Shown here: positions 1 to 64,000 of the stretch, piece by piece
How the letters are laid out: each line of letters starts with the position of its first letter
How positions within the stretch are numbered: the stretch's first letter is position 1
DNA from: Bacteroidota bacterium
Lineage (GTDB): Bacteria; Bacteroidota; Ignavibacteria; Kryptoniales; JAKASW01
Direction of reading: 5' to 3'
Assembly: GCA_021812985.1 (NCBI GenBank)
Contig: JAKAMG010000004.1
Coordinates: 72,339 to 136,338, forward strand
Length of the DNA: 64,000 nt
The notes under the pieces: model-generated
The model's input: only the letters and a program-made list of their open reading frames with translations
Told to the model about the DNA's origin: nothing
Databases searched by the model: none
Made by a program: the position numbers and the translations under genes

Positions 1-341
1 AGGTTTACCGTGTATTGGCCTGTTGTGTCAAACGTAACTGTGGTAAATGGGGTTGACGTGCTGTCCAGCGTTGCGGGACCTCCCGTAACCGACCAGCTCA
101 CACTCTGGATTGTGCCTCCTGTGGAATCTATGGCCTGGAGATAAACAATGGTTTTCTCACCGACGGTATTGAGTCCCGTCGAGGCATACATCGAATTCCC
201 CGCGGTACCATACTTGAGCGGCAATGAGTAGGGGGTCATCCCAACAACCTGAATGCCAGCCTTTGGTACCGAAGTCTGCGAGAAAGCTAATCCAGCTGCG
301 AGGAATACCATCACTAACGTGGTAGAAATTTGTTTCCTCAT
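1..341 (-). CDS. Secreted protein, N-terminal part only (paralogue of the adjacent multihaem cytochrome)
   Basis: The reverse strand is open from an ATG at 341 to the window edge, giving the first 113 residues. A signal peptide (MRKQISTTLVMVFLAAGLAFSQ) is followed by a beta-rich domain with the segments QVVGMTPY, STGLNTVGEKTIVYL, SVSWSV and DTTGQY. These match, in order, the N-terminal domain of the next gene upstream (603-2636: EVVGMSPY, TSGLNTVGKGSIVYL, SVSWSL, DTVGQY). The two genes are therefore tandem paralogues at least in this Ig-like domain. The gene lies about 260 bp downstream of the cytochrome on the same strand. Whether haem motifs or a sorting domain follow cannot be seen because the rest lies outside the window. 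The function is otherwise unknown. Confidence 0.8.
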   Translation of the reverse strand, partial: MRKQISTTLVMVFLAAGLAFSQTSVPKAGIQVVGMTPYSLPLKYGTAGNSMYASTGLNTVGEKTIVYLQAIDSTGGTIQSVSWSVTGGPATLDSTSTPFTTVTFDTTGQYTVN

Positions 342-560
342 AGCTTTAACTCCTTTTCTTGTGCTTTTGGCAATAACTAGGAATCTTAGAACATATAACG
401 ATGAGAGAGAAGCAATTACGATGCCGCTGGAAACACTTCAAATCATCGCAAAATAGGCAATAAAAGAAGGGGACTATGAAGGGGACGCCCCGCAAAGTCA
501 CAGAGGGGTCAGAAATTTTCCTTGCGGCAGGGCATTTTGGGACAAGCCGCAAATTAAGAC

Positions 561-593
561 GGGTGGCCACCGCATTGGATGCGACGGCCACCC
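561..593 (-). terminator. Hairpin downstream of the multihaem cytochrome gene
   Basis: GGGTGGCC and GGCCACCC arms enclose a further CGCAT/ATGCG pairing just after the cytochrome stop codon. On the minus strand it is followed only by a weak T-containing stretch (GTCTTAATTT), so it may be a terminator or an mRNA-stabilising stem. Confidence 0.45.
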
Positions 594-602
594 CGGAAGA
601 AT

Positions 603-2636
603 CTACTTCATGAAAAGCATCTTGCGGCTCTGCGAAAAGTCGCTCGATGTAAGCTTATAGAAATAAACACCGCTCGAAACCGCGCTACCTGACAAGTTCG
701 TTCCGTCCCAAACCACCTTGTACGTTCCAGGCGTGAAGTGGTTGTCAACGAGATTCTTGACGAGCTGTCCGATGGAATTGTATACAGACAGCTTCACAAA
801 GCCGGATTTAGGCACCGAGAATCTGATCGTGGTCGACGGGTTGAAAGGGTTAGGATAGTTCTGTTCGAGAGCGAACTTCTGCGGAACCTTGTTCGTGACA
901 GTCTCTATTCCGGTGAGCGCCCCGATCGCCTTCGTGAGTACCGCAAAAGTGTACTTGGCGTTGTGAACGCCATAGCTTCCGTCGTTGACGACGTAGTAGT
1001 AATCGTAAACGCCCTTCAGGAAGTTCGGATTTCCTGCGATGGCAGCAGAGTCGGTGCTGACCGCTCCGGTTGTATCCTTGGGAAGAAGTCCGGCCAGCCT
1101 TGACAGGAGCCCCTTGACTTCTGTTTGTACCCCCTCAACCTTGCCATTTCCGTCGTAGTCGTCACCCGCTTTGATGTCGTCGAAGCTCCCCAACGGCCCG
1201 TGACAGCCCTCGCAGGCGCCCACGTTTTCGGTTATGGTGCCGGAACTGTCGGGACCGGACATCTTCCAGGTGTGACTGCCGAGCATGTAGGCCACCTTGC
1301 CGCTGGCAGACGACATATGACAGGCTGTGCACGCGCCTTCAAGCTGAGTGTGAGTCGATACTCCCGTTATCGTCGCGTCGCCGAACTGCGCCGCGTTCTG
1401 ACCGTATAACATGTCGGTCTGAGTCCCGTAATGGGGACTGTAGTGGCTCGCCCACTTTTTGGTATATGTCTCTGCCGTCCTGCGCGACTTGTGACAGTTC
1501 ATGCAAAGGCCGCCGCTGCCGGCATCTGGTATCTTGAAGCCATTCATCAGAGTATCAGCAGTCACCTTCCTGAGTTGATACGGATTGGCGGCGGAATGCG
1601 GGTCGTGGCACGAGGCGCACCCTATTGGCTGCGTGGCCTGGGCCCCCGAGATCGTCTTGCCGGACGCGTATAGATAGAAGCCGGTACCGTTGTGGCACTT
1701 CGCGCAAGAGGCATTGTTCACTCCGGCGTCTTCCTTCTGAACCATGTTCATTCCGTGACCGCTGATGGAGTACTCCCTGACGATGGAATGATGCGTCGGA
1801 GCATCGTGGCACTGGGCGCAGACCTTATCGTCCAGCGAGACGCTAATCTTCGAGGGATCCCCCTTGTGCTCGCTTCCGGGTCCGTGACAGTTTTCGCAGC
1901 CTATCGTTGCCAGCTGTCCAAGCTGCGCGGACGTGCTCTGCAGATGTGAGAAGTTAGTGTCGACGTATGCCGTCGGGAATGTCCAACCGGCGGATGCCGC
2001 AACGTCATCAAAGCCTCCATTGGCCGCGTTCTTGTCATAACCAGTAGTGTGGCAGCTTATGCACGAACCGGAGTAGTGAGTCTGACGGGGATCAGTCCCG
2101 TTGATGGCATCCTTGAAGAAGACAGCGTGCACCGAAGATGACCAGGAATCGACGTTGGCCGAGTGACATCCGATTGCACACTGTCCTGTCGAGTAGCTCG
2201 GTGTTCCCCCCTGGAAATTGCCAACGCCCGCATACGTCCCGGACGTTATCGTCACGGTGTCCAACGATGTTCCGCCGGATGTCGTGAGACTAACCTGAAT
2301 CACGTATTGCCCTACGGTGTCAACCTTGATCGTGGTAAAGACCTTGTCCGTGCTGTCTATGACGGCGGAAGATCCGGAGGGCTTGCTTAAGAGGGACCAG
2401 CTGACGGAAGTTACCGTCCCTTCACTCATGTCTTCCGCATTCAAATAGACTATTGAGCCTTTGCCGACAGTGTTCAGACCGGACGTTGCAGTTCTCGTCC
2501 CCTGCGAACCGTACTTCTGAGTGAACTGGTACGGAGACATTCCGACCACTTCAATTTTCGCTACGGGGGTTTGAGAAAGCACAGCGCCCGCTGATGCCAG
2601 CAAGGCCATGGTACAGATGGCGATGAATTTGCCCAT
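603..2636 (-). CDS. T9SS-sorted multihaem cytochrome c
   Basis: The 677-residue protein starts at an ATG with an AGGAG site about 9 bases upstream. It has a signal peptide (residues 1-22), an Ig-like N-terminal domain (about 25-135), a haem region and a C-terminal T9SS type A sorting domain (about 588-677, EQNYPNPFNPSTTIRF to KMLFMK). Eight CXXCH motifs begin at residues 192, 247, 273, 311, 340, 378, 436 and 475. A ninth site at 153-158 reads CAIGCH, a CX3CH variant. The sorting domain predicts export through the outer membrane and surface attachment or release. That would suit electron exchange with extracellular acceptors or partners, but this is inference. The N-terminal domain is repeated in the truncated gene at 1-341. 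The exact redox partner is unknown. Confidence 0.9.
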   Translation of the reverse strand: MGKFIAICTMALLASAGAVLSQTPVAKIEVVGMSPYQFTQKYGSQGTRTATSGLNTVGKGSIVYLNAEDMSEGTVTSVSWSLLSKPSGSSAVIDSTDKVFTTIKVDTVGQYVIQVSLTTSGGTSLDTVTITSGTYAGVGNFQGGTPSYSTGQCAIGCHSANVDSWSSSVHAVFFKDAINGTDPRQTHYSGSCISCHTTGYDKNAANGGFDDVAASAGWTFPTAYVDTNFSHLQSTSAQLGQLATIGCENCHGPGSEHKGDPSKISVSLDDKVCAQCHDAPTHHSIVREYSISGHGMNMVQKEDAGVNNASCAKCHNGTGFYLYASGKTISGAQATQPIGCASCHDPHSAANPYQLRKVTADTLMNGFKIPDAGSGGLCMNCHKSRRTAETYTKKWASHYSPHYGTQTDMLYGQNAAQFGDATITGVSTHTQLEGACTACHMSSASGKVAYMLGSHTWKMSGPDSSGTITENVGACEGCHGPLGSFDDIKAGDDYDGNGKVEGVQTEVKGLLSRLAGLLPKDTTGAVSTDSAAIAGNPNFLKGVYDYYYVVNDGSYGVHNAKYTFAVLTKAIGALTGIETVTNKVPQKFALEQNYPNPFNPSTTIRFSVPKSGFVKLSVYNSIGQLVKNLVDNHFTPGTYKVVWDGTNLSGSAVSSGVYFYKLTSSDFSQSRKMLFMK

Positions 2637-2873
2637 GGTATTATCTCCTAATTGTTTTGCCGACTCGATTGTTTAAGCTTCCTGACTAAAGCTCAGGCTT
2701 AGGAGTGCAACTAAAGTGCCGGCATGATTTAAACAGACGTTTGATTAGCGCACGGAAAGCGGGTTCGGTAATTCCGGAGCGTGTAGGGAAATCCGGCAGG
2801 TTGCGTGAAACCGGAACATATTTACCCCAGAGCGGGCAATTTTAGACAGGTGGGAGGCGTGTGGGAATAATCA
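2637..2873. other. Non-coding gap upstream of the cytochrome gene
   Basis: About 240 bp separate the cytochrome start from the phosphofructokinase terminator. It presumably carries the cytochrome promoter. No gene or clear -35/-10 pair was identified. Confidence 0.4.
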
Positions 2874-2913
2874 ACTAAAAAAAGCGGGATGGCACAGCTG
2901 ACCATCCCGCTTT
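2874..2913 (-). terminator. Intrinsic terminator of the phosphofructokinase gene
   Basis: AAAGCGGGATGG (2881-2892) and CCATCCCGCTTT (2902-2913) form a perfect 12-bp stem. On the minus strand it is followed by a run of T (complement of the A run ending at 2883). It lies about 25 bases past the phosphofructokinase stop. Confidence 0.85.
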
Positions 2914-2936
2914 CATTTTCTCCGTTAACCTTTTCG

Positions 2937-4091
2937 TCAGTAGAGGAACATTGGCTTGTTGAGAAGGTGTGCCACCTTGGGCTTGTACTCCTGCGCGTCG
3001 TACAGCTCTTCGACGTCCACTCGTTTCAGTCCGCTCGCGATGCTGTCGATCGGAATGTGCGTGTACTTCCCTTCCTTGAGGGCCACCATTCTGCCGAACT
3101 GTTTCTTGATGATGAGGTCGGTCGCCAGGTTGGCATAACTTATAGCGACCATCCTGTCGAGGGCGTCGGGTTCGCCGCTTCTCATCAGATAAGCGACCTG
3201 CTGATAGATGATCTCAGTTCCCGTGATCTGTTTGAGGGCGTCGCCGGTGATTTGCCCGATGCCTCCGAGTTTCTTGTGGCCATACGCGTCCGCCTGTCCA
3301 TACTCAATAATCTTACCCCCGGCCATCTGAGCACCTTCGGAGATCGTCATTATCGCGTAGTCGCTGGGGTTCCGCTTCTTGTCTTCGAGGAGGAGCTGCG
3401 CGAGCTTCTCCGGGTCGAACGGCACTTCGGAGATGACTGCCCTGTCGACGCCTGCCAGGTAAGCCGATATGAGGGAAGTCTCTCCGGAATTTCTGCCGAA
3501 TAGCTCGACGACGGCGATTCTCTCATGTGAGCCGGCGGGGGTGCGGAGGGCCGTTATGAAGTTCACGCTCCTAGTGACTGCCGTCGAGAAACCGATGCAG
3601 TAATCTGTTCCGAAGACGTCATTATCCATCGTCTTCGGCACCGCCACAACGGGGAAGCCTTCCTTGTGGAGGCGCACGGCGTAACTCAACGTATCGTCTC
3701 CCCCTATCGGAAGGAGCGCGTCTATTTTTAGGTGTTCGAGAACTTTGAGCACGTGCGGCGTGAAATCGAGCGCGGGATCATCCTTCTTCGGTGGATGTTT
3801 CGGATCGCGAAGGAATCCTGGAACGTCATCAGGCCTGACCCTGGATGGGTTGGTCCTCGATGTGTGAAGGAACGTTCCACCCGACCTGTCCACGGTGCGC
3901 GTGTTCTGCTTGTTCAGCACGGTCACCCACTGCTCTTCTTTTGAGTTGACGTCATAGTACAGGAGGCCTCCCCACCCTCGCTTTATGCCGACCACGTCGA
4001 TGCCCGCGTCCTGCGCCCTGTATACAGCCGCCTTGATGCAGGGGTTCAATCCAGGAACGTCGCCGCCCCCTGTCAGAATTCCGATTCGCAT
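2937..4091 (-). CDS. 6-phosphofructokinase, probably pyrophosphate-dependent type
   Basis: This 384-residue enzyme phosphorylates fructose 6-phosphate to fructose 1,6-bisphosphate in glycolysis. The start is an ATG with AGGAG upstream. Family landmarks are [13 protein letters not shown] near the N-terminus, LHTSRTNP at about 75-82, PIGGDDTL at 128-135 and PKTMDND at 152-158. In this family GGDG with PGTIDND marks ATP-dependent enzymes, whereas an Asp after GGD and a Lys in PKTxDND mark the pyrophosphate-using forms. This protein has both the Asp (GGDD) and the Lys. I infer PPi as phosphoryl donor, which would make the reaction reversible, but ATP use is not excluded. Methylglyoxal synthase lies directly upstream on the same strand, so both may be transcribed together. 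A strong terminator follows. Confidence 0.92.
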
Positions 4092-4170
4092 ACTATTGCT
4101 CCTTTGATTGAAATTGATGCCGATGGAAATTTATGTAGCAAACAACGAACAACAAATGTCAGACGAGGAA

Positions 4171-4611
4171 CTACTGACGCGCTCCGAGAGTGACATTCCT
4201 CTCGTAGTCCGAATGAAAAAGGGGAGAAGAAATCAGGAAGTCTGCCGATGCCCTGTTAGAAGCTACCGGTATGTTCCAAACTACGGCGATGCGGAGAAGC
4301 GCCTTAACGTCTGGATCGTGCGGCTGTGGCTCGAGCGGATCCCAGAAGAATATGAGGACGTCTATCTTTCCCTCGGCTATCTTCGCGCCGAGCTGCTGGT
4401 CGCCTCCCACCGGACCGCTCATCATTCTTTTGATTCTGACGCCGAGCGCTTCAGAGATGATTTTGCCGGTCGTCCCAGTCGCGAAGAGCTGATGATTCTT
4501 GAGTGTTCCCGCGTTGTACTTCGCCCATTGAAGGAGCTCGTCCTTCTTGTTGTCGTGGGCGACGAGGGCGATTCTCTTTCGTGGTCCCATCTTTACCTGC
4601 AGACTCTTCAC
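4171..4611 (-). CDS. mgsA: Methylglyoxal synthase
   Basis: Converts dihydroxyacetone phosphate to methylglyoxal and phosphate, the overflow bypass of lower glycolysis. The 146-residue product carries [31 protein letters not shown] with the catalytic Asp, and [20 protein letters not shown], all diagnostic for MgsA. I place the start at the GTG at 4611, because a perfect AGGAGG ends 5 bases upstream. A TTG one codon earlier (4614) and an ATG at 4590 are alternatives. It sits about 80 bp upstream of phosphofructokinase in the same direction, so supply and overflow of triose phosphate are encoded side by side. Confidence 0.93.
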
Positions 4612-4749
4612 CAATTCCTCCTCTACATATAAGTTTCTGCGGCCAACCCGCCAACCTGGTAAACTAGAAACCGGACATGATCACTAACACACCGCCCACT
4701 GACCGGGTGAAATCTCAAGCCCGGGGCCGTCGATCATTTCTCCCCGGAC

Positions 4750-4776
4750 GGGGCGCATCATCAGGATGAGCGCCCC
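4750..4776 (-). terminator. GC-rich hairpin after RNase G
   Basis: GGGGCGC and GCGCCCC arms form a 7-bp stem about 15 bases past the RNase G stop. No T tract follows on the minus strand, so terminator function is uncertain. Confidence 0.35.
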
Positions 4777-4791
4777 TCAAGGTATGCGCAG

Positions 4792-6420
4792 TTAAGCCTT
4801 GAAGGCTTCCGTTATCTCGCGCTTTTCAGAGGCGGAAAAAACCTTGAACGAGTTCACCGGCATTGCGGGGTCCGACTTGGTGCTTATGATGACCTTGTTC
4901 TTCCACATAAGTTTCATCAGATGACTCGGCCGCCCCTCATTCAGATAGTAGGCAATATACGGGTGGACGGTAAGCTTGAAGAATCTTCCACCGTGGCCCT
5001 CGGTTCTCAGCCTGCCGAACCAGCCGGTTATGTCCGTCAGGACGGTGGCCCGGCTCTGCACGATGCCGGTCCCGGAGCAGACGGGGCAGGTTTCGCTGAA
5101 CGACTGCATAATGCTCTGCCTGATGCGCTGCCGCGTGATCTGAACGAGGCCAAACTCCGTCATCGGGAGAACAGTGGACTTCGCCCTGTCTCTGCGGAAT
5201 TCCTTCTTCAGCTCTTCGTAAACTTTGCGTTTGTTCCTCTCGTCGTCGAGGTCGATGAAGTCGATCACTATGATGCCGCCAATGTCGCGGAGCCTGAGCT
5301 GCCTCACGACTTCGCGCGAAGCCTCCATGTTGGTACGAAGCGAGTTCTGTTCCTGTTCCTTGCTTGCCGCATAGCGTCCGCTGTTGACGTCTATGACCGT
5401 CATCGCCTCCGTCGGATCGATCACGAGATATCCGCCTGTCTTCAGGGGAACGCGCCTCCCGAGAGATTCCTGCATGTCCTTGGCGACACCAAAGACGTCG
5501 AAGATAAGCTGCTTTCCCTTGTAGAACTCAATCTTGTCGAGAAGATTCGGCGAAAACCATTTGACGTAAGTGGTAATCTCTTTGTAAAGTCTTCTTGAGT
5601 CCACGACGACCCGCTGGACGTCGTTGTTGAAGAGATCTCTGATCACGCTCGAGACGGTCGAGAGATCCTTGTAAAGGAGGATGGGGGGCTGTTCGGTCTT
5701 GAGGCTCTTCTCTATCTCGCGCCAGGTCTTAATCAGCTGAGCGAGGTCGTTCTTCAGAAGCTCCTCCTCTTTCCCCTCCGCCACGGTTCTGATGATAACT
5801 CCGAACCCTTCGGGGAGCATGCTCCTTATAATTCTCCGCAGCCTTTTCTTCTCCCGGAAATTGTAGAGCTTCTTCGATACGCCGATTCTTCCGTCAAACG
5901 GGAGAAGCACCAGGAACCTTCCGGGAAGCGATACCTTGCTTGTTACCCTTACCCCCTTCTTTCCGACAGGCTCCTTTGTGACCTGGACGATAATGCTCTG
6001 TCCGCGGTCCAGCTTGATTTCTCTCTGCGGCGGGCGGGGACCTCTTTGCTGAGAGGGCTGAGGACGCTGAGAAGGCTGATGCTGAGGAGGATGATCAGAT
6101 GGATGAGCGGACGTCGCATCATCATCATCATCGTCGTCGTCATCGTCGATTTCGGATTCGTCCTCGCCGATAAGCGAGGAGTACTCGTCTATATTAGGAT
6201 CGACGTCCGAGAAATGGAGGAAGGCGTCCTGTTTATGGCCGATGTCGATGAAAGCGGCGCGGATGCCGGGCATGACCCTGGCAACTTTGCCGAGGTAAAT
6301 GTCGCCGACCATGCGCTCTTTACCGGGAGTGTCGACAAAAATCTCAGCGAGTCTGCTGTCCTCAGTGATCGCGATACGAACCTGATCGGCAGTCTCATTG
6401 ATTACAATCTCCTTTTTCAT
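4792..6420 (-). CDS. rng: Ribonuclease G/E family endoribonuclease
   Basis: Cleaves single-stranded A/U-rich RNA in rRNA maturation and mRNA decay. I start at the ATG at 6420 (MKKEIVINETADQ, the usual RNase G opening, 542 residues). Frame-open sequence upstream to 6471 lacks such similarity. An S1 domain (VGDIYLGKVARVMPGI, AAFIDIGHKQDAFLH) is interrupted by an insert of ten consecutive Asp followed by a Pro/Gln/Ser-rich stretch, roughly residues 90-137. The catalytic core follows: MTVIDVNSG and IVIDFIDL carry the metal-binding Asp residues, and ETCPVCSGTG is the zinc-link motif. It ends soon after, without the long RNase E scaffold tail. The insert is low-complexity and acidic, and its role is unknown. 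The gene has an unusually long untranslated region upstream. Confidence 0.93.
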   Translation of the reverse strand: MKKEIVINETADQVRIAITEDSRLAEIFVDTPGKERMVGDIYLGKVARVMPGIRAAFIDIGHKQDAFLHFSDVDPNIDEYSSLIGEDESEIDDDDDDDDDDATSAHPSDHPPQHQPSQRPQPSQQRGPRPPQREIKLDRGQSIIVQVTKEPVGKKGVRVTSKVSLPGRFLVLLPFDGRIGVSKKLYNFREKKRLRRIIRSMLPEGFGVIIRTVAEGKEEELLKNDLAQLIKTWREIEKSLKTEQPPILLYKDLSTVSSVIRDLFNNDVQRVVVDSRRLYKEITTYVKWFSPNLLDKIEFYKGKQLIFDVFGVAKDMQESLGRRVPLKTGGYLVIDPTEAMTVIDVNSGRYAASKEQEQNSLRTNMEASREVVRQLRLRDIGGIIVIDFIDLDDERNKRKVYEELKKEFRRDRAKSTVLPMTEFGLVQITRQRIRQSIMQSFSETCPVCSGTGIVQSRATVLTDITGWFGRLRTEGHGGRFFKLTVHPYIAYYLNEGRPSHLMKLMWKNKVIISTKSDPAMPVNSFKVFSASEKREITEAFKA

Positions 6421-7000
6421 AATTACCTGCTCTGTTGAGTGTGAGCGGAGAGCTGCCAAGACTGTCGCCAATATATCCGGTCCGGGACCTCGCGATATGA
6501 TTCCCCAAAATCAATTCAGAGTGTGTACGAAGATGATCACACAAGACCGCGCTGCCGTAAGGCGCGATAGTCATCTGTATGTCACAATCCGGAGATCCTC
6601 CGGCAATTGTAATGCTCGGGACCGCGTTGAACGGCCCAATCGTGTCGGGAAGATGATTTAAATTCGTGCCGCTATGTCTCGCGACAATCATCCCCGAATC
6701 ACCGAGAACACTCTCAAAACACTGGAGACAGTCTGGAACGACTCCGCAAATAGTGTTAAAAATTGGATTGACGATTGACGGGATGAGGGTTTCCCACAAC
6801 GTCAGTATAGAAGAGATGACGGACGACAGGGCACGGGACAGCTTCACCGATGAAATGCTCGGCATTCCACTCTCTGAATCATAGCCTGCCATGCTGCGTC
6901 GTATTGACACCAAAATTCCGATGGTTAAACTTTCAGATTCCAAAAGACCGCGGGAAACGTTCAGCGACCTGACGTGCCGCCGCGGTGTGCAACAAGCCGA
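6421..7000. other. Long non-coding leader between SRP RNA and RNase G
   Basis: About 580 bp with no recognisable gene. A minus-strand reading frame is open across it (6395-7018, 207 codons), but it begins inside the SRP RNA, runs into RNase G, is Ser- and Cys-rich and resembles no family I know. The stretch must hold the RNase G promoter. Enterobacterial rne has a long leader used for autoregulation, so a similar leader is possible here. Confidence 0.4.
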
Positions 7001-7008
7001 AAAAAAAA
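7000..7008 (-). terminator. T-tract terminating the SRP RNA
   Basis: A nine-base T tract on the minus strand begins two bases after the GACCTC 3' arm of the SRP RNA. The terminal SRP stem plus this tract would act as an intrinsic terminator. Confidence 0.7.
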
Positions 7009-7010
7009 GC

Positions 7011-7110
7011 GAGGTCAAGCTTACTGTGTCACACGGTTAGTACGCTTACCGTTGCTTCCTTCCGGACCTGGCGGGGTTCGGCAACCTTCCGTTGCACAGG
7101 ACTTGACCTC
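7011..7110 (-). ncRNA. ffs: Signal recognition particle RNA, small bacterial type
   Basis: The minus strand carries the conserved domain IV core AGGTCCGGAAGGAAGCAAC, which forms the SRP RNA hairpin bound by Ffh. The ends GAGGTCAAG and CTTGACCTC pair perfectly, giving a closed rod of about 100 nt typical of the 4.5S class without the Alu domain. It guides co-translational delivery of membrane and secreted proteins. It lies 43 bp downstream of tRNA-Ala on the same strand and ends in a T tract. Confidence 0.95.
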
Positions 7111-7153
7111 AAAAACTCATTTCATGGCTCTTATTAATCAAATTTTTCTTGCG

Positions 7154-7226
7154 TGGAGCAGAGGGGAGTCGAACCCCCGACCTCCAGAGTGCGATTCTGG
7201 CGCTCTCCCAACTGAGCTACTGCCCC
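7154..7226 (-). tRNA. tRNA-Ala (anticodon CGC)
   Basis: The 73-nt minus-strand cloverleaf has acceptor GGGGCAG paired with CTGCTCC, including the G3:U70 wobble that identifies alanine tRNAs. The D arm is GCTCAGTTGGGAGAGC, the anticodon loop ATCGCAC gives CGC (reads GCG), and the T arm is GGGGGTTCGACTCCCC. The discriminator base is A and no CCA is encoded. Confidence 0.95.
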
Positions 7227-7427
7227 GCATCATTCCCCGATTTCCCTGCCAATGGCCTTAAGCCGGCAAAAAACCGAGGGTTTCAACAATTTCCAGATAC
7301 AATTTAACTACGTGGGGAAACGAGTGCAAATTTTAAACGTTTTAAATCGCGCCCCGCCTTTCATGCCTTGAATGGACGATACAAATCAGCTCTCGGCTTG
7401 CCGGGAGAAACGCCACTCCGCTCCCAC

Positions 7428-8423
7428 CTATTCTCCCAGCCTCTTGCCCACCGCGAGATAATTCTTCACGTAATCGGCAACGGCATCTTCGAGAGCGGTC
7501 CCGGGACTCTTGAAACCCGTGTTCCTTATCTTTGAAACATCTGCGCAGGTGTAGTACTGGTACTTGTCACGTATCGTCTCCGGCATGTCAACATACTCGA
7601 TACTGGCAGGCTTGCCCAGAGCAGCGAAGATGGCAGTTGCCAGCCTGTTCCATGTGTTGGCCGTACCACTACCGATGTTGAAGAGCCCTCCGGCCTTCCT
7701 GTTCTCAAGGAAGAAGAGGGTCATCTCAACCGCGTCCTTAACGTACACAAAATCCCTGACCTGCTCGCCGTCCTTGTAGTCTTCCCTGTGCGACCTGAAC
7801 AGCGTCATGCGACCCGTGTCCCGGATCTGCTCGAATGCCTTCAGCACCACCGAACGCATGTCGCCTTTGTGGTATTCATTTGGTCCGTAAACGTTGAAGT
7901 ACTTCAAACCGACCATCCTGTCAAGGAGACCGTGTCTCAGCGCCCACTGATCGAAGAGCTGTTTGGAATAGCCGTACATATTGAGCGGCCTCAGAGAGTC
8001 TATTTGCCTCTCGTCGTCGATGAAACCATTGCCACCGTCGCCGTATGTGGCGGCGCTCGATGCATAAATGAATCTCGCCCCTTCGTTAAGAGCAACCTCC
8101 GCGAGTTGTCTTGTATATTCGTAATTGTTCCTGATAAGGTAGGTGGCGTCCTTCTCCGTTGTTGCGGAGCAAGCCCCCATGTGGATGATCGCCTCGATGG
8201 GTTCCCTGTCCGACCTCATCCTCGCAGCAAGGCGCTTGTTTATCACCAGGTTTAGGAACTCGTCCTTTTCCATGTAGTCGCGATATCTCAGGGGCACGAG
8301 ATTCTTCCACTTTTCATCCGTCCCTAGGTTATCGACTATGAGTATTTCGTCCTTGCCTAGCTGGTTGAGTCTCCAGACGATCGCGCTCCCTATGAATCCC
8401 GCTCCACCGGTGACTATTATCAT
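7428..8423 (-). CDS. hldD: ADP-L-glycero-D-manno-heptose 6-epimerase
   Basis: Epimerises ADP-D-glycero-manno-heptose to the L form, the heptose donor for the LPS inner core. The 331-residue protein is an extended short-chain dehydrogenase: GGAGFIGSAIVWRLN binds NADP, IHMGACSATTEKD is an HldD signature, SSAATYGDGGNGF carries the catalytic Ser region, and MYGYSKQLFD supplies the YxxxK pair. KYFNVYGPNEYHKGDMRSV and DFVYVKD also match. Its presence supports an LPS-containing outer membrane. It lies 88 bp downstream of DprA on the same strand and may be the last gene of that run. Confidence 0.93.
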   Translation of the reverse strand: MIIVTGGAGFIGSAIVWRLNQLGKDEILIVDNLGTDEKWKNLVPLRYRDYMEKDEFLNLVINKRLAARMRSDREPIEAIIHMGACSATTEKDATYLIRNNYEYTRQLAEVALNEGARFIYASSAATYGDGGNGFIDDERQIDSLRPLNMYGYSKQLFDQWALRHGLLDRMVGLKYFNVYGPNEYHKGDMRSVVLKAFEQIRDTGRMTLFRSHREDYKDGEQVRDFVYVKDAVEMTLFFLENRKAGGLFNIGSGTANTWNRLATAIFAALGKPASIEYVDMPETIRDKYQYYTCADVSKIRNTGFKSPGTALEDAVADYVKNYLAVGKRLGE

Positions 8424-8511
8424 AAATCAAATTTCTCCGTTTCCGCTTGATGCATGATCATTACTCGTACGCGGCGCCTCGCACTCCCGTTCAAAAAAGA
8501 ATCCGGCGCCG

Positions 8512-9618
8512 TCATTGGCACTTCACAAAATACTTGCCGGGAAGCTGTTTGACAATACCTTTCAGTTCAAGTCCGAGGAGCTGTACCAGCAAGTCAGAAA
8601 TGGACAACCCGGATCTTTCGGCAAGGACATCTATGTGTTGGGCTTCCTCTCCCAGGAGGCCGAATATTTTCTCCTCGAAAATCGAAAGCTGGATCCTCGG
8701 CTGAGCGACGGCCGCGTCCTTCAGGAAGGGCTTCATCCTGTACTTCAGCTCCTCCAGGACGTCCATAATGTCACCAACCAGCTTCGCCCTTCCTTCCTTT
8801 ATGAGCTTGTTCGTTCCTCTGCTCTTCTTTTCGAATATCGGGCCCGGGACCGCAAACACCTCCCTGTTCTGATCAAGCGCGGTCCCTGCAGTTATCATCG
8901 CGCCGCCGTTCTCGTCTGTCTCGACGAGGATCGTGCCGAGTGACATGCCGCTGATAATTCTGTTTCGGCGGGGGAAATTAACGGCATCTGGTTTCGTGCC
9001 CATGTAATATTCGGAGACAATCGCACCTCCAAGGAGAATCTGCTCCGCGAGTTTCCTGTTCTCGCTCGGGTAAATCACGTCGACGCCGCTTCCCAGCACC
9101 GCGAGGGTTCTTCCGCCTGACCTTACCGTGGCCGCGTGGGCGATCGTGTCAACGCCACGCGCGAGGCCAGAGATCACGGCAATCCCCCTCTCCGCCAGTT
9201 CGGCGGCAAACTTCTCCGCCACCCGTTTCCCGTAAGCGGTCGGCGTTCTTGTCCCTACCAAAGCGATTGAATATTTGTCCTGCTGAGACATGCTTCCGCG
9301 CACAAAAAGCATGACGGGGGGATCGTATATCTTCTTCAGGTTTTCCGGAAAGTCTTTATCCCAGAAGGTGACCAGACGCGCCTCGCACTTGTTCAGCCGC
9401 GATAGCTGAAGCTGTATTTCCGCATCGAAGTCTTTCCTGCCGAGGATCCTTCTGGCAAGTCCGCGGTCAATGCCTTCGACGGAGACGAGATCCCTTTCAC
9501 TTGCAGCTGTGACCGCTTCGGGGTTGCCGAAATGAGTGATAAGGGATCGAAGCCTGGCCGCCCCGATCCCCTGGACCATGGAAAGGCCCAGCAGCGCACG
9601 AACATCCATCGAGCTCAA
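8512..9618 (-). CDS. dprA: DNA-processing protein DprA/Smf
   Basis: Binds incoming single-stranded DNA and loads RecA during natural transformation. The 368-residue protein has an N-terminal helix-hairpin-helix segment (VQGIGAARLRSL, SVEGIDRGLARRIL) and a Rossmann-like DprA core (VGTRTPTAYGKRVAEKF, ISGLARGVDTIAHAA, VLGSGVDVIYPSEN, NFPRRNRIISG, VETDENGGAMITAG). It ends in a winged-helix domain in the last 65 residues. I keep the TTG start at 9618 because AGGAGG lies 6 bases upstream. An in-frame ATG three codons later has poor spacing. DprA alone does not prove competence, as the family is widespread. It follows the kinase genes on the same strand. Confidence 0.92.
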   Translation of the reverse strand: MSSMDVRALLGLSMVQGIGAARLRSLITHFGNPEAVTAASERDLVSVEGIDRGLARRILGRKDFDAEIQLQLSRLNKCEARLVTFWDKDFPENLKKIYDPPVMLFVRGSMSQQDKYSIALVGTRTPTAYGKRVAEKFAAELAERGIAVISGLARGVDTIAHAATVRSGGRTLAVLGSGVDVIYPSENRKLAEQILLGGAIVSEYYMGTKPDAVNFPRRNRIISGMSLGTILVETDENGGAMITAGTALDQNREVFAVPGPIFEKKSRGTNKLIKEGRAKLVGDIMDVLEELKYRMKPFLKDAAVAQPRIQLSIFEEKIFGLLGEEAQHIDVLAERSGLSISDLLVQLLGLELKGIVKQLPGKYFVKCQ

Positions 9619-9678
9619 TGCATGCCTCCTCCTTCCGAAGCATTGACTTACGGCAGCAGGGGAACTGCGAGTTCTGCT

Positions 9679-10806
9679 TCAATCCTTGTCGCCGGCAGGG
9701 ATCACCACTGTGAACTTCGTCCCCTTTCCAAGCACAGACTCCACAAAGACTCTCCCGCCGTGGGCCTCAACCACCCGTTTCACAATGGTGAGGCCAAGGC
9801 CAGTCCCTTTCTGTGACGATCCCTTCGCATTCTTGGCCTGACGGTACCGATCGAATATGAGTGGCACTTCGTCGGCGGTTATGCCCACCCCTGTATCTTC
9901 GACATCGAGGGCTATGAACTGACCTTTCAACAGGGGTTCCTTATCGCCGAAAGACTTACTGTATGTCCTGATAGTCACCCGTCCCTCCTTTGGAGTAAAT
10001 TTCAAGGCATTGCTCAGGAGGTTGGTGACAACCTGGTCAATCTTTCCGTCATCACACTCGCATATCGGAAGGTCCTTGTCGGTCTCAACATCTAGCGTTA
10101 TTCCTTTTTCCCGGTAAAGGACCCTGAGGCGTGCCACGGCCGCGGCCACTATAAGATTGACGTCGTTTGGCTGCTTGTTCAACTGGAGCTTTCCTGCTTC
10201 CAGCTTCGCGACGTCGAGAATGTCGTTTATCAGGCCGAGCATCTTCTGCGATGTCTCAAGCGCGGAGCTAAGGAACTCCTTCATCTCTACAGGATTGTTG
10301 TCGAACTCACCGGAGGCGCCGAGCTCGAGGACGCCGATGATGACCGAGAGCGGACTCCGCAGGTCGTGCACGAGCATCGACTGGAAATCGGATTTGAGCT
10401 GTTCCATCTCGCGCTCCACCTTAACGATGCGGAGAATCGACCTTACCCTCGCTATCAGCTCATCCTGGTCTATCGGCTTGGTCAGGTATTCGTCGGCGCC
10501 GAGAGAGAAGCCTTCCTCTATACTCTTTGCATCCTTCGAATTCGCAGTGAGGATGATTACCGGGATATCCTTAGTGAGTTCATTTTCCTTTAGATGCTTC
10601 AGCGTTTCAAATCCGCTCATCTCCGGCATTGCGACGTCGAGAATTATAAGATCTGCCGGTTCTGAAGCGCTTTTGGCGAGGCACTCCCTCCCGCTTGCCG
10701 CCTTAATCACGTCGAAACCCTGGCGCTTTAGGAGCCTGTCAAGCAGAACAAGGTTATCAGGAGCATCGTCAACAGCCAGGATTTTCGGTCGCTCGTCCAT
10801 CTGCAA
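9679..10806 (-). CDS. Receiver-histidine kinase hybrid (REC-HisKA-HATPase)
   Basis: A soluble 375-residue kinase with its receiver at the N-terminus. The receiver spans about residues 7-125 with phospho-acceptor Asp57 (LIILDVAMPEMSG) and the TKPID switch Lys. A short coiled linker leads to the HisKA box at His147 (LVHDLRSPLS). The ATPase domain has VVTNLLSNALKFTP (N box), VEDTGVGI (G1) and KGTGLGLTIVKRVVEAHGG (G2). No membrane segment or sensor domain is visible, so its kinase is probably controlled by phosphorylation of its own receiver. The gene lies 26 bp after the giant hybrid kinase, so the two products likely belong to one relay. Confidence 0.9.
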   Translation of the reverse strand: MQMDERPKILAVDDAPDNLVLLDRLLKRQGFDVIKAASGRECLAKSASEPADLIILDVAMPEMSGFETLKHLKENELTKDIPVIILTANSKDAKSIEEGFSLGADEYLTKPIDQDELIARVRSILRIVKVEREMEQLKSDFQSMLVHDLRSPLSVIIGVLELGASGEFDNNPVEMKEFLSSALETSQKMLGLINDILDVAKLEAGKLQLNKQPNDVNLIVAAAVARLRVLYREKGITLDVETDKDLPICECDDGKIDQVVTNLLSNALKFTPKEGRVTIRTYSKSFGDKEPLLKGQFIALDVEDTGVGITADEVPLIFDRYRQAKNAKGSSQKGTGLGLTIVKRVVEAHGGRVFVESVLGKGTKFTVVIPAGDKD

Positions 10807-10832
10807 TACCTATCGGATTTGGGAGTCCTGTT

Positions 10833-13800
10833 TCAGTTCCAGGACCGATTTTCGTTTCTGTGTATAAATTTGTTGACCTCGCGAAGGATTATCTCCCTGG
10901 TCAGCCCTTCCTTCTTCACGATGTCCTTTATCCTGGAATTGAGAACTGAGCGGTCCTCGTCGGTAATCTCCTTGGCCGTCAGCACAACCACGGGTACTTC
11001 TCTGAGCCTCTCGTCTTCGTACATCTTCTCCACGACCCCGAACCCATCCATACCGGGCATCAAAAGGTCGAGGAAGACTAGCGAAGGGGTCCTGGACCGG
11101 AGAAATTCCACGGCCTCTATACCGTTCCGCGCAGTCGATATGGTAAACTTGCTCTTCTCGAGAAGATTACCCAGGAAGTTGGTGAAGTCTTCGTTGTCGT
11201 CAACGACGAGTATGTCGCCGCCGTCCGTACCAGTGTATTTTCTGACGACCGATATGATTTTCCCCGGCTCAACTGGTTTCACAATGAAGGATTCGGCGCC
11301 AAGGGAGACAGCAAGCGCTTTGTTGTCGACAACGGAATGTATGATAACGGGAATTTCCTTCAACTCGGGATCTGCCTTCAGCTCCTGAAGTAGCTGCCAC
11401 CCGTCTTTGTTTGGCATCATGATGTCCAGCGTGACGAGGACGGGCTTCTGTTTCCTGACGGTCTCGAGCGCAACGCGGGAATCAGAAACTCCCATGAACT
11501 CAAAGCCCTCAGACTCAAGGTGTTTCTTTAGCAGGATGAGCACTTCGGGATCGTCGTCGATGCAGACGATGAGATTATTAGTCTCGACCGTCGCGTCAGA
11601 CGTCGGCGGCACCACAACCGTTTCTGCTCTCACCTGCTTCTCGGGCACGTGGTAGAAGACGGGTAGAGTGAGTGTAAACGTGGACCCCTCCCCGACCTTG
11701 CTTTTCACAGTCAGATCGCCGCCAAGCATCCTCGCGAGCTTCCGCGAGATTGCAAGACCGAGACCAGTACCACCGTGCTTGCGCGTGTTCGAGCCATCGA
11801 CCTGTCTGAATTCCTCGAATATGACTTCAAGATAATTTTCGGGCACCCCGGAGCCGGTATCTTCTACCGCAAGCGAAACAAAATTTTTCTCGAGCATCCT
11901 GACGATGATTTTGATGTGCCCCGCTTCCGTGAACTTAGCGGCGTTGCTGAGTAGGTTCAGCACGATCTGTTTGACCCTGGCGGCGTCCGAGAAAATCGGC
12001 GGTATGTCGCTCCCGATTTCGCTCAAGAGCTTCACAGGTCTGTCGCCAAGGAGCGGCGCGACGGTCGCCAACGCATCCGCCGTGACCGTGTCAATCCTGA
12101 ACTCCTCGGGTGAAATGGAAATCTTCCCTGCCTCGATTTTCGAGAGGTCGAGAATGTCGTTTATAAGCGCCAGGAGGTTCTTCGCATTCCTGAGCACTAT
12201 CTCGAGCCCTTCCTTCTGATCTCCGGTAGGCGGCTGTTCCTCATCCGTGAGGACCAGGTTCGTGAAGCCGATGATCGAGTTTAGCGGGGTTCTGAGTTCG
12301 TGACTCATGTTGGCAAGGAACTGACTCTTCAGCCTGCTGGCCTCTTCAAGCTGCTGGTTCGCCTGAACGAGCTGTGCGTTCGCCTCCTCAACCCATACCT
12401 TGGAGATACGCAGTTGCTCGTTGGAATCCTCCAGTTCCTTCGACTTCTCGAGAATATCCGAATATAAGAGAGCGTTCTCGACGGACCCGCCGAGCACGCG
12501 GGAAATCATCATGAAGAACTCAGTGTCGGAGAGGTTTATCTCCATCTTATCCTTCGAAGCTGCGAGGAGAAGGCCGTGGGCCTTGCGGCTGCCAAGAATC
12601 GGGACCGCAATTGCAGACTGCATCATTTCAGATCGAAGCATTCCGAAGAGCCGCGTCGGCTGGGCATGCTCTGATATTTCCGGAAGCGCCTGCGGAACGC
12701 CGATGTCCATCGCGTCAGAAAGGATATAGCCTTCTATAGGAACCGACTGAACATCGGGAGACGTGGTGAAAGCGGAGCTGAAGCCGAGCGAGGCCGCCAG
12801 ATCAAGATTGCGAGTCGTTTCGTTGAGCAGAAAGACTGCAGCTGCGGACACTTCCTCGAATTCCAGCAGCCTTGTCAGACTCTTGTTGAGGATCTCGAAC
12901 ACGTCCAGGGCATCCTTCACCGCGAGAGCGGTCCGGTTGATAACCGAGAGTCGCCTGTTCTGCTTCTTTATGGCAAGCTCGTTCTTCTTCTGGTCAGTTA
13001 TGTCACTGAATATGACGACGGCTCCGTTGACATCACGGACAGATCCGATGAGAGGAGAAGCACTGACAGATAGTATTCTCTCCTTGCCGTCACGTCTTAT
13101 CATCAGCTCGCTGTTGCGGATGTCCCTTCCTTCAAGCGCCGCAAGCCTGACGGGGTTCTCCGCCTCCGAAAGGTTGCCTCCGTCAAGCGTGAACATACCG
13201 AGCTTGTCTGCAAAATCGGAGAATCCCACCTCCGGTATTCTCTCCAGCCCGAAGGTCTTCTTTCCTCCCTCGTTCATGAGGACAATTCTGCCGATCCTGT
13301 CGACCAGGGCGATCCCTTCGGCGGCGCTCGCGAAAATCTTCTCGAGCTGGTCCGCCTGCTCGGCAACTTTGCCACCGAGTCTCAACTTTTGTATACCTAC
13401 GGCGAGTTCGCTCGCCGCTGCTTCCGAAAGGTCAGCCTCATATTTTATGTTACCCGGCGGCGCGACGGAGACATACTGGAACACTCCGACGACTTCGCCG
13501 GATGTTATGAGCGGAAGAGTGACGAGGCCATTTGAGTCACGGAAGATCGGTTCGTCCTCGAAACCGGCAAACTCAGTTTCGGACAGGGATTTGCTGAAGA
13601 CCATCTTTCCGAATTTCGCCGATCTGCTCGCGTTTGTCCCGTCTTCAGAACCGACGCCTTGAACCACAGGGACATCAGAATTCCTTCCGATGGAGTTTCT
13701 CTGGGCCAGCAGCTGCAGGTTCGTGGTCTTCTCGTCATATGAGTAGAGGGCTACAAGAGGAGCGCCGATTATTTCCATAAGAAGGGAGGACGCGGACTCG

Positions 13801-15407
13801 GCTAGGCTTGAGACAGAAACGCTCGAGAAAGCCATCTGCGCGACACGGTAGGCCATTTCTTTTCGTCGCTCTTCCCACTTCTTATCCGTTACGTCTTCGC
13901 ATATACCCACGAGAGAAATGATTTCCCCTCGTGTGTCCTTTATGGAACTTGTAGCGAGCGAAATGTAATACTCGGTTCCGTCCTTCCTTCGGTTGAGTAC
14001 TTCCCCTTTCCAGCCGCCGGTCCGGAGTGTGTTCACGTAGATCTCTCTCGCCTTGTTGTAGCCGAAACTTGGCGAGACCAGCGCCCACAGGCTTTGCCGG
14101 GGAAGTTCGTCCAGCGTGTATCCGAACAGCTTCTCAGCGGCAGAATTGAGAAACGTAATTGTTCCGTCCGGGGCTGTCAGCGCAATAGCTTCACCCGTGT
14201 TTTCGACAGCCGCGCTCAAAACCTGCGCGCGATGCTCAAGCTGCTTCCTTCCAGTGATGTCCCGGTAAATAGTGATCGTACCGAGCCTTTTTCCCTCAAT
14301 CTTGATCGGGGCGGAATTCAGAAGTGTATCGATCCTTCGGCCATCCCTCGATAAGACCGACAATTCTATCTCGCTCCCCATTCCTTGTTCAGCCAGCTCG
14401 GCGTATGCACTCAGCTTCTCACGATCACCAGGAGCATACATTTCGTCGCTAGGCCTCGTGCGCATTTCTGCGAGAGAATAGCCGAATGATTTCTCGAAGG
14501 CCGGGTTGACATAGAGCGTGAACCCGGTCTCGTTTACGATTCTCACGGGATCGGGCACCTTCTCAAGGTATACCTGATATTTTAAGAGCTCCTGGTTGGC
14601 AGCCTTCAGGCCTTCTGAACTGCGGACATAGTCACTGAAGATGTGACCGACATCCACGAGACTTCCCACCGCGCCTATGATGAAAGCGAAAAGCGTAAGG
14701 CCAAAATGTGTAACGGACGCCACGTCACCAGGGACAATCGAGAAGGTCCCGACCAGTGCGCCCAACGTCAGGAGAAAAAGAGTGATGCTGATCGTGTAGT
14801 TAAACAGGGTCGGATACTTCAGATAATTTCTGCTGACCCCAAGGAAGGAGATCAGGAAGAAACCAGCCACAAGTATCGCGAGATGACGCGTGTTCCCGTG
14901 GAAGAAACCGCTCCCTATGTTCATGCCCTGAAAGAAGAAGACGACGACCACTACAACGATAGCGGCGGTTATGACTTCGGCCGACACGTCGAAAAGGGTG
15001 GACTTTGGCTTGGGGAAAATCCACACCAGGAGCGTTCCTATCGCGAGCATCAGGGCAAAGAGGAATCCGCCTCCCTGCCAAGCCGCGAGCTGGAAGTTGA
15101 ACGCTTGCCGGGCGTCCCCGACGATTCCCACGTCAGCCACGAGGAGACCGACAATTCTTATGAAGCCCCCTACCAGGAACGCCAGCGCTATGAACTCCAG
15201 AAGCCTCTCGCGGTGGACAACGTAGCGAGAGAACGCGAAGAGTGAAATCACGACGGAGATCATGCTGATGATTAGGATCCCGTCGGACATCAGCTCGCGA
15301 GTGACTGAGAAATGGAAGAGGTGGGAGACCAGGACTATGAGAATCGCCAATATCCAGGCGGCTCCTATCCCTATTCCAAGAGCAGCTAGGCCGGTTGTCT
15401 TCCTCAT
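10833..15407 (-). CDS. Giant membrane hybrid histidine kinase with PAS and GAF sensors
   Basis: The 1524-residue sensor kinase begins with a hydrophobic region of about eight membrane helices (residues 10-265). A PAS domain follows (about 280-390), then a second PAS (395-515), a GAF (530-680), a third PAS (690-800), another GAF (820-980) and a coiled coil. The kinase core has His1036 in NMSHELRTPLNS, an N box (LLSNAAKF) and GTGLGLAISRKLARMLGG. Two receivers end the protein, with phospho-acceptors Asp1328 (TLDIMMPNKDG) and Asp1447 (FLDLLMPGMDG). Several cytosolic and membrane cues may be integrated. The ligands are not evident. The gene starts one base after the stop of the upstream response regulator, so the two are translationally coupled. 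Confidence 0.9.
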   Translation of the reverse strand: MRKTTGLAALGIGIGAAWILAILIVLVSHLFHFSVTRELMSDGILIISMISVVISLFAFSRYVVHRERLLEFIALAFLVGGFIRIVGLLVADVGIVGDARQAFNFQLAAWQGGGFLFALMLAIGTLLVWIFPKPKSTLFDVSAEVITAAIVVVVVVFFFQGMNIGSGFFHGNTRHLAILVAGFFLISFLGVSRNYLKYPTLFNYTISITLFLLTLGALVGTFSIVPGDVASVTHFGLTLFAFIIGAVGSLVDVGHIFSDYVRSSEGLKAANQELLKYQVYLEKVPDPVRIVNETGFTLYVNPAFEKSFGYSLAEMRTRPSDEMYAPGDREKLSAYAELAEQGMGSEIELSVLSRDGRRIDTLLNSAPIKIEGKRLGTITIYRDITGRKQLEHRAQVLSAAVENTGEAIALTAPDGTITFLNSAAEKLFGYTLDELPRQSLWALVSPSFGYNKAREIYVNTLRTGGWKGEVLNRRKDGTEYYISLATSSIKDTRGEIISLVGICEDVTDKKWEERRKEMAYRVAQMAFSSVSVSSLAESASSLLMEIIGAPLVALYSYDEKTTNLQLLAQRNSIGRNSDVPVVQGVGSEDGTNASRSAKFGKMVFSKSLSETEFAGFEDEPIFRDSNGLVTLPLITSGEVVGVFQYVSVAPPGNIKYEADLSEAAASELAVGIQKLRLGGKVAEQADQLEKIFASAAEGIALVDRIGRIVLMNEGGKKTFGLERIPEVGFSDFADKLGMFTLDGGNLSEAENPVRLAALEGRDIRNSELMIRRDGKERILSVSASPLIGSVRDVNGAVVIFSDITDQKKNELAIKKQNRRLSVINRTALAVKDALDVFEILNKSLTRLLEFEEVSAAAVFLLNETTRNLDLAASLGFSSAFTTSPDVQSVPIEGYILSDAMDIGVPQALPEISEHAQPTRLFGMLRSEMMQSAIAVPILGSRKAHGLLLAASKDKMEINLSDTEFFMMISRVLGGSVENALLYSDILEKSKELEDSNEQLRISKVWVEEANAQLVQANQQLEEASRLKSQFLANMSHELRTPLNSIIGFTNLVLTDEEQPPTGDQKEGLEIVLRNAKNLLALINDILDLSKIEAGKISISPEEFRIDTVTADALATVAPLLGDRPVKLLSEIGSDIPPIFSDAARVKQIVLNLLSNAAKFTEAGHIKIIVRMLEKNFVSLAVEDTGSGVPENYLEVIFEEFRQVDGSNTRKHGGTGLGLAISRKLARMLGGDLTVKSKVGEGSTFTLTLPVFYHVPEKQVRAETVVVPPTSDATVETNNLIVCIDDDPEVLILLKKHLESEGFEFMGVSDSRVALETVRKQKPVLVTLDIMMPNKDGWQLLQELKADPELKEIPVIIHSVVDNKALAVSLGAESFIVKPVEPGKIISVVRKYTGTDGGDILVVDDNEDFTNFLGNLLEKSKFTISTARNGIEAVEFLRSRTPSLVFLDLLMPGMDGFGVVEKMYEDERLREVPVVVLTAKEITDEDRSVLNSRIKDIVKKEGLTREIILREVNKFIHRNENRSWN

Positions 15408-15408
15408 T

Positions 15409-15798
15409 CTACCCCAGCCCCTCCGGACTGCTCAGATACTTGCGTATCGTTCCGATAAGGAGCAAGGGGTCAATAGGCTTCATCAGATACTCATCGCAAC
15501 CCGCTTCCAGTGCCCTCTCCCTGTCGCCCATCATCGCCTGAGCCGTCACCGCGATGACGGGAATATTTCTTGTTAACCGGTTTGCCTTGAGCTCAGCGGC
15601 GGCGCCGTAGCCGTCCAAGTCAGGCATCTTCATGTCAAGCAGGACCAGATTAGGAAGCCTCTCGGCGGCCAACCTGACGGCCTCGCGCCCGCTTTGAGCA
15701 TCGATGAATTCCAGTTCCAAACCTGAGCGCTTCAGAATCCGCCGGATCAAGAGTATGTTATCGGCGTTATCGTCGGCGATCAGAATCAGGTGAGGCAT
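15409..15798 (-). CDS. Single-domain response regulator
   Basis: A 129-residue stand-alone receiver with acidic pocket ADDNADN, phospho-acceptor Asp55 (VLLDMKMPDLDG), Thr in IAVTAQA and Lys in LMKPID. There is no output domain, so it probably shuttles phosphate like DivK or Spo0F, or acts by protein contact. Its ATG overlaps the phosphohexomutase stop by one base (TGATG), and it ends one base before the giant kinase. That makes it the natural partner of the two kinases downstream. Confidence 0.9.
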   Translation of the reverse strand: MPHLILIADDNADNILLIRRILKRSGLELEFIDAQSGREAVRLAAERLPNLVLLDMKMPDLDGYGAAAELKANRLTRNIPVIAVTAQAMMGDRERALEAGCDEYLMKPIDPLLLIGTIRKYLSSPEGLG

Positions 15799-17189
15799 CA
15801 GGATCTCCCCGGCCGCCCCAATTTTTCGACGAGCCTGACTACTTCAGTCGCGCGCGCTTCGGCATCCTTCCTCGAGGCCGCTTCCGCTATCACCCTGATT
15901 ATAGGCTCGGTGTTCGACTTTCTCAGATGTATCCAGTAGTCAGGGGCATCTATTTTCAAACCGTCATCGCTGTTGGTGTCAAACTTCGAATACGTTTTCC
16001 GAATGGCTTCGATGACCTTGTCCGCATTTTTCTTTCCAAGGTCGATCCTCATCTTCACGATCTCAAACTGGGGCATGGAGGCCTTCAGCCCGGAGAGAGT
16101 GCCTCCGAATTCGAGGAGATGCTGAAGGGTAATGACGATGCCGACAAGAGCGTCGCGTCCGTAGTGGACCTCCGGAAGTATGACGCCGCCGCTCCCCTCC
16201 CCCCCGATGACGGCTCCGACCTTTTTCATCTTCTTCACCACGTTAATCTCGCCTACGGGCGAACGGTGCACTTTTCCACCGAGCGACTTTGCGACCACGT
16301 CCACGGCTCTCGTGGTTGACAGATTCACTGCGGCGACTCTCTTTTCGACAGGTGTCTTTGAAAATATGAACTTCACCGCCTGTGCAATGGTGTACTCTTC
16401 GCCGAACGGCTCCCCTTTTTCAGTGATGAGGACAAGGCGGTCGACGTCAGGGTCGACAACGATGCCGAGATCTGCTTTTTCGAGCTTCACACGCTCCATC
16501 ACTTCCTTGAGATTTTCAGGGATAGGCTCGGGTTTCCTGGGGAATCTCCCCGTGGTCTCGCAATTCATCCTGATAACATCGCACCCAAGCTCGTTCAGCA
16601 GCTCGGGGACTACAACCGCGCCCCCCGCGTTGACGCAGTCGACCACGACCCTGAAATGCCTTCTCCGTATGGCCTCCACATCCACGGACTTTATGGCGAG
16701 CACCCTGCGGATGTGGTCGCGCAGGAAAAAATCGTCATGAACTATCTTGCCCGTGGAGCCAAACGGAGCATACTCGGCCTCGGCGTCCAGGAGTTTCCAC
16801 ATTTTCTGGTTCTCGGCACCGTCGAGGAAGACGCCGTCGCTGTTGATGAACTTCAGCCCATTCCATTCCATTGGATTGTGGCTGGCCGTCACGGCAATCC
16901 CGCCCACCGCGTCTGAATGCTCCGCGGCCAGCTGGACGGTCGGAGTAGGGCAGACCCCGATATCAACGACGTCGCAGCCATTTGCTGCAAGCGTCCCGGC
17001 AAGGACCTCGGCAAGCATCTGGCCGTGATATCTCCCATCGCGGCCAATGACAATTTTCTTCCGCCCCGAGAACTTCGCAAAGGCGTTCGCATACTTCAAC
17101 ACTGTGTCTGGTGTAAGGGACTCTCCTACTACGCCCCTTAAGCCGGATATGCTTACGATTAGAGAGGATGGTCGCGGGGTCTTGCTCAT
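15798..17189 (-). CDS. Phosphohexomutase (phosphoglucosamine/phosphomanno/phosphoglucomutase family)
   Basis: The 463-residue alpha-D-phosphohexomutase shifts phosphate between C1 and C6 of a hexose phosphate. The active-site phosphoserine is Ser103 in TASHNPMEWNGLKF, the metal loop is DPDVDRLVLI, the sugar-specificity loop is GGEGSGGVI, and the C-terminal phosphate loop is RKSNTEPIIRVIAEA. The GEGSGG loop is shared by GlmM-like and PMM/PGM-like members, so substrate choice cannot be settled from sequence alone. The product feeds peptidoglycan or LPS sugar precursors. Its ATG overlaps the GNAT stop by four bases (ATGA), and the response regulator follows with a one-base overlap. Confidence 0.88.
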   Translation of the reverse strand: MSKTPRPSSLIVSISGLRGVVGESLTPDTVLKYANAFAKFSGRKKIVIGRDGRYHGQMLAEVLAGTLAANGCDVVDIGVCPTPTVQLAAEHSDAVGGIAVTASHNPMEWNGLKFINSDGVFLDGAENQKMWKLLDAEAEYAPFGSTGKIVHDDFFLRDHIRRVLAIKSVDVEAIRRRHFRVVVDCVNAGGAVVVPELLNELGCDVIRMNCETTGRFPRKPEPIPENLKEVMERVKLEKADLGIVVDPDVDRLVLITEKGEPFGEEYTIAQAVKFIFSKTPVEKRVAAVNLSTTRAVDVVAKSLGGKVHRSPVGEINVVKKMKKVGAVIGGEGSGGVILPEVHYGRDALVGIVITLQHLLEFGGTLSGLKASMPQFEIVKMRIDLGKKNADKVIEAIRKTYSKFDTNSDDGLKIDAPDYWIHLRKSNTEPIIRVIAEAASRKDAEARATEVVRLVEKLGRPGRS

Positions 17190-17716
17190 TTCCTGCCTTT
17201 TCTGGTTATCGTTTTCGAATACTGAACAAGTTTCTTGCTTGGTACGTAGCCACGCACTTTTAGAAAAGTGTGAACACGGGAATTGTAATAGTAGACGCTC
17301 ATCAAAATATACTCGACCTTCTCCTCTTTCGCCAATCGTTCAGCTTCCGCGAGGAGCGCTCCTCCCACACCATGCCTCCGCCACTCCTTCCGGGTCACGG
17401 CGTACGGCAAATAGAAATAGTTGTCTGACCTGTAGACGGTCAGATAGCCGGCGATCTCCTCTTTCGAGCGGGTTCCGCGTTTTCCGACCGCGACAAGCAT
17501 CATGGCGCCCTCGCCGACGACGAAGTGCCCGAAATCTTCGGCCCTCATCCGCTGACCAGGGTAGTTCTCGATTTCCCTGACGTTTCTGCTCATCTTCACT
17601 ATTTCCGGGAGGTCGCTCTTTTTCGCCAAGCGTATCGTGAAATGGTACAGCGATGGGCGTCGTGACTTATTCCCGTCACCTTCGGCTTTTGCCGTTCCTC
17701 TTTTTGTTCTCTTCAT
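17186..17716 (-). CDS. GNAT family N-acetyltransferase
   Basis: This 176-residue protein has the GNAT fold: FTIRLAKKSDLPEIVKM (beta1-alpha1), LPYAVTRKEWRRHGVGGALL with the RRxGxG acetyl-CoA loop, and YNSRVHTFLKVRGYVPSKKL at the end. The acceptor substrate is not evident. The chosen start lies 41 bases inside the 3' end of coaX. A shorter product beginning after the basic N-terminal tail is possible. It overlaps the phosphohexomutase start by four bases, so it belongs to the birA-coaX operon. Confidence 0.85.
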   Translation of the reverse strand: MKRTKRGTAKAEGDGNKSRRPSLYHFTIRLAKKSDLPEIVKMSRNVREIENYPGQRMRAEDFGHFVVGEGAMMLVAVGKRGTRSKEEIAGYLTVYRSDNYFYLPYAVTRKEWRRHGVGGALLAEAERLAKEEKVEYILMSVYYYNSRVHTFLKVRGYVPSKKLVQYSKTITRKGRK

Positions 17717-18467
17717 ATATTATTCGAACTCCTTCCAGGACAAGCGCGGGTTCAATGAAATCAATTACTTTAGTGCGAGAAGCCATGATTCCTGCAAATC
17801 CCCCTGTGGCGATGACCTTCGCGTCGGTCCCAAGCGAGATCTTTATTCTTCTTACAATACCTTCCATGGCGTCCACCGCAGCGAACATTATCCCGCTCTG
17901 CATGCTGAGGATCGTGGTCTTGCCAATGACTTCATTCGGGAATCGGAGGTCGATCCTTGGAAGCTTTGCGGCGCGCCTCTGGAGATCCATCGCGCCTGTT
18001 TCGAGACCAGGGGCTATCGCTCCTCCTAGATAGACTCCCTCGGATGACACGACGTCAAACGTGGTCGCTGTACCGAAGTCGAGTATTATCAGCGGACCGC
18101 CGTACTTCCGGTAGCCTGCCACAGCTGCGCAGATCCTGTCGCTCCCGACGGCGCTCGGCGGATCATAGTTGATCTGGAGACCGAGCTTCAGATCCGAGCC
18201 GACAACTAGTGGTTCGCACCCGAAATACTTGCGGGACATCCTCTCAAGAATGCCGGTGAGGTTGGGAACTACGGACGATATTCCAACGCCGCCAATCCTC
18301 CCGGGCTTTATCCCGTCGTGCTCGAGAAGCGACAACACGACGATGCCGATTTCATCTTCCGTCCGGACCACCTCGCTCGCGACGCGGTAGTCTCGTTTAA
18401 GCTTTCCCTTCTCATACACGCCGAACTGCGTGTGAGTGTTCCCGACATCGATAAGCAGAAGCGTCAA
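17676..18467 (-). CDS. coaX: Type III pantothenate kinase
   Basis: First step of coenzyme A synthesis, phosphorylating pantothenate with ATP. The 263-residue protein shows the CoaX landmarks LLIDVGNTHTQFGVY (phosphate loop), YDPPSAVGSDRICAAVAGYRKYGG, LILDFGTATTFDVVS, YLGGAIAPGLETGA and VIATGGFAG. Type III enzymes need a monovalent cation and escape CoA feedback inhibition. The ATG overlaps the birA stop (ATGA), as in many bacteria where birA and coaX are paired. Confidence 0.94.
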   Translation of the reverse strand: MTLLLIDVGNTHTQFGVYEKGKLKRDYRVASEVVRTEDEIGIVVLSLLEHDGIKPGRIGGVGISSVVPNLTGILERMSRKYFGCEPLVVGSDLKLGLQINYDPPSAVGSDRICAAVAGYRKYGGPLIILDFGTATTFDVVSSEGVYLGGAIAPGLETGAMDLQRRAAKLPRIDLRFPNEVIGKTTILSMQSGIMFAAVDAMEGIVRRIKISLGTDAKVIATGGFAGIMASRTKVIDFIEPALVLEGVRIIYEENKKRNGKSRR

Positions 18468-19228
18468 ATCGTCTCTCCTCTCCCGGTGCTGAAATATTCA
18501 GAAATGGTTATCTCCCCGGCCGTGAATTTCTGGACTCCCGATGATGTCCGTATGATCAGGGCTCCATCCTCCGCGACATCCTCGAACACACCATCGACCG
18601 TTCTGTCTGCTATTTTCAATCTTATGCTCCGGCCGAACATGTGTGATTTGTCACGCCATTTCTTCATCACTGAATGGAAATTCCCCTTCTTAATCTCATC
18701 GTAAGTTCGGGAAAACCCGTTCAGTACCGACATGAAGATCTCCTCGCGGTCGAATTTGCGTCCTGCGAAAACCGCAAGTGAAGTCGCGCGTGAAGCGATC
18801 TCTTCCGGAAACGCCGTCTGATTGACGTTCAAGCCGATCCCAATGACTATATGATTCAACCTGTCGCCGTCAAAACTGGATTCCAGAAGAATGCCGCAGA
18901 CTTTCTTTGAACCAAGGAGAATGTCGTTCGGCCATTTCATTTCAGGTTTCAGACCGCCGATCACCTCCAAGACTTCAGCGACGGCGACGGCCGCCGAAAA
19001 CGTGAGGATGAACATCTCGTCCCTTTTCAGGAATTCGGGACGGAGAAGCAACGAGAAGAGGAGGTTTGAGAGTGGTTCGGCCTCCCATTTCCTCCCGAAT
19101 CTTCCGCGTCCCTGAGTCTGCTCATCTGCCACCGCCACGGTTCCTTCAGGGAAGCCTTCATCACCCAGCTTCATGAGATAGCCGTTTGTGGAGTCTATTC
19201 TGCCGAATCGGTAAATATCGTAGTTCAA
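18464..19228 (-). CDS. birA: Biotin-[acetyl-CoA-carboxylase] ligase
   Basis: Activates biotin with ATP and attaches it to the biotin carboxyl carrier protein. The 254-residue protein contains RIDSTNGYLMKL, the nucleotide/biotin loop TQGRGRFGRKW, LKWPNDILLGSKKVCGILLE and HIVIGIGLNVNQ, with an SH3-like C-terminal segment (DGVFEDVAEDGALII). There is no N-terminal DNA-binding domain, so this is a mono-functional (class I) ligase and not a repressor. It is the first gene of the minus-strand run that continues through coaX, the acetyltransferase, the mutase and the kinases. Confidence 0.93.
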   Translation of the reverse strand: MNYDIYRFGRIDSTNGYLMKLGDEGFPEGTVAVADEQTQGRGRFGRKWEAEPLSNLLFSLLLRPEFLKRDEMFILTFSAAVAVAEVLEVIGGLKPEMKWPNDILLGSKKVCGILLESSFDGDRLNHIVIGIGLNVNQTAFPEEIASRATSLAVFAGRKFDREEIFMSVLNGFSRTYDEIKKGNFHSVMKKWRDKSHMFGRSIRLKIADRTVDGVFEDVAEDGALIIRTSSGVQKFTAGEITISEYFSTGRGETI

Positions 19229-19312
19229 GCCGGTTCCAAAATTTAATTCCGGTCCGGCTTAAAGCAAAGCCCACAGGGAATGCGCGTAAAAGGTATTAGG
19301 TGAGATTTTCAT

Positions 19313-19382
19313 CACACCCTCCCCGGAACCTCTTGCATTTCCGGAGGATACAGGCAATCTTACGTCACGCCTAGAGGGTGTG
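19313..19382. other. Candidate structured RNA or palindromic element (three-way junction)
   Basis: CACACCCTC (19313-19321) and GAGGGTGTG (19374-19382) are perfect 9-base complementary arms. Inside them CCGGAA/TTCCGG (19323-19328 and 19339-19344) and AGGC/GCCT (19352-19355 and 19369-19372) form two more stems, giving a compact three-way junction. It lies in the gap between the divergent birA and outer-membrane protein genes, 120 bp upstream of the latter. It does not match a riboswitch consensus I know. The strand is unknown. Confidence 0.4.
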
Positions 19383-19501
19383 GCTCTCTCTGGCCAAAAT
19401 CGGATCGCGAATTCAGGGATGCATTGCGTGTGGCTGCATTTCTAAGCCTGTCAATGCTAACGCGTCCGTTCACATTCCATAATAAAAAAAAGGAGTCTTG
19501 T

Positions 19502-20065
19502 ATGCTTCGTAGACTTTCTGCAGCACTATTGACAGCAGCGTTAATCGGAATCCTCACGCCTGGAGCACATGCTCAAGAATTCTGGGGCCAAGGGGCAAAA
19601 TCGTGGGGCGCAGGATTGCAGCTGTCGGTTCCGACCGGAAATCTCAGTGACTTTGGCGGGATCGGGTTTGGCGCATTCGGTAAGTTCCAGTACGGTTTGA
19701 ACGAAGACTGGATGCTCACCGGTTCGCTCGGCTACAATTTCTGGACGAGCAAGGACCAGGGGAATGGCGTCAGTTCAAAGGCAAGCGCTGTCCCTCTCCT
19801 CGTCGGAGCAAAGTATAATTTGAGCAAACAGGTAACTCCCGGCTTCTACGCGTTTGCGGAAGTAGGATTCTACTTCGCTTCATACACCGCTGCCGTTAAC
19901 ATATTCGGATATACGGCATCTGCAAGTTCATCAGAGACAGAAACCGTGCTCTGCCCTGGTGTCGGTTACCAGTTCAATAATTTCGACATCTCAGCGAAGT
20001 ATGTCATAAACGGAAACATCAGCAACTTCGCGATATCGGCTGCCTACCAGCTTCCACTGCAATAA
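19502..20065 (+). CDS. Small outer-membrane beta-barrel protein
   Basis: The 187-residue protein starts at the ATG at 19502, with AGGAG 6 bases upstream. The frame is open further upstream, but that part lacks protein character. A signal peptide ending GAHA (about residue 24) is followed by alternating Gly/aromatic strands such as GAGLQLSVPTGNLSDFGGIGF, FGKFQYGLNEDW and FNNFDISAKYVING. These are typical of eight-stranded OmpW/OmpA-like barrels, and the product ends in a beta-strand. No ligand or function is evident. It is followed at once by an intrinsic terminator, so it is monocistronic. Confidence 0.8.
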   Translation: MLRRLSAALLTAALIGILTPGAHAQEFWGQGAKSWGAGLQLSVPTGNLSDFGGIGFGAFGKFQYGLNEDWMLTGSLGYNFWTSKDQGNGVSSKASAVPLLVGAKYNLSKQVTPGFYAFAEVGFYFASYTAAVNIFGYTASASSSETETVLCPGVGYQFNNFDISAKYVINGNISNFAISAAYQLPLQ

Positions 20066-20092
20066 TACCAAGACTGCAGCATCACTATTTCC

Positions 20093-20126
20093 GGTCGTCT
20101 CATGAGAATGAGACGGCCTTTTTTTT
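20093..20126 (+). terminator. Intrinsic terminator of the barrel gene
   Basis: GGTCGTCTCAT (20093-20103) and ATGAGACGGCC (20108-20118) pair with one G:T wobble around a GAGA loop and are followed by eight T. It begins 28 bases past the stop codon. Confidence 0.92.
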
Positions 20127-20277
20127 ACGCATTCTGAATCGACGTCTTCCCTTGTAGCGAAATACTTATCCCGATCCGTTTTTCACAACTATCATCGTGA
20201 AAAATCGATTCGAAAGTAACATATTGTCAAAAGTCATGTACCGAACAAAAAAGTAATCGCGGACGGCGGCCAACGAA

Positions 20278-21174
20278 ATGATTTATTTCCTGATAACTGT
20301 CACAGTCGTCATACTTCTTTCCCTCATTCCGATATCCATCATGCTCGTCGGCCCGAGAATGCTTTTGATGCCTGACAGGAGGAGGCCAGAATACTACTTC
20401 GACAAATACGGATACAGCCATCCGTCCCACATTGGTCTCAAGCACGAGTCTGGCGAGATTGTCACTGATGAAGGTTACAAACTGTCATACTGGTCTGTAG
20501 CCTCACCAAACTGTGGAAAGACGAAGGGAGCGATTGTTTACCTCCACGGAATTACCGACTCGAAAGTGAGCGGGCTGAATTACGCGAAGGCACTCGCGCC
20601 GTATTGCCAGCGGATTTACCTGATGGACATGCGTCGCCACGGAGAGAGCGGCGGTGAGTATTGCACTTACGGCTACTTCGAGAAACATGACGTCGTCAGA
20701 CTGATCGACACGATCGTGTCTGAGAATCCCGGTAAACCTGTCACTCTCATCGGCTCTTCAATGGGCGCGGCGATCGCGATACAGGTGGCTGCAATCGACA
20801 AGCGCGTGTCTAAGGTTATTGCTGTCGCCCCGTTCTATGACCTCTTCTCAATTGCGCTGGACCACCAGTTCCGTCATATAGGAATCAGGAACAGCTTTCT
20901 CCTTCGTTCCGTCATGCACCGGGCGGAAAAGATTGCGCGCTTTGACGCCTCGGATGTATCACCGGCGAAGGACATAGAGAACATTCACATACCTATTCTC
21001 CTAGTGCGCGGCGAAGGCGACAAGACAGTAAAAAAGCAGTATCCACAGTCCCTCTCCGAACTTGCTAAGGACGCAGAACTTCTGACGATACCTGGGGCGG
21101 GACACGTCGATGTGCTTGAAAAGGGGGGGGCCGATTACATAGAGCGGCTGGCGAAGTTCATAGACCCCTCATAA
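20278..21174 (+). CDS. Membrane-anchored alpha/beta hydrolase
   Basis: A 298-residue serine hydrolase with one N-terminal membrane helix (residues 2-24). The nucleophile elbow is IGSSMGAA with Ser161. VYLHGITDSK forms the oxyanion region and MDMRRHGES precedes the nucleophile, as in the family. Acid and base lie in LVRGEGDKTV and PGAGHVDVL near the C-terminus. The closest general type is the YqkD/BAAT-like extracellular or periplasmic hydrolase group. The substrate cannot be told. It stands alone between two terminator regions. Confidence 0.85.
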   Translation: MIYFLITVTVVILLSLIPISIMLVGPRMLLMPDRRRPEYYFDKYGYSHPSHIGLKHESGEIVTDEGYKLSYWSVASPNCGKTKGAIVYLHGITDSKVSGLNYAKALAPYCQRIYLMDMRRHGESGGEYCTYGYFEKHDVVRLIDTIVSENPGKPVTLIGSSMGAAIAIQVAAIDKRVSKVIAVAPFYDLFSIALDHQFRHIGIRNSFLLRSVMHRAEKIARFDASDVSPAKDIENIHIPILLVRGEGDKTVKKQYPQSLSELAKDAELLTIPGAGHVDVLEKGGADYIERLAKFIDPS

Positions 21175-21181
21175 AAAAGAA

Positions 21182-21204
21182 ACCCGCCCTGGGCAAGGGC
21201 GGGT
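21182..21204 (-). terminator. Strong hairpin with T tract on the minus strand
   Basis: ACCCGCCC and GGGCGGGT form a perfect 8-bp stem 8 bases past the hydrolase stop. The T-rich tail lies on the minus strand (complement of AAAAAAGAA), so its best orientation is for a transcript coming from the right. It could still block transcripts on the plus strand together with the next hairpin. Confidence 0.55.
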
Positions 21205-21236
21205 AGAAGGAGGCATTCTAGGTAGGTCCTTCTTTT
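21205..21236 (+). terminator. Weaker plus-strand hairpin after the hydrolase
   Basis: AGAAGGA (21205-21211) and TCCTTCT (21227-21233) pair around a 15-base loop and are followed by TTT. It abuts the preceding hairpin, so the pair may serve as the plus-strand terminator of the hydrolase gene. Confidence 0.4.
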
Positions 21237-21427
21237 GAGTGCTGGCTATAAAGTTAGACGGATGCTTCCCGACTTTGTTACAGAATTTTTCCCCTTTTCT
21301 TTAGAAATAATCCCACTATCGACACCGAACATTAATGCCTGAAAACGGTAAACCTCCCCGCCCTTTCTCAGGTCAAAACAGAAACCACGCGCCTCGTAGA
21401 AACTCGCATGGAACGAAATCAGACAGA

Positions 21428-21456
21428 TTGTCATTTATATATGTGAGAATTAAATT
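21428..21456 (+). promoter_or_regulatory. Possible sigma-70-like promoter of the site-2 protease operon
   Basis: TTGTCA (21428-21433) and TAAATT (21451-21456) are spaced by 17 bases, 22 bp ahead of the protease start. Between the hairpins at 21182-21236 and this site I see no gene. Confidence 0.35.
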
Positions 21457-21478
21457 GACAAAAAGGTAATCTGCCAAT

Positions 21479-22546
21479 ATGCGGTGGTCGTTTCCGGTCG
21501 GACGACTTTTCGATATCCCGATAAGGGTACATTACACGTTTCTCCTTCTCCTCGCGTTCATCTGGTATGTCGAATCCAGCGTGCTCGGACCCGAGGCCGG
21601 ATTGCACAGTGTCATTTTCTGGGCGCTGATATTCGCGTGCGTCCTCTTTCATGAACTCGGACACAGCCTCGTGGCCCAGTCGTACGGACTTAAGATCGCC
21701 TCGATAATACTCCTCCCCATCGGAGGGGTATCCCAGATAAATGAAATCCCACGTGACCCGATCAAAGAGGTCGCGATAACCATCGCCGGTCCTGTAGTGA
21801 ATTTCCTAATAGCGGGTGTCCTACTGATCATCGGTAAAATGCTTTACCCTTCCCTTCAGTTCGCGGAAATATCGCTCCAGAGCGGGAGTATGATAGTCGA
21901 CCTCTTTTGGGCGAACATTATGCTGGGGCTTTTCAACATAGTCCCCGCGTATCCGATGGACGGGGGGAGAATACTGCGCGGCCTGATAGCGATGAGGAGG
22001 GATTACCTCGAGGCGACAAGACTCGCCGCCGATGTCGGGAAGCTTTTCGCGATCGGCTTCATAATCATAGGCTTCTTTTACAATTGGTGGCTCATACTGA
22101 TCGGGATATTTGTATTCAGCGGGGCGAGCTCCGAGGCAGACGCGACGGTCATCACTTCGGCGCTGGAGAAGATTCAAGTGAGAAACCTGATGATCACGGA
22201 ATTCAGGACAATTTCACCGGAGGAGCCACTTACGGCGGTCGTGGAGAAATCGCTCCATGTCTTTCAGAGCGACTTCCCGGTGGTCGACGGAGAAAGATTC
22301 GTCGGCATACTAACACGTTCTTCAGTCATCGAATCGCTCCATCACCGTCTTCATGACAAGCGGGTCGGTGAGCTGGCGAGAACCAACTTCCCCTCCATCA
22401 ATCCGGACTCCACAGCGGCCGAGGCGCTCGCCGCCATGAGGACATTCAAGGTCACGCTGGCTCCGGTCGAAGAGAACGGCAGACTGGAGGGGATAATAAC
22501 CATGGAAAAACTTCTTGAGGCATCGGACGTAATAAATGAAAAATAA
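21479..22546 (+). CDS. Site-2 protease family zinc metalloprotease with CBS domains
   Basis: A 355-residue intramembrane protease of the M50 (SpoIVFB-like) type. It has about six membrane helices; the zinc motif HELGH is at residues 58-62 and the third ligand Asp161 lies in YPMDGGRIL. A pair of CBS domains (about 235-355) follows, ending GRLEGIITMEKLLE. In SpoIVFB-like proteases the CBS pair senses adenine nucleotides, so activity may follow energy state. Usual substrates are membrane-bound anti-sigma factors or transcription factors; none is identified here. The stop overlaps the next gene by 11 bases, so the GWxTD lipoprotein is co-translated. Confidence 0.9.
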   Translation: MRWSFPVGRLFDIPIRVHYTFLLLLAFIWYVESSVLGPEAGLHSVIFWALIFACVLFHELGHSLVAQSYGLKIASIILLPIGGVSQINEIPRDPIKEVAITIAGPVVNFLIAGVLLIIGKMLYPSLQFAEISLQSGSMIVDLFWANIMLGLFNIVPAYPMDGGRILRGLIAMRRDYLEATRLAADVGKLFAIGFIIIGFFYNWWLILIGIFVFSGASSEADATVITSALEKIQVRNLMITEFRTISPEEPLTAVVEKSLHVFQSDFPVVDGERFVGILTRSSVIESLHHRLHDKRVGELARTNFPSINPDSTAAEALAAMRTFKVTLAPVEENGRLEGIITMEKLLEASDVINEK

Positions 22547-23822
22547 AGAGAAGCACATGACTTTCAGGACACTTGCCGGGTTGGCAATAGGATTGTTTGG
22601 CGCGGCCGTTATGATTTCCGGATGCGGTCCCGCAATGCACTCCTTCGCGCCCGACGTGAAGAACACGCTTTTCGCTCCACGCTTCGGCTTCTTTATCATT
22701 AACTACCCCACAGAGCATTCCGATTCTTCCGCCGGCGTGCTCTACGCGAGGGTGAGGTATGACGACGTGGTGTTCATCCAGACCGATTCCGGATACTCGG
22801 CGCATTACCAGTTCTCCGTGAACGTGTTCTCCGACAAAGAGCTGACGAACGTCATCTACTCGAGAATTATCGACAGGAAGCTCACGGTGCCTACCTACGC
22901 GATGACGAACTCCACGACAGCATACGACACGGTAGAGGACAAGCTGACGCTCAAGCCCGGCAAGTATTTCGTCGTCCTTAAGCTTTACGATTACAACACC
23001 GACCACACCTCGTCCAGGGAAGTGGAACACACGTTCAGGAATTTCCTCGGCGATCCGCTCACAATAAGCGACGTGCTCCTTTACGACGAGAAGGATACCA
23101 CGGGCCTCCCGATCGACGTGGTCAAGAACCGGGAGGACTCGATAGACGCGAGGTTCTTCGTCAGCATGAAGGACTATCCCGCCTCTTTCTCGATGCATAT
23201 CCTCGCGAAGTCGATAGGCTCTCCGACCTACATAGACACGACACTTCAGCTGACCCAGGACAAACAGGTTCAGCGGTACAGAATTCCGATCCAGACAGTT
23301 GTGCTGGCGCCCGCCACATATCAATTCAAGGTTACGGTGAAGAAGGGTGATGCGGAGACATCCTCAGAAACAACATTGCAGATTCTGAGGAGCAACATGC
23401 CGCTGACTTCTGCCGAACTCGACCAGGAGCTTGAGCCCCTGATTTACATTACAACGGCGACGGTAATAGACTCGCTCAAGACCGGGACCTTCGCGGAAAG
23501 GCGTGCCAGGTTTCTTGACTTCTGGCTGAATCGGGCAAATGGGAGAAAAGAGCAGGCGAACGCGATGAGGGCCGAGTTCTACAAGAGAGTAGATTTCGCG
23601 AACACGCATCTTGCCGGCGGCTTCAGGCACGGTTGGCAGAGCGACCGCGGGAGGATATATATTCTGTACGGGGCACCGGATCAAGTGGAGACACATGATC
23701 AGGGCTTCACGACACCGCCATACCAGGTTTGGTACTACTACAACCTGAAGCTTGAGTTTGTCTTTCTGGATGAGTTCGGGACCGGCAACTACAGGCTCAT
23801 ACAGGAAAACCAGATCGATTGA
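22536..23822 (+). CDS. GWxTD-domain lipoprotein
   Basis: The 428-residue protein carries a lipobox ending ISGC, so it is predicted to be an outer-membrane or periplasmic lipoprotein. The middle is beta-rich (about residues 45-290). The C-terminus has GWQSDRGRIYILYGAPDQVE and YQVWYYY, the signature of the GWxTD domain family common in FCB and Acidobacteria-like genomes, whose function is unknown. Here the motif reads GWQSD instead of GWxTD. An in-frame ATG at 22557 (MTFRTLAG) is an alternative start that would place the signal peptide closer to the N-terminus. The overlap with the protease gene suggests a shared task. Confidence 0.85.
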   Translation: MKNKEKHMTFRTLAGLAIGLFGAAVMISGCGPAMHSFAPDVKNTLFAPRFGFFIINYPTEHSDSSAGVLYARVRYDDVVFIQTDSGYSAHYQFSVNVFSDKELTNVIYSRIIDRKLTVPTYAMTNSTTAYDTVEDKLTLKPGKYFVVLKLYDYNTDHTSSREVEHTFRNFLGDPLTISDVLLYDEKDTTGLPIDVVKNREDSIDARFFVSMKDYPASFSMHILAKSIGSPTYIDTTLQLTQDKQVQRYRIPIQTVVLAPATYQFKVTVKKGDAETSSETTLQILRSNMPLTSAELDQELEPLIYITTATVIDSLKTGTFAERRARFLDFWLNRANGRKEQANAMRAEFYKRVDFANTHLAGGFRHGWQSDRGRIYILYGAPDQVETHDQGFTTPPYQVWYYYNLKLEFVFLDEFGTGNYRLIQENQID

Positions 23823-23840
23823 CGCAGCCGATGTATTTCT

Positions 23841-24401
23841 CTATCCGGATTTCTTTTCGTCAAGGGCGGAAACGACCGGGTAACGCGACTTGACCTCATT
23901 CCTCTTTATCTTCGATAGCTTCGGCTTAAGGATCTGACGCTTCACGCCGGAGAGGCGGTTGATGAAGAACTTCTGCTGCAGGTGATCGTACTCATGCTGG
24001 AACACCCTGGCCCACATCCCTGTAAGCTCCGTCTCTACGCGCTCGAAATTTCCGTCGGTGAAACGCACGACGAGTCTGTCTGCCCTCGTGACTTCATCAC
24101 GGATTCCCGGAACGCTGAGGCAACCCTCTTCCATGACGTACTCGCCGCTTGACTCGACAATCTCTGGATTGATGACGACGAGCGGCTTCTCGCCGGCGTA
24201 ATCTTCCATCACCGAAATGTCCATGACGGCAAACGACATCTGGAGCCCCACCTGATTGGCCGCTAGCCCGATCCCATCCGCGTTGTACATCGTCTCGAAC
24301 ATGTCCCTGATCAGCCCGACAAGCTTGTCGTCAAACTTGGTTACTTTCTTCGCGGGGCCGTCCCAAACGCGTGTACCATATAGGTGAATGGGCATTATCA
24401 T
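23841..24401 (-). CDS. def: Peptide deformylase
   Basis: Removes the N-terminal formyl group from nascent proteins. All three family motifs are present in the 186-residue product: GIGLAANQVG (43-52), EGCLSVPG with metal ligand Cys94 (92-99), and QHEYDH with His136, Glu137 and His140. The C-terminal 45 residues form a basic tail (KRQILKPKLSKIKRNEVKSR). The start could be the ATG at 24401 or the one two codons later. It is the last gene of a minus-strand group that begins with the NlpC/P60 protein and is not near fmt in this window. Confidence 0.95.
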   Translation of the reverse strand: MIMPIHLYGTRVWDGPAKKVTKFDDKLVGLIRDMFETMYNADGIGLAANQVGLQMSFAVMDISVMEDYAGEKPLVVINPEIVESSGEYVMEEGCLSVPGIRDEVTRADRLVVRFTDGNFERVETELTGMWARVFQHEYDHLQQKFFINRLSGVKRQILKPKLSKIKRNEVKSRYPVVSALDEKKSG

Positions 24402-24407
24402 CCTGAA

Positions 24408-25307
24408 TTACTCCAGCATTTCTGGTTTAACTTTGATTACTTCGATCTGATTTTCCTTATAGAGAACTGCTTCTCCAGCGTAAAAGATAAGCTTGGAAAA
24501 TATTCTAAGCAAAACTATAATCTGACCTGCAGCGACCTCGACAAGGATCCCTGCCTCACCACTCGAAGGTACGAATCGGGCGGGGAGAAATGCCGCCGCT
24601 ATGACGGCCGTGCTTAATATTGTCGCGCCGATGTAAACACCGCCGGTCGAGAGGGGGTGTCTGATAACGAACGTGACTCCTCGCGTCAACTTGCTTAGAA
24701 ATGTATCGTCGTCAAGCGCCATTGCGGCTTTCGAGAAATCAGACAAAATATTAATTACGCCGAACAGGACGAGGAGAACCGCGTATCTCCAGAAACCAAC
24801 GCGCCAAAGACCATGTGTCGCGACAATTCGGTTCGATGCCGTCCCTCCAATCAAGTCAAAAAGAGAATTCAACTTGTAAAGCCCCATGAGAAGAGCAACT
24901 TCGATGAGAGTCCCCAAAAGGATATCGAAAAACTTTGTGGAGCCGTTGGAGAGGAACACCCCGATTTTCACCTTCTCTGAAGCGGCGAAGGACGTGAAGA
25001 AGCCGCCGGCTAGGAATACATCGACAAGGATATAAAGCACTATGAGGAAAACGATCTGAGGAAGGAGCGCCGAAAAGAAGGGAGCGTTCCCGTGCGCGAA
25101 TTCCACATACCATCTGTAGCAGAAACCGGATAAGAGCTCCTGGCCGACGAGGCGGTTCGATAAGTCGCTGCTGACCAACGACGCGATCGGAATCGTCAGG
25201 ATGGCGGCGAAGACAAAATTGATTAGATAAAAGACGAGCCACAGCCGCCAGTTCCTGAACGCCCTGACGCTCCCCATCCAGAAAGCTCTTGCTGCGCCGA
25301 CGTTCAC
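24408..25307 (-). CDS. Multi-pass membrane protein of unknown function
   Basis: I place the start at the GTG at 25307, which overlaps the TGA of the upstream M1 gene (GTGA), giving 299 residues; the frame is open further back to 25367. At least five hydrophobic segments are seen, for example LWLVFYLINFVFAAILTIPI, PQIVFLIVLYILVDVFLAGG, YAVLLVLFGVINILSDF, GVYIGATILSTAVIAAAFL and AAGQIIVLLRIFSKLIFYAG. No catalytic or transport motif is recognised. Coupling to the M1 homologue suggests a shared complex or pathway, but this is only inferred from the overlap. Confidence 0.75.
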   Translation of the reverse strand: MNVGAARAFWMGSVRAFRNWRLWLVFYLINFVFAAILTIPIASLVSSDLSNRLVGQELLSGFCYRWYVEFAHGNAPFFSALLPQIVFLIVLYILVDVFLAGGFFTSFAASEKVKIGVFLSNGSTKFFDILLGTLIEVALLMGLYKLNSLFDLIGGTASNRIVATHGLWRVGFWRYAVLLVLFGVINILSDFSKAAMALDDDTFLSKLTRGVTFVIRHPLSTGGVYIGATILSTAVIAAAFLPARFVPSSGEAGILVEVAAGQIIVLLRIFSKLIFYAGEAVLYKENQIEVIKVKPEMLE

Positions 25308-27301
25308 GCGAGAAGTCCCATAACCAATAGCACGTGCTGAAAATAATTGAAAACTCTTGCCACCCACTTGATGACCGGGAGGTAAGAGGGGCGGACCAGA
25401 AGGCTGTTATTGGCATAATCGATGTCCAACGGAATCTTACCCTCCGGGTCGAGTACAGCATACTTAGGCAAGCTGTTGGTCCGTAGAACTACGGTGTGCC
25501 AACGCGCCTGACCATCCCAGAGAGTATCGACCGACGTGCCGTCTTCTAGCGAAAGACGGAGGTCAACCGGCATCTTTACCTCGCCGTTTCTCTTGACTGT
25601 AACGCTGGTGACATAGGTAGTGGTCCCTATCGCCAAATCGGTCTCGCGGTAGTATTCGATTGAGCTTACGGCGAAGTCGACCGTACCGGTTCCGCTTATG
25701 AACGAGTTGAAAAACCAACCAAGATCCCGGCCGGCAATCCGTTCCGCGACGGTCCTGAAGTCAGCGGCGGTGGGATGCCCGAATCGGTACTCTTCGAAAT
25801 AATTCCTCATTATTTCCAGCATTGCGCTTCTCCCGACAACACCCTCGAGCGTGTGGAGAACAAGGTCAGCTTTGTCGGAGGCAATTGCCTCATATGCCCC
25901 GCGATTTCGCGCACGATAAGCGTAATCCGATATCGCGTCGGCTGTGGCATATTTGAGATACAAGGGAATACTATTGAAAGGCTCGTGGATCCTCGTCTTA
26001 CCGATAATCGCCGCCGCCGGAATTCCGTCCACTGACACGACAGGAAGCAAGTTCAAAGTATAATCGCCTCCGAACGAGTACGCCGGCACTTGTCCGCCAT
26101 CCGATTTCTCCATCACCTCGCCGGCAGAATAGGAGGTCAGCCCCTGATCGAGCCACGCCTCTTCAAACCCGTCGCTCCCAACGATGCAGTACCAGTACTG
26201 ATGTCCGATTTCCCGCGTGATGCGTGCCTCGAGGGAAAAGTCGAATTCCCGGCATTTATCGCTCCGGCGTGCCGTGAAGATGGCAGGCAGCTCCATGTTT
26301 CCGAGCCCTGACTCCGGCGGCGGGTCGACAACTGTAAGAACCGAATACGGATAGGACCCGTACCACGATCCAAAGTAATTCATGGCGGTGTCAACGGCGG
26401 AGAAGTACCTACCTGCCTCGGCCCGGTGTTCCGGCCGCAAAAGGAGAACTACTTTTGTTTCGGGCAGCCCGGTGCCCTTGAACACGCGTCTGACCCTTAT
26501 AAAATCAGGCGATGCTGTCCAGGCGAAGTCACGCACATCGGCAGCTACCCACCGATATGTAGTCATCCCGTCAGCATCGGATTTGCGGTCCACCTCTTCT
26601 CCCGTCGCACCGACCACATATCCCGCCGGTACCGTGATCTTTACGTTATATTCGCCGAAGTCTGAGAAAAACTGAGTGAACGCATGGTACTGGTGGCAGT
26701 TCCAAACACCATCATGGTAGACACCAATCTTAGGAAACCATTGCGAGATCATGTAGAAGTTTCGCCCCGGCACATAGCCGCCTCTGAAGATGGCCTGCGG
26801 CAATTGTTCATTGAAATCTATCGACACCGCGATTGAGTCGCCAGGGGCGACAGGCCTGCTGAGCTTGACGACTATGACCGTGCTGTCATGAGTGTTGCCG
26901 TCATCCGGAGAGCTGTATCTGATTTGCGCGGTGAGGTTCTCGCCCGTCCTCAGGTCGACAAAACTTGTGACGTCCATCCAACCGTACGCGGAGGAAGGGA
27001 TGTTTCTCCCCGTTTCGGTCATGAATGTGGTGCTGCCGCTCTTGAACGCGTTCGGGTACAGATGGAAGTAGAGCTCGGAGGTTCCCTCCCCGGAAAGGTT
27101 GTGCCAGCTCAGTACTTCATGGGCGTCTAGGGTGTGCATTTCCGGATCGAGACGGACCGCGATTGAATAATTGGCCACGCCGCTCCTCAGCTCATCGGCT
27201 GAGACAGCCTTAGGATTGGAGAAGACTAAAAGAGACGCGAGCACCAGGAGTGATGCTACCCCATAATTGCTTCCGCGTTTCCCCCCGGAAGGAGAGTTCA
27301 T
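25304..27301 (-). CDS. M1 (aminopeptidase N-like) protein with degenerate zinc site
   Basis: A 665-residue M1-family protein with a signal peptide (to about residue 35), a beta-rich N-domain (to about 265) and a thermolysin-like domain. The family substrate loop appears as GLGNMELP, versus GxMEN. The zinc motif HEXXH is REIGH here (363-367), so the first His ligand is Arg363. Eighteen residues after His367 the third ligand, normally Glu in WLNEGF, is Gln386 (WLDQGL). The general base Glu364 and His367 remain. With two of three ligands gone I predict a non-catalytic binding or structural protein. It is translationally coupled to a lipoprotein upstream (ATGA) and a membrane protein downstream (GTGA). 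Confidence 0.88.
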   Translation of the reverse strand: MNSPSGGKRGSNYGVASLLVLASLLVFSNPKAVSADELRSGVANYSIAVRLDPEMHTLDAHEVLSWHNLSGEGTSELYFHLYPNAFKSGSTTFMTETGRNIPSSAYGWMDVTSFVDLRTGENLTAQIRYSSPDDGNTHDSTVIVVKLSRPVAPGDSIAVSIDFNEQLPQAIFRGGYVPGRNFYMISQWFPKIGVYHDGVWNCHQYHAFTQFFSDFGEYNVKITVPAGYVVGATGEEVDRKSDADGMTTYRWVAADVRDFAWTASPDFIRVRRVFKGTGLPETKVVLLLRPEHRAEAGRYFSAVDTAMNYFGSWYGSYPYSVLTVVDPPPESGLGNMELPAIFTARRSDKCREFDFSLEARITREIGHQYWYCIVGSDGFEEAWLDQGLTSYSAGEVMEKSDGGQVPAYSFGGDYTLNLLPVVSVDGIPAAAIIGKTRIHEPFNSIPLYLKYATADAISDYAYRARNRGAYEAIASDKADLVLHTLEGVVGRSAMLEIMRNYFEEYRFGHPTAADFRTVAERIAGRDLGWFFNSFISGTGTVDFAVSSIEYYRETDLAIGTTTYVTSVTVKRNGEVKMPVDLRLSLEDGTSVDTLWDGQARWHTVVLRTNSLPKYAVLDPEGKIPLDIDYANNSLLVRPSYLPVIKWVARVFNYFQHVLLVMGLLA

Positions 27302-27783
27302 TTTTTGACGAGGCCGTCGATTTGCTGCCGGACCATCATGAATCCACTTGAATCAGCGCGAGCCTGCTGCGCTATCGTTTGTGGAAAGTCGGACGGAAGG
27401 ACGTTCTGACCGTTCACGTTATAGGGCACCAGATTCTTCACTATTCCCGCTCCAAGGGAATACATCATTCCATAACGCCCGACCACATACGAATGTATCT
27501 GGTCCGAAAAGGCGTTATACGCCGAGTTAATCTGAGGGTACTTGCCGGTCGCGAGGTTCGCTGCGATGAACCCGGCATAGAGTTGAGTCGTAGCCCCCTT
27601 CTCTATTCCATCCGAGAAATACTCCTGCGCCTCCTTGTATTGGCTCGCGGCAAACGCCTTCATACCTTCTTCCTGAAGTTCCGCCGGCTTCTTCGAGCAC
27701 GAGGCCATCATGAGCGATATTGAGAGAACTGCGATAAGGGCGACCGATGTATCCCGGATTCCGATTAATGATTTAAGATTCAT
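27298..27783 (-). CDS. Small lipoprotein with a TPR-like helical segment
   Basis: With the ATG at 27783 the product has 161 residues; an alternative start at 27822 would overlap the ubiD stop. The signal peptide ends in a lipobox (MMASC, Cys29), so it is lipid-anchored. The mature part begins with a single TPR-like repeat (EEGMKAFAASQYKEAQEYFSDGIEKG) and continues alpha-helical. The family is not recognised. Its stop overlaps the start of the degenerate M1 gene by four bases, pointing to a joint envelope function. Confidence 0.75.
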   Translation of the reverse strand: MNLKSLIGIRDTSVALIAVLSISLMMASCSKKPAELQEEGMKAFAASQYKEAQEYFSDGIEKGATTQLYAGFIAANLATGKYPQINSAYNAFSDQIHSYVVGRYGMMYSLGAGIVKNLVPYNVNGQNVLPSDFPQTIAQQARADSSGFMMVRQQIDGLVKK

Positions 27784-27800
27784 AGTCCACGGTTTCAAGT

Positions 27801-29252
27801 TTAAATTCCGTATGATTTCCACTTGGAGTCAACGAGCTTCTTGATGTCCTCGGACATCTCAATCTTGTCCGGCCACTGGCGGGTGAATCCTTCATCCGGC
27901 CATTTCCTCGTGCCGTCAATTCCCATCTTGCTTCCGAAGCTGAACTGCTGGGAAGAGTGGTCGAGCACGTCGGCAGGACCTTTCGTAAAGACTACGTCCC
28001 TCTGCGGATCAATGTTGTTGAGTGCGTACCACCACGCTTCCGATGTGTTCTGAACGTTCACGTCCTTGTCCACCACGACGATGACCTTCGCAAACATCAT
28101 CTGTCCCATCCCCCAGAGTCCGTTCATTACCTTGAACGCGTGGCCGGGATATTTCTTGTCTATGGACACAAAGACAAGGTTATGGAAAATTCCCTCGAAC
28201 GGCATGTGATAATCGACTATCTCGGGTATTACGAGCCTAGCGAGTGGAAGGAATATCCTCTCGGTGGCGTATCCCATCCAGTCATCTTCCATGATCGGCT
28301 GGCCGACGACCGTGGACACGAAGACCGGCTTCTTCCTCGTCGTCACCGCCGTAACGTGGAAAGCCGGATAATAGTCGGCGAGCGAATAGAAACCGGTATG
28401 GTCACCGAAGGGCCCTTCAAGACGCGGCTCTTCCTCCGTGTCAACATAGCCTTCCAGGACAATCTCGGACTCCGCCGGGACCTCGAGGTCCACCGTTCTG
28501 CATTTCACCAGCTCGACCGGCTCCTTCCTAAGAAAGCCGGCAAAGAGGTATTCTTCTATGCTTTCAGGGAGGGGGGCGCTGGTACTGTACATGGTCGCTG
28601 GGTCAGAGCCGACGACCACGGCCACCTCGAGCCGTTTCATTCCCTTTTCCTTTGCCTTCCTGAAGTGGGCGGCTCCGCCTTTGTGTCTCTGCCAGTGCAT
28701 TGCAGTCGTGTTCTTGTCGAGAACCTGCAGTCGATAAAGCCCCATGTTGCGGAGGCCGGTTTCAGGATCCTTCGTCACCACCTGACCGAAGAGTATGTAC
28801 GGTCCGCCATCCTGAGGCCATGATGTCGTGATGGGGAGAGTGTAGAGATCGACTCCCTCTCCTTCTGTGACGATCTCCTGGCAGGCGCCCTTCTTTACAA
28901 CCTTTGGCGGAAACTTGGCGAGCTCCATCAGCTTCGGCATCATGGCTATCTTGCCGAGGAGCGATTCCGGAACCTTGAGGTTCATCATCTCGGAAAGCCT
29001 GTCGCCGATCTCATCGAGGTCTTCGACGCCGAGGGCCCACGCCATTCGTTGCTTCGTGCCGAACAGGTTGATCGCCAGTGGTATCTTGCTCCCCTTCACG
29101 TTCGTGAAAAGGAGAGCCGGTCCTCCACTCTTGACAACCCGGTCGACTATCTCCGTTATTTCGAGTTTAGGGTCGACCTCAGTGTCGACCACGCTTATAT
29201 CGTGCTTTTTCCTGAGGAGTTGAATGAATTCGTTGAGACTATTGAGTGCCAT
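27801..29252 (-). CDS. UbiD family prenylated-flavin decarboxylase
   Basis: The 483-residue protein aligns with UbiD-type decarboxylases: N-terminal LNEFIQLLRKKHDISVVDTEVD, GPALLFTNVKG, GPYILFGQVVTKDPETGLRN, YRLQVLDKNTTAMHWQRHKGG, YVDTEEEPRLEGPFGDHTGFYS and VVVVDKDVNVQN. The HWQRHKGG segment and the ExxxxxEGPFGDH motif supply the Arg/Glu residues of the active site. The cofactor is prenylated FMN made by UbiX, which is not in this window. Likely roles are quinone-ring decarboxylation or an aromatic acid decarboxylation; sequence alone does not decide. It overlaps the NlpC/P60 gene by 14 bases. Confidence 0.9.
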   Translation of the reverse strand: MALNSLNEFIQLLRKKHDISVVDTEVDPKLEITEIVDRVVKSGGPALLFTNVKGSKIPLAINLFGTKQRMAWALGVEDLDEIGDRLSEMMNLKVPESLLGKIAMMPKLMELAKFPPKVVKKGACQEIVTEGEGVDLYTLPITTSWPQDGGPYILFGQVVTKDPETGLRNMGLYRLQVLDKNTTAMHWQRHKGGAAHFRKAKEKGMKRLEVAVVVGSDPATMYSTSAPLPESIEEYLFAGFLRKEPVELVKCRTVDLEVPAESEIVLEGYVDTEEEPRLEGPFGDHTGFYSLADYYPAFHVTAVTTRKKPVFVSTVVGQPIMEDDWMGYATERIFLPLARLVIPEIVDYHMPFEGIFHNLVFVSIDKKYPGHAFKVMNGLWGMGQMMFAKVIVVVDKDVNVQNTSEAWWYALNNIDPQRDVVFTKGPADVLDHSSQQFSFGSKMGIDGTRKWPDEGFTRQWPDKIEMSEDIKKLVDSKWKSYGI

Positions 29253-29889
29253 CTGTGATGTCCGTTGAAGTTATTCTTCTGGCCCCTGCGTACCGGCGCC
29301 TGTAATAAGTGCTGTCCAGCGATGAAATTGTGACTCCCTCAGAGACGCTCGCATTCGCGAAGAGGTCGTCCCCTATGTAAATGCCGACGTGGCTTATCCT
29401 CCGACCGACAGTCCTGAAGAAAACCAGGTCGCCGACCTTCAGCTCGTCCTTTGACACCCGTTCGCCTAACCTCGCCTGTTCGCGCGCCGAGTGGGGCAAA
29501 CCTATGTCAAACACAGAGTTGAAGATAACCATCGAGAATCCGGAACAGTCCATTCCGGAATGATCCACTCCGCCGATCCGGTAGGGCGTTCCTATATATG
29601 ACATGATCGCCTGTATCAGCTTGCTGCGAGGGCTCCCGGGAGACATTTTTTCGGCATGACTTATCTCGTCGCGAAGCCTGTCTGGACTGACGGTTCGGTC
29701 ATCCTCCGCCTTGATTTCCTTCGCCTCAACCTTCAAGTCTTCCGGTGTCTCATCTGAAGAAAACTTCGGTTTGCTCGAGACAGTCCCGTTGTTGCCGGAA
29801 GTGAATCGGGGAGACGATCCGGCACACCCCATAACAAGCAGACACAAGAGTCCGCCAACGGGGATGAGAATTCTGTAAGTCCTGTTCAT
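29239..29889 (-). CDS. NlpC/P60 cell-wall peptidase lipoprotein
   Basis: A 216-residue lipoprotein (lipobox LVMGC, Cys22) with a low-complexity linker (25-85) and a C-terminal NlpC/P60 domain (about 90-210) that cleaves peptidoglycan peptide bonds. The nucleophile is Cys115 (GMDCSGFS) and the base is His167 (ISHVGIYI). The third polar residue, commonly His in FIHAS, is Asn179 (LFANAS). Asn can replace His in some members, so activity is still plausible. It heads the group that continues to ubiD. Confidence 0.9.
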   Translation of the reverse strand: MNRTYRILIPVGGLLCLLVMGCAGSSPRFTSGNNGTVSSKPKFSSDETPEDLKVEAKEIKAEDDRTVSPDRLRDEISHAEKMSPGSPRSKLIQAIMSYIGTPYRIGGVDHSGMDCSGFSMVIFNSVFDIGLPHSAREQARLGERVSKDELKVGDLVFFRTVGRRISHVGIYIGDDLFANASVSEGVTISSLDSTYYRRRYAGARRITSTDITDGTQ

Positions 29890-30191
29890 CGGTGAAATTG
29901 CCCTGACAATATAAAACGGAGCGGATTGGAGAACAAGAAAGTGGAACGCTGAACCATGTAAGAAGGGGGAGTGCTTTTTAACCTAGCCTCTCTTACGTGT
30001 CTCTCCGAAGGTACGAAATTTGTCTTGCTCGGAATGGGGGAAGCCAAAAACGGAGGGAATTCAAGCGTCATTTCTGCGATTGGAAAAATCCCGGCGGAGC
30101 GAAAGGAAGCGTGGCCACCACAGATTAACAGGCGACCACTGCTTCTCTTCCTAGCTAGTCACTCAGGACCAGACTCTGTTTAAACTAAATC
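29890..30191. other. Non-coding gap of about 300 bp
   Basis: Separates the beta-propeller lipoprotein stop from the NlpC/P60 start. It presumably holds the promoter of the NlpC-UbiD-M1 group. I see no gene, repeat or clear terminator in it. Confidence 0.4.
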
Positions 30192-31340
30192 TCACCTGAA
30201 ATCATTGGACAACTCGTACCTCATTATCCTGTTGTGGCCGGTGTCGCTGATGTAGACGATTTTGTTGTAGTATGTGATGCCGGACGGTTTCAATAGCGAG
30301 CCGGGGGCCTTGGCCGGACCGAAAGATTCGTGAAGCAGGTTTCCATTTAGGTCGAACTTCATGAGGCTGTCAAGCTGTGAATCCACTACATAGATGTTGC
30401 TTCTGTCGTCCACCGTCACAGCAACAGGAGACACGAAGATATTACTTAGTAAGTCTGGCATTTCCCCGGACGCATACTTTGCCGGGTCCAATGGGAGTCT
30501 TGAACTCCAGCTTGGAGCGATGAGCTCGCTTCCTGCGCTGAACGTGAACCATTTGACCTTGAAAGTGTTCGCCGGATCCAACTGAGTAACGATAAAGTCT
30601 GTTCCAAACTGCCGAGCACTGAAAGTGCATATTCCGCTTAGCATCGCGATAGACTTGAACCCGGTACCGGTGGCATCGAGAACAGGGACGAGGTCGATGT
30701 AGTCCGTCGAGTACTGTCTGTCATACTTGTCAAAATGGAGGACCATGTTGTCCGGGTCGACTGAGCTCGAGTTGCTGTTTCCCGATCGCGTAACGTAGTA
30801 GCTGTTGTCAGGAAGGACGGCGACGCCGGTGTACTCCCTCCCGGAAACCAACCTGCCGGCAGCGTCGCGAACTATTTGGCTCTGGACGTTCTCATGATGG
30901 ACGATCTCCACCGCGGCCGACGCAATATCGTGGCTGTAATTGAACAGCCTGATCTTTGCCATTGCCGCGACAGTAACGGTCTTGCCACCTACAAGAGTGT
31001 CGAACTCGCAAGCTATGAGGAGATTGAATCTCCTGTCTTCCGTAATAGCGACGGGATTCTTTACGTATTTGGAGCGGCCGACAATGACCCCCGAAAGCTC
31101 GACCATCGCCACCCGGTTGCTGTCTGGCTCAGTCACGTAAAGTATGTAATCATACCCCACCTTGATACCCTTCGGTCCATAGAAGCCGGTCCAGACAGGC
31201 TGCAGTTGAATGTAGCTTGTATCACCGACCGCCTGGTTTCCCGAGGCCTGAGGGAGCGTCGCCGGGTCAACTATCTTTCCCTTTTCGCCGCATCCCGCAA
31301 GCACGAGCGCGACGGCAAATATCATCATGCTCCTTTTCAT
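30192..31340 (-). CDS. Lipoprotein with NHL-type beta-propeller
   Basis: The 382-residue protein has a lipobox (LVLAGC, Cys17) and then repeated beta-propeller blades. Examples are FYGPKGIKVGYDYILYVTEP, SNIYVVDSQLDSLMKFDLNG and PSGITYYNKIVYISDTGHNR, the last being a typical NHL blade. Such propellers bind proteins or sugars and rarely catalyse. It starts one base before the PorV-like gene stop, so the two are transcribed together and probably sit at the outer membrane. Confidence 0.8.
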   Translation of the reverse strand: MKRSMMIFAVALVLAGCGEKGKIVDPATLPQASGNQAVGDTSYIQLQPVWTGFYGPKGIKVGYDYILYVTEPDSNRVAMVELSGVIVGRSKYVKNPVAITEDRRFNLLIACEFDTLVGGKTVTVAAMAKIRLFNYSHDIASAAVEIVHHENVQSQIVRDAAGRLVSGREYTGVAVLPDNSYYVTRSGNSNSSSVDPDNMVLHFDKYDRQYSTDYIDLVPVLDATGTGFKSIAMLSGICTFSARQFGTDFIVTQLDPANTFKVKWFTFSAGSELIAPSWSSRLPLDPAKYASGEMPDLLSNIFVSPVAVTVDDRSNIYVVDSQLDSLMKFDLNGNLLHESFGPAKAPGSLLKPSGITYYNKIVYISDTGHNRIMRYELSNDFR

Positions 31341-31341
31341 G

Positions 31342-32379
31342 TCAAAAGCTCAAATCGATTGAAAATCTGTGAACGTCGCCCAGCCTCTGGTACGGAGTGA
31401 ACGAGTAATCAAACGAGACAAGCGCGAAACTCGTGCTGGCCTTTATCCCCGCCCCCGCCGAATATGTCTGTTCAGTCACGTTGATCTTGTATCCACCTCT
31501 GACGTAGAACATAGAAACGTACGAATACTCTGCTCCGACAGCAAGGTTTTCTGAATTGTCGGCGGGATGATTAAGCTGCGCGGACGCCGTTATCCTGTTG
31601 GATCTGTCCTCGTATGGCTCGAAGGCGAATCCAATCCTGAAAATTGTCGGAGGAGAGAAGCCCTGGAACGAAGAGACGCTTGTCCCGTCGACCAGCTGCG
31701 CGGTGCCTGAAGGAGCCATCTGTCCGCCGAAATTGCTGACGGAGACGGCAAATCTGGTGGAGCCTATCCCCGTACGGTAATATGTGCCGAGATCCACCAA
31801 TACCCCGCGGAGAGAGACGTCTGCAAGAGTCTCGTCAACATACTTGACCGACACGCCGAAACTGAACCTCTCGGTCATCTTCCGGGCGAATGTAATCCCA
31901 AGCGCCACGTCCCCGTACCTGAAATATTCCCCGGTGCCGTACGGCTGGTATTCCGTCGTGACGGGCATGTCGTCTGACCTCAGCGAGATGACGGACACGC
32001 CGATGCTGTTCTGGCGGTTCAGATGGTACACTCCGCCGATGAAATCATGCTGGAGCCCAACGAACCACGTCGAATGCGAGAAAGCCAGCTGAGTCTTGTC
32101 GAACTCAGTGATGCCCGCGGGGTTGTAATAAAGCGCAAACACGTCGTTTGCCACCGCCGTGAAGCTCTCTGCCATGGCATTGGCGCGTGCGCCCACGCCG
32201 ATCTTCAGGAACTCTGCCGTAGTTATCCCGACGCGCTGCGAGCCGAGAACAGGAAGTAGCTGAGCGTGGGCCGTGATGCTCACGGCCAGTATGATCGAAG
32301 CTGATAGCAGTGCCGGTGTTTTCATGCCAGGTGTCTCAAGCCTTCTTCCGATCTGTCGAATGAGGAGTTCCTGTTTCAT
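31342..32379 (-). CDS. PorV/PorQ-like outer-membrane protein
   Basis: The 345-residue barrel has the opening VGITTAEFLKIGVGARANAMAESFTAVANDV followed by FALYYNPAGI, the hallmark of the PorV/PorQ family that shuttles T9SS cargo at the outer membrane. It ends with a beta-strand (FSIDLSF). The first ATG at 32379 has GGAAG 8 bases ahead. An ATG at 32325 (MKTPALLSASII) would give a standard signal peptide and is an equally good candidate. It follows the TonB receptor and precedes the beta-propeller lipoprotein. Cargo such as the proteins at 37456-41823 is encoded alongside. Confidence 0.85.
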   Translation of the reverse strand: MKQELLIRQIGRRLETPGMKTPALLSASIILAVSITAHAQLLPVLGSQRVGITTAEFLKIGVGARANAMAESFTAVANDVFALYYNPAGITEFDKTQLAFSHSTWFVGLQHDFIGGVYHLNRQNSIGVSVISLRSDDMPVTTEYQPYGTGEYFRYGDVALGITFARKMTERFSFGVSVKYVDETLADVSLRGVLVDLGTYYRTGIGSTRFAVSVSNFGGQMAPSGTAQLVDGTSVSSFQGFSPPTIFRIGFAFEPYEDRSNRITASAQLNHPADNSENLAVGAEYSYVSMFYVRGGYKINVTEQTYSAGAGIKASTSFALVSFDYSFTPYQRLGDVHRFSIDLSF

Positions 32380-32427
32380 CCTGAAATCTTCCAGGCCTTG
32401 TCATTATTCCTGCGTCGTGAATTCCCA

Positions 32428-35298
32428 TCAGATTTTTACCGCCACCCCGATTTTGATATTCCGAGGCGTGAGATACCTCGACTGATCGAGCGGGTAGGGA
32501 TCTATCGGCGCATTGAGCTGAGGATAGTACGGATTGTTCCAACTCGGCGGCGTAGGATCACCAAGCTGATAAGCGCGACCCGTCACAGGATTGATTATCG
32601 CGGAATTCAGGCTGTTTAGAACATTCTGCACCTCTATCATCAGAGTCATGTCGAGGTCGCCTACCGTCACGTATTTTTCGAAATTGAGATCGATCCAGAA
32701 CCAGTCAGATCCCGTCTTGCCGTAGATGTTTGTGTTGTCGGGCGCGTACAACGGCTGACCGTTCGAAGCATAGGAGCCGGTGAAATAATAGGGGGTGTAC
32801 CTTCGGCCGGACTCGAAAAACACGCGCACGTAAGCCTGGAGATCGTCCAGAACTCCTTTACCGAAACCGAAGAGCCCGTTCTGCGGCCGGTTGTAGAGGG
32901 AAATGTTAGCGGAAATCTGGAGCGGCCTGTCCCACGACAGGTAGTTCTCGCTCATTAGTTCCTCGGTGACGCCTCGCACTGCCAGTATTCCCTCATCCTC
33001 TGAGCTTGACTTGCCGGTGGCTACGGAGTAAGAACCGCTTATTGATCCGTTGAACCATCTTCCTATGCGTTTACGGTACTCCACTTCTATCCCGCGAGTG
33101 CGGGCGTAGTCTGAGTTCACGTATGTAATGAAGCTCTGTCCGATGAGACCGGCAGAGTATATCTGCGCCTGTCTCGTCTGCACGTAGTCGAAAATGTCTT
33201 TGTAATATGCCGTCACTGTCAGGACGTCGTCGTTAGTGAACTGGTTTCTGAGTCCAAGCTCGTAGCTGACAGTCGTCTCAGGATTAAGGTTGGGATTACC
33301 GAATGCCTGGTACGTGGACATTGCTGTGCTCGGCGCCAGCTTCGCGTAGACGAACTGCGGCCTCGGCCATTTTGAAAAGTGTCCATAGTTTAGGAAGAGC
33401 GTCTGGTTGTCTGACACCGGGTGAGAAATGCCGACGCGCGGGCTGATTCTTCCCTTCCATCGCCTCCCGAAGAAGTTGTAAGTGTCCTGAAAATACTTGT
33501 CGCGGATCGCCTGCGGAATCGTGATTACCTGCTGGTTCCTCACCGCGTCGTCCACGTATTTCCCTGGGAACCAGTAATCGAAGCGGAGTCCGAGATTCAG
33601 TATCATTCCCTCAGTCGTCAGGGCTTCCTGAGCATACGCCGAGCCGGTCGCCGGGAACACTTTGTAGATGTCATTGTTCAGCCCCATCACTCCGACCCAC
33701 GGTTCGTAGATGTCGATGAGCTGCATCTCCTGAAAATTCATATCGAAACCGGCCTTGAACTTGTTTTGCTCGGTGAAGAACGAAGTCAGGTCGAACTTGA
33801 TCTCATTGTTTATGAAATAATGGTCATGCCACGTGTAAGCGTTCCCGAAATCGAAGAAGCCGTCACCCGGAATTATGCCGATCGTGTCCCTGTTCGTGTT
33901 GTAATAAGTCGGCGGGAGCGTGACTACATCGATTGGCTGTTGATACTGTGTCCAGTAAAGTCCATTGGCGTCCGCCCGCAGCTGAGTGAAGAAGTGTGCG
34001 AACTTGAGATCGTAGTAGTTCTTTGGTCCGAGGGTTTGCGTAATGTCGATTGCCTGGACAATGCTGTTGTGAGTGTAGACGTCGGCACTCCCGAGTATGT
34101 TCTGGAATTCGTATTGATAACCCGGACTCGGCTCTACATATTCGAGATTGGTCTGAAGCGATTGGGTGTTTTCGTTGATGCTCACGCTGTGATTGTAGGA
34201 ATAGCTTATCTTCAGCGTCTGGGTCGGTTTGTAAGTGATCTTGCCGAGCCCGTACCAGTTGTTTGAAAGGCGCGGAGCGAATCTCGTCCCGTAAAAGATG
34301 GATGAATTCAGACTTGAAGGCGGATCGAGCCTGTAAGTGACGATCCGGCCGTTCTGGTACCGCTCCGCCCAGAGAATCTGACCGTCCGTGAATGCCGCGG
34401 CGAAGCTGCCGAAGAGGGCCAGCTCACCGGGAATATTTATGCCGATGGCCGGGAGAAGAAACTTGGTTATCGGTTCCGGCCCGCTGATATTTGCCTGGTA
34501 ATCGTCTGAGTTGAAATTGGAGCGCGATTCTCCGTTGAGTCCCCAGTGATCTGTCTTGTACTGCGCGAAGAGATTATACTTCGTGCCTCCCTCTCTCGTC
34601 CTGACGTTCACGATTCCGCTTGTGGCCTGGCCGTACTCGGCGTTGAATCCTCCGGTTATAACCTCCATATCGCTGAGCGAGTTGGCGCTGAGCTGGAGAC
34701 CGAAGCCCGTTCCCGCCAACGGATCCTGAATGGATATGCCGTCGAGGAGATAGGCATTCTCGTAAGATCGGCCGCCGCGGATGTGAATCTCGTTGTCCTC
34801 GGCAACGACGCCTACCTGCTGTGAGACGACCTCTTTCACGTTCTCGACGGCGGACACGCGAATGTCTTCAGAAGAGATGGACCTCGTGCTCTGCGTCTCC
34901 GCGACATCCATCATCGGCTTCTCGCCAACTACCACGACTTCCTGTCCTAGCGAGAGCGCTGTTTCCTCCAGCCTGACGTCTATTTGCGTCGCTTGCCCGT
35001 CATTTACCCTGACGCCCGTTTGTTCGACCTCCTTGTACCCGAGGAGGCGGAACGTGACAGTGTACGTACCGGAAGAGACATTCTTGATCTCGTAGTCTCC
35101 GGTCATCCCCGTCGTCGCACCGTAGTACGTCCCCTTTACGAGAACGTTGACTCCGACAAGCCCTTCCTTCGTCGCCGCGTCACTGACCTTTCCTTTTATA
35201 GAACCGCGCTGCTGCGGAAAGGCCTGGTCAGCCAATAAAATTAAGCCAGCGACAACGAGTCCGATTAGCCTGATCATTTTATTTAACCTCATGGCCAT
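32428..35298 (-). CDS. TonB-dependent outer-membrane receptor
   Basis: A 956-residue transporter with a signal peptide (to about residue 29) and a carboxypeptidase-regulatory-like domain (31-110, GSIKGKVSDAATKEGLVGVN). A plug domain follows (about 120-235, DVAETQSTRSISSEDIRV, IHIRGGRSYENAYLLDGI), then a barrel of about 700 residues ending GVAVKI. The last part resembles OmpA-like or CarboxypepD-type receptors of FCB bacteria. The substrate is unknown. The ATG at 35277 (MIRLIGLV) has AGG at suitable distance and may be the true start. It lies in the surface-protein run between a secreted lipoprotein and the PorV-like protein. Confidence 0.9.
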   Translation of the reverse strand: MAMRLNKMIRLIGLVVAGLILLADQAFPQQRGSIKGKVSDAATKEGLVGVNVLVKGTYYGATTGMTGDYEIKNVSSGTYTVTFRLLGYKEVEQTGVRVNDGQATQIDVRLEETALSLGQEVVVVGEKPMMDVAETQSTRSISSEDIRVSAVENVKEVVSQQVGVVAEDNEIHIRGGRSYENAYLLDGISIQDPLAGTGFGLQLSANSLSDMEVITGGFNAEYGQATSGIVNVRTREGGTKYNLFAQYKTDHWGLNGESRSNFNSDDYQANISGPEPITKFLLPAIGINIPGELALFGSFAAAFTDGQILWAERYQNGRIVTYRLDPPSSLNSSIFYGTRFAPRLSNNWYGLGKITYKPTQTLKISYSYNHSVSINENTQSLQTNLEYVEPSPGYQYEFQNILGSADVYTHNSIVQAIDITQTLGPKNYYDLKFAHFFTQLRADANGLYWTQYQQPIDVVTLPPTYYNTNRDTIGIIPGDGFFDFGNAYTWHDHYFINNEIKFDLTSFFTEQNKFKAGFDMNFQEMQLIDIYEPWVGVMGLNNDIYKVFPATGSAYAQEALTTEGMILNLGLRFDYWFPGKYVDDAVRNQQVITIPQAIRDKYFQDTYNFFGRRWKGRISPRVGISHPVSDNQTLFLNYGHFSKWPRPQFVYAKLAPSTAMSTYQAFGNPNLNPETTVSYELGLRNQFTNDDVLTVTAYYKDIFDYVQTRQAQIYSAGLIGQSFITYVNSDYARTRGIEVEYRKRIGRWFNGSISGSYSVATGKSSSEDEGILAVRGVTEELMSENYLSWDRPLQISANISLYNRPQNGLFGFGKGVLDDLQAYVRVFFESGRRYTPYYFTGSYASNGQPLYAPDNTNIYGKTGSDWFWIDLNFEKYVTVGDLDMTLMIEVQNVLNSLNSAIINPVTGRAYQLGDPTPPSWNNPYYPQLNAPIDPYPLDQSRYLTPRNIKIGVAVKI

Positions 35299-35340
35299 CG
35301 CCCATGCAGAAAAATGTCATGTTGAGTGATGAAACAAGCA

Positions 35341-37083
35341 TCAGAAAGCTCCGAAGTCCTTGAACACTTTCTGGAGAAGCTGAAACGCCCTCGTGTTCGG
35401 TGAAGTTGTCGAGTTCCCGTTGAACCTGTAGAGAGGCGCGCCCAATATGAAGGATGTTCCATCGCCGCTTTTTGCGCCGATCACCGGCTGCAGGCTATCG
35501 GGACTGAACGGCTGTACCATATAAACTGGCACGGCACCTGTCGACGGATAGATTCCGCGCAGGTACTGGACCGCGTGTCCGCCGTCGGCCTTGTTTGACT
35601 GATAGCTGTCGCGCACCAGAAGAGGATAGACCGTCGAATCGAACGGCGGCGCGGGCCGAAGTTCGAAATTGGGTTGGACAAATCCGCCCGATGTGATCGG
35701 GCTCGTAAGCTGCGCCCCGGCAAGAAAATTGGCGGTCAGGCTGTCCACAGCGCCGGTGAAGTCACGCAGGGCTTGGTTGATGTCGATCACTGAAACGTAC
35801 GACGACGGGAGCGCGAATGTCATGAATATTCTACCACCATTTGCCCTGAAATTGCCCACGGAAAGCTGTGCCAGGTCAAAGTCTCCATCGTCATCCGAGT
35901 ACCAGAATATGTACCTGTAAAGCTTCAGAGTCTCGCTGAAACTCGGAACGACATAAGGCTGAACGAAGTCACCTTTTCTTGGTGAGTGAGAACCCGTCTT
36001 GATGTCCCACACGTCAAACTTCCCTTTAAATATTCCGCCTCCGAGTGAGTCGAAGACATTTCTATAAAATTGTGCCGTGTTGTCCCTGGTCCCGTAGTCG
36101 TCGATGATGAGAAGGTCACCCGCCGGCTTCTTCACAAACCAGCTGTGCGTCGTGTCGGGCATCCTTGCAGTCTTTCCTACGGCACCGGCAATGTCTTCTG
36201 CCCTGATATAAAGGACGTTGTCGCCGTTCAGTTTCATGTTTGGCAGGAGAGTGGGGTACGGAGATTTTGAAAGTGCCGGGTACACGTTCGGATAGATATC
36301 GCATCTGACTGTGGCTGTGTCGCTGACTGCCTCGCTCAGCCTCGCTTCTATCGTGATGAAATTGTACTGGGCGGGAAGCTTCACCCAGTCTGCAGGCGAC
36401 GAGGTGTCGTTCAGTGCAATGTAGTAATTTGTGATCGTGCCATCGCCGTCGAGGTCCGAGCCCTCCCAGCCGAACGACGCTACCGTGAACGTGGTGTCGG
36501 GTATGTCGCTACGCGTCGAGAAGTCGCCGCTGTTCATGAAGAAAGTCACAGTCGGCGGTGTATTGGCTATCGGGAATTTTATTCCGGGGGGATCCGGGTC
36601 AACGGATGTGCCCAGCGACGGGAAGACTTCGCCCTTATCCCAGCGCCCGTTTCCGTTCTTGTCTGTGAATGCGACAGTGTCTCCTTCCTGCAATGTTCCC
36701 TTGAATGAGTTGTCCACCGCGGCGACTGAGAAAGTATAAGTCGTGTCTTTGGTAAAGAGTGGGAGCGCGAAGATGCTGTCGTTCTTCGTCGTGAATGTCC
36801 AAGTTATGCGATTGAAAGTGAGTATGTACCCGGCGATACGCCCATCGCCGTCGGTAGCCCACCAGTGTACCTCGAGTCTGCTTGACTGCGGATTGAATTG
36901 CACCGATTGTGTAGAATCTCGAAACGGATAGGCCGAGACAAATGTCTGCGGCGGCAGGTTCCCGTACCTCGTTGAGGAGAAGTGCTTCGTGCAACCCGAG
37001 AGGAGGAGAAAAAGAAGAATGCCACCGCGGCTCACGTTCGCAGTGAGACGTAGTCCAGTCAGCTTTCTTAGCCTGCTATTCAT
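35341..37083 (-). CDS. Large surface lipoprotein with fibronectin-like and calcium-binding-like segments
   Basis: The 580-residue protein has a lipobox (LLLSGC, Cys31). The mature protein contains fibronectin/PKD-like beta-strands (HWWATDGDGRIAGYILTFNR, YTFSVAAVDN) and an EF-loop-like stretch DKNGNGRWDKGE. Its C-terminal half (about residues 330-580) resembles a Rossmann-type or ThuA/DUF-like fold (LLIIDDYGTRDNTAQFYRN, YIFWYSDDDGDFDLAQLSVG), but I do not recognise the family. It is the upstream neighbour of the TonB receptor. A role in binding or processing a substrate for the receptor is an inference. Confidence 0.75.
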   Translation of the reverse strand: MNSRLRKLTGLRLTANVSRGGILLFLLLSGCTKHFSSTRYGNLPPQTFVSAYPFRDSTQSVQFNPQSSRLEVHWWATDGDGRIAGYILTFNRITWTFTTKNDSIFALPLFTKDTTYTFSVAAVDNSFKGTLQEGDTVAFTDKNGNGRWDKGEVFPSLGTSVDPDPPGIKFPIANTPPTVTFFMNSGDFSTRSDIPDTTFTVASFGWEGSDLDGDGTITNYYIALNDTSSPADWVKLPAQYNFITIEARLSEAVSDTATVRCDIYPNVYPALSKSPYPTLLPNMKLNGDNVLYIRAEDIAGAVGKTARMPDTTHSWFVKKPAGDLLIIDDYGTRDNTAQFYRNVFDSLGGGIFKGKFDVWDIKTGSHSPRKGDFVQPYVVPSFSETLKLYRYIFWYSDDDGDFDLAQLSVGNFRANGGRIFMTFALPSSYVSVIDINQALRDFTGAVDSLTANFLAGAQLTSPITSGGFVQPNFELRPAPPFDSTVYPLLVRDSYQSNKADGGHAVQYLRGIYPSTGAVPVYMVQPFSPDSLQPVIGAKSGDGTSFILGAPLYRFNGNSTTSPNTRAFQLLQKVFKDFGAF

Positions 37084-37455
37084 TAGGCAGGTACTCTTTC
37101 AGGTTTTCGTCATGCTTGAGAAGCGTTCCAGTTCTAATGGTGGATTCGTCGGGCACCATCGTGTAACCGTTGAATACAAGGTGATGAGACATTCCAGCGT
37201 GGCAGACTCCAACCTGATGAGGCAGGAAGCGGGAAGCAACGGTACCGACGGCATGTCGATCCGAGTAATTAGCGATCTTCTCCATTACAGATTCATGTTT
37301 GCTGCAATTAAGAAATATGTTGTGACGCCCGGCGCCGCGGTTGTAAGCGTGGTGGAAAACCCCTGATTGAATTCGACTCCTCTTCTGACATTCATTTGGC
37401 CGGCAAGCCGCGGCTCATCTTTTTCGACGAGGCGCGGTTTGCCAGTCGCCCGCTT
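37084..37455. other. Non-coding gap of about 370 bp with an inverted repeat
   Basis: No credible gene. GGCAAGCCGCG (37402-37412) and CGCGGTTTGCC (37433-37443) pair fully on the plus strand, with one G:T wobble, around a 20-base loop. This lies just past the 37456-39669 stop and may be a terminator-like stem, though no T tract follows. The rest presumably holds the promoter of the 35341-37083 gene. Confidence 0.4.
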
Positions 37456-39669
37456 CTACTTCATTAGCATCATTTTCTTTACCGAATTGTAGCTTCCGGC
37501 CGTTAGGCGGTAGAAGTAAACACCGCTCGCGAACCTTGACGCGTCGAACGTGACGCTGTATGTACCGGCCGTCTGCTCGCGGTTCACGAGTGAGGCTACC
37601 TCCTGACCCAGAATGTTATAGATCCTGAGTGAAACCACGCCGGCCTTCGGCACTGAGTAGCGTATCGTTGTCGAAGGGTTGAACGGGTTCGGGAAGTTCT
37701 GTCCAAGGACAAACGTGGCGGGTAATTCTGCAGGCTCACGTCTGATCGCGGTAATCGTGCCGAAATCGCTGTTTGTGCGCGGTTCCACCTTGTAATTTCC
37801 GTTGGCGTAACGCAACACGCCGGCGAGACTCGATATCTTGGTGGTTCCCTGAAGAATCGTGAAACCGTAAAGTGTATCGTGCGGGTCTACGCTGTATGAG
37901 TTGCTCCCATCGTCATCGACCCGGCATTCTCCCGATCCGTCGCTGACCGTGTATTCCCGAAAACTTCCGTTCGTGCTTGTGATGCTGTAGCTCGGGTCGG
38001 GGTCGACATTCATTATCCTTATGTTTTCAAACTTCACCAGGACGCTTTCCCAACGCTCAGCAGTCGAGTCACCACTCACCTTACCTCCAACGGTACCCGT
38101 CGTCACCAGCACCGGCGGGTATGTACTTCTTCCCGTTGCGAGTACCTTGGCCGAATCGACAGTAAGCTCAGTCATGCCGGAAAACTCGCTGATAGTTCCA
38201 GTCACCGAGACGCTGTCTCCCCTATGCAGTTTATAAGCGAGTGTATCAAAGAGGACAATCCCGCTCCATGGCCGCGCACCATCCTGCATATAAACGTAAG
38301 GCGTTTTCTTTGCCTGATTCCGTCTGTCTACCTCGGGGGGATAATCGCTCGTATCAGCCTGAACGATTCCGTTTACTGTCACGGGCAAATCTATTACGCC
38401 GCTCGTTCCGTCCTTGAACGGCGTATACTGGATGTCTTTTATCGTGTAGCCGTTTCCCCTGACGTAATAGAAGTAAGCGCCGTTCGAAGTGTCAGGAGTC
38501 ATGGATTTCAACGCGGATGTATCCTGCCAGGCGTTGAAGAAATACTTTACGAACGACCCATCTGCCTGCGGGGGAATGTCCGCAAAGTAAGTATGCGACG
38601 TATCCGCCGTCATCTTTATTCTCTGATAGGAGCCGTTGTTGACGGAATAATAAACCGCCGCTGAATCCACCTTGACGCTCGTGTCGGGATTTATGGAGAT
38701 CGCGGTTATCCTTACCCTTACCGGATCAGATGGGAGCGGAAATGCCGCCGAACGCCTGGTTGAGAAACCCGTGGCAGTGATGTTAGGAGTGTACGCTCCG
38801 ATCTTCACGTCGCCAGGGTAGAGCGGGACTATTTCATAGCCGCCGTACGTCGCGGAAGCGGCGATCAGTATCCCTCTGACGTAGTCAATGGTCGAGCCAA
38901 CTGGAGGCGGCACGTATTTCTGCGGGCCGTTCACGGTCGTGTCTCCGTAGGATCTTCCGCTGAAATATTTGGATGGGTCATACATATAAATTGTGTTCCC
39001 AAATGAATCGGCCATGCTGACGAACCATTGCCCGGACGAGCTGCTCTGCGACCGGGTCTTGACACTCAGATGACGCAGTATCACGTATGAGTTTTTGTAC
39101 TTTGTGCCAGGATTGAAATGGACGGTGCCTCCCTTGGAGACGTCGCCGGTAACGAGGTCGCTCACCTTGACCTCGGCGGGCGCGGGCCTCGGCCCGCTTA
39201 TCTGGAGTATGCTGATCGGCATCGCGGGTGTCGTCTGACTCCCGATCGGAATCAGCTCGAAATTGCCCATAATGTCCGTGCCAAATTTAGTCAGCTTTCC
39301 TGTCAGCTGAATGACCGAGCCGCTGTCGATCGATCCGAACCCGGCGTTTATGATGTTCGCGGAAGTATCCATCGTGTAGACATTCATTCCCCCCCACTCA
39401 GCGCTGTCGAGGCTCTGTATGTAGAACGAGAAGTGTCCGCCGACGTTGCGGATGACGCGCGGGTCGGTGACCAGCACTCCCGTCACGGTGATGGTATCGT
39501 TGAGATACATGGAGTTCGTCAGGCTCCCCCGTCCGCTTGTGCCGAACCCCTCCGCTATGATCAACGAATCCATCGGGATGAAATTCACGTTAAAGAGCGA
39601 CAGCTCCTGGTACGTTTGCGCCGTCGCAAGACCTGTTAGGAAAAACAGGATCAGTAAGGTTCTTTTCAT
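37456..39669 (-). CDS. T9SS-exported protein with OB-fold-like repeats
   Basis: The 737-residue protein has a short signal peptide (to about residue 17) and beta-rich modules, then a C-terminal T9SS type A sorting domain (about 648-737, QNFPNPFNPSTTIRYSVPKAG to KMMLMK). Residues about 45-175 read TVTGVLVTDPRV, FYIQSLDSAEWGGMNVYT, GSVIQLTGKLTKFG, and residues about 430-525 repeat VTVNGIVQADT, YVYMQDGARPWSGIVLFD, GDSVSVTGTISEFSGM. Both match the OB-fold of nuclease-associated surface proteins. No catalytic site is evident. It is the probable T9SS cargo of this locus. Confidence 0.88.
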   Translation of the reverse strand: MKRTLLILFFLTGLATAQTYQELSLFNVNFIPMDSLIIAEGFGTSGRGSLTNSMYLNDTITVTGVLVTDPRVIRNVGGHFSFYIQSLDSAEWGGMNVYTMDTSANIINAGFGSIDSGSVIQLTGKLTKFGTDIMGNFELIPIGSQTTPAMPISILQISGPRPAPAEVKVSDLVTGDVSKGGTVHFNPGTKYKNSYVILRHLSVKTRSQSSSSGQWFVSMADSFGNTIYMYDPSKYFSGRSYGDTTVNGPQKYVPPPVGSTIDYVRGILIAASATYGGYEIVPLYPGDVKIGAYTPNITATGFSTRRSAAFPLPSDPVRVRITAISINPDTSVKVDSAAVYYSVNNGSYQRIKMTADTSHTYFADIPPQADGSFVKYFFNAWQDTSALKSMTPDTSNGAYFYYVRGNGYTIKDIQYTPFKDGTSGVIDLPVTVNGIVQADTSDYPPEVDRRNQAKKTPYVYMQDGARPWSGIVLFDTLAYKLHRGDSVSVTGTISEFSGMTELTVDSAKVLATGRSTYPPVLVTTGTVGGKVSGDSTAERWESVLVKFENIRIMNVDPDPSYSITSTNGSFREYTVSDGSGECRVDDDGSNSYSVDPHDTLYGFTILQGTTKISSLAGVLRYANGNYKVEPRTNSDFGTITAIRREPAELPATFVLGQNFPNPFNPSTTIRYSVPKAGVVSLRIYNILGQEVASLVNREQTAGTYSVTFDASRFASGVYFYRLTAGSYNSVKKMMLMK

Positions 39670-39756
39670 TTCAGCCTCCAGTTTTAAAACGAGTAGTCGC
39701 GTGGAGCAATCTGCCGGGCGCGGGCCAATAAGTCCCTGACGGCGTATTGTCGACGC

Positions 39757-41823
39757 CTATTTGATTATCAAGAACTTGCCGCGCTTTATCGCGCCGGTAT
39801 TCAAATCTTTTACGGTAAACAGATACAGCCCTGTCGCGATGGCCTGGTCAGCCGTGGTGATCAGGTTCCATGCGTGGAGCCCTCCCGGAAGTCGCTGCGA
39901 GTTATCCGAAGCGTAATGCTGGAACCACTGTATGTCCGATCCATTGTAAGTCGAAGAGCTGTGTTCAATAGTCGCGACTATATCCCCGGCAACCGTGTAT
40001 ATCCTTATCTCGCAGAGCGGAGGAAGATTATAGAAGTAGATCTTCTTCTCGCGTACGCTGGCTCCATCCCAGACTGCTCTCGTGTAATAGGGATTTGGAA
40101 ACACCCCGACCGCAGAAGAGTCGCGGACGTTCGCCGGTGAGCCGGGGAACACCTTTCCGAGCGCCCTCACCGACGGCTGACTCGGTGTCCCGAGGGCTGC
40201 GTTGCCCTGGTCGTATGCCTCCACGCCGAAGACGTACTCCCAGCCGTTCAAGACCGATGAGACCTTGTACTTATAAACATATTGATAGGGTTCACCCGGA
40301 AAAGTCACCGGCGTGCCCAGCCTCGGCGGGAGACCCAAATCGAAGCCGATGGAATCAACGATGTCAAAGTCCGCGATCTCCTGATAGGGATCCTGGATCC
40401 CCTGCACATCGAACCCGGGCTTTGACATGTACACCCTGTAACCCTCGAAGTTTCTGCGATTTAAGAATGGGTCCACAACGCCTTCCGGGGCGTCATCCCA
40501 GTATATCGTAGCGCTGCCGTCACCCGGTTCGACGTGGACATGCGGCGGCGGAAGAATGTTCGGGAATACATATCGTGTTATGTTCCCGTTTCCGTCGAGG
40601 TCCTCCCCCGGGTCGAGTATTCCATTCCCGTTTCTGTCCTCACCGTTATATGTGCGCTGCGCCCAGCCGGCGTTTTCGTAAAGAGTCTTCCTTGCTGCGG
40701 CCACGTTATTCTGATAATCAGTGGAAACACCCGTCTCGAATTTCGGCGCACAGACAATCGCGAAGACTACCGTCACTGAGGAATCGGCGGGGAGTTGAAA
40801 CGGCCCGACGGACAAGAGCGCGTATCTGTTGCCTGCCTTTCCGAGGTAGCTTGGATTGGAAGGGTTGTTGTAATAATCGGATGGGATCGATGTCTCCATC
40901 TTTTCGAAGCGGAGGGCGTCCGTTGATGGTGAGAGAAGATTCGCGTCGCCCGTGCCCAACCTGAATTGCCAGGCCGAGAAGTGTGTCCGGCTGTTAAGCG
41001 AGTCCAGCGTACCATCTGGAGAATTGATTACAGCTCCAAGCGGGTCAACGCCGAGAAGTTTTATCGACACGTAGTTGTCGGTGGGAAGATCGCTCGAAAA
41101 ATGCTGAGCGTCGAAGGCATACGCGAGCCTGAGAGAATCCGCGTATCCGATACCTGTGCCACTATAGAACGTCGTCCCCTCTGTCGGAAGCCTGAAATTA
41201 GTGTTCCTCACGACGAAATCGTTCACGAAGCCCACGCACATGGAATCGATCGTGATCCTACCTGTATTCTTCACCTTGTAGCTGAGTATAACGAAGAAAT
41301 TCGCGCTGGGATATTCCCACGCATATGTCTCCTGATGTACGGAGACGTTGAGGGGATTGTGCCCGACGATTTCCTGCCCCGTGTTGGGATCGACAGTATT
41401 TGAATCCGTAAAATCCGATACGAAATCCTGATGGCTGACCGCGGCGGGAGAGTAGAAGCGCGACTCGAGGAGCGAGCTCCTTTCCGTCAGTCCGCTGTCC
41501 GGGGGCTGAGTAAACTCGGATGGACTGCTGTAGTAATCTGTTGTCACCGTGCTGACAAACGGCCCCTGCCCGCCTCTGTAGCCCCCGATCCATAGGCCGC
41601 CACTGAACAGATGCTCTATCCTCGACCTCACGGGTGTTATCGGATATTCACACGACGGCTGAGTCGGCCAGAACGACTGACTGAATGTATTACCGATACG
41701 ACCGAAGCTCGTTATGGTGAGCCCGATGTTACCGATACTGGTCGAATTGTTATCAGCTACCTGACCATGTGCTACGGCAGACACACATAGTACAATGGTC
41801 GCAACTCTTAGGAGAATGCGCAC
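39757..41823 (-). CDS. Large secreted surface protein with variant T9SS-like C-terminus
   Basis: I choose the GTG at 41823 (AAAAGG about 7 bases upstream), giving 688 residues and a clean signal peptide ending VAHGQ. The frame is open to 41889 but that part is not signal-like. The protein is beta-rich and contains an EF-loop-like segment DRNGNGILDPGEDLDGNG. A C-terminal domain opens with FPNPYY and ends GLYLFTVKDLNTGAIKRGKF, resembling a T9SS sorting domain whose usual NPFNPST is changed. It is the first gene of the surface run. Adhesive or structural function is possible but not shown. Confidence 0.8.
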   Translation of the reverse strand: MRILLRVATIVLCVSAVAHGQVADNNSTSIGNIGLTITSFGRIGNTFSQSFWPTQPSCEYPITPVRSRIEHLFSGGLWIGGYRGGQGPFVSTVTTDYYSSPSEFTQPPDSGLTERSSLLESRFYSPAAVSHQDFVSDFTDSNTVDPNTGQEIVGHNPLNVSVHQETYAWEYPSANFFVILSYKVKNTGRITIDSMCVGFVNDFVVRNTNFRLPTEGTTFYSGTGIGYADSLRLAYAFDAQHFSSDLPTDNYVSIKLLGVDPLGAVINSPDGTLDSLNSRTHFSAWQFRLGTGDANLLSPSTDALRFEKMETSIPSDYYNNPSNPSYLGKAGNRYALLSVGPFQLPADSSVTVVFAIVCAPKFETGVSTDYQNNVAAARKTLYENAGWAQRTYNGEDRNGNGILDPGEDLDGNGNITRYVFPNILPPPHVHVEPGDGSATIYWDDAPEGVVDPFLNRRNFEGYRVYMSKPGFDVQGIQDPYQEIADFDIVDSIGFDLGLPPRLGTPVTFPGEPYQYVYKYKVSSVLNGWEYVFGVEAYDQGNAALGTPSQPSVRALGKVFPGSPANVRDSSAVGVFPNPYYTRAVWDGASVREKKIYFYNLPPLCEIRIYTVAGDIVATIEHSSSTYNGSDIQWFQHYASDNSQRLPGGLHAWNLITTADQAIATGLYLFTVKDLNTGAIKRGKFLIIK

Positions 41824-41882
41824 GACACGCCTTTTTGCCCTAACTGTTGACGATAGGTTTAAGCTAACAACGAGAAAAAAGA

Positions 41883-41911
41883 TTGTCAAGGAAACTTCGC
41901 CTGATTATTTT
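41883..41911 (+). promoter_or_regulatory. Possible promoter of the monohaem cytochrome gene
   Basis: TTGTCA (41883-41888) and TATTTT (41906-41911) are spaced by 17 bases, about 55 bp ahead of the cytochrome start. The same gap must hold the divergent promoter of the 39757-41823 gene. Confidence 0.35.
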
Positions 41912-41966
41912 AGTGTTATAGTTTGAAGCACGCCCTAAACGGCAGACAAAAAACTTGAATGGAGTG

Positions 41967-42536
41967 ATGATGAAAACTGTCGGCATTATTGTGGGGACAC
42001 TGGTGGTCGAACTGATCATGCTTGTCCTCTTTGTGAATTCGGGACTGTATAATGTGTCCACCGCGTCGCCTGACCCCGGCTTTATTCATTGGGTCTTCAG
42101 CCGGACCAGCGACAACTCCGCCGAACACTACTCAAAGGACATTGCCGTCCCTTCATTGACTGATTCAGCCATGGTCGTCGAAGGATATGGCCATTACCAT
42201 GAGATGTGTGAAACCTGCCACGGCGGGCCGGGCGTCGAAAGATCGGAGATAGGAATGGGATTGTACCCCCATCCGCCCAACCTCATGCATTCAGCAAAAG
42301 AGATGGGACCGGGAAGACTCTTCTGGGTGATAAAGAACGGCATAAAAAGCACAGGCATGCCTGGCTTCTGGAAGACCCATACCGACAAGCAGATCTGGGC
42401 CATCGTCGCTTTCCTCGAGAGGATGAAAGACATGACGCCGCAGGAATATGCCGCCATGCAGAGTGCCGGGATGCACGATCACGCAATGGTACAGGAGCAC
42501 GCAGACAAGCCTCTCCGTAAAGCCGTGAAGAAATAG
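41967..42536 (+). CDS. Membrane-anchored monohaem cytochrome c
   Basis: I start at the ATG at 41967 because GGAG sits 5 bases ahead; an ATG at 41955 precedes this site. The 189-residue protein has one N-terminal membrane helix (about residues 4-26) and a c-type domain with one haem site, CETCH at 81-85. A downstream Met in KSTGMPGFWKTHTD is the likely axial ligand. The C-terminus is charged and His/Met-rich (MHDHAMVQEHADKP). It resembles cytochrome c class I domains that pass electrons to terminal oxidases or reductases. It is a single gene ending in a strong terminator. Confidence 0.88.
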   Translation: MMKTVGIIVGTLVVELIMLVLFVNSGLYNVSTASPDPGFIHWVFSRTSDNSAEHYSKDIAVPSLTDSAMVVEGYGHYHEMCETCHGGPGVERSEIGMGLYPHPPNLMHSAKEMGPGRLFWVIKNGIKSTGMPGFWKTHTDKQIWAIVAFLERMKDMTPQEYAAMQSAGMHDHAMVQEHADKPLRKAVKK

Positions 42537-42567
42537 GATTCGACAAAGGACGAAGCAATACAGAGAG

Positions 42568-42602
42568 ACAGGCGGTGTTGAGAGGCACCGCCTGTTTTTT
42601 TG
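42568..42602 (+). terminator. Intrinsic terminator of the monohaem cytochrome gene
   Basis: ACAGGCGGTG (42568-42577) and CACCGCCTGT (42586-42595) form a perfect 10-bp stem followed by a run of T. Confidence 0.93.
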
Positions 42603-42668
42603 TTGCCGAACCTTATGCTGCCGCGGGAACTCGAAATTGCCCGGAGAGAATCGTAAATTGCACCGATC

Positions 42669-43658
42669 ATGAAGACTAATTTTAGATTTGTCGTAATCGG
42701 GACTGGGAATATAAGCAACGCCTACGCGAAGGCGATCAAAAATATACCAGGCGCTGAGATCGTTGGCGCCGTGTCGAGACAGAAACACCATCCGACTTGG
42801 GATGTCCCCGAAGTTGAAGCTTCCCTTTCCGGCATCAGATCCGATTTCGATGCCGTGATCATCTGCACTCCGAACGGGCTGCACCATGAAAGCGCGATCG
42901 AAGCGGCACATATGGGAAAGCACATCCTCTGCGAGAAACCAATCGACATCTCGATCGCTTCCGCGGACGCGATGATAGATGCGTGCAGGAAAGCGGGTGT
43001 GAAGCTGGGTGTCGCGTACCAGCGTAGGATGAGTCCCGACATAGCAGAAGTGAAGAAGCTCATCGACGCCGGCACCTTCGGACGGGTGTTTGCTGCCGAA
43101 CTGACGGTAAACAACTACCGCGACGACGCTTATTATAACAGCAGCAAGTATCGCGGCACAAGATCCATCGACGGCGGCGGACCCTTCATGCAGCAGGCCT
43201 CTCACTACATGGACATATATGCCTGGTACTTCGGCAAACCAGTGAAGGTAGCGAGCATGCACGATACGTTCATACACGATATCGAAGTCGAGGACCACGG
43301 CGCTGCGCTGCTCAGGCATGAGAACGGAATGATAGGCGTGGTCGTGGCATCAACGGCGGCTAAACCCGGCTTTGACGCGAGACTGGAAATCCATGGCGAG
43401 AGCGGAACGGTGGTCCTTGAGAACGACGTCATTGTGAAGTGGGCGGTAGATGGCGTAGAGAACCCTTCACGCCCGCGCGAAATAAAAATCATGAGCGGCG
43501 CGTCGAGCCACACCGTCGCGGACACAGCGCTGCATGAGGCGATCGTCAGGGACTTCATCTCGGCGGTGAGAGAAGACCGGGAACCGGCGGTCACGGGGCA
43601 ATCTGCGAGGCTGGCCACCGAAGTCATTCTCATGATTTATAAGGCGGCTATAGGTTAG
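42669..43658 (+). CDS. Gfo/Idh/MocA family NAD(P)-dependent oxidoreductase
   Basis: The 329-residue protein has the N-terminal dinucleotide fold (FRFVVIGTGNISNAYAKAI), the family signature CEKPIDIS with the catalytic Lys, and the C-terminal sheet domain (GGGPFMQQASHYMDIYAWYFG, with the conserved His). Members oxidise or isomerise sugars and sugar nucleotides. The substrate cannot be told from sequence. It starts soon after the cytochrome terminator and is followed by a gap before the lipoprotein gene, so it may be transcribed alone. Confidence 0.9.
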   Translation: MKTNFRFVVIGTGNISNAYAKAIKNIPGAEIVGAVSRQKHHPTWDVPEVEASLSGIRSDFDAVIICTPNGLHHESAIEAAHMGKHILCEKPIDISIASADAMIDACRKAGVKLGVAYQRRMSPDIAEVKKLIDAGTFGRVFAAELTVNNYRDDAYYNSSKYRGTRSIDGGGPFMQQASHYMDIYAWYFGKPVKVASMHDTFIHDIEVEDHGAALLRHENGMIGVVVASTAAKPGFDARLEIHGESGTVVLENDVIVKWAVDGVENPSRPREIKIMSGASSHTVADTALHEAIVRDFISAVREDREPAVTGQSARLATEVILMIYKAAIG

Positions 43659-43782
43659 ACGAAATTCCGCCCCGATCGCGGAATCCCCTTTCCGCGCATG
43701 CTTGTTTTCCAAGCCCGCCCCTTCTACATTTCTCGACCTAGGTGAGGTTCTATCGGTTACTCAATTGAGAGGAGGAGTGTCT

Positions 43783-44241
43783 ATGAAGTCATCTGGTGTT
43801 CTATTCATTTCGCTGGCCTTATTGGCTGCCGGATGTGCGCCTTTGATGCTGAAACCGGCAGACTTTTCGTGGCCAATCGAGGACGAGGTCAGATCAGACT
43901 CGCAGGGTATGGTCCACGAGGACCGTTATAGCCTTTCATTCAGCATCAAACCTCTGATGTACGCAGAGTTCAAAGATTCGGTGCATGTCGCCGATCGGCC
44001 GATAAGGCTGATACGCGGCATGGAGGGCTACTACTACATGACGGGCCCGAAGTTCAAGAATGTCTATGTATTCACGCAGGCCGAAGGCGGGCTTGCCTTG
44101 AAGAAGACGATCCTGGTTTCGAAGGAGGGTTTGAAGTCCCCGGCATTCAATCAGAGAGCTCCCTACATCGAGCTGATCAACGGTAAGGAGAGGCCAATCT
44201 ACCTTAACATCGACGGTATTCGGAAGGAGGGCTCGAAATGA
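43783..44241 (+). CDS. Small lipoprotein of unknown function
   Basis: The ATG at 43783 is preceded by GGAGGAG; the open frame begins earlier, at 43702. The 152-residue product has a lipobox (LLAAGC, Cys18) and a beta-rich mature part (EDRYSLSFSIKPLMYAEF, GGLALKKTILVSKEGL). I do not recognise the family. Its stop overlaps the start of the next gene (ATGA), so the two form a translationally coupled pair of envelope proteins. Confidence 0.78.
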   Translation: MKSSGVLFISLALLAAGCAPLMLKPADFSWPIEDEVRSDSQGMVHEDRYSLSFSIKPLMYAEFKDSVHVADRPIRLIRGMEGYYYMTGPKFKNVYVFTQAEGGLALKKTILVSKEGLKSPAFNQRAPYIELINGKERPIYLNIDGIRKEGSK

Positions 44242-45521
44242 ACAAGCACGCATTCAGATCACTTAGTCAACTGGCGACTCTTGTGACGGTCCTTCTGTTC
44301 GGCCTAGCTTGCTCTGCCGCGGCTCAGCCAGGATCAGACTACGAGACGGTAAAATCCTTCCAGACAAAGTACAAGGCTATCAAGGAGGCAATAAGACAGG
44401 CGTCGACCGTCCAGCAGTGCGCGGAGATCAGCGCAGATATAGATGAGCTGCAGAAGGAATTCGCGTCCGACACGACGTTACTGAACAAGGCCCTTTATCC
44501 GAACAAGTACGACGACGAGATAGACAACGCGCGCGTCGATTTGCAAATGACCCAGAACAGACTCGGCATAATCGAATCGCAGGTTGCGAGAATAACAGAC
44601 CTAGAAACGCAGGTGCGCGTACTATCCGGAAAGGTGGACAGTCTTTCGGAGCAGAACGACAAGTTGATGGCCTCCCTCGACGCTGTGACAAAGGCGCTCG
44701 AGAGACACAAGGATGTAGTCGATTCCCTGAATCGCATTATCAGCCAGCTGCGAAAGGGAATACGTGAGCGGGACGCTGCCATATTCTCCATGGTGGACAG
44801 CATGTTCACGCAGTACGGTAAGAACGTACAGGAGCTGCCCGAGCAGGAAAGGGCGATGCTGATCGGGAAGATGAGACGCCATAATGCCGTGCAGGCGATC
44901 CGTCAGGCAGCCGAGCAAAACCTGAAGTTCCTCGAAACCACCCAGCTGAGCGGGAAGGATCTCGTCCAAATGCTCGCTGAGCAGCACAAGTTCATGTCGT
45001 ACTGGCAAGGCCTTGGGCCAAAACTCACGAGCCTCTACGTCAACAGGAAAGATCAGAAAGCCCAGATCATTGAAATCGATACGGCAATCAGCCAGTGGGG
45101 ACAGAAGGCGACTTTGGCGTTGTGGGCCGGCTTGTACGGGGAATTCGCTCAGTACAAAGTGCCCGTCGACTCATTCAGGAACGCCGACGAATTTACGACC
45201 TCACTAAGCAATTACTTCGATACACAGGGAGGGGACCTGAAAGCGCCGGCAACGGAAAGGGCGTCGAGACTGAACTACTTCCTGAACAAAGTCTGGAATC
45301 CGAGCGTCAATTCCGAGTGGATCCCCATGCTTCTGGATCGGGGATTAATTTCGCAGGCACAGGATAACCAGATACAGAATAAGCTCAAAGCATGGGAGCA
45401 GGCCACGAAGCCCTCTTACGCGCTTCTGTACGTCGTCATAATAATTATCTTCATCGCGGTGGTAATCTTCTTCGTTATGAAGAACAAGAAGATGGCTCCG
45501 CCATATCCGTCTCAGAATTAG
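44238..45521 (+). CDS. Periplasmic coiled-coil protein with C-terminal membrane anchor
   Basis: The 427-residue protein has a signal peptide (cleavage near residue 30, AAAQ) and a helical N-domain. A long coiled coil spans about residues 85-170 (LETQVRVLSGKVDSLSEQND, ALERHKDVVDSLNRIISQLR), then a further helical domain. A membrane helix at about 395-417 is followed by a basic cytosolic tail (FFVMKNKKM). It would thus be anchored at its C-terminus with a large periplasmic body. No known family is recognised. It is coupled to the lipoprotein upstream and followed by a terminator, so the two genes make a complete operon. A role linking outer and inner membrane is possible. Confidence 0.8.
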   Translation: MNKHAFRSLSQLATLVTVLLFGLACSAAAQPGSDYETVKSFQTKYKAIKEAIRQASTVQQCAEISADIDELQKEFASDTTLLNKALYPNKYDDEIDNARVDLQMTQNRLGIIESQVARITDLETQVRVLSGKVDSLSEQNDKLMASLDAVTKALERHKDVVDSLNRIISQLRKGIRERDAAIFSMVDSMFTQYGKNVQELPEQERAMLIGKMRRHNAVQAIRQAAEQNLKFLETTQLSGKDLVQMLAEQHKFMSYWQGLGPKLTSLYVNRKDQKAQIIEIDTAISQWGQKATLALWAGLYGEFAQYKVPVDSFRNADEFTTSLSNYFDTQGGDLKAPATERASRLNYFLNKVWNPSVNSEWIPMLLDRGLISQAQDNQIQNKLKAWEQATKPSYALLYVVIIIIFIAVVIFFVMKNKKMAPPYPSQN

Positions 45522-45551
45522 GCGGATAGGAATACACCGACTGGAAATATG

Positions 45552-45585
45552 AGAAGCGGCGGAGATAGCTCCGCCGCTTCTTTTT
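45552..45585 (+). terminator. Intrinsic terminator of the lipoprotein/coiled-coil operon
   Basis: AGAAGCGGCGGA (45552-45563) and TCCGCCGCTTCT (45570-45581) form a 12-bp stem with a 6-base loop followed by TTTT. It could also serve the converging aldo/keto reductase gene, though the minus-strand tail is less T-rich. Confidence 0.9.
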
Positions 45586-45613
45586 CAAGATCGTCAATGG
45601 CACAGTGCGGCCT

Positions 45614-46600
45614 CTATAGATTAACCGCTTTCATCATCTCGTCGGTGTAACGGGCACCGGCAGCAACTCCTGGCGGTGCTATTTCCGATATCCGCGCCAA
45701 ATCTTCCGGCGACAAATTTATCTGCAGGGTAGCGACGTTTTCTTCGAGATATTTTCTGCGCTTCGTTCCCGGAATGGGGATGATGTCCGTCCCCTGAGCA
45801 AGTACCCACGCGAGCGCGAGCTGGCTCGCGGTGCATCGCTTCTCCGAGGCCAGTCCCTCCAGTTGTCCTACGAACGCCAGGTTCTTCTTGAAATTCTCTC
45901 CCTGGAAACGCGGGTTGTTTTTTCTGAAATCCTTCTCGTCGAAACCGGAAGTGTCCTTCAGCTTTCCCGTAAGAAATCCGCGGCCGAGCGGACTGAAGGG
46001 AACGAATCCTATTCCGAGCTCGCGGCATGTGGGAAGTATCTCCTTCTCCACATCGCGCGTCCAGAGCGAGTATTCGCTCTGCAGCGCTGTCACCTTGTGG
46101 ACCTTGCTGGCACGTCTCAGCGTCTTCGGTGATGCCTCGGACATTCCGATGTACCGTATTTTCCCCTCTTCAACGAGGCGCGACATTGCACCGATCGTCT
46201 CCTCAATTGGCGTGTTTGGGTCAACCCGATGCTGGTAGTACAGGTCGATTGTATCTATACCGAGCCTCCGGAGACTCGATTCACAAGCCTGCCGGACATA
46301 CTCCGGCCTGCCGTTTATCTCAAGGTTCTTTCCGTCAGCAGCCCTGACGTTTCCGAACTTTGTGGCGATTACAACCTTGTCCCTGTAGGGTCTCAACGCC
46401 TTTCCGACGAGAAGCTCGTTTGCCCCGATGCCGTACACGTCGGCGGTGTCAAAGAAAGTCACGCCTAGATCAATCGCTCGATGTATCGTCGCGATCGACT
46501 CTTCGTCGTTTCCCTGTCCGTAAGACTGCGACATACCCATGCAACCAAGGCCCATCGCGGACACTTTCAATCCGCTTCTTCCTAATTCATGATATTCCAT
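45614..46600 (-). CDS. Aldo/keto reductase (first of three)
   Basis: A 328-residue NADPH-dependent reductase of aldehydes and ketones. The catalytic tetrad is complete: Asp51 and Tyr56 (DTADVYG), Lys81 (IATKFG) and His124 (YYQHRVDP). [14 protein letters not shown] supplies the NADP-binding loop. It is closely similar to the gene at 47537-48526, with the same positions for all four catalytic residues, so these are recent paralogues. It lies at the end of the minus-strand redox cluster. Confidence 0.92.
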
Positions 46601-46697
46601 TTTCTCTCCTGATAAATTGTTCCTGAGCTACATAAATTCTCAAAATCAGACTCCGGGCAATTTCAGATTCCACAATCGGTTTTGATTCCCGGCTTAA

Positions 46698-47441
46698 TCA
46701 GAACGTATGATACAGACCAATGTAGTAAGCGAAGTGTTTGTAGGAAGTAATCCCGTTTCCAGCGTCGCCCGAAAACAGGACCTCATAATCCTTTGCGACA
46801 GGCACGCTTCCTCCTACGTGAATACCGGTGTAGCCGGACGCATCGACCGTCGAAGCGGTCTGGTGAAAGACTTCAGCGCCTAAATAGAGTGCATCGCTGA
46901 AATCGTACTGTACCAGCAAGCCTGTGAAATTCCAGTTCTTGTTGTCGGGTCCGGGGTTCACCCAGTATCCGTCTCCGCCGTAGACTGTCCAGTTGCCGAA
47001 ATCCTTCTGTAACCATACCGGAAGATAGACCTGGGCCTTGCCGTTGCCGAGTCCTCTCGCGGCGTTTCCGGTCGGGATCTCGACAAGAGGAAACACGCCG
47101 ATGTCCGGAACTGAGCCCGTCTGCTCGACCAAGCGGTACTTCACGCCGACCTCCGTATCGCCATAGCCGGCGTACGAAACTCCGCCCCTCGGGATATCAA
47201 ACGCCAGCGGGAAGACAACATGGAACTGTGTGTTGTGAAAGACGCCGTAGTTGAACTCGACGGCAGGACCCACTCCGCTCGTTCCCGTGCCATCTGCAAT
47301 GCCGGTGGAAAACAGGTACAGCTCGCCGTGCATATACGGAACAGGTATGGGATCGTCGGTCCTGAACGGTGGACCTGCATAAGAGACGGCAGCAGCAGCC
47401 ATCAGACCCATGACAATGATTAGTATTTCCCTGCAGGACAT
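46698..47441 (-). CDS. Outer-membrane beta-barrel protein
   Basis: From the ATG at 47441 the product has 247 residues; a TTG at 47465 is an alternative start. A signal peptide (to about residue 21, AVSYA) precedes repeated amphipathic strands, such as FHVVFPLAFDIPRGG, DTEVGVKYRLVEQTG, YLPVWLQKDFGNWTVYGG and ending FAYYIGLYHTF. This resembles the transporter-like or phenol-degradation MetA-type outer-membrane family. The function is not known. It sits between two paralogous aldo/keto reductases, which makes the gene order odd. Confidence 0.78.
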   Translation of the reverse strand: MSCREILIIVMGLMAAAAVSYAGPPFRTDDPIPVPYMHGELYLFSTGIADGTGTSGVGPAVEFNYGVFHNTQFHVVFPLAFDIPRGGVSYAGYGDTEVGVKYRLVEQTGSVPDIGVFPLVEIPTGNAARGLGNGKAQVYLPVWLQKDFGNWTVYGGDGYWVNPGPDNKNWNFTGLLVQYDFSDALYLGAEVFHQTASTVDASGYTGIHVGGSVPVAKDYEVLFSGDAGNGITSYKHFAYYIGLYHTF

Positions 47442-47536
47442 AGTTCTTATGAAGTCGAAAGGCAAATGTCAGCAGCCGGGACCATAAGCTTGAGATTCAG
47501 ACTGTCTGACGTTCGGCTCTCGCTCGTGAGTTTGGT

Positions 47537-48526
47537 TCAAATGTTAACCGATTTCATCGCGGCCTCGGGGTAGCGCAGACCCGCGGCTACTCCGGGAGGG
47601 GCAACCCTGTCCAGTCTCTTAAGGTCATCGGCGGATAACTTTATGTTGACCGCCGCAGCATTTTCCTCGAGGTACTTCACCTTCTTCGTGCCTGGAATGG
47701 GAGCAATGTCGTTCCCCTGCGCAAGCACCCATGCAAGAGCGAGCTGCGCCGGCGTGCACTTCTTTTCGCCCGCAATCTTCTCAATTTCCGAAACGAGCCT
47801 GAGATTCTTCTCCATGTTGTCTCCCATGAAGCGCGGGTTGTTGCGCCTGAAGTCAGACTTATCAAGGACGTCAATTTTCTTTATCGCGCCCGTGAGGAAA
47901 CCGCGGCCGAGCGGGCTGTAGGGCACAAATCCTACTCCGAGCTCGCGGCATGTCTTGAGTATTTCACCTTCGACGTCGCGGGTCCAAAGTGAGTACTCCG
48001 TTTGAAGCGCGGAAATCGGATGCACCTTGTTCGCCCTTCTCAGCGTGGACGCGGACGCTTCGGACATTCCTAGATACTTGACCTTCCCCTCCTCGACAAG
48101 TTTCGCCATCGCGCCGATTGTTTCCTCTATAGGCGTGTTCGGATCGACACGATGCTGGTAGTAGAGATCTATCGTCTCGATGCCGAGGCGTTTCAGACTA
48201 GCTTCACAGGCCTTTCTGACATAATCGGGTTTGCCGCTTATTCCAAGCCTCTCGCCGTTCGGACCGCGGACGTTTCCAAACTTTGTCGCAATGACAACCT
48301 TGTCACGGTAAGGCCTCAGTGCCTTTCCGACCAGCTCTTCATTTACAAAAGGGCCGTACATGTCCGCCGTGTCAAAAAAGGTAATACCGAGCTCGATCGC
48401 CCTGTGGATCGTTCTGATCGATTCCTCGTCGTTGAGGGGTCCGTAAAATTCAGACATTCCCATGCAACCGAGACCGAGTGCCGATACCGTCAGTCCTGAT
48501 TTGCCAAGTTGTCTTTGTTCCATTTC
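47537..48526 (-). CDS. Aldo/keto reductase (second of three)
   Basis: I use the ATG at 48526 ([10 protein letters not shown]) with GGAG about 9 bases ahead, giving 329 residues; upstream sequence to 48562 is not conserved. Tetrad Asp51, Tyr56, Lys81 and His124 are all present, and [13 protein letters not shown] is the NADP-binding part. It matches the reductase at 45614-46600 without gaps over at least the first 124 residues. It starts 16 bases after the SDR stop, so it is in the same operon as SDR and reductase three. Confidence 0.92.
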
Positions 48527-48542
48527 GATTTCTCCTTCGAGT

Positions 48543-49277
48543 TTATTTCCTGTTCCATTCAATAGCTATGAATCTCTGTCCGTTCACATGGGCCGATTCG
48601 TCAGAAGCGAGGAAAACGGCAGGCGGACCCATGACTGCCGGGTCTATGAGTTTTGCCCTCATTGATTCCGGGAGCGTGTCCGGAATCATCCCCGTGTCCG
48701 TTGCTCCGCCGGGAAGAAGGACGTTCAGAGTCACGCCGGTTCCCTCGAGTTCCCGCGACCATATCGTGCTCATCGATTCGAGAGCGGCTTTCGATGGACC
48801 GTACGGTGAGAATCCGCTGCGTTTCATCGTTTCATAATTCATTGATATGTTTATGATTCTCCCGAAACCGCGGCTTATCATGTGGGGCACAACCTCTCGA
48901 GTCATGAGAAACACGCCGATAACATTCGTGTCGATGACCATGCGCCACACATCCGGGTCAGCTTCCCAGAAAGGTCTCGGGTCTGTCATGAAGTTCGGAT
49001 TGACGAATTTCATTCCGCGCCCCGCATTGTTGACCAGGACGTCGATGCTACCGAACCGGGAGAGAACCGAGTCTGCAAGCGTTCTGACATCATCCCTCTT
49101 CGAAACGTCGGCCTGGAATGCCGTCGCTCCGATTTCGGAGGCGACCGATTCGATCTCTCTTCTCTCGCGCGCGGCAGTGACTATTACATTAGCCCCCTCG
49201 CGTACGAAAGCGGCGGCAATCGCTTTGCCAATGCCTCGCCCGCCTCCGGTAACGATCGCAACCTTACCTCTCAGCAT
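48543..49277 (-). CDS. Short-chain dehydrogenase/reductase
   Basis: The 244-residue protein begins at the ATG at 49277 ([12 protein letters not shown]), where the family fold starts. The upstream open sequence to 49394 lacks homology. TGGGRGIG (10-17) binds the nucleotide, NNAGRG is the structural motif, ISMNYE supplies the Ser region, and YGPSK gives the catalytic Tyr and Lys. The C-terminus ([14 protein letters not shown]-like ending, [16 protein letters not shown]) is typical. The substrate is unknown. It lies between two aldo/keto reductases, separated by under 40 bp from each. Confidence 0.9.
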
Positions 49278-49314
49278 TACAGTGTCCCTTCTCTCTCCGA
49301 CGGCCGGCCTACTT

Positions 49315-50325
49315 TTATCTGTCCTGCGAAAGTCTCTCGAGCATCCAGTAAGGATACGCTCTCGGCGGCTTGCTGAGCTGGTCGAGCCTCGCAACCTCTT
49401 CGCCGGTCATCTCCCAGTTCACGGCGTTGACATTGTCGGCCAGCTGCTCCTTGTTCCTCGCACCGATGATCACGGAAGTGACGCCGGGCTTCCTGAGGAG
49501 GTAGTTGAGTGCCGACTGTGATATTGTGGCATTATGGTTATGAGCTGTCTTCTCGAGCTCGTCGATTATATCGAATCCCTTTTCCTCGTCGAACTGGAGG
49601 AACTGGTTCGTCGGGTCGCTCCTTCGTGCCGCTTCCGGCCTTGGTTTTCCCCTCCTGTACTTTCCGGTTAGAAAACCCCCGCCCAACGGGCTCCAGGGAA
49701 GTATCCCCAATTTCTGATCGAGACAAAGTGGTACAAGCTCATTCTCCAAGTCTCGCGCGATGAGGGAGTAGAGCGCCTGTAGTGTGACGAACTTCTCGAG
49801 GCTTTGTTTGTCGGATATGGCGAGGGCCTTCATCAGCTGCCAGCCGGTGAAATTTGAAACACCGATGTACCTCACCTTCCCGTCTTTCACGAGATCATTG
49901 AGGGCCCTGAGTGTTTCTTCCAGCGGCGTCATCGGATCGAAGCTGTGTACCTGGTATAGGTCTATGTAATCCGTGCCGAGCCGCTTCAGGCTGGCATCGC
50001 ACGAGTCGATGATGTGCTTCCGCGAAAGTCCGACATCGTTCGGGCCGAGCCCGACGCGGCCCCTGACCTTCGTGGCAAGGACAATATCCTTGCGCTTGCT
50101 TCCAAGAGCCTTCCCGAGTATTTGTTCCGACAACCCTTCTGAATAGACATCGGCAGTATCGAAGAAATTAATTCCGCTGTCTATGGCCAGGTCCACAAGT
50201 TCGTCGGCTTCTTTCTGCTGGACCTGCCCGATGCCGGTCCAATAACCTTTGCCTCCGAACGTCATCGCGCCAAAGCATAATTCGGATACTCTGACTCCAC
50301 TGTTTCCAAGAAATCGTGTCTTCAT
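49315..50325 (-). CDS. Aldo/keto reductase (third of three)
   Basis: A 336-residue reductase with DTADVYSEG (Asp and Tyr), LATKVRG (Lys) and YQVHSFDP (His). It differs clearly from the other two in length and in ligand loops (FGGKGYWTGIGQVQQKE), so it is an older relative and not part of the recent duplication. It precedes the SDR gene in the same direction. Candidate substrates are aldehydes produced by stress or by aromatic breakdown. Confidence 0.92.
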   Translation of the reverse strand: MKTRFLGNSGVRVSELCFGAMTFGGKGYWTGIGQVQQKEADELVDLAIDSGINFFDTADVYSEGLSEQILGKALGSKRKDIVLATKVRGRVGLGPNDVGLSRKHIIDSCDASLKRLGTDYIDLYQVHSFDPMTPLEETLRALNDLVKDGKVRYIGVSNFTGWQLMKALAISDKQSLEKFVTLQALYSLIARDLENELVPLCLDQKLGILPWSPLGGGFLTGKYRRGKPRPEAARRSDPTNQFLQFDEEKGFDIIDELEKTAHNHNATISQSALNYLLRKPGVTSVIIGARNKEQLADNVNAVNWEMTGEEVARLDQLSKPPRAYPYWMLERLSQDR

Positions 50326-50468
50326 TCTTGCATGTCCTTTTCTCTTTTAGGGGGCAATGGCCGGGACACTAAGCATCGGTCGGCTGGATACCCGCCGCAA
50401 GGCGGAACCGATGGCCGTCCACCGTCCCGTGAAGCCTTTTACCATTTTACCTCTCGCCTAAGGTACTC

Positions 50469-51536
50469 TCACTTAGGTTTTGCTCTCAGGTACTGGTTCG
50501 GATACTGCGGGTCGTCGCCGAGTGACTTTGCCGCGTGAAGGGGAAAATAAGGATCCCGGAGAAACTCGCGGGCGGCAAAAATCGCGTCCGCCTGACCGGT
50601 CACGAGTATGTTCTCTGCCTGTGCCGCATCGGTGATCATGCCAATTGCACCTGTCATAATCCCGGCCTGTTTCCTTATCTCCTCCGCAAACTTGACCTGA
50701 TAGCCGGGGGCGATCGGTATTCTTACACCCGGCACAAGTCCGCCCGTCGAGCTGTCTATCAGATCGATTTCCAGCTTCTTAAGCTCCTTAGCCAACTCCA
50801 CAGACTGCTGCAGGTCCCATCCCCCCTCTGTCCAGTCAGTAGCGGAGATTCGGACGAAAACCGGAAGACTCTCGGGCCACACCTTTCTGACTTCAAGCGC
50901 CACCTCAAGAGGAAGCCTCATCCTGTTTTTAAGTTCACCGCCGTATTCGTCGGTCCTCTTATTAGTGAGAGGCGAGAGGAACTCGTGCAGAAGATAACCA
51001 TGAGCCATGTGTATTTCTGCGACCTGGAAACCTGCCTCTAAACTTCGCCGGGCAGCCGCGGAAAATTGTTCTACCACAGTCTTGATGTCAGAGAGGTTCA
51101 TTTCTCTCGGCTGGGGATAGTTGTCCGAAAACTTCAACGGACTCGGGGCGATGACTTCCCATCCCCCTTCATCTTTCATTACTTCCCCGTCTCCTGTCCA
51201 CGGCACTTTCGTCGATGCCTTCCTCCCGGCGTGGGCGAGCTGTATGCCGGGTATCGAACCCTGCGACTTGACGAAGTTGGTTATTCTTCTGAACGCATCT
51301 ACCTGCGTGTCGTTCCAGATTCCCAGATCGGCCGGTGATATGCGACCTTCCGGCGAGACCCCAGTTGCCTCCGTGACAACGAGCCCCGCCCCGCCAACGG
51401 CTCGGCTCCCCAGATGTACGAGATGCCAGTCGTTCGGTACTCCGTCCTTCGCCGAGTACTGACACATCGGCGAGACAAAGATTCTGTTTCTAAATTCGAG
51501 CTCTCTGATTTTGATAGGTGAGAATAGTTTACTCAT
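50469..51536 (-). CDS. Old Yellow Enzyme family NADH:flavin oxidoreductase (YqjM/NamA type)
   Basis: A 355-residue FMN enzyme reducing activated C=C bonds. The OYE core is seen in FVSPMCQYS (Cys25 and Tyr27, the Cys that tunes the flavin in YqjM), HLGSRAVGGAGLVVTEATGV, IQLAHAGRKAS, EIHMAHGYLLHEFLSP with the His pair, and AREFLRDPYFPLH. Length and Cys place it in the thermophilic-like/YqjM subgroup. It probably detoxifies quinones, enones or nitro compounds. A 12-bp palindrome precedes its start. Confidence 0.93.
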   Translation of the reverse strand: MSKLFSPIKIRELEFRNRIFVSPMCQYSAKDGVPNDWHLVHLGSRAVGGAGLVVTEATGVSPEGRISPADLGIWNDTQVDAFRRITNFVKSQGSIPGIQLAHAGRKASTKVPWTGDGEVMKDEGGWEVIAPSPLKFSDNYPQPREMNLSDIKTVVEQFSAAARRSLEAGFQVAEIHMAHGYLLHEFLSPLTNKRTDEYGGELKNRMRLPLEVALEVRKVWPESLPVFVRISATDWTEGGWDLQQSVELAKELKKLEIDLIDSSTGGLVPGVRIPIAPGYQVKFAEEIRKQAGIMTGAIGMITDAAQAENILVTGQADAIFAAREFLRDPYFPLHAAKSLGDDPQYPNQYLRAKPK

Positions 51537-51541
51537 TGCTT

Positions 51542-51590
51542 AGGATTAATCCTTTAGTTGGTTAAAGGGTAAACGGCTAATAGGTTAAAG
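51542..51590 (-). promoter_or_regulatory. Palindrome and direct repeats upstream of the Old Yellow Enzyme gene
   Basis: AGGATTAATCCT (51542-51553) is a perfect 12-bp palindrome ending 5 bases from the start codon. GGTTAAAG occurs at 51560-51567 and 51583-51590, 23 bp apart, about two helical turns. This arrangement fits an operator, but no regulator is identified. The palindrome contains the AGGA of a potential ribosome site. Confidence 0.35.
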
Positions 51591-51663
51591 AAGTGACAGG
51601 GAACATTTCTTCAAGTTAGTTCGTGTTCACGTTTCGCCTCTTAGCCGCTCTGTCTTTTGGCCT

Positions 51664-52374
51664 CTATTTGACATGATATTTCAAGAACTCCAGCGTCATG
51701 GGCCAGGCCTGCTTCGAGGCTTTCTCGTTGTAACTTGCCCGCTGGTCGCAGAAGAATCCGTGATCGGCGTAGGAGAATATGACGCTACCGTAATCTTTCC
51801 CGGCGGCGCGAAGCGCGTCTTCCACAGCGCGAGTGTGCTCGGGAAGAATATGTTTGTCCAACCCTCCCCAGAAAAGGAGTACCGGGCCGTTGAGCTTCGG
51901 TGCGCGATCAAGAAGTCCTTGGGCGATCCCTCCGCCGTAGAATGAGACCGACGCGCTCAAGGGAACAATTGTGTCGGCGAAGAACGAGACTCTCCCTCCC
52001 ATGCAAAATCCGATTGAGAAGATGTTTGCCGGATCGGTGCCGGGATCGTTTCGCAGCCAATCGTAAACAGCTCTTATGTCAGCCTCAAGACCTTCGTTGG
52101 ATAATTTCGAGATATGCTGCTGCGTTGCCGGAAAATCAGTGTAGCTCCCCTCGAAGCCGGGTCCGCTGCGGTGGAACAGTTCGGGGGCGATTGCCGTGAA
52201 ACCTTCTCCGGCAAGCCTGTCCGCAACGCTGCGGATGTACGGGTTAACTCCGAAAGCCTCCTGGAAAACCATGATGGCAGGATGCTGCCCACCTTTCGCT
52301 GGCCTCGCCACATAGGCGGCCATGGTCGTGCCGTCAGATACTTTAAGATCTACAAAATTTTTTCTGTCAGACAT
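51664..52374 (-). CDS. Dienelactone hydrolase family protein
   Basis: The 236-residue alpha/beta hydrolase has a Cys nucleophile: GFCMGG, Cys124, in place of Ser. Other parts of the active site are the Asp in FWGGLDKHI and the His in SYADHGFFCDQR. Cys-Asp-His is the triad of dienelactone hydrolases, which open lactones of aromatic degradation, though many members act on other esters. It is the first gene of the redox cluster, upstream of the OYE gene by about 130 bp. Confidence 0.9.
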   Translation of the reverse strand: MSDRKNFVDLKVSDGTTMAAYVARPAKGGQHPAIMVFQEAFGVNPYIRSVADRLAGEGFTAIAPELFHRSGPGFEGSYTDFPATQQHISKLSNEGLEADIRAVYDWLRNDPGTDPANIFSIGFCMGGRVSFFADTIVPLSASVSFYGGGIAQGLLDRAPKLNGPVLLFWGGLDKHILPEHTRAVEDALRAAGKDYGSVIFSYADHGFFCDQRASYNEKASKQAWPMTLEFLKYHVK

Positions 52375-52585
52375 GTAAGCGGTCCTTTCTCAAAATCAAG
52401 AATCGAAAACGGAAATCACTGCGACTGAAATTACCGACAACGTCCCTCGCAGGAACCTCAGAGATCCGCATGAATCAGTTCAGGTTTCCAGAAGACATTC
52501 ACCACTTGGGGCGATGCCGCTACACTCTCCCAATCTGATCAGATTAACGATAAAACTTCGATTGTTGTTCCTCGCCCTGTAAATC

Positions 52586-53698
52586 TCAGTCTGGGATGGA
52601 ATAGTAGCGCTCCAGTGTTTCGACCACAGACTCTATGCTGAAGAACTCAATGACGCGTTTCCTTCCAGCTGCCCCGAATCGCCGCCGCTTGTCAGGATCC
52701 AGTGCCAGATCCGAGATGCCAGCGGCGAGCGCCGCGTGATCCTTGGGCGGGAATAGAATGCCCGTCTCGCCGTCGACCACTATATCCAGCACCCCCGCGC
52801 TTCCGCTTGACACGACAGGGAGGCTCATGGCCATTGCCTCGGTCAGGCCAAGTCCGAAAGACTCTTCGTGAGAAGGGAAAGCGAGTACGTCAAGCGCGGC
52901 CAGTATATGCGGCACATCCTTTCTGAAGCCGAGGAACCGTACCACATCGTCCACGCCGAGTTCGTGAGCCAGGCTATGCACGCTGGCGGCATATGCGTCT
53001 TCACCCTCGCTCGCGCCGCCGACGACGATGAATTGAAATTTCAGGTCAGAGTTTTCCTTGAGAACCGCGGCCGCCCTTAGAAATTCCTCATGCCCCTTGC
53101 CGGGCGTCATTCTTCCCACCATTCCAACTGCGATGACGTCTCCAGCGATATCGAGTGCTGTCCTTGCCGCCGATCTGTCGTATCGGGAAGGATCGAAAGT
53201 CTCCGGCGATATTCCGGGCGGCACAACGTGGACATCCGACTTGCTCAGCGGGCAAGTATTCAGAACGCTCCCCGCTATATAGTTGGATATGGCAAACGTG
53301 CCCTGCAACCGGCCGTAGAGGAATCGGTGGAACAGGTCTTTCTTCCTGACGCCGCTCGCCATGTGCTTGGTGAGGAAGAGCCTGGCACGCGAGTGCGCCA
53401 GCTTCAGAGCCGGAACTATCCACCACAGATCGTGCGACAGATGGGTGTGTACGACCTCATAATCGTAGCTCTTGAAGAGCCGGCCAAGCGCCCTAATCGT
53501 TCCGATAGCGCCGCTGTCATCGGCTAGGAGACCGATAGTTGGCACTCCGGCTTCGTCCGCCTCCCTGGAGAGTCGTGTCTGCGGGAGGCAAAGTAGACTC
53601 ACCTCATGGCCGCGCCTAATCAATTCGACCGAAGTCGCGAGTGCCTGCATTTCCAGGCCTCCCCAGGAACGGGAACCGCATGACTGGAGTATTTTCAA
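52586..53698 (-). CDS. GT4 family glycosyltransferase
   Basis: A 370-residue GT-B enzyme transferring a sugar from a nucleotide donor. N-terminal GGLEMQALATSVELIRRGHEV opens the acceptor domain. The donor domain includes VGMVGRMTPGKGHEEFLRAA, FLGFRKDVPHILAALDVLAF and SHEESFGLGLTEAMAMSLPVV, the E-x7-E motif of retaining GT4. The sugar is unknown, probably for LPS or exopolysaccharide. It lies 101 bp downstream of tolC on the same strand. Whether it is part of the efflux operon is uncertain. Confidence 0.88.
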   Translation of the reverse strand: MKILQSCGSRSWGGLEMQALATSVELIRRGHEVSLLCLPQTRLSREADEAGVPTIGLLADDSGAIGTIRALGRLFKSYDYEVVHTHLSHDLWWIVPALKLAHSRARLFLTKHMASGVRKKDLFHRFLYGRLQGTFAISNYIAGSVLNTCPLSKSDVHVVPPGISPETFDPSRYDRSAARTALDIAGDVIAVGMVGRMTPGKGHEEFLRAAAVLKENSDLKFQFIVVGGASEGEDAYAASVHSLAHELGVDDVVRFLGFRKDVPHILAALDVLAFPSHEESFGLGLTEAMAMSLPVVSSGSAGVLDIVVDGETGILFPPKDHAALAAGISDLALDPDKRRRFGAAGRKRVIEFFSIESVVETLERYYSIPD

Positions 53699-53799
53699 TT
53701 CTCAGCTCGCATCGGATTCAGGCAACTCGACGGCAAACCCATTTGAATTTAGCGACTCCATCCGGAAAAATCGTGCATCATCCGGATGCGTGCCGGGGT

Positions 53800-55128
53800 T
53801 TACCACGCTTTTTCTCCGACAGCCTGCTCAAGCTCGTACCTTCCGATGACGAAGTTGAACAGTGCCTGAAGTCTGCTGAGCCTCGCCTGAGCAAGTGCCG
53901 TCTCGGCATCCAGAAGATCAAGGTTTGTGACGGTTCCAGCCTCGTACCTTATTCTCGCGAGACTCAAAGCACTTTCGGCCTGTTGGACGGCCACGTTCGT
54001 TGTCTGGAGCTTGTCGACCGCCGAGTGGAGGTCAGACACCCCCTTCTCGACGTCTGCTTTAACAAGATCTTCCACAACCGACCTGCTCGACTGAGCGGCT
54101 TTGATTTCCGCGGATGCCTGCTGTTCCATGTTGTCTCTTCTATAACCTCCGAAGAACGGGATGACTCCCGAGATAGGAACCTGCAGCTGGGCTGCCGCCG
54201 CGAAGTTGCCTCGCCAGGCGTTCAAGTTCGGTTCGTAGCCGTTCTTGAAACCATAAACGAACGCGACGTTCAGCGAAGGATTGTAGATCGCGGAGGCCAC
54301 ATTGTACTGGGCACGGGCCGTCGCAATCTGGTCGTCGGCAGCCTTTACCTCCACCCGATTCCTTAGCGCCACGGCCGTGAGCGAATCGACGTTGAGAGTA
54401 ACCGGAGTCTCATCGAACTGTCCGGCTAGGTTGATCGGCGATCCGGGAGCAAATCCAAGTAGACGGCGCAGGGCAATCTTCGCGTTCTCCAGCGAGTTCT
54501 CGAGCCCAATTTTCTGGTTCTCAGCCGCGGCCACTCTGACCTGTGTCGTGAGCACGTCGAAGTCGGTCGCCGTTCCTGCTTCCACCCTCTTTTTGGTCAT
54601 CAGGAGATGCTGGTTCAGGTTACCGATCTCGTCATTCTGGACGCGAATGCTCCTCTCGAGGACGAGTATCGAATAAAAAGTTTGAATCGTCCGGTAGGCG
54701 AGCTCCTGTCGGACGAGTTCCAGCCTGTCCTTCGCACTTTCGACCTGTGTCTTCGATAGGTCTATACTCTTCTGACGTTTGTCGAAGTCGTAAACCGTGC
54801 CGCTGAACCCTATGTGTTCATCATAGTTGTTGGCTGGCGCGAGGAGTATGTTTCCAAATCCCGGAAAGCTAAAAGCGGGGACTGGTCCGATGCGCGTGTA
54901 GCCTAGAGAGACCCCTCCCTCCGGGTAAAGCGAGCTCCTGCTGACCCCAACGCCCGCCTCGGTCGCGTTTATCTGTTCCACCGCCTGCTGTATGGAAGGG
55001 TTTGTTGCGAGGACCATGCTTACCGCCTTGTCGACCGTGAGCGAATCCTGCCCCACTCCCTGACCGAACGCGGACGTGGCAACCGATAAGAATATGACTG
55101 TCGATAATATTTTAATTCTGGATTTCAT
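53800..55128 (-). CDS. tolC: TolC family outer-membrane efflux protein
   Basis: I choose the ATG at 55128 (GGTGGAA 5 bases ahead); an ATG four codons earlier also exists. The 442-residue protein has a signal peptide (to about residue 22) and two homologous OEP repeats of coiled helices, for example VDKAVSMVLATNPSIQQAVEQ in the first and ALRNRVEVKAADDQIATARAQ in the second. NLDLLDAETALAQARLSRLQ is the conserved turn of the helical barrel. It forms the trimeric exit duct for the transporters encoded just upstream, completing the pump. Confidence 0.92.
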   Translation of the reverse strand: MKSRIKILSTVIFLSVATSAFGQGVGQDSLTVDKAVSMVLATNPSIQQAVEQINATEAGVGVSRSSLYPEGGVSLGYTRIGPVPAFSFPGFGNILLAPANNYDEHIGFSGTVYDFDKRQKSIDLSKTQVESAKDRLELVRQELAYRTIQTFYSILVLERSIRVQNDEIGNLNQHLLMTKKRVEAGTATDFDVLTTQVRVAAAENQKIGLENSLENAKIALRRLLGFAPGSPINLAGQFDETPVTLNVDSLTAVALRNRVEVKAADDQIATARAQYNVASAIYNPSLNVAFVYGFKNGYEPNLNAWRGNFAAAAQLQVPISGVIPFFGGYRRDNMEQQASAEIKAAQSSRSVVEDLVKADVEKGVSDLHSAVDKLQTTNVAVQQAESALSLARIRYEAGTVTNLDLLDAETALAQARLSRLQALFNFVIGRYELEQAVGEKAW

Positions 55129-55210
55129 TATTTCCACCATTTAGTTTGTAAATCCTTTCGCCAGCGGAGCTTACGCTTCATTGTGCCGCCGTTCAACCGT
55201 TCCATTAAAT

Positions 55211-56833
55211 TCACTCCATCGCTACGACCTTGTCCCCCGCGGCCTTTTTGCGGTGCGTCCTCAGAAAGAAAATCGGAACGGCACACAGAAGCATGATGGC
55301 AAACGCAAAAAGAAACGCGTCGTCGGTAGCCTGAACAATCGCCTGCTGAGCCACGCTCGACAGGACCAATGCCCTGGCCCTCTCCAGCTCTGTGGACATG
55401 GGGGCGCTGATGGCCTGAGTTACGAAGTATCTCAAACCATTGATCACATGCTGGAAGGTCGTCGAATACTGGTTCATCGCCTCTCCGTCGACTGCAGTAT
55501 GAAAAAGGGTTCGCTGAGTCAGCAGCGTACCTATCACGGCGACGCCGAAGCTTCCACCAACCTGCCTTATCACGTTAAACAGGCCAGACGCCTGTGCCAT
55601 CTTTTCTTTCTTTATTTCCGAAAGTGCGACGGTGCTCAGCGGGGTGAAGAGAATTCCCATTCCAATCCCCCTCAGATAAACGGGGAGCATGACCTCTGAG
55701 TGCATGGAGTACAGCGACAGAAATCCGTTCAGGTACCAGCTTGAGGCGAGGAAGACGATCCCTACCAGCGAAATTATCTTGGGGTTAATTCTGTCTGCCA
55801 TGTAACCCGAAATCGGCGCGGCAACGCCCTGTATGAGCCCCATCGGCAAATACACCAACCCCGCCTGATAGGCCGTGTAGTTGAGCGAATTCTGAAGGTA
55901 TAGCGGGAGGAGGAATGTGCTCCCGAAGACCGAGAAACCGAATATGAACAGCACGATGTTCGCCATTCCATAATTGAAGTTCTTCAGAAGATTCAGCTCG
56001 AGTATCGGATGCTCTACCCTGAACTCGGTGAAGAGAAAGACTGTCAGCGCGACAGCGGCAATCGCGAAGCAAGACAGGATAAACGTCGAGGTCCAACCAC
56101 CCGTGTTCCATGAAGCATTCCCGTCAGCCAGAGCGAGGAGAAGCGAGACAAGAAACACGCTCATCGACGCGAAGCCGAGGAAATCGAAAGAGCGAGTCTT
56201 CGCCGCCTTGTATTCTCTCTGAATCGCCCAGCTCGCGAATATCGCAAAGAGCCCCACCGGCAAGTTCACGTCGAATATCGAATGCCAACTGAAGTTATCC
56301 ACGAGATAGCCGCCGATGAGCGGTCCGAACGAGACCGAGCTGGCCGCAGCTATTGACCAAAATCCCAGTGCCGTCCCCCGCCTTTCCAACGGAAACTCCC
56401 TGAGGACTATCGCCATACCGACGGGGGTAATTATACCGCCGCCAAGTCCCTGCATTATTCTGAAGAATATCAGGGCGTTTTCGTTCCACGCCAATCCGCA
56501 AAGGAACGAGCCGCTGGTGAAAAGGAAAAGGGCGAGCATGTAAATCTTTTTGTAGCCGAAATGATCGGCGATCCAGCCGGAGCTGGGAAGCATGACGGCA
56601 AACGCCAGAAGATAAGCGTTTATCACCCACTCTGCCTTGTCAACGGTTATCCCGAAGGCGGCCATGATCTTAGGCAGCGACACGTTGACTATAGTCGAGT
56701 CGAGCACCGCCATGAACGTGCCTATCATTATATTGGCCAGCACCCACCACTTGTACGATGAGTGATCGTGACGAATGGCCCCGATCCCGGGTCCCGAGAA
56801 CGAGCCGCTCCGATTTGATGTGTCCTTACTCAT
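55211..56833 (-). CDS. DHA2 family multidrug transporter (fourth EmrB copy)
   Basis: From the ATG at 56833 (MSKDTSNRSG) the protein has 540 residues and about 14 membrane helices. LDSTIVNVSLPKIM is motif D1 and SSGWIADHFGYKK is motif A. MGLIQGVAAPISGYMADR and FVYLPM-like loops match the EmrB/QacA class. It exports drugs by proton antiport, docking on EmrA and TolC. The C-terminus ends VVAME, matching the short acidic tail (AMD/AME) of the other three copies. It starts 11 bases after the third copy's stop. Confidence 0.9.
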   Translation of the reverse strand: MSKDTSNRSGSFSGPGIGAIRHDHSSYKWWVLANIMIGTFMAVLDSTIVNVSLPKIMAAFGITVDKAEWVINAYLLAFAVMLPSSGWIADHFGYKKIYMLALFLFTSGSFLCGLAWNENALIFFRIMQGLGGGIITPVGMAIVLREFPLERRGTALGFWSIAAASSVSFGPLIGGYLVDNFSWHSIFDVNLPVGLFAIFASWAIQREYKAAKTRSFDFLGFASMSVFLVSLLLALADGNASWNTGGWTSTFILSCFAIAAVALTVFLFTEFRVEHPILELNLLKNFNYGMANIVLFIFGFSVFGSTFLLPLYLQNSLNYTAYQAGLVYLPMGLIQGVAAPISGYMADRINPKIISLVGIVFLASSWYLNGFLSLYSMHSEVMLPVYLRGIGMGILFTPLSTVALSEIKKEKMAQASGLFNVIRQVGGSFGVAVIGTLLTQRTLFHTAVDGEAMNQYSTTFQHVINGLRYFVTQAISAPMSTELERARALVLSSVAQQAIVQATDDAFLFAFAIMLLCAVPIFFLRTHRKKAAGDKVVAME

Positions 56834-56844
56834 CTTCAATCTCA

Positions 56845-58497
56845 CTATTCCATAGCCATCAGGTGATCGCCATGTCCCTTCTTTTTCTTGCTCCGTAGGA
56901 ATAAGACGGGTACGATACATAGAAACGTTATCGTCGCGGCGATTAAGAAGTCATCGTCTACCGCCGAGACGAACGCCTGCTGGCTGACATTGTAAAGGAG
57001 AAGCGCATTTGCCCTGGCCGCGGACAAGGCCGAGTTGCCTCCGACCGCCTGCTGCGCAAACTGCTTCAGCCCGATAAGTGCGCTCTGAACGGCCGGCGAA
57101 TACTTGTTGACCGCCTGTCCGTATATAGTCTCATGGAATGTCGTGCGATCTGTCAGAAGGGTACCCATTATGGCAACGCCGAAACTTCCGCCGACCTGTC
57201 TCAAAACGTTATAAAGCCCGGAGGCGCGCGCCATTTTCTCCTTCGGCACTTTTGAAAGCGAGAGCGAGCTAAGCGGGGTGAAGATGAACCCCATACCGAG
57301 GCCACGAAGGTATATCGATATCATCACGGAGTGCGTCTCGGAAAAAAGCGAAAGGAAATGATTGCTGAAGAGACTCAGTGCGAGTACCACGACTCCGTAG
57401 AGGGCAAGGTATTTCGCGTTAAGCCTGTCCGATAAGTATCCCGCAAGAGGTCCCATTGTTCCCTGGAGAAATCCGAGGGGCAGGAAGAGCGATCCCGCCT
57501 GGAAGGCCGTGTAACCCAAACCGTTCTGCAGATACAGCGGGAGAAGGAATGTGCTTCCGAACATTCCCATTCCGAAAATGAAGAGCACCAGGTTCGCCAT
57601 CGCGAAGTTGAAATTCCTCATCAGGCTTAGGTCGACCAGCGGTTCGGAGGTATTCAGCTCCACGGCGATGAAGGCGACGAACCCTAGAAGGGAAAGTGCG
57701 AAACATGTTAGTATAAACGGCGATGTCCATCCTCCCGTGTTCCAGTCGGCGTCGCCATCAGACAGGGCAAGTAGAAGGGTCGTCAGAAAGAGCGCCATCG
57801 ACAGAAATCCGGCGAGATCGAAGCTGCGCGATTTCTGCGACTGGTACTCGCGCTGTATTACGAGTGTCGCGAAGATTGCGACGATCCCGATCGGCACATT
57901 TATATCGTAAATGGAATGCCAGACATAATTGTCGATGAGGTATCCGCCGAGCGTCGGACCGAGCGAAACGGAGGCCGCCGATGCAACCGACCAGAAACCG
58001 ATGGCTGTGCCTCTTTTTTCCGGAGGAAACTCCCTCATGACAATAGCCATGCCGACGGGCATCAAAAGTCCGCCGCCGATTCCCTGAATTATCCGAAATG
58101 CAATCAGAGCGGAGATGCTCCATGACAATGAGCAAAGGAGCGAACCGCCCGTAAAGAGTGTGAGCGCGGTAGCATAAGTCTTCTTATAACCAAACCTGTC
58201 CGCAATCCAGCCCGAAGTCGGAAGCATCACGGCAAGGGCAAGCAGATAAGCAGTCGCCACCCATTTTGCCGTATCCACAGTCACTCCGAAAGTTGCCATG
58301 ATGGTCGGCATCGAAACGTCGACGATGCTGGAGTCAAGCACGACCATGAAAGTCCCGAACATGACATTGAAGAGCACCCACCATTTATACGACGGATGCT
58401 CGTGGTGAGGAATCCCTAACGCGGAAGAAAGCGATCTCCCGCCACCATTTGAACCATGATGTGAGCTGTGATCCGAATTACTATCTTCGTTCTGCAT
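56845..58497 (-). CDS. DHA2 family multidrug transporter (third EmrB copy)
   Basis: The 550-residue protein has about 14 membrane helices. LDSSIVDVSMPTIMATFG is motif D1 (Asp in place of Asn after IV) and TSGWIADRFGYKK is motif A. VMREFPPEKRGTAIGFWSVA and a TolC-linked DHA2 architecture follow. Its N-terminal tail (NGGGRSLSSALGIPHHEHP) and the tail of the second copy (IGVPHHEHPSYKWWVL) are very similar, so copies two and three look like the most recent duplication. It ends LMAME. Confidence 0.9.
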   Translation of the reverse strand: MQNEDSNSDHSSHHGSNGGGRSLSSALGIPHHEHPSYKWWVLFNVMFGTFMVVLDSSIVDVSMPTIMATFGVTVDTAKWVATAYLLALAVMLPTSGWIADRFGYKKTYATALTLFTGGSLLCSLSWSISALIAFRIIQGIGGGLLMPVGMAIVMREFPPEKRGTAIGFWSVASAASVSLGPTLGGYLIDNYVWHSIYDINVPIGIVAIFATLVIQREYQSQKSRSFDLAGFLSMALFLTTLLLALSDGDADWNTGGWTSPFILTCFALSLLGFVAFIAVELNTSEPLVDLSLMRNFNFAMANLVLFIFGMGMFGSTFLLPLYLQNGLGYTAFQAGSLFLPLGFLQGTMGPLAGYLSDRLNAKYLALYGVVVLALSLFSNHFLSLFSETHSVMISIYLRGLGMGFIFTPLSSLSLSKVPKEKMARASGLYNVLRQVGGSFGVAIMGTLLTDRTTFHETIYGQAVNKYSPAVQSALIGLKQFAQQAVGGNSALSAARANALLLYNVSQQAFVSAVDDDFLIAATITFLCIVPVLFLRSKKKKGHGDHLMAME

Positions 58498-58553
58498 TTC
58501 TAGTTTGTTCTTTAGAAGGGACCCATTTGTCCATCAACCTAGCATTTCAAACT

Positions 58554-60185
58554 TCAATCCATAGCCACGGCGGTTATCTTCTCACCCGCACGCTTCTTGT
58601 ACCGCAGGAATACAATCGGGATCATACACGCGGCAGTTATCAGAGCTGCGACCAGGAAATCGTCGTCGACGGCAGAGACAAAGGCCTGCTGGCTCAGGTT
58701 GTAAACGAGGAGTGCGTTCGCGCGCATAGAAGCAAGCGAGGCACTGCTTCCGAGCACGTTCTGCGCGAACCCTCGAAGCCCGAAGAGGACGTTCTGAGTC
58801 ACGGGTGACGCCGTGTTGACGGCCTGGCCATACATCGTCGTATGGAAAATAGTCCGGTCAGTGAGGAGCGTTCCCATGATGGCGACGCCGAAACTCCCTC
58901 CGATCTGGCGGATGACGTTAAACAGTCCGGAGGCCTGCGCGAGACGCTCCCTTGGAATCTGGGCGAGCGACAGCGTGTTGAGCGGCGTGAAAATCAAGGC
59001 CATGCCAAGCCCGCGAAGATAAAGGGAGACCATAATCTCCGATCTCATGGAAAAGAGAGAGAGGTATCGGTTTACAAACAGACTCAACGCTAGGATCGCG
59101 ATGCCCACTGCGGAAACCACCTTCGGATTAGCTTTATCAGAGAGTATGCCGGAGATCGGCCCCATGACGGCCATTATCAGACCGAGCGGGAGAAAAAGCG
59201 AGCCGGCCTGAAATGCGGTAAATCCAAGCCCGTTCTGCAAATAGAGCGGGAGTAGAAAGGTGCTCCCGAACATCCCCATGCCGAATATGAAAAGGATAAG
59301 ATTGGACATGCCGAAATTGAAATTCTTAAGGAGCCGCAGATCGATGAGAGGATCGCGTATGTTGAACTCGACAGTAAGAAACACGACCAAACCGATCAGC
59401 GATAGGGCGAGGCATATAAGGATAAAGGGTGAAGTCCATCCTCCGGTGTTCCACGATGCGTTCCCGTCAGAAAGCGCGACGAGAAGAGGAACGAGGAACA
59501 AGACCACCGAAAGGAAGCCGGTGATGTCGAAGGAACGGGTAGATGCCGTCTTGTACTCGCGCTGGATGACCATTGTCGCGAAGACGCCAAGGATTCCGAC
59601 TGGCACGTTTATGTCAAATATGGCGTGCCAGGCAAAGTTGTCGATGAGATAACCTCCAAGGGTCGGTCCCAGCGAGACAGATGCCGCGGACGCTATTGCC
59701 CAAAAGCCCAGCGCGAGACCGCGCTTCTCGGGTGGAAACTCCCGAACGACAATCGCCATTCCGACCGGCATCAGAAGGCCGCCACCTGCCCCCTGCAGTA
59801 CGCGGAATGCAATGAGCGCGGTCATGTTCCACGATATCGAGCAGAGAAGCGAACCAGCCGTGAAAAGGGCGAGCCCGAGCGTGTACGTCTTCCTGAAACC
59901 GAAGTGGTCTGCTATCCAACCCGACGTCGGGAGGAATATCGCGAACGCCAGGAGGTAAGCGGTGGCAATCCACTTGACCGTATCGATTCCCACCCCGAAA
60001 GTAGCCATGACCTTCGCCAGCGAGACGTCGACGATCGTTGAGTCGAGTACCACCATGAAGGTTCCCATCATCACGTTTGCGAGTACCCACCACTTGTACG
60101 ACGGATGCTCATGATGAGGGACCCCTATGCTTCCGGACAGGCCGGCGCCGTTCGATCTATTTTCAGAATTTCCATTGCTCTTCAT
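58554..60185 (-). CDS. DHA2 family multidrug transporter (second EmrB copy)
   Basis: The 543-residue protein has about 14 membrane helices. LDSTIVDVSLAKVMATFG is motif D1 and TSGWIADHFGFRK is motif A. VVREFPPEKRGLALGFWAIA is the inner loop. Compared with copy three it shares the PHHEHPSYKWWVL lead and most helices. The C-terminus ends TAVAMD. It lies 56 bp upstream of copy three and 73 bp downstream of copy one. Confidence 0.9.
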   Translation of the reverse strand: MKSNGNSENRSNGAGLSGSIGVPHHEHPSYKWWVLANVMMGTFMVVLDSTIVDVSLAKVMATFGVGIDTVKWIATAYLLAFAIFLPTSGWIADHFGFRKTYTLGLALFTAGSLLCSISWNMTALIAFRVLQGAGGGLLMPVGMAIVVREFPPEKRGLALGFWAIASAASVSLGPTLGGYLIDNFAWHAIFDINVPVGILGVFATMVIQREYKTASTRSFDITGFLSVVLFLVPLLVALSDGNASWNTGGWTSPFILICLALSLIGLVVFLTVEFNIRDPLIDLRLLKNFNFGMSNLILFIFGMGMFGSTFLLPLYLQNGLGFTAFQAGSLFLPLGLIMAVMGPISGILSDKANPKVVSAVGIAILALSLFVNRYLSLFSMRSEIMVSLYLRGLGMALIFTPLNTLSLAQIPRERLAQASGLFNVIRQIGGSFGVAIMGTLLTDRTIFHTTMYGQAVNTASPVTQNVLFGLRGFAQNVLGSSASLASMRANALLVYNLSQQAFVSAVDDDFLVAALITAACMIPIVFLRYKKRAGEKITAVAMD

Positions 60186-60258
60186 TGAATGTCCTTCTAT
60201 ATAAAAACCTCACTTACACAAGAACGTCCGGTCCCGCCGGACTTCACAAAAGCCGGTC

Positions 60259-61869
60259 TCAATCCATCGCGACAGCTTTGACTCCCGCCTGTGGCCTCTT
60301 CCTGCGCAAAAAGAAGATGGGAATCAGACAGAGTATTGTAATCGCGCCGGCGACCAGGAAGTCGTCGTTTACCGCTGAAACGAACGCCTGCTTCATAACG
60401 TGTCCGATGATGAGACCCTTTCCACGCATGGATGACACATTGCCCGAACCTCCCACGACGTGCTGGGAAAAATGCGTGAGCTTGTCCATCGTGTTCCGGA
60501 AGGCGGAGGAGTGCTGGTCGACGGCAATCCCGTATGAGGCGGTATGAAATATCACCCGCCTGGTCAGAAGCGTTCCAAAGAGGGCCACGCCGAAGCTTCC
60601 ACCAACCTGCCTTATCACGTTGAACAGCCCCGAGGCCTGTGCCATCTTGTGCTTGGGAACGTTCGCGAGGGCCAGCGTGCTCAGCGGCGTGAACATAAGC
60701 CCCATAGCAAACCCCCTGAGATAAAGGGGGAGCATGATCTGTGAGTGCATAGAGTACAACGACAGGAAATAATTCAGATACATGCTGATCCCGAGGAGGA
60801 TTATTCCGACCGCCGCAGGTATGCGGGCGTCCACTCTGTCAGACATGAAACCCGCCACGGGGGCCATGATTCCCTGCAGAATCCCCACGGGGAGAAAAAC
60901 GAGCCCAGCCTGGAATGGCGTGTAGTTGAGGGAGTTCTGAAGGTAGAGCGGCATCAGAAAAGTGCTCCCGAACATGCCGAGCCCGAATATAAACAGAACA
61001 ATGTTCGTGAGCCCGAAATTGAAATCCTCCAGGAGCTTGAGCTCTATCAAAGGATGCTTCACGTTGAACTCGGCAACGAGAAAGACGACGAGTCCAAGAA
61101 CGGACAGGCCGAAACAAACGAGAATGAACGGAGAAGTCCAGCCGCCTGTGTTCCATGATGCGTTGCCATCAGTCAGCGCCAGGAGAAGAAAGGTGAGAAA
61201 GACCGAGACCGACACGAATCCTATCAGGTCAAAACCCCGCGTGTGCTCAGTCTTGTATTCGCGTTGGACAACCATGGTAGCGAAAATGCCCAAAATGCCG
61301 ACGGGGACGTTGACGTAGAATATCGTGTGCCAGGAGAAATTGTCGATCAGGTAGCCGCCTATCAGCGGGCCGAACGAAACCGAGGCCGCCGCGGCTATGG
61401 ACCAGAACCCGAGCGCGATCCCCCTCCTTTCGGGAGGAAACTCCCTTGTCACTATCGCCATTCCGACTGGCATGAGGAATCCCGCGCCGGCGCCCTGGAT
61501 GACGCGAAAGGCGACAAGAGCGTTCTCGTTCCATGCGGTGCCGCAAAGGAAAGAACCGACAGTGAAAAGGAAGAGGGCTAACGCGTATGTGCGCTTGTAT
61601 CCGAAGTGATCTGCGACCCACCCGGATGTGGGGAGCATGACCGCGAGAATCAACAGATAAGCCGTCATGACCCATTCGATCTTGTCGATAGTCACGCCGA
61701 ACGTCGCCATTATCTTGGGAAGTCCGACGTTGACTATAGTCGAGTCGAGAACGGCCATGAACGTTCCAATCATCACGTTGCCCAACACAAGCCACTTGTA
61801 AAACTGATGGCTGTGATGCAGCACGGACGATGGATTGCGCGCGGAACCCGCGTCAAGCGCCAGCGACAT
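60259..61869 (-). CDS. emrB: DHA2 family multidrug transporter (first EmrB copy)
   Basis: The 536-residue protein has about 14 membrane helices. LDSTIVNVGLPKIMATFG is motif D1, TSGWVADHFGYKR is motif A, and VTREFPPERRGIALGFWSIA is the inner loop. It starts 10 bases after the EmrA stop, so it is the copy that most directly matches the usual emrAB pair. The C-terminus ends KAVAMD. It shares the DSTIVNV motif with copy four, while copies two and three have IVDV. Confidence 0.92.
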   Translation of the reverse strand: MSLALDAGSARNPSSVLHHSHQFYKWLVLGNVMIGTFMAVLDSTIVNVGLPKIMATFGVTIDKIEWVMTAYLLILAVMLPTSGWVADHFGYKRTYALALFLFTVGSFLCGTAWNENALVAFRVIQGAGAGFLMPVGMAIVTREFPPERRGIALGFWSIAAAASVSFGPLIGGYLIDNFSWHTIFYVNVPVGILGIFATMVVQREYKTEHTRGFDLIGFVSVSVFLTFLLLALTDGNASWNTGGWTSPFILVCFGLSVLGLVVFLVAEFNVKHPLIELKLLEDFNFGLTNIVLFIFGLGMFGSTFLMPLYLQNSLNYTPFQAGLVFLPVGILQGIMAPVAGFMSDRVDARIPAAVGIILLGISMYLNYFLSLYSMHSQIMLPLYLRGFAMGLMFTPLSTLALANVPKHKMAQASGLFNVIRQVGGSFGVALFGTLLTRRVIFHTASYGIAVDQHSSAFRNTMDKLTHFSQHVVGGSGNVSSMRGKGLIIGHVMKQAFVSAVNDDFLVAGAITILCLIPIFFLRRKRPQAGVKAVAMD

Positions 61870-61879
61870 TTCCGGATTC

Positions 61880-62890
61880 CTACTTCACCTTCACAGACAC
61901 TTCGACCGACATTCCAGGTCTCAGCACGGGCTTATGACCTAGCATCGCCGAAGGATCGTCTATGGAAATCTTCACCGGAACTCGCTGTGTAACCTTGGTG
62001 AAGTTTCCCGAGGCGTTGTCAGGCGGTATCAACGAAAATTCGGAGGCTGTGTAGCTTCCTATCTCGAAGACCTTACCTGTGAACTTCACTCCCGGGTAGG
62101 TATCGACGTTGATTTCCACCGGGTCTCCAACATGTATATGACCGAGCTTGGTCTCCTCGAGGTTTGCGGTGACCCAAACGTTCTTCAGATCATAGATGGT
62201 AAAGATCGGCTGCCCCGGCTGTACCACATCGCCCGTGAGGACCCACCTCTTTGCCACCACGCCGTCTATCGGGGAATTGACTACTGTGTTCAGGAGCTGC
62301 GCTTCGACGACGCCGAGCTGGGCCCTTGCGGTTGGAATTCTCGACTGGGCGATGGCGAGCTCTGCGCGCGCCGCTTCGAGGGCCTGCTGCGCGTGCTGGT
62401 ACTGTTCCTTGGTTACAATTCCGCCCTTGTATTGAACCTCCGCGCGGTTGAAGTCCTCCTGTGCGCGGTTGACCTGCACCTGTGCCAGCGGCACGCTCTG
62501 CTCCGCGAGCTGGAGCCCCGCCTTTGCCGAGGCTTCCTGTGCGCGCAGATCAGTGTCGTCAAGCCTGACGAGCACTTGTCCTGCCTTCACGGTATCTCCC
62601 TCGTCCGTGCCGAGGTAAACGATCCTTCCGAGCATCTTCGTGCTTACGGCGACGTTGTTCGCATCGACGAATGCGTCGTCTGTCGAGACGAAGTCCTGCA
62701 TGTTCATGTACCAGTAATAGCCTGCGATCGCGAGTCCCGTCAGCACCAGGAGTATCGGGATGATGACCCGCTTCTTACGGAACAATGGAACATCATCGAT
62801 GTCCTCGTCTCCATCTCCGTTCTGCGAAGGACCTTGATTTCTCAGCATGTTCTGATCCAGGTCTTTATCGTGTTTCTCTTTCGTTTCCAT
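61880..62890 (-). CDS. emrA: HlyD/EmrA family periplasmic adaptor
   Basis: The adaptor joins the inner-membrane transporter to TolC. I take the ATG at 62890 (AAGGA about 7 bases upstream) over the TTG one codon earlier, giving 336 residues. An acidic N-terminal tail precedes one membrane helix (about 42-62). The lipoyl half-motifs flank a helical hairpin: LGTDEGDTVKAGQVLVRLDD at about 93-112 and SPIDGVVAKRWVLTGDVV at about 220. The hairpin is LQLAEQSVPLAQVQVNRAQ. A beta-barrel domain closes the protein. A single adaptor serves four transporters here. Confidence 0.93.
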   Translation of the reverse strand: METKEKHDKDLDQNMLRNQGPSQNGDGDEDIDDVPLFRKKRVIIPILLVLTGLAIAGYYWYMNMQDFVSTDDAFVDANNVAVSTKMLGRIVYLGTDEGDTVKAGQVLVRLDDTDLRAQEASAKAGLQLAEQSVPLAQVQVNRAQEDFNRAEVQYKGGIVTKEQYQHAQQALEAARAELAIAQSRIPTARAQLGVVEAQLLNTVVNSPIDGVVAKRWVLTGDVVQPGQPIFTIYDLKNVWVTANLEETKLGHIHVGDPVEINVDTYPGVKFTGKVFEIGSYTASEFSLIPPDNASGNFTKVTQRVPVKISIDDPSAMLGHKPVLRPGMSVEVSVKVK

Positions 62891-62905
62891 CAATCGTTTC
62901 CTTAT

Positions 62906-63517
62906 TTATTTCCTTTTAATTATTCCGTTCAAAATCACTTCGGCGATCTGTCTTGCGGATTCCTCGAGGACATTGTAAGTTTCGTCGTCCAGCCTGTTCT
63001 CTCGTTTGAGGAGGAGCCAGGCGCGTGGACCGTAAAACATCTGCATGATAATCTCAGCTGATTGCTGCGGATCCTTCACTTCGAAATCTCCGGAAGCGCC
63101 GCCGAGCTCAAGAATCTTCCTGAGGAGTGCCACCTCCTGCTGTTGAAAATCCTTGAAGAGTTCGAGGTGTGAGGCCCGCGATTCGGCAGACTGCTGTATC
63201 TGCAAAGCCCTTAGGTTGGCCAGGTTCCTGAAGTACTCGACGCGCTTCGCCGCGTACTGGCGAAGCATGTCGCAGGCGGGAAGCTTCTCTTCAATCATAG
63301 ACCTGATATCTTCAAGGAACTGGTCTTTCTCCTGCCTGATTACTTCGTTGAAGAGTCCTTCCTTCGTCGGGAAGTAGTAGTAAAGCGAGGCCTTCCCCAT
63401 CCCGACATCGGCGGCAATCTCGTCCATCGTAACCTTCGAGAAGCCGTAGTACGCAAACCTTTTACGGGCCGCGTCGAGTATGAGCGCCTGCTTTTCAGAC
63501 GATAGTTGCTCTGCCAT
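62906..63517 (-). CDS. TetR/AcrR family transcriptional regulator
   Basis: The 203-residue repressor has an N-terminal helix-turn-helix (about residues 26-55, TMDEIAADVGMGKASLYYYF) and a variable ligand-binding C-domain (about 70-203). It starts at an ATG at 63517 and is 15 bases ahead of emrA, so it probably controls its own operon and is relieved by a toxic ligand. A repeated TTCGAC sequence lies 65-107 bp upstream of the start and is a candidate operator. Confidence 0.92.
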   Translation of the reverse strand: MAEQLSSEKQALILDAARKRFAYYGFSKVTMDEIAADVGMGKASLYYYFPTKEGLFNEVIRQEKDQFLEDIRSMIEEKLPACDMLRQYAAKRVEYFRNLANLRALQIQQSAESRASHLELFKDFQQQEVALLRKILELGGASGDFEVKDPQQSAEIIMQMFYGPRAWLLLKRENRLDDETYNVLEESARQIAEVILNGIIKRK

Positions 63518-63581
63518 TAGCTTATCCTCCCTTTCGAGGGAGTTAGCTTGTACGTCGCTTCAATGTATTTTCCTGTCATTT

Positions 63582-63624
63582 TTCGACCCTATAACGATTC
63601 GACTGTTTCAGTAATTGCGTCGAA
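63582..63624. promoter_or_regulatory. Candidate operator of the efflux regulator
   Basis: TTCGAC occurs at 63582-63587 and 63598-63603, and its complement GTCGAA at 63619-63624. The last two form an inverted repeat of 6-base arms with a 15-base spacer. Position upstream of the TetR gene fits autoregulation. It is unproven. Confidence 0.35.
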
Positions 63625-63832
63625 ATATAGAACACGAATCCCCGCTAATCAAGTTCCCTGAATGCCAAAATTGTTAGTAGTTCCCCGAAGGTCTGCCTCC
63701 GTTTATCTGCATACCCTTATTTTGGAACGTATTTAGGGTATTCTTGATTTCCTCTTCCGAGCGGAGGAGGCATGGAGATGAACTTAGTACCGCAAGGTGG
63801 ATGTCGACTGTTCTACCCTTATTACGCCCAAG
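63625..63832. other. Non-coding upstream region of the efflux operon
   Basis: About 200 bp between the candidate operator and a possible gene start at the window end. No clear promoter, repeat or RNA gene was identified. Confidence 0.35.
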
Positions 63833-64000
63833 ATGGCAAATCCCAAACTAGTGCAGGATTGGAGGGAACTCGGGTTCAAATGTCGAGCTGAGGGAGGTTC
63901 TTGCTGGCTTAGCTCCTCATTTCATATTGCCATTAGTCATTTCCGGGACGCGGGACAGATCGAAGGGAGGAGAAGAAGTTTGCACGGGAGTCTCATGGTA
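63833..64000 (+). CDS. Possible start of an unidentified gene, cut by the window end
   Basis: From the ATG at 63833 the plus strand stays open for 56 codons to the end of the window (beginning MANPKLVQDWRELGFKC). There is no strong ribosome site and the residues resemble no family I know. It may be a random open frame. Confidence 0.2.
   Translation, partial: MANPKLVQDWRELGFKCRAEGGSCWLSSSFHIAISHFRDAGQIEGRRRSLHGSLMV

Follow-up and report, generated by a model that had tools for sequence, protein, structure and literature searches.

A probable pseudopeptidase of family M1 encoded next to a CysZ/CTL-like membrane protein in a Kryptoniales bacterium

Results

The locus and its genes

The window analysed here, a stretch of 64,000 nucleotides of contig JAKAMG010000004.1 (assembly GCA_021812985.1; Bacteroidota, Ignavibacteria, Kryptoniales), carries on its reverse strand a gene for a protein with the fold of M1 peptidases (M1 hereafter), located between the genes of a small lipoprotein and of a membrane protein (MP), with def further downstream (Table 1). 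The ATGA overlap of the lipoprotein and M1 genes (27298-27301) and the GTGA overlap of M1 and MP (25304-25307), reported in a preliminary description of this DNA, were both confirmed. Judging from this GTGA overlap and from where its homologues start, MP most likely begins at the GTG at 25307 and not at the listed position 25367. A GWxTD-domain protein is encoded at 22536-23822 of the window; its sequence changes rapidly between members of the genus (40-69% identity).

Table 1. Features of the M1-MP locus (positions in the window)
Feature	Position	Strand	Basis or remark
def (peptide deformylase)	23841..24401	-	Downstream of MP in both the genus and family f10; indicates the probable ancestral position
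MP, polytopic membrane protein, 299 aa from GTG 25307	24408..25307	-	CysZ/CTL-like in the model; constant M1 neighbour
M1-fold pseudopeptidase, 665 aa, ATG start	25304..27301	-	Open reading frame, Pfam, model
Domain order of M1: signal peptide, N-terminal beta, pseudo-catalytic, C-terminal beta, C-terminal TM helix	25304..27301	-
Predicted C-terminal TM helix, residues 641-664	25310..25381	-	Model; constraint on 627-665
C-terminal beta domain, residues 541-626	25424..25681	-	Strongly constrained in dead sisters, kept in core-deleted species
Ser475, at the catalytic Tyr position	25877..25879	-	Alignment with relatives and ERAP2
Gln386 (CAG), at the position of the third ligand, Glu	26144..26146	-	Sequence
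His367 (CAT), sole ligand kept	26201..26203	-	Sequence
Glu364 (GAA), catalytic Glu kept	26210..26212	-	Sequence
Arg363 (CGG), at the position of the first zinc ligand, His	26213..26215	-	Sequence
Substrate loop GNMEL (GGMEY in intact relatives)	26288..26302	-	Alignment
Putative signal peptide or signal anchor, residues about 1-36	27194..27301	-	Hydrophobic helix 13-27 in the model; sequence
Small lipoprotein gene, ATGA-coupled to M1	27298..27822	-	Same operon in the genus; outside the conserved module

The protein belongs to peptidase family M1 by profile and by fold. Its match to PF01433 (Peptidase_M1) in Pfam reached 28.2 bits, with a cut-off of 27.7 (E 1.7e-6), and in a structure model based on the window protein together with 58 relatives (mean pLDDT 84.9) residues 40-649 matched solved M1 peptidases, the best being 1z1w (VIA Z 33.6, rmsd 3.8, 470 residues aligned), followed by ERAP1 6ryf (Z 33.0), with IRAP also close. 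As in aminopeptidase N, ERAP, tricorn F3 and LTA4H, the three domains superpose and the HEXXH-X18-E frame is recognisable. Unlike active members of the family, the window protein has two of the three ligands, the catalytic Tyr and the substrate loop changed, a TM helix after the beta domain, and MP as a paired partner.

The codons bear out the motif REIGH in place of HEXXH, with Arg363, and a Gln386 standing 18 residues after His367, that is, at the HEXXH-X18-E position; the zinc-ligand positions therefore read R363, H367 and Q386. The loop GNMEL was also read correctly in the preliminary description, but the GxMEN taken there as its reference was not the appropriate one: the norm of the subfamily is GGMEY, and the window fits neither. 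Column 475, Tyr in relatives and aligned to the Tyr in ERAP2's SYNKGA stretch, is Ser in the window, and N377/E378 are altered as well with respect to relatives. The loss thus exceeds what had been claimed, since it takes in the catalytic Tyr too, and M1 would no longer hydrolyse peptides. The alignment with relatives indicates that 47 of 53 near-invariant residues are kept. Three further M1 genes in the same genome have an intact HExxH..E.

State of the locus in the genus

The locus was read in context in 13 genomes of the genus, including that of the window (G000). The gene order (hydrolase, M50-CBS, GWxTD protein, def, MP, M1, lipoprotein, ubiD, NlpC) was constant wherever the contig was long enough, with extra spacing ahead of def in G001 and G006. 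M1 was intact in one genome, full length with a dead site in six, core-deleted in two, reduced to scraps in two, absent in one and cut by a contig end in one (G006); it has been mostly or wholly lost in five of the 12 genomes that could be judged. At positions 363/364/367/386 the orthologue of G010, a textbook HEXXH..E member with 58-59% identity to the window protein, reads HEHE, while the six dead full-length copies, all in the same gene order, read REHE (G003), REHQ (window), REYE (G009), REYK (G002), RACE (G012) and CGSR (G001). Conservation of both Arg363 and Gln386 had been put forward as a check; in the genus alignment the former is common to five of these six copies and the latter is found in the window alone. 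Nor does the window copy differ from close homologues that are all intact, a case considered in the preliminary description, as only one of the seven full-length copies in the genus is so.

In the two core-deleted genomes (G005 and G011) a signal-peptide-like start is fused in frame to the C-terminal ~127 aa, comprising the beta and TM parts, and followed by MP. In G007 an N-terminal scrap of M1, containing a stop, runs into the end of MP; all that is left in G008 is a decayed MP end, and in G004 a few dozen bases separate the lipoprotein gene from def, with nothing recognisable there. The MP gene of G011 (L129 9339-10307) contains an in-frame TAG with homology on both sides, and could be a pseudogene or be read through.

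The M1 tree places the intact G010 copy nested among the dead genus copies (95/97), although a single dead clade in the genus was not rejected by an AU test (p 0.18). In the MP tree, G010 groups with the dead trio G009/G012/G002 and the window lies outside. Tip lengths gave no clear sign of faster evolution of dead versus intact copies in the genus.

The M1-MP pair beyond the genus

A homologue of MP was found directly downstream of M1 in all 80 outside loci that the search retained, which come from Paenibacillus and its relatives, Aminicenantes, Acidobacteria and one further bacterium. M1 was intact in all 80, a biased result with little bearing on dead copies outside the class, because the search patterns include EIGHQYWY. 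The conserved unit is a two-gene M1-MP module whose members stay neighbours across phyla. The coupled lipoprotein-M1-MP triplet proposed earlier stands as regards its overlaps, but the lipoprotein lies outside the conserved unit: it persists in G004, G007 and G008, where M1 and MP are gone, and is absent from the order read in family f10. In family f4, a gene for a DUF2339 membrane protein lies between M1 and MP (L258 3807-5753, L124 1361-3244). A fused MP in family f13, hinted at by frames of 990-998 aa, was discarded, the MP ORFs there being of 302 aa.

None of 64 MP homologues had a Pfam match (threshold 0.01) and one had a weak NCBIfam match. The MP model (pLDDT 85.4) has six helices and resembles the sulfate permease CysZ (Z 15.6, 14.4 and 14.0) and CTL1/PNS1 of the SLC44 family (Z 13.2-13.5), far ahead of the next match among the structures compared, at 7.3. 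The predicted likeness extends over nearly all of MP, while sequence identity is about 10%; the alignment to CysZ 6d9z had a VIA Z of 15.6 over 228 residues (rmsd 5.8, 9% identity), and Foldseek returned no hit at E<=0.001. The resemblance of PNS1 to CysZ is already in print in a 2026 paper (PMC13160678), in which a transport role for CTL proteins is argued against.

Site loss in family f10

An even sample of 391 genomes of the class was surveyed, with an M1 match (E<=1e-50) in 86 and an MP match (E<=1e-8) in 104. The class alignment outside the genus held 99 sequences, eight of them M1s of another kind from families f2, f5 and f11; 94 read HEHE, one was masked and four were dead, all of them from f10 (G198 HQHE, G202 NRHE, G210 HMET, G112 ENKE). 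In addition, 17 stretches were opened, corresponding to genomes with MP and no M1 match plus two further MP places. In twelve f10 loci among them, the gene upstream of MP codes for an M1 homologue (profile E 5e-36 to 1e-107) in which nothing of the site is left; nine of these homologues are full length (G357, G279, G221, G071, G027, G326, G084, G262 and G302), and three have lost the N-terminal domain by an in-frame change (G331, G372 and G194). A signal-peptide-like start is kept in the three shortened homologues (L278 2211-3563, L280 1718-2989, L272 2103-3404). As for the remaining five stretches, the site was intact in G254 and missing through contig ends in G364, G078 and G333, and G379 had no M1 in the 2.2 kb that were read. 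Pfam named the four f10 dead M1s that were scanned weakly or not at all.

Altogether, the def-linked locus of f10 was intact in 27 and dead in 16 of 43 readable cases, with two more at contig ends, and all eight second-locus M1 copies in f10 genomes were intact; in G202 (L263, L268) the def-linked M1-MP pair is dead and another M1-MP pair, elsewhere in the genome, is intact. At least seven changes between intact and dead are needed on the MP tree when contig-end rows are left out, and G198 represents a fresh loss next to three intact members of its own genus. The same loss of the site has arisen separately in family f10. The f10 stretches that were read keep the order M1-MP-def-fmt, so that the M1-MP-def order of the window is probably the ancestral place of the pair.

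Selection and constraint

The M1 genes of G009 and G012, both dead, gave an omega of 0.262 (dS 0.54; LRT against 1, 127.6), and the trio formed by these and G002, all with Arg363 and open frames, one of 0.199 (LRT against 1, 330.5). By region, the values of the trio were 0.226 in the N-domain, 0.200 in residues 263-405, 0.322 in 440-540, 0.262 in the active segment 330-395 (0.246 with a second alignment), 0.100 in the beta domain (541-626) and 0.036 in the 39 residues of the C-terminus (627-665). In 11 intact trios from four organism groups, whose single values are rough because several trios are near saturation, omega was 0.024-0.064 for the whole of M1, 0.003-0.030 for the active segment, 0.019-0.096 for the beta domain and 0.006-0.130 for the C-terminus. 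According to these regional values, M1 is relaxed 3-8 fold overall, most of all at the active site, with a C-terminus as tight as in live enzymes. The dead copies of the sister species are under purifying selection, and constraint has gone from the active site and been kept at the C-terminal beta/TM part. MP is relaxed too in the genus (omega 0.197, versus 0.031-0.093 in seven intact trios).

Pairs with the window M1 are saturated at synonymous sites (dS 64 with G010, 6.7 with G009), for which reason no claim on selection is drawn from them; selection on the window's own branch would follow from the sister copies and from an open frame in which nearly all near-invariant residues persist. The G001/G006 pair, with 44 codons only, was left out of the estimates, as was the f10 pair G027/G262, which gave no convergence. 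In f10, the dead M1 pair G027/G326 had an omega of 0.122 (LRT 129), falling to 0.037 in the last 125 residues and 0.002 in the last 40, and the pair G221/G279, which is saturated, one of 0.053.

The distribution of substitutions was also considered. Leaving aside the four zinc/Glu positions, 49 near-invariant residues remain, divided into 13 in active-site segments and 36 elsewhere; this split was our own choice and, the species being related, the p values that follow are not independent. The window has lost 4 of the 13 and none of the 36 (p 0.003). Losses (active-site/rest) were 8/6 in G009, 7/3 in G002, 8/4 in G012 and 8/4 in G001 (p 0.0009-0.004), 2/0 in G003 (p 0.07) and 0/2 in the intact G010 (p 1). 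The four dead f10 copies tested in this way gave 2/1 (G198, p 0.17), 5/4 (G202, p 0.04), 6/8 (G210, p 0.10) and 9/11 (G112, p 0.02).

Discussion

Taken as a whole, the data point to the window gene probably encoding a pseudopeptidase subunit of a conserved two-gene M1-MP membrane module. M1 would be exported and anchored to the membrane by its C-terminus, with a six-helix CysZ/CTL-like MP as partner, and its retained job may be to dock on MP by way of its C-terminal beta/TM part. The core function could then be carried by MP together with that part, the M1-shaped ectodomain serving at most as a cap for binding or gating; the roles that would fit best are a cap or gate on MP or the presentation of bound ligand to it. 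A broader proposal, held more tentatively, is that a widespread complex of an M1-fold ectodomain and a CysZ/CTL-like MP has a core function free of proteolysis, with peptidase activity as an option that has been shed repeatedly, followed by a paring of domains down to a C-terminal beta/TM piece docked on MP. Catalysis would be dispensable and M1 would be held mainly by its C-terminal part, and such paring may be represented by the loss of the N-terminal domain in G331, G372 and G194 and of the N-terminal and catalytic domains in G005 and G011.

The preliminary description had argued for a retained, non-catalytic protein and against decay. Retention agrees with the purifying selection on the dead sisters, but "not decay" was too strong, given the 3-8 fold relaxation, the relaxed MP and the genomes in which the gene is deleted or wrecked. 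An alternative with some weight, although on balance unlikely, is that catalysis is useless in the genus and the gene is slowly on its way out, the full-length copies simply not being broken yet. Its truncation, wreckage or absence in five of the 12 judged genomes would fit such a process, as would an omega 3-8 times that of intact homologues and the different residues hit in each species. The relaxation of MP, the in-frame TAG in the MP of G011 and the AU test, by which a single loss in the genus is not rejected, weigh against the subunit reading. However, the three sisters sharing Arg363 have all their frames open at an omega of 0.199, constraint on their C-terminal part matches that in intact homologues, and the f10 dead copies are far diverged yet full length, with a close pair at 0.122. 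Under the pseudopeptidase-subunit reading, the job of M1 on MP may be becoming dispensable in the genus, in which case the order of loss would be the active site, then whole domains and then both genes; retention and decay may both be true, in different branches, if the function is fading in some species of the genus.

The ectodomain may also have been kept as a peptide-binding pocket, in the manner of a receptor or chaperone. This is a special case of the module subunit and compatible with it, but we regard it as doubtful. The N-terminal and catalytic domains of the dead sisters are still constrained (omega 0.20-0.32), and Tma108 is reported to bind nascent chains with its pocket (PMC11266112). 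On the other side, losses of near-invariant residues concentrate in the pocket segments, and in two species both the N-terminal and the catalytic domain are deleted, whereas the C-terminal part and MP persist. The role in peptide binding or as a scaffold suggested earlier is to be modified: a retained role is supported, and constraint favours the C-terminal beta/TM part rather than a peptide pocket.

It is very improbable that the protein is still a hydrolase with its metal held by another set of residues: Glu364 and His367, two of the four core residues, are kept in the window, but the catalytic Tyr is replaced and the substrate loop altered, sisters also lose Glu364 or His367 (RACE, CGSR), and no HExxH was present anywhere in the 21 dead relatives examined. 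An error of sequencing or assembly, which a 64-contig assembly might invite, or a mutation confined to this copy has practically no chance of being the explanation, as two separate substitutions plus Y475S lie in a frame that is otherwise open over 665 codons and the genus has five more full-length orthologues that are dead.

The concept of an M1 pseudopeptidase has precedents. TAF2 is another inactive M1-like protein. In yeast, the pseudopeptidase Tma108 (PMC11266112) makes M1 pseudopeptidases an already known kind; it resembles the window protein in that its M1 fold is thought to work without catalysis. It differs in that all its active-site residues except one are kept and in that, at the ribosome, it binds nascent chains. 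The window protein has lost the zinc site and is predicted from the model to be exported and membrane-anchored, through an N-terminus like a signal peptide and a TM-like helix at the C-terminus; given these two elements, it would be at most an analogue of Tma108. What appears to be new is a membrane-anchored M1 pseudopeptidase that occurs in a bacterium and is tied to a CysZ/CTL-like partner: in titles and abstracts of the open-access literature we recognised no paper describing an M1 gene paired with a CysZ-like one, nor any on a bacterial M1 pseudopeptidase.

Pseudoenzymes are usually met singly. In this case, a single operon exists among related species in versions that are intact, recently dead, long dead or stripped of domains, so that the order of steps from peptidase to non-enzyme can be read directly. 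The finding points to the MP family as the part that matters, and makes a relevant question testable, i.e. which part of M1 is still needed after catalysis has been lost.

Follow-up and report, generated by a model that had tools for sequence, protein, structure and literature searches.

In Escherichia coli, the EmrAB–TolC efflux pump (PDB 8ZAL and 8ZAR) assembles as TolC3–EmrA6–EmrB1, a ratio of 3:6:1 in which EmrB is a monomer (PMC13139468). Helix a2 of the EmrB bundle is trapped by the EmrA ring L302/L303, and the pump is inactive without EmrA (PMC13139468). Its genes comprise one emrB beside emrA and the regulator gene mprA, with tolC not adjacent. Among RND pumps, one adaptor, AcrA, serves the diverged transporters AcrB and AcrD, which have different substrate ranges; acrD is located away from acrAB, whereas the variants described below all stand in one operon. 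AcrD is 64% identical to AcrB (PMC8446912), near the divergence among the transporters of that operon. MdtABC, also an RND system, likewise has two unlike tandem inner-membrane transporters in one pump operon, but it is active as an MdtB2C heterotrimer (PMC12802153), whereas EmrB is an MFS protein and monomeric in its pump. Here we describe an EmrAB–TolC-type MFS tripartite efflux operon in which the transporter gene alone appears to have multiplied.

The locus lies in a 64,000-nucleotide stretch of DNA from a Bacteroidota bacterium (hereafter the window). On its minus strand (63517–53800), genes for a TetR regulator, EmrA, four EmrB-type DHA2 transporters (B1 to B4) and TolC follow one another in that 5′-to-3′ order (Table 1), separated, from TetR to TolC, by 12, 10, 73, 56, 11 and 70 bp. 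These coordinates confirm the one-directional layout with gaps of 10–73 bp that a previous sequence-only reading had described, and the same array is found in sister species. The probable EmrA start is the ATG at 62890. B4 starts at 56833; the mechanical open-reading-frame start at 56920 would overlap B3. TolC is part of the operon but outside the range originally noted, which begins at the B4 stop. Elsewhere in the window, an SRP RNA (RF00169; 7010–7226, minus strand) adjoins a tRNA gene.

Table 1. Features of the multi-emrB operon, in window coordinates.
Feature	Position	Strand	Basis or remark
Probable promoter TTGATT-17-TATATT	63624..63652	-	Consensus match; in sister species, too, the -35/-10 pair stands directly before the operator
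Probable TetR operator TTCGACGCAATTACTGAAACAGTCGAA, imperfect palindrome TTCGAC-N15-GTCGAA	63598..63624	-	One exact match in genome, at array
TetR-family regulator, 203 aa	62906..63517	-	PF00440, 61.6 bits
EmrA periplasmic adaptor, 337 aa	61880..62893	-	Only one of its kind in genome
EmrB copy B1, 536 aa	60259..61869	-	EmrB profile; predicted model matches 8ZAL chain J
EmrB copy B2, 543 aa	58554..60185	-	EmrB profile and tree; type also the sole copy in single-EmrB relatives
EmrB copy B3, 550 aa	56845..58497	-	EmrB profile and tree; sister of B2
EmrB copy B4, 540 aa	55211..56833	-	EmrB profile and tree; sister of B5 type in other species
TolC-family outer-membrane channel, 446 aa	53800..55140	-	PF02321, 189 bits, two repeats

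Compared with EmrAB–TolC of E. coli, the operon has the same three component families and differs in its one to five emrB genes across the genus, its TetR and its internal tolC. All four EmrBs score 400–431 bits against NCBIfam TIGR00711 (efflux_EmrB), 170–200 bits above the curated cut-off of 230.2 bits, and they are the only full-strength EmrBs in the genome. The coupling residues D29, R109 and Q112 (E. coli EmrB numbering, as below) do not vary in any copy from any species examined, nor do the gate residues P121, N403 and R406; F379 is nearly invariant, being Trp in one lone copy. By fold, a predicted B1 model (mean pLDDT 85.7, built from 69 sequences) matches most closely the EmrB chain in the E. 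coli tripartite pump (8ZAL chain J; TM 0.94 by target, rmsd 2.0) and fits QacA less well (rmsd 4.9); this model replaced a poor earlier one built from four sequences (mean pLDDT 49.8). In the model, made for B1 only, a long TM11 helix (406–449), a short helix (455–471) and a second long helix (476–513) take up the arrangement of the periplasmic bundle. By alignment, every copy, lone ones included, has this extended bundle between TM11 and TM12. The adaptor matches EmrA in the PDB (E 2e-49), with the conserved beta-barrel loop aligned, and it scores 228.6 bits against the TIGR00998 subfamily model, below that model's own cut-off of 390.8. Its hydrophobic ring 1 is kept (E. coli L302 is L and L303 is I), and both I313 and V316 of ring 2 are Thr. 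The usual one-transporter layout is replaced by four EmrBs here; because that layout is not a mechanistic requirement, the multi-emrB array marks a variant of the EmrAB–TolC kind and is no new kind of pump.

We mapped the locus in 12 sister species of the same genus, a group of uncultured environmental bacteria (13 genomes in total, which appear to be metagenome assemblies). The full series B1-B2-B3-B4-B5 is found in G002 and in G012, where it spans two contigs whose ends overlap by exactly 112 bp. G011 has B1-B2-B3-B5, the window genome B1-B2-B3-B4, G006 and G008 B1-B2-B3, G004 B1-B2-B3 plus a B5 remnant, G005 and G007 B1-B2, and G010 B4-B5; G001 has B2-B3 and a second contig with a broken B1 plus B2-B3. 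G003 has a single B2-type EmrB, and G009 has no array EmrB. At least two EmrBs thus occur in 11 of the 13 genomes and at least three in 7, with gene order constant and only content changing. Because TolC is followed throughout the genus by one and the same glycosyltransferase gene, and further flanks match wherever the contig extends that far, the array represents one fixed chromosomal site with changing content. Chance, an assembly artefact and recent amplification were ruled out by the divergence of the paralogues (about 59–68% identity, synonymous sites near saturation) and by the same order in independent assemblies. Nor are the copies scattered or disabled, outcomes that would have told against the sequence-only reading: they are syntenic and intact, and two of the few extra EmrBs elsewhere look like remnants of a second operon. 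The array is real: across the genus, a variable set of differentiated EmrBs stands behind a single adaptor and a single channel.

A promoter-like pair and a 27-bp imperfect palindrome precede TetR (63652–63598). The exact palindrome has a single occurrence in the window genome, at the array, and eight sisters likewise have it there; the reversed control gave 0 matches. With up to three mismatches it is present in all 13 genus genomes; in G003, G004 and G010 the array copy has one mismatch, so that a copy with 0–1 mismatch stands upstream of the array in 12 of the 13 genomes and, in the thirteenth (G009), before a lone EmrB. The array's TetR would bind this operator and repress the operon, and a single TetR-controlled promoter would then drive the one EmrA, the one TolC and all four diverged EmrBs. 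No internal promoter comparable to it was established within the array. A terminator- or attenuator-like hairpin between B1 and B2 (60242–60226) was dropped, being absent as a conserved feature in the sister species.

Such arrays are rare outside the genus. The sample there comprised about 156 genomes with a strong EmrB: about 44 from the class, 50 from the rest of the phylum, and 22 and 40 from the phyla of L102 (Chitinimonas) and L048 (labelled Acidobacteria), respectively. Counting profile matches over a strict E-value in draft assemblies, an adjacent EmrB pair occurs in two (G046 and G066) and three or more in none. Of 80 EmrA loci outside the genus from a named collection, most have one EmrB. 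Named relatives that the EmrA profile picked out are metagenome assemblies of Bacteroidetes and Candidatus Kryptoniota. Operons L044–L097 (Ignavibacteriota, Bacteroidales and other relatives) share the TetR–EmrA–EmrB–TolC order, usually with TetR, and encode EmrBs mostly 53–69% identical to B1, but have one EmrB each where EmrB is complete, except for a pair in L093. Two tandem EmrBs beside one EmrA are found in L093/L028 (Kapaibacterium) and in L118, another Bacteroidota. The L028 EmrB is only about 30% identical to the window copies, and the L028 copies branch apart from the genus EmrBs; the outside pairs arose independently of the genus array, a judgement that for L118 draws on distance and taxonomy only. 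The L118 locus (5710–11406, in G066) consists of the EmrB pair, EmrA and an upstream TolC, with no other TIGR00711 match in that genome at the same strict threshold. Within the limited set of papers covered, a literature search found no matching tandem emrB operon.

The history of the copies was examined in two EmrB trees, a larger, quick one of 79 sequences and a careful one of 57. In both, B1, B3 and B4 are each recovered as a single clade spanning species, and the B1, B2/B3 and B4/B5 lineages all have 100/100 support; single-EmrB relatives carry B2-type proteins. The B1 plus B4/5 grouping is weak (82/54), and the trees do not settle the order of the three deep lineages. Support for a single clade of all genus EmrBs is likewise weak (careful tree, 58/49; larger tree, 91 SH-aLRT), and one EmrB lineage could have arrived from outside the genus. 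A tree with late duplication of B2/B3 was not rejected (p-AU 0.38), and their split could be older or younger than the single-copy species. In agreement with the earlier proposal of more than one duplication, the three lineages plus the B2/B3 and B4/B5 splits indicate that the array grew by at least four events. Given the divergence and near-saturation noted above, and orthologues that are mostly 84–95% identical between species, the array is old. The EmrB orthologues are under strong purifying selection, with dN/dS of about 0.02–0.05 for B1 to B4 where dS is measurable.

The motifs from which the sequence-only reading had argued were read correctly (PHHEHPSYKWWVL in copies 2 and 3, IVDV as against IVNV, and AMD/AME ends), but they carry less than was drawn from them. 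IVNV, taken to unite copies 1 and 4, is the commonest state in single-copy outgroups (8/13) and looks ancestral. The HHEHPSYKWWVL lead, taken to unite copies 2 and 3, also occurs in single-copy relatives, although the tree does make B2 and B3 sisters. We reject the AMD/AME tail as the selected dock that had been proposed: single-EmrB relatives have it, certain B1 and B4 orthologues lack it (ending instead in LQQR, PAD, AIH or AMH), and the structure model predicts it to be disordered; it is ancestral and has been lost in some orthologues. In the solved E. coli pump, EmrB docks through its periplasmic helix bundle (PMC13139468), which all copies here keep.

We next consider what the copies might do. 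That all perform the same job, the array merely lifting transporter output, would fit with their being intact, in one operon and alike in catalytic residues, and with their free loss between species. We nevertheless consider dosage or redundancy doubtful, because the copies differ from one another far more than orthologues do and their near-saturated synonymous sites point to old copies that have not been homogenized. Moreover, 84 alignment columns are fixed inside each orthologue group yet vary from group to group, and 66 of these columns fall in core membrane segments. With segment limits that we set from the E. coli sequence, and with weak statistics, copy-specific residues are somewhat commoner in the membrane core than in all other regions (p 0.04), and in the helix bundle alone they are not significantly rarer than in the core (p 0.32). 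Consistent with differentiation, a comparison of substrate-pocket residues, suggested by the sequence-only reading, revealed differences at three pocket or gate positions: position 26 is A in B1 and B4 and V in B2 and B3, and position 120 is T only in B4, both fixed within groups, and position 62 is L in B1, F in B2 and B4 and mostly L in B3.

EmrBs away from any EmrA are kept intact in G002, G007, G009 and G012. In G009 (L021:8227–10215) and G012 (L027:2767–4765), a lone B5-type EmrB has an array-type promoter and operator and a decayed TetR (tblastn E 3e-10 and 3e-7, respectively), with no EmrA. G004 carries a second TetR–EmrA–EmrB–TolC operon (L015:3–4643) with EmrA frameshifted over two frames, B5 intact and TolC broken. 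These three loci appear to be stages in the decay of a second operon, of the B5 type. In the careful tree, the array B5 of G011 groups with the second-operon B5s and not with the array B5s of G002 and G012, which suggests that transporters moved between the two operons. Separately, two lone EmrB subtypes occupy one shared slot beside a homoserine-dehydrogenase-like gene (L012:5587–10706, L021:4721–9840 and L026:254–5461), in opposite orientation relative to their neighbours.

Because EmrBs persist without a neighbouring EmrA, in one case in a genome where no member of this EmrA family was found, some may export by themselves or through a different adaptor. Some DHA2 transporters, QacA among them, function without any adaptor, and only one copy might use EmrA–TolC while the rest ride in the operon as independent inner-membrane exporters. 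We regard this as improbable for the array, since all copies, lone ones too, keep the helix bundle between TM11 and TM12, and the E. coli pump depends on EmrA. Hetero-assembly, with unlike EmrBs together in one EmrA–TolC pump of a stoichiometry other than 3:6:1, recalls MdtB and MdtC behind one adaptor (PMC12802153) but is highly improbable, and unlikely as an obligate form, given the monomeric EmrB of the 3:6:1 E. coli pump (PMC13139468) and the want of any MdtABC-like fixed pair in arrays that range from B2 alone through B1-B2, B2-B3 and B4-B5 up to five copies, single-EmrB species included.

We therefore favour, with a probability of roughly 0.68, the reading that the differentiated EmrBs act as alternative modules and compete for one common EmrA6–TolC3 duct. 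An EmrA-profile search, which counts members of that family only, found one EmrA in the window genome and in most sisters; G001 and G004 have a second, broken in G004, and G009 has none and retains one lone EmrB. One sister genome has one EmrA as against up to seven EmrBs. With one EmrA and an E. coli-type 3:6:1 assembly, if the same holds here, the four EmrBs would have to compete for a single type of duct. The periplasmic bundle of each would plug into the EmrA hexamer, with one EmrB per assembled pump and different substrates for different copies, so that the set would widen the exported substrate range. Between copies, the bundle is one of the less conserved regions (48% identity), and equal docking of all is not guaranteed. 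Gene anatomy and evolution (one EmrA in the genome, one operator, intact copies and kept synteny) make this the best reading, in favour of the modular pump that the sequence-only reading had offered beside hetero-assembly.

The usual description of an MFS tripartite pump is of one adaptor with one transporter; here up to five long-separate transporters stand behind one adaptor, which suggests a pump with a swappable engine and a constant duct. This raises the testable question of what lets one EmrA duct take more than one EmrB, and which residues of EmrB determine the substrate. In a paralogue set seemingly sharing one partner, docking residues, which are kept, should be separable from substrate residues, which have diverged. 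The gains, losses and decaying second operons within this one genus show how such pumps grow and shrink.
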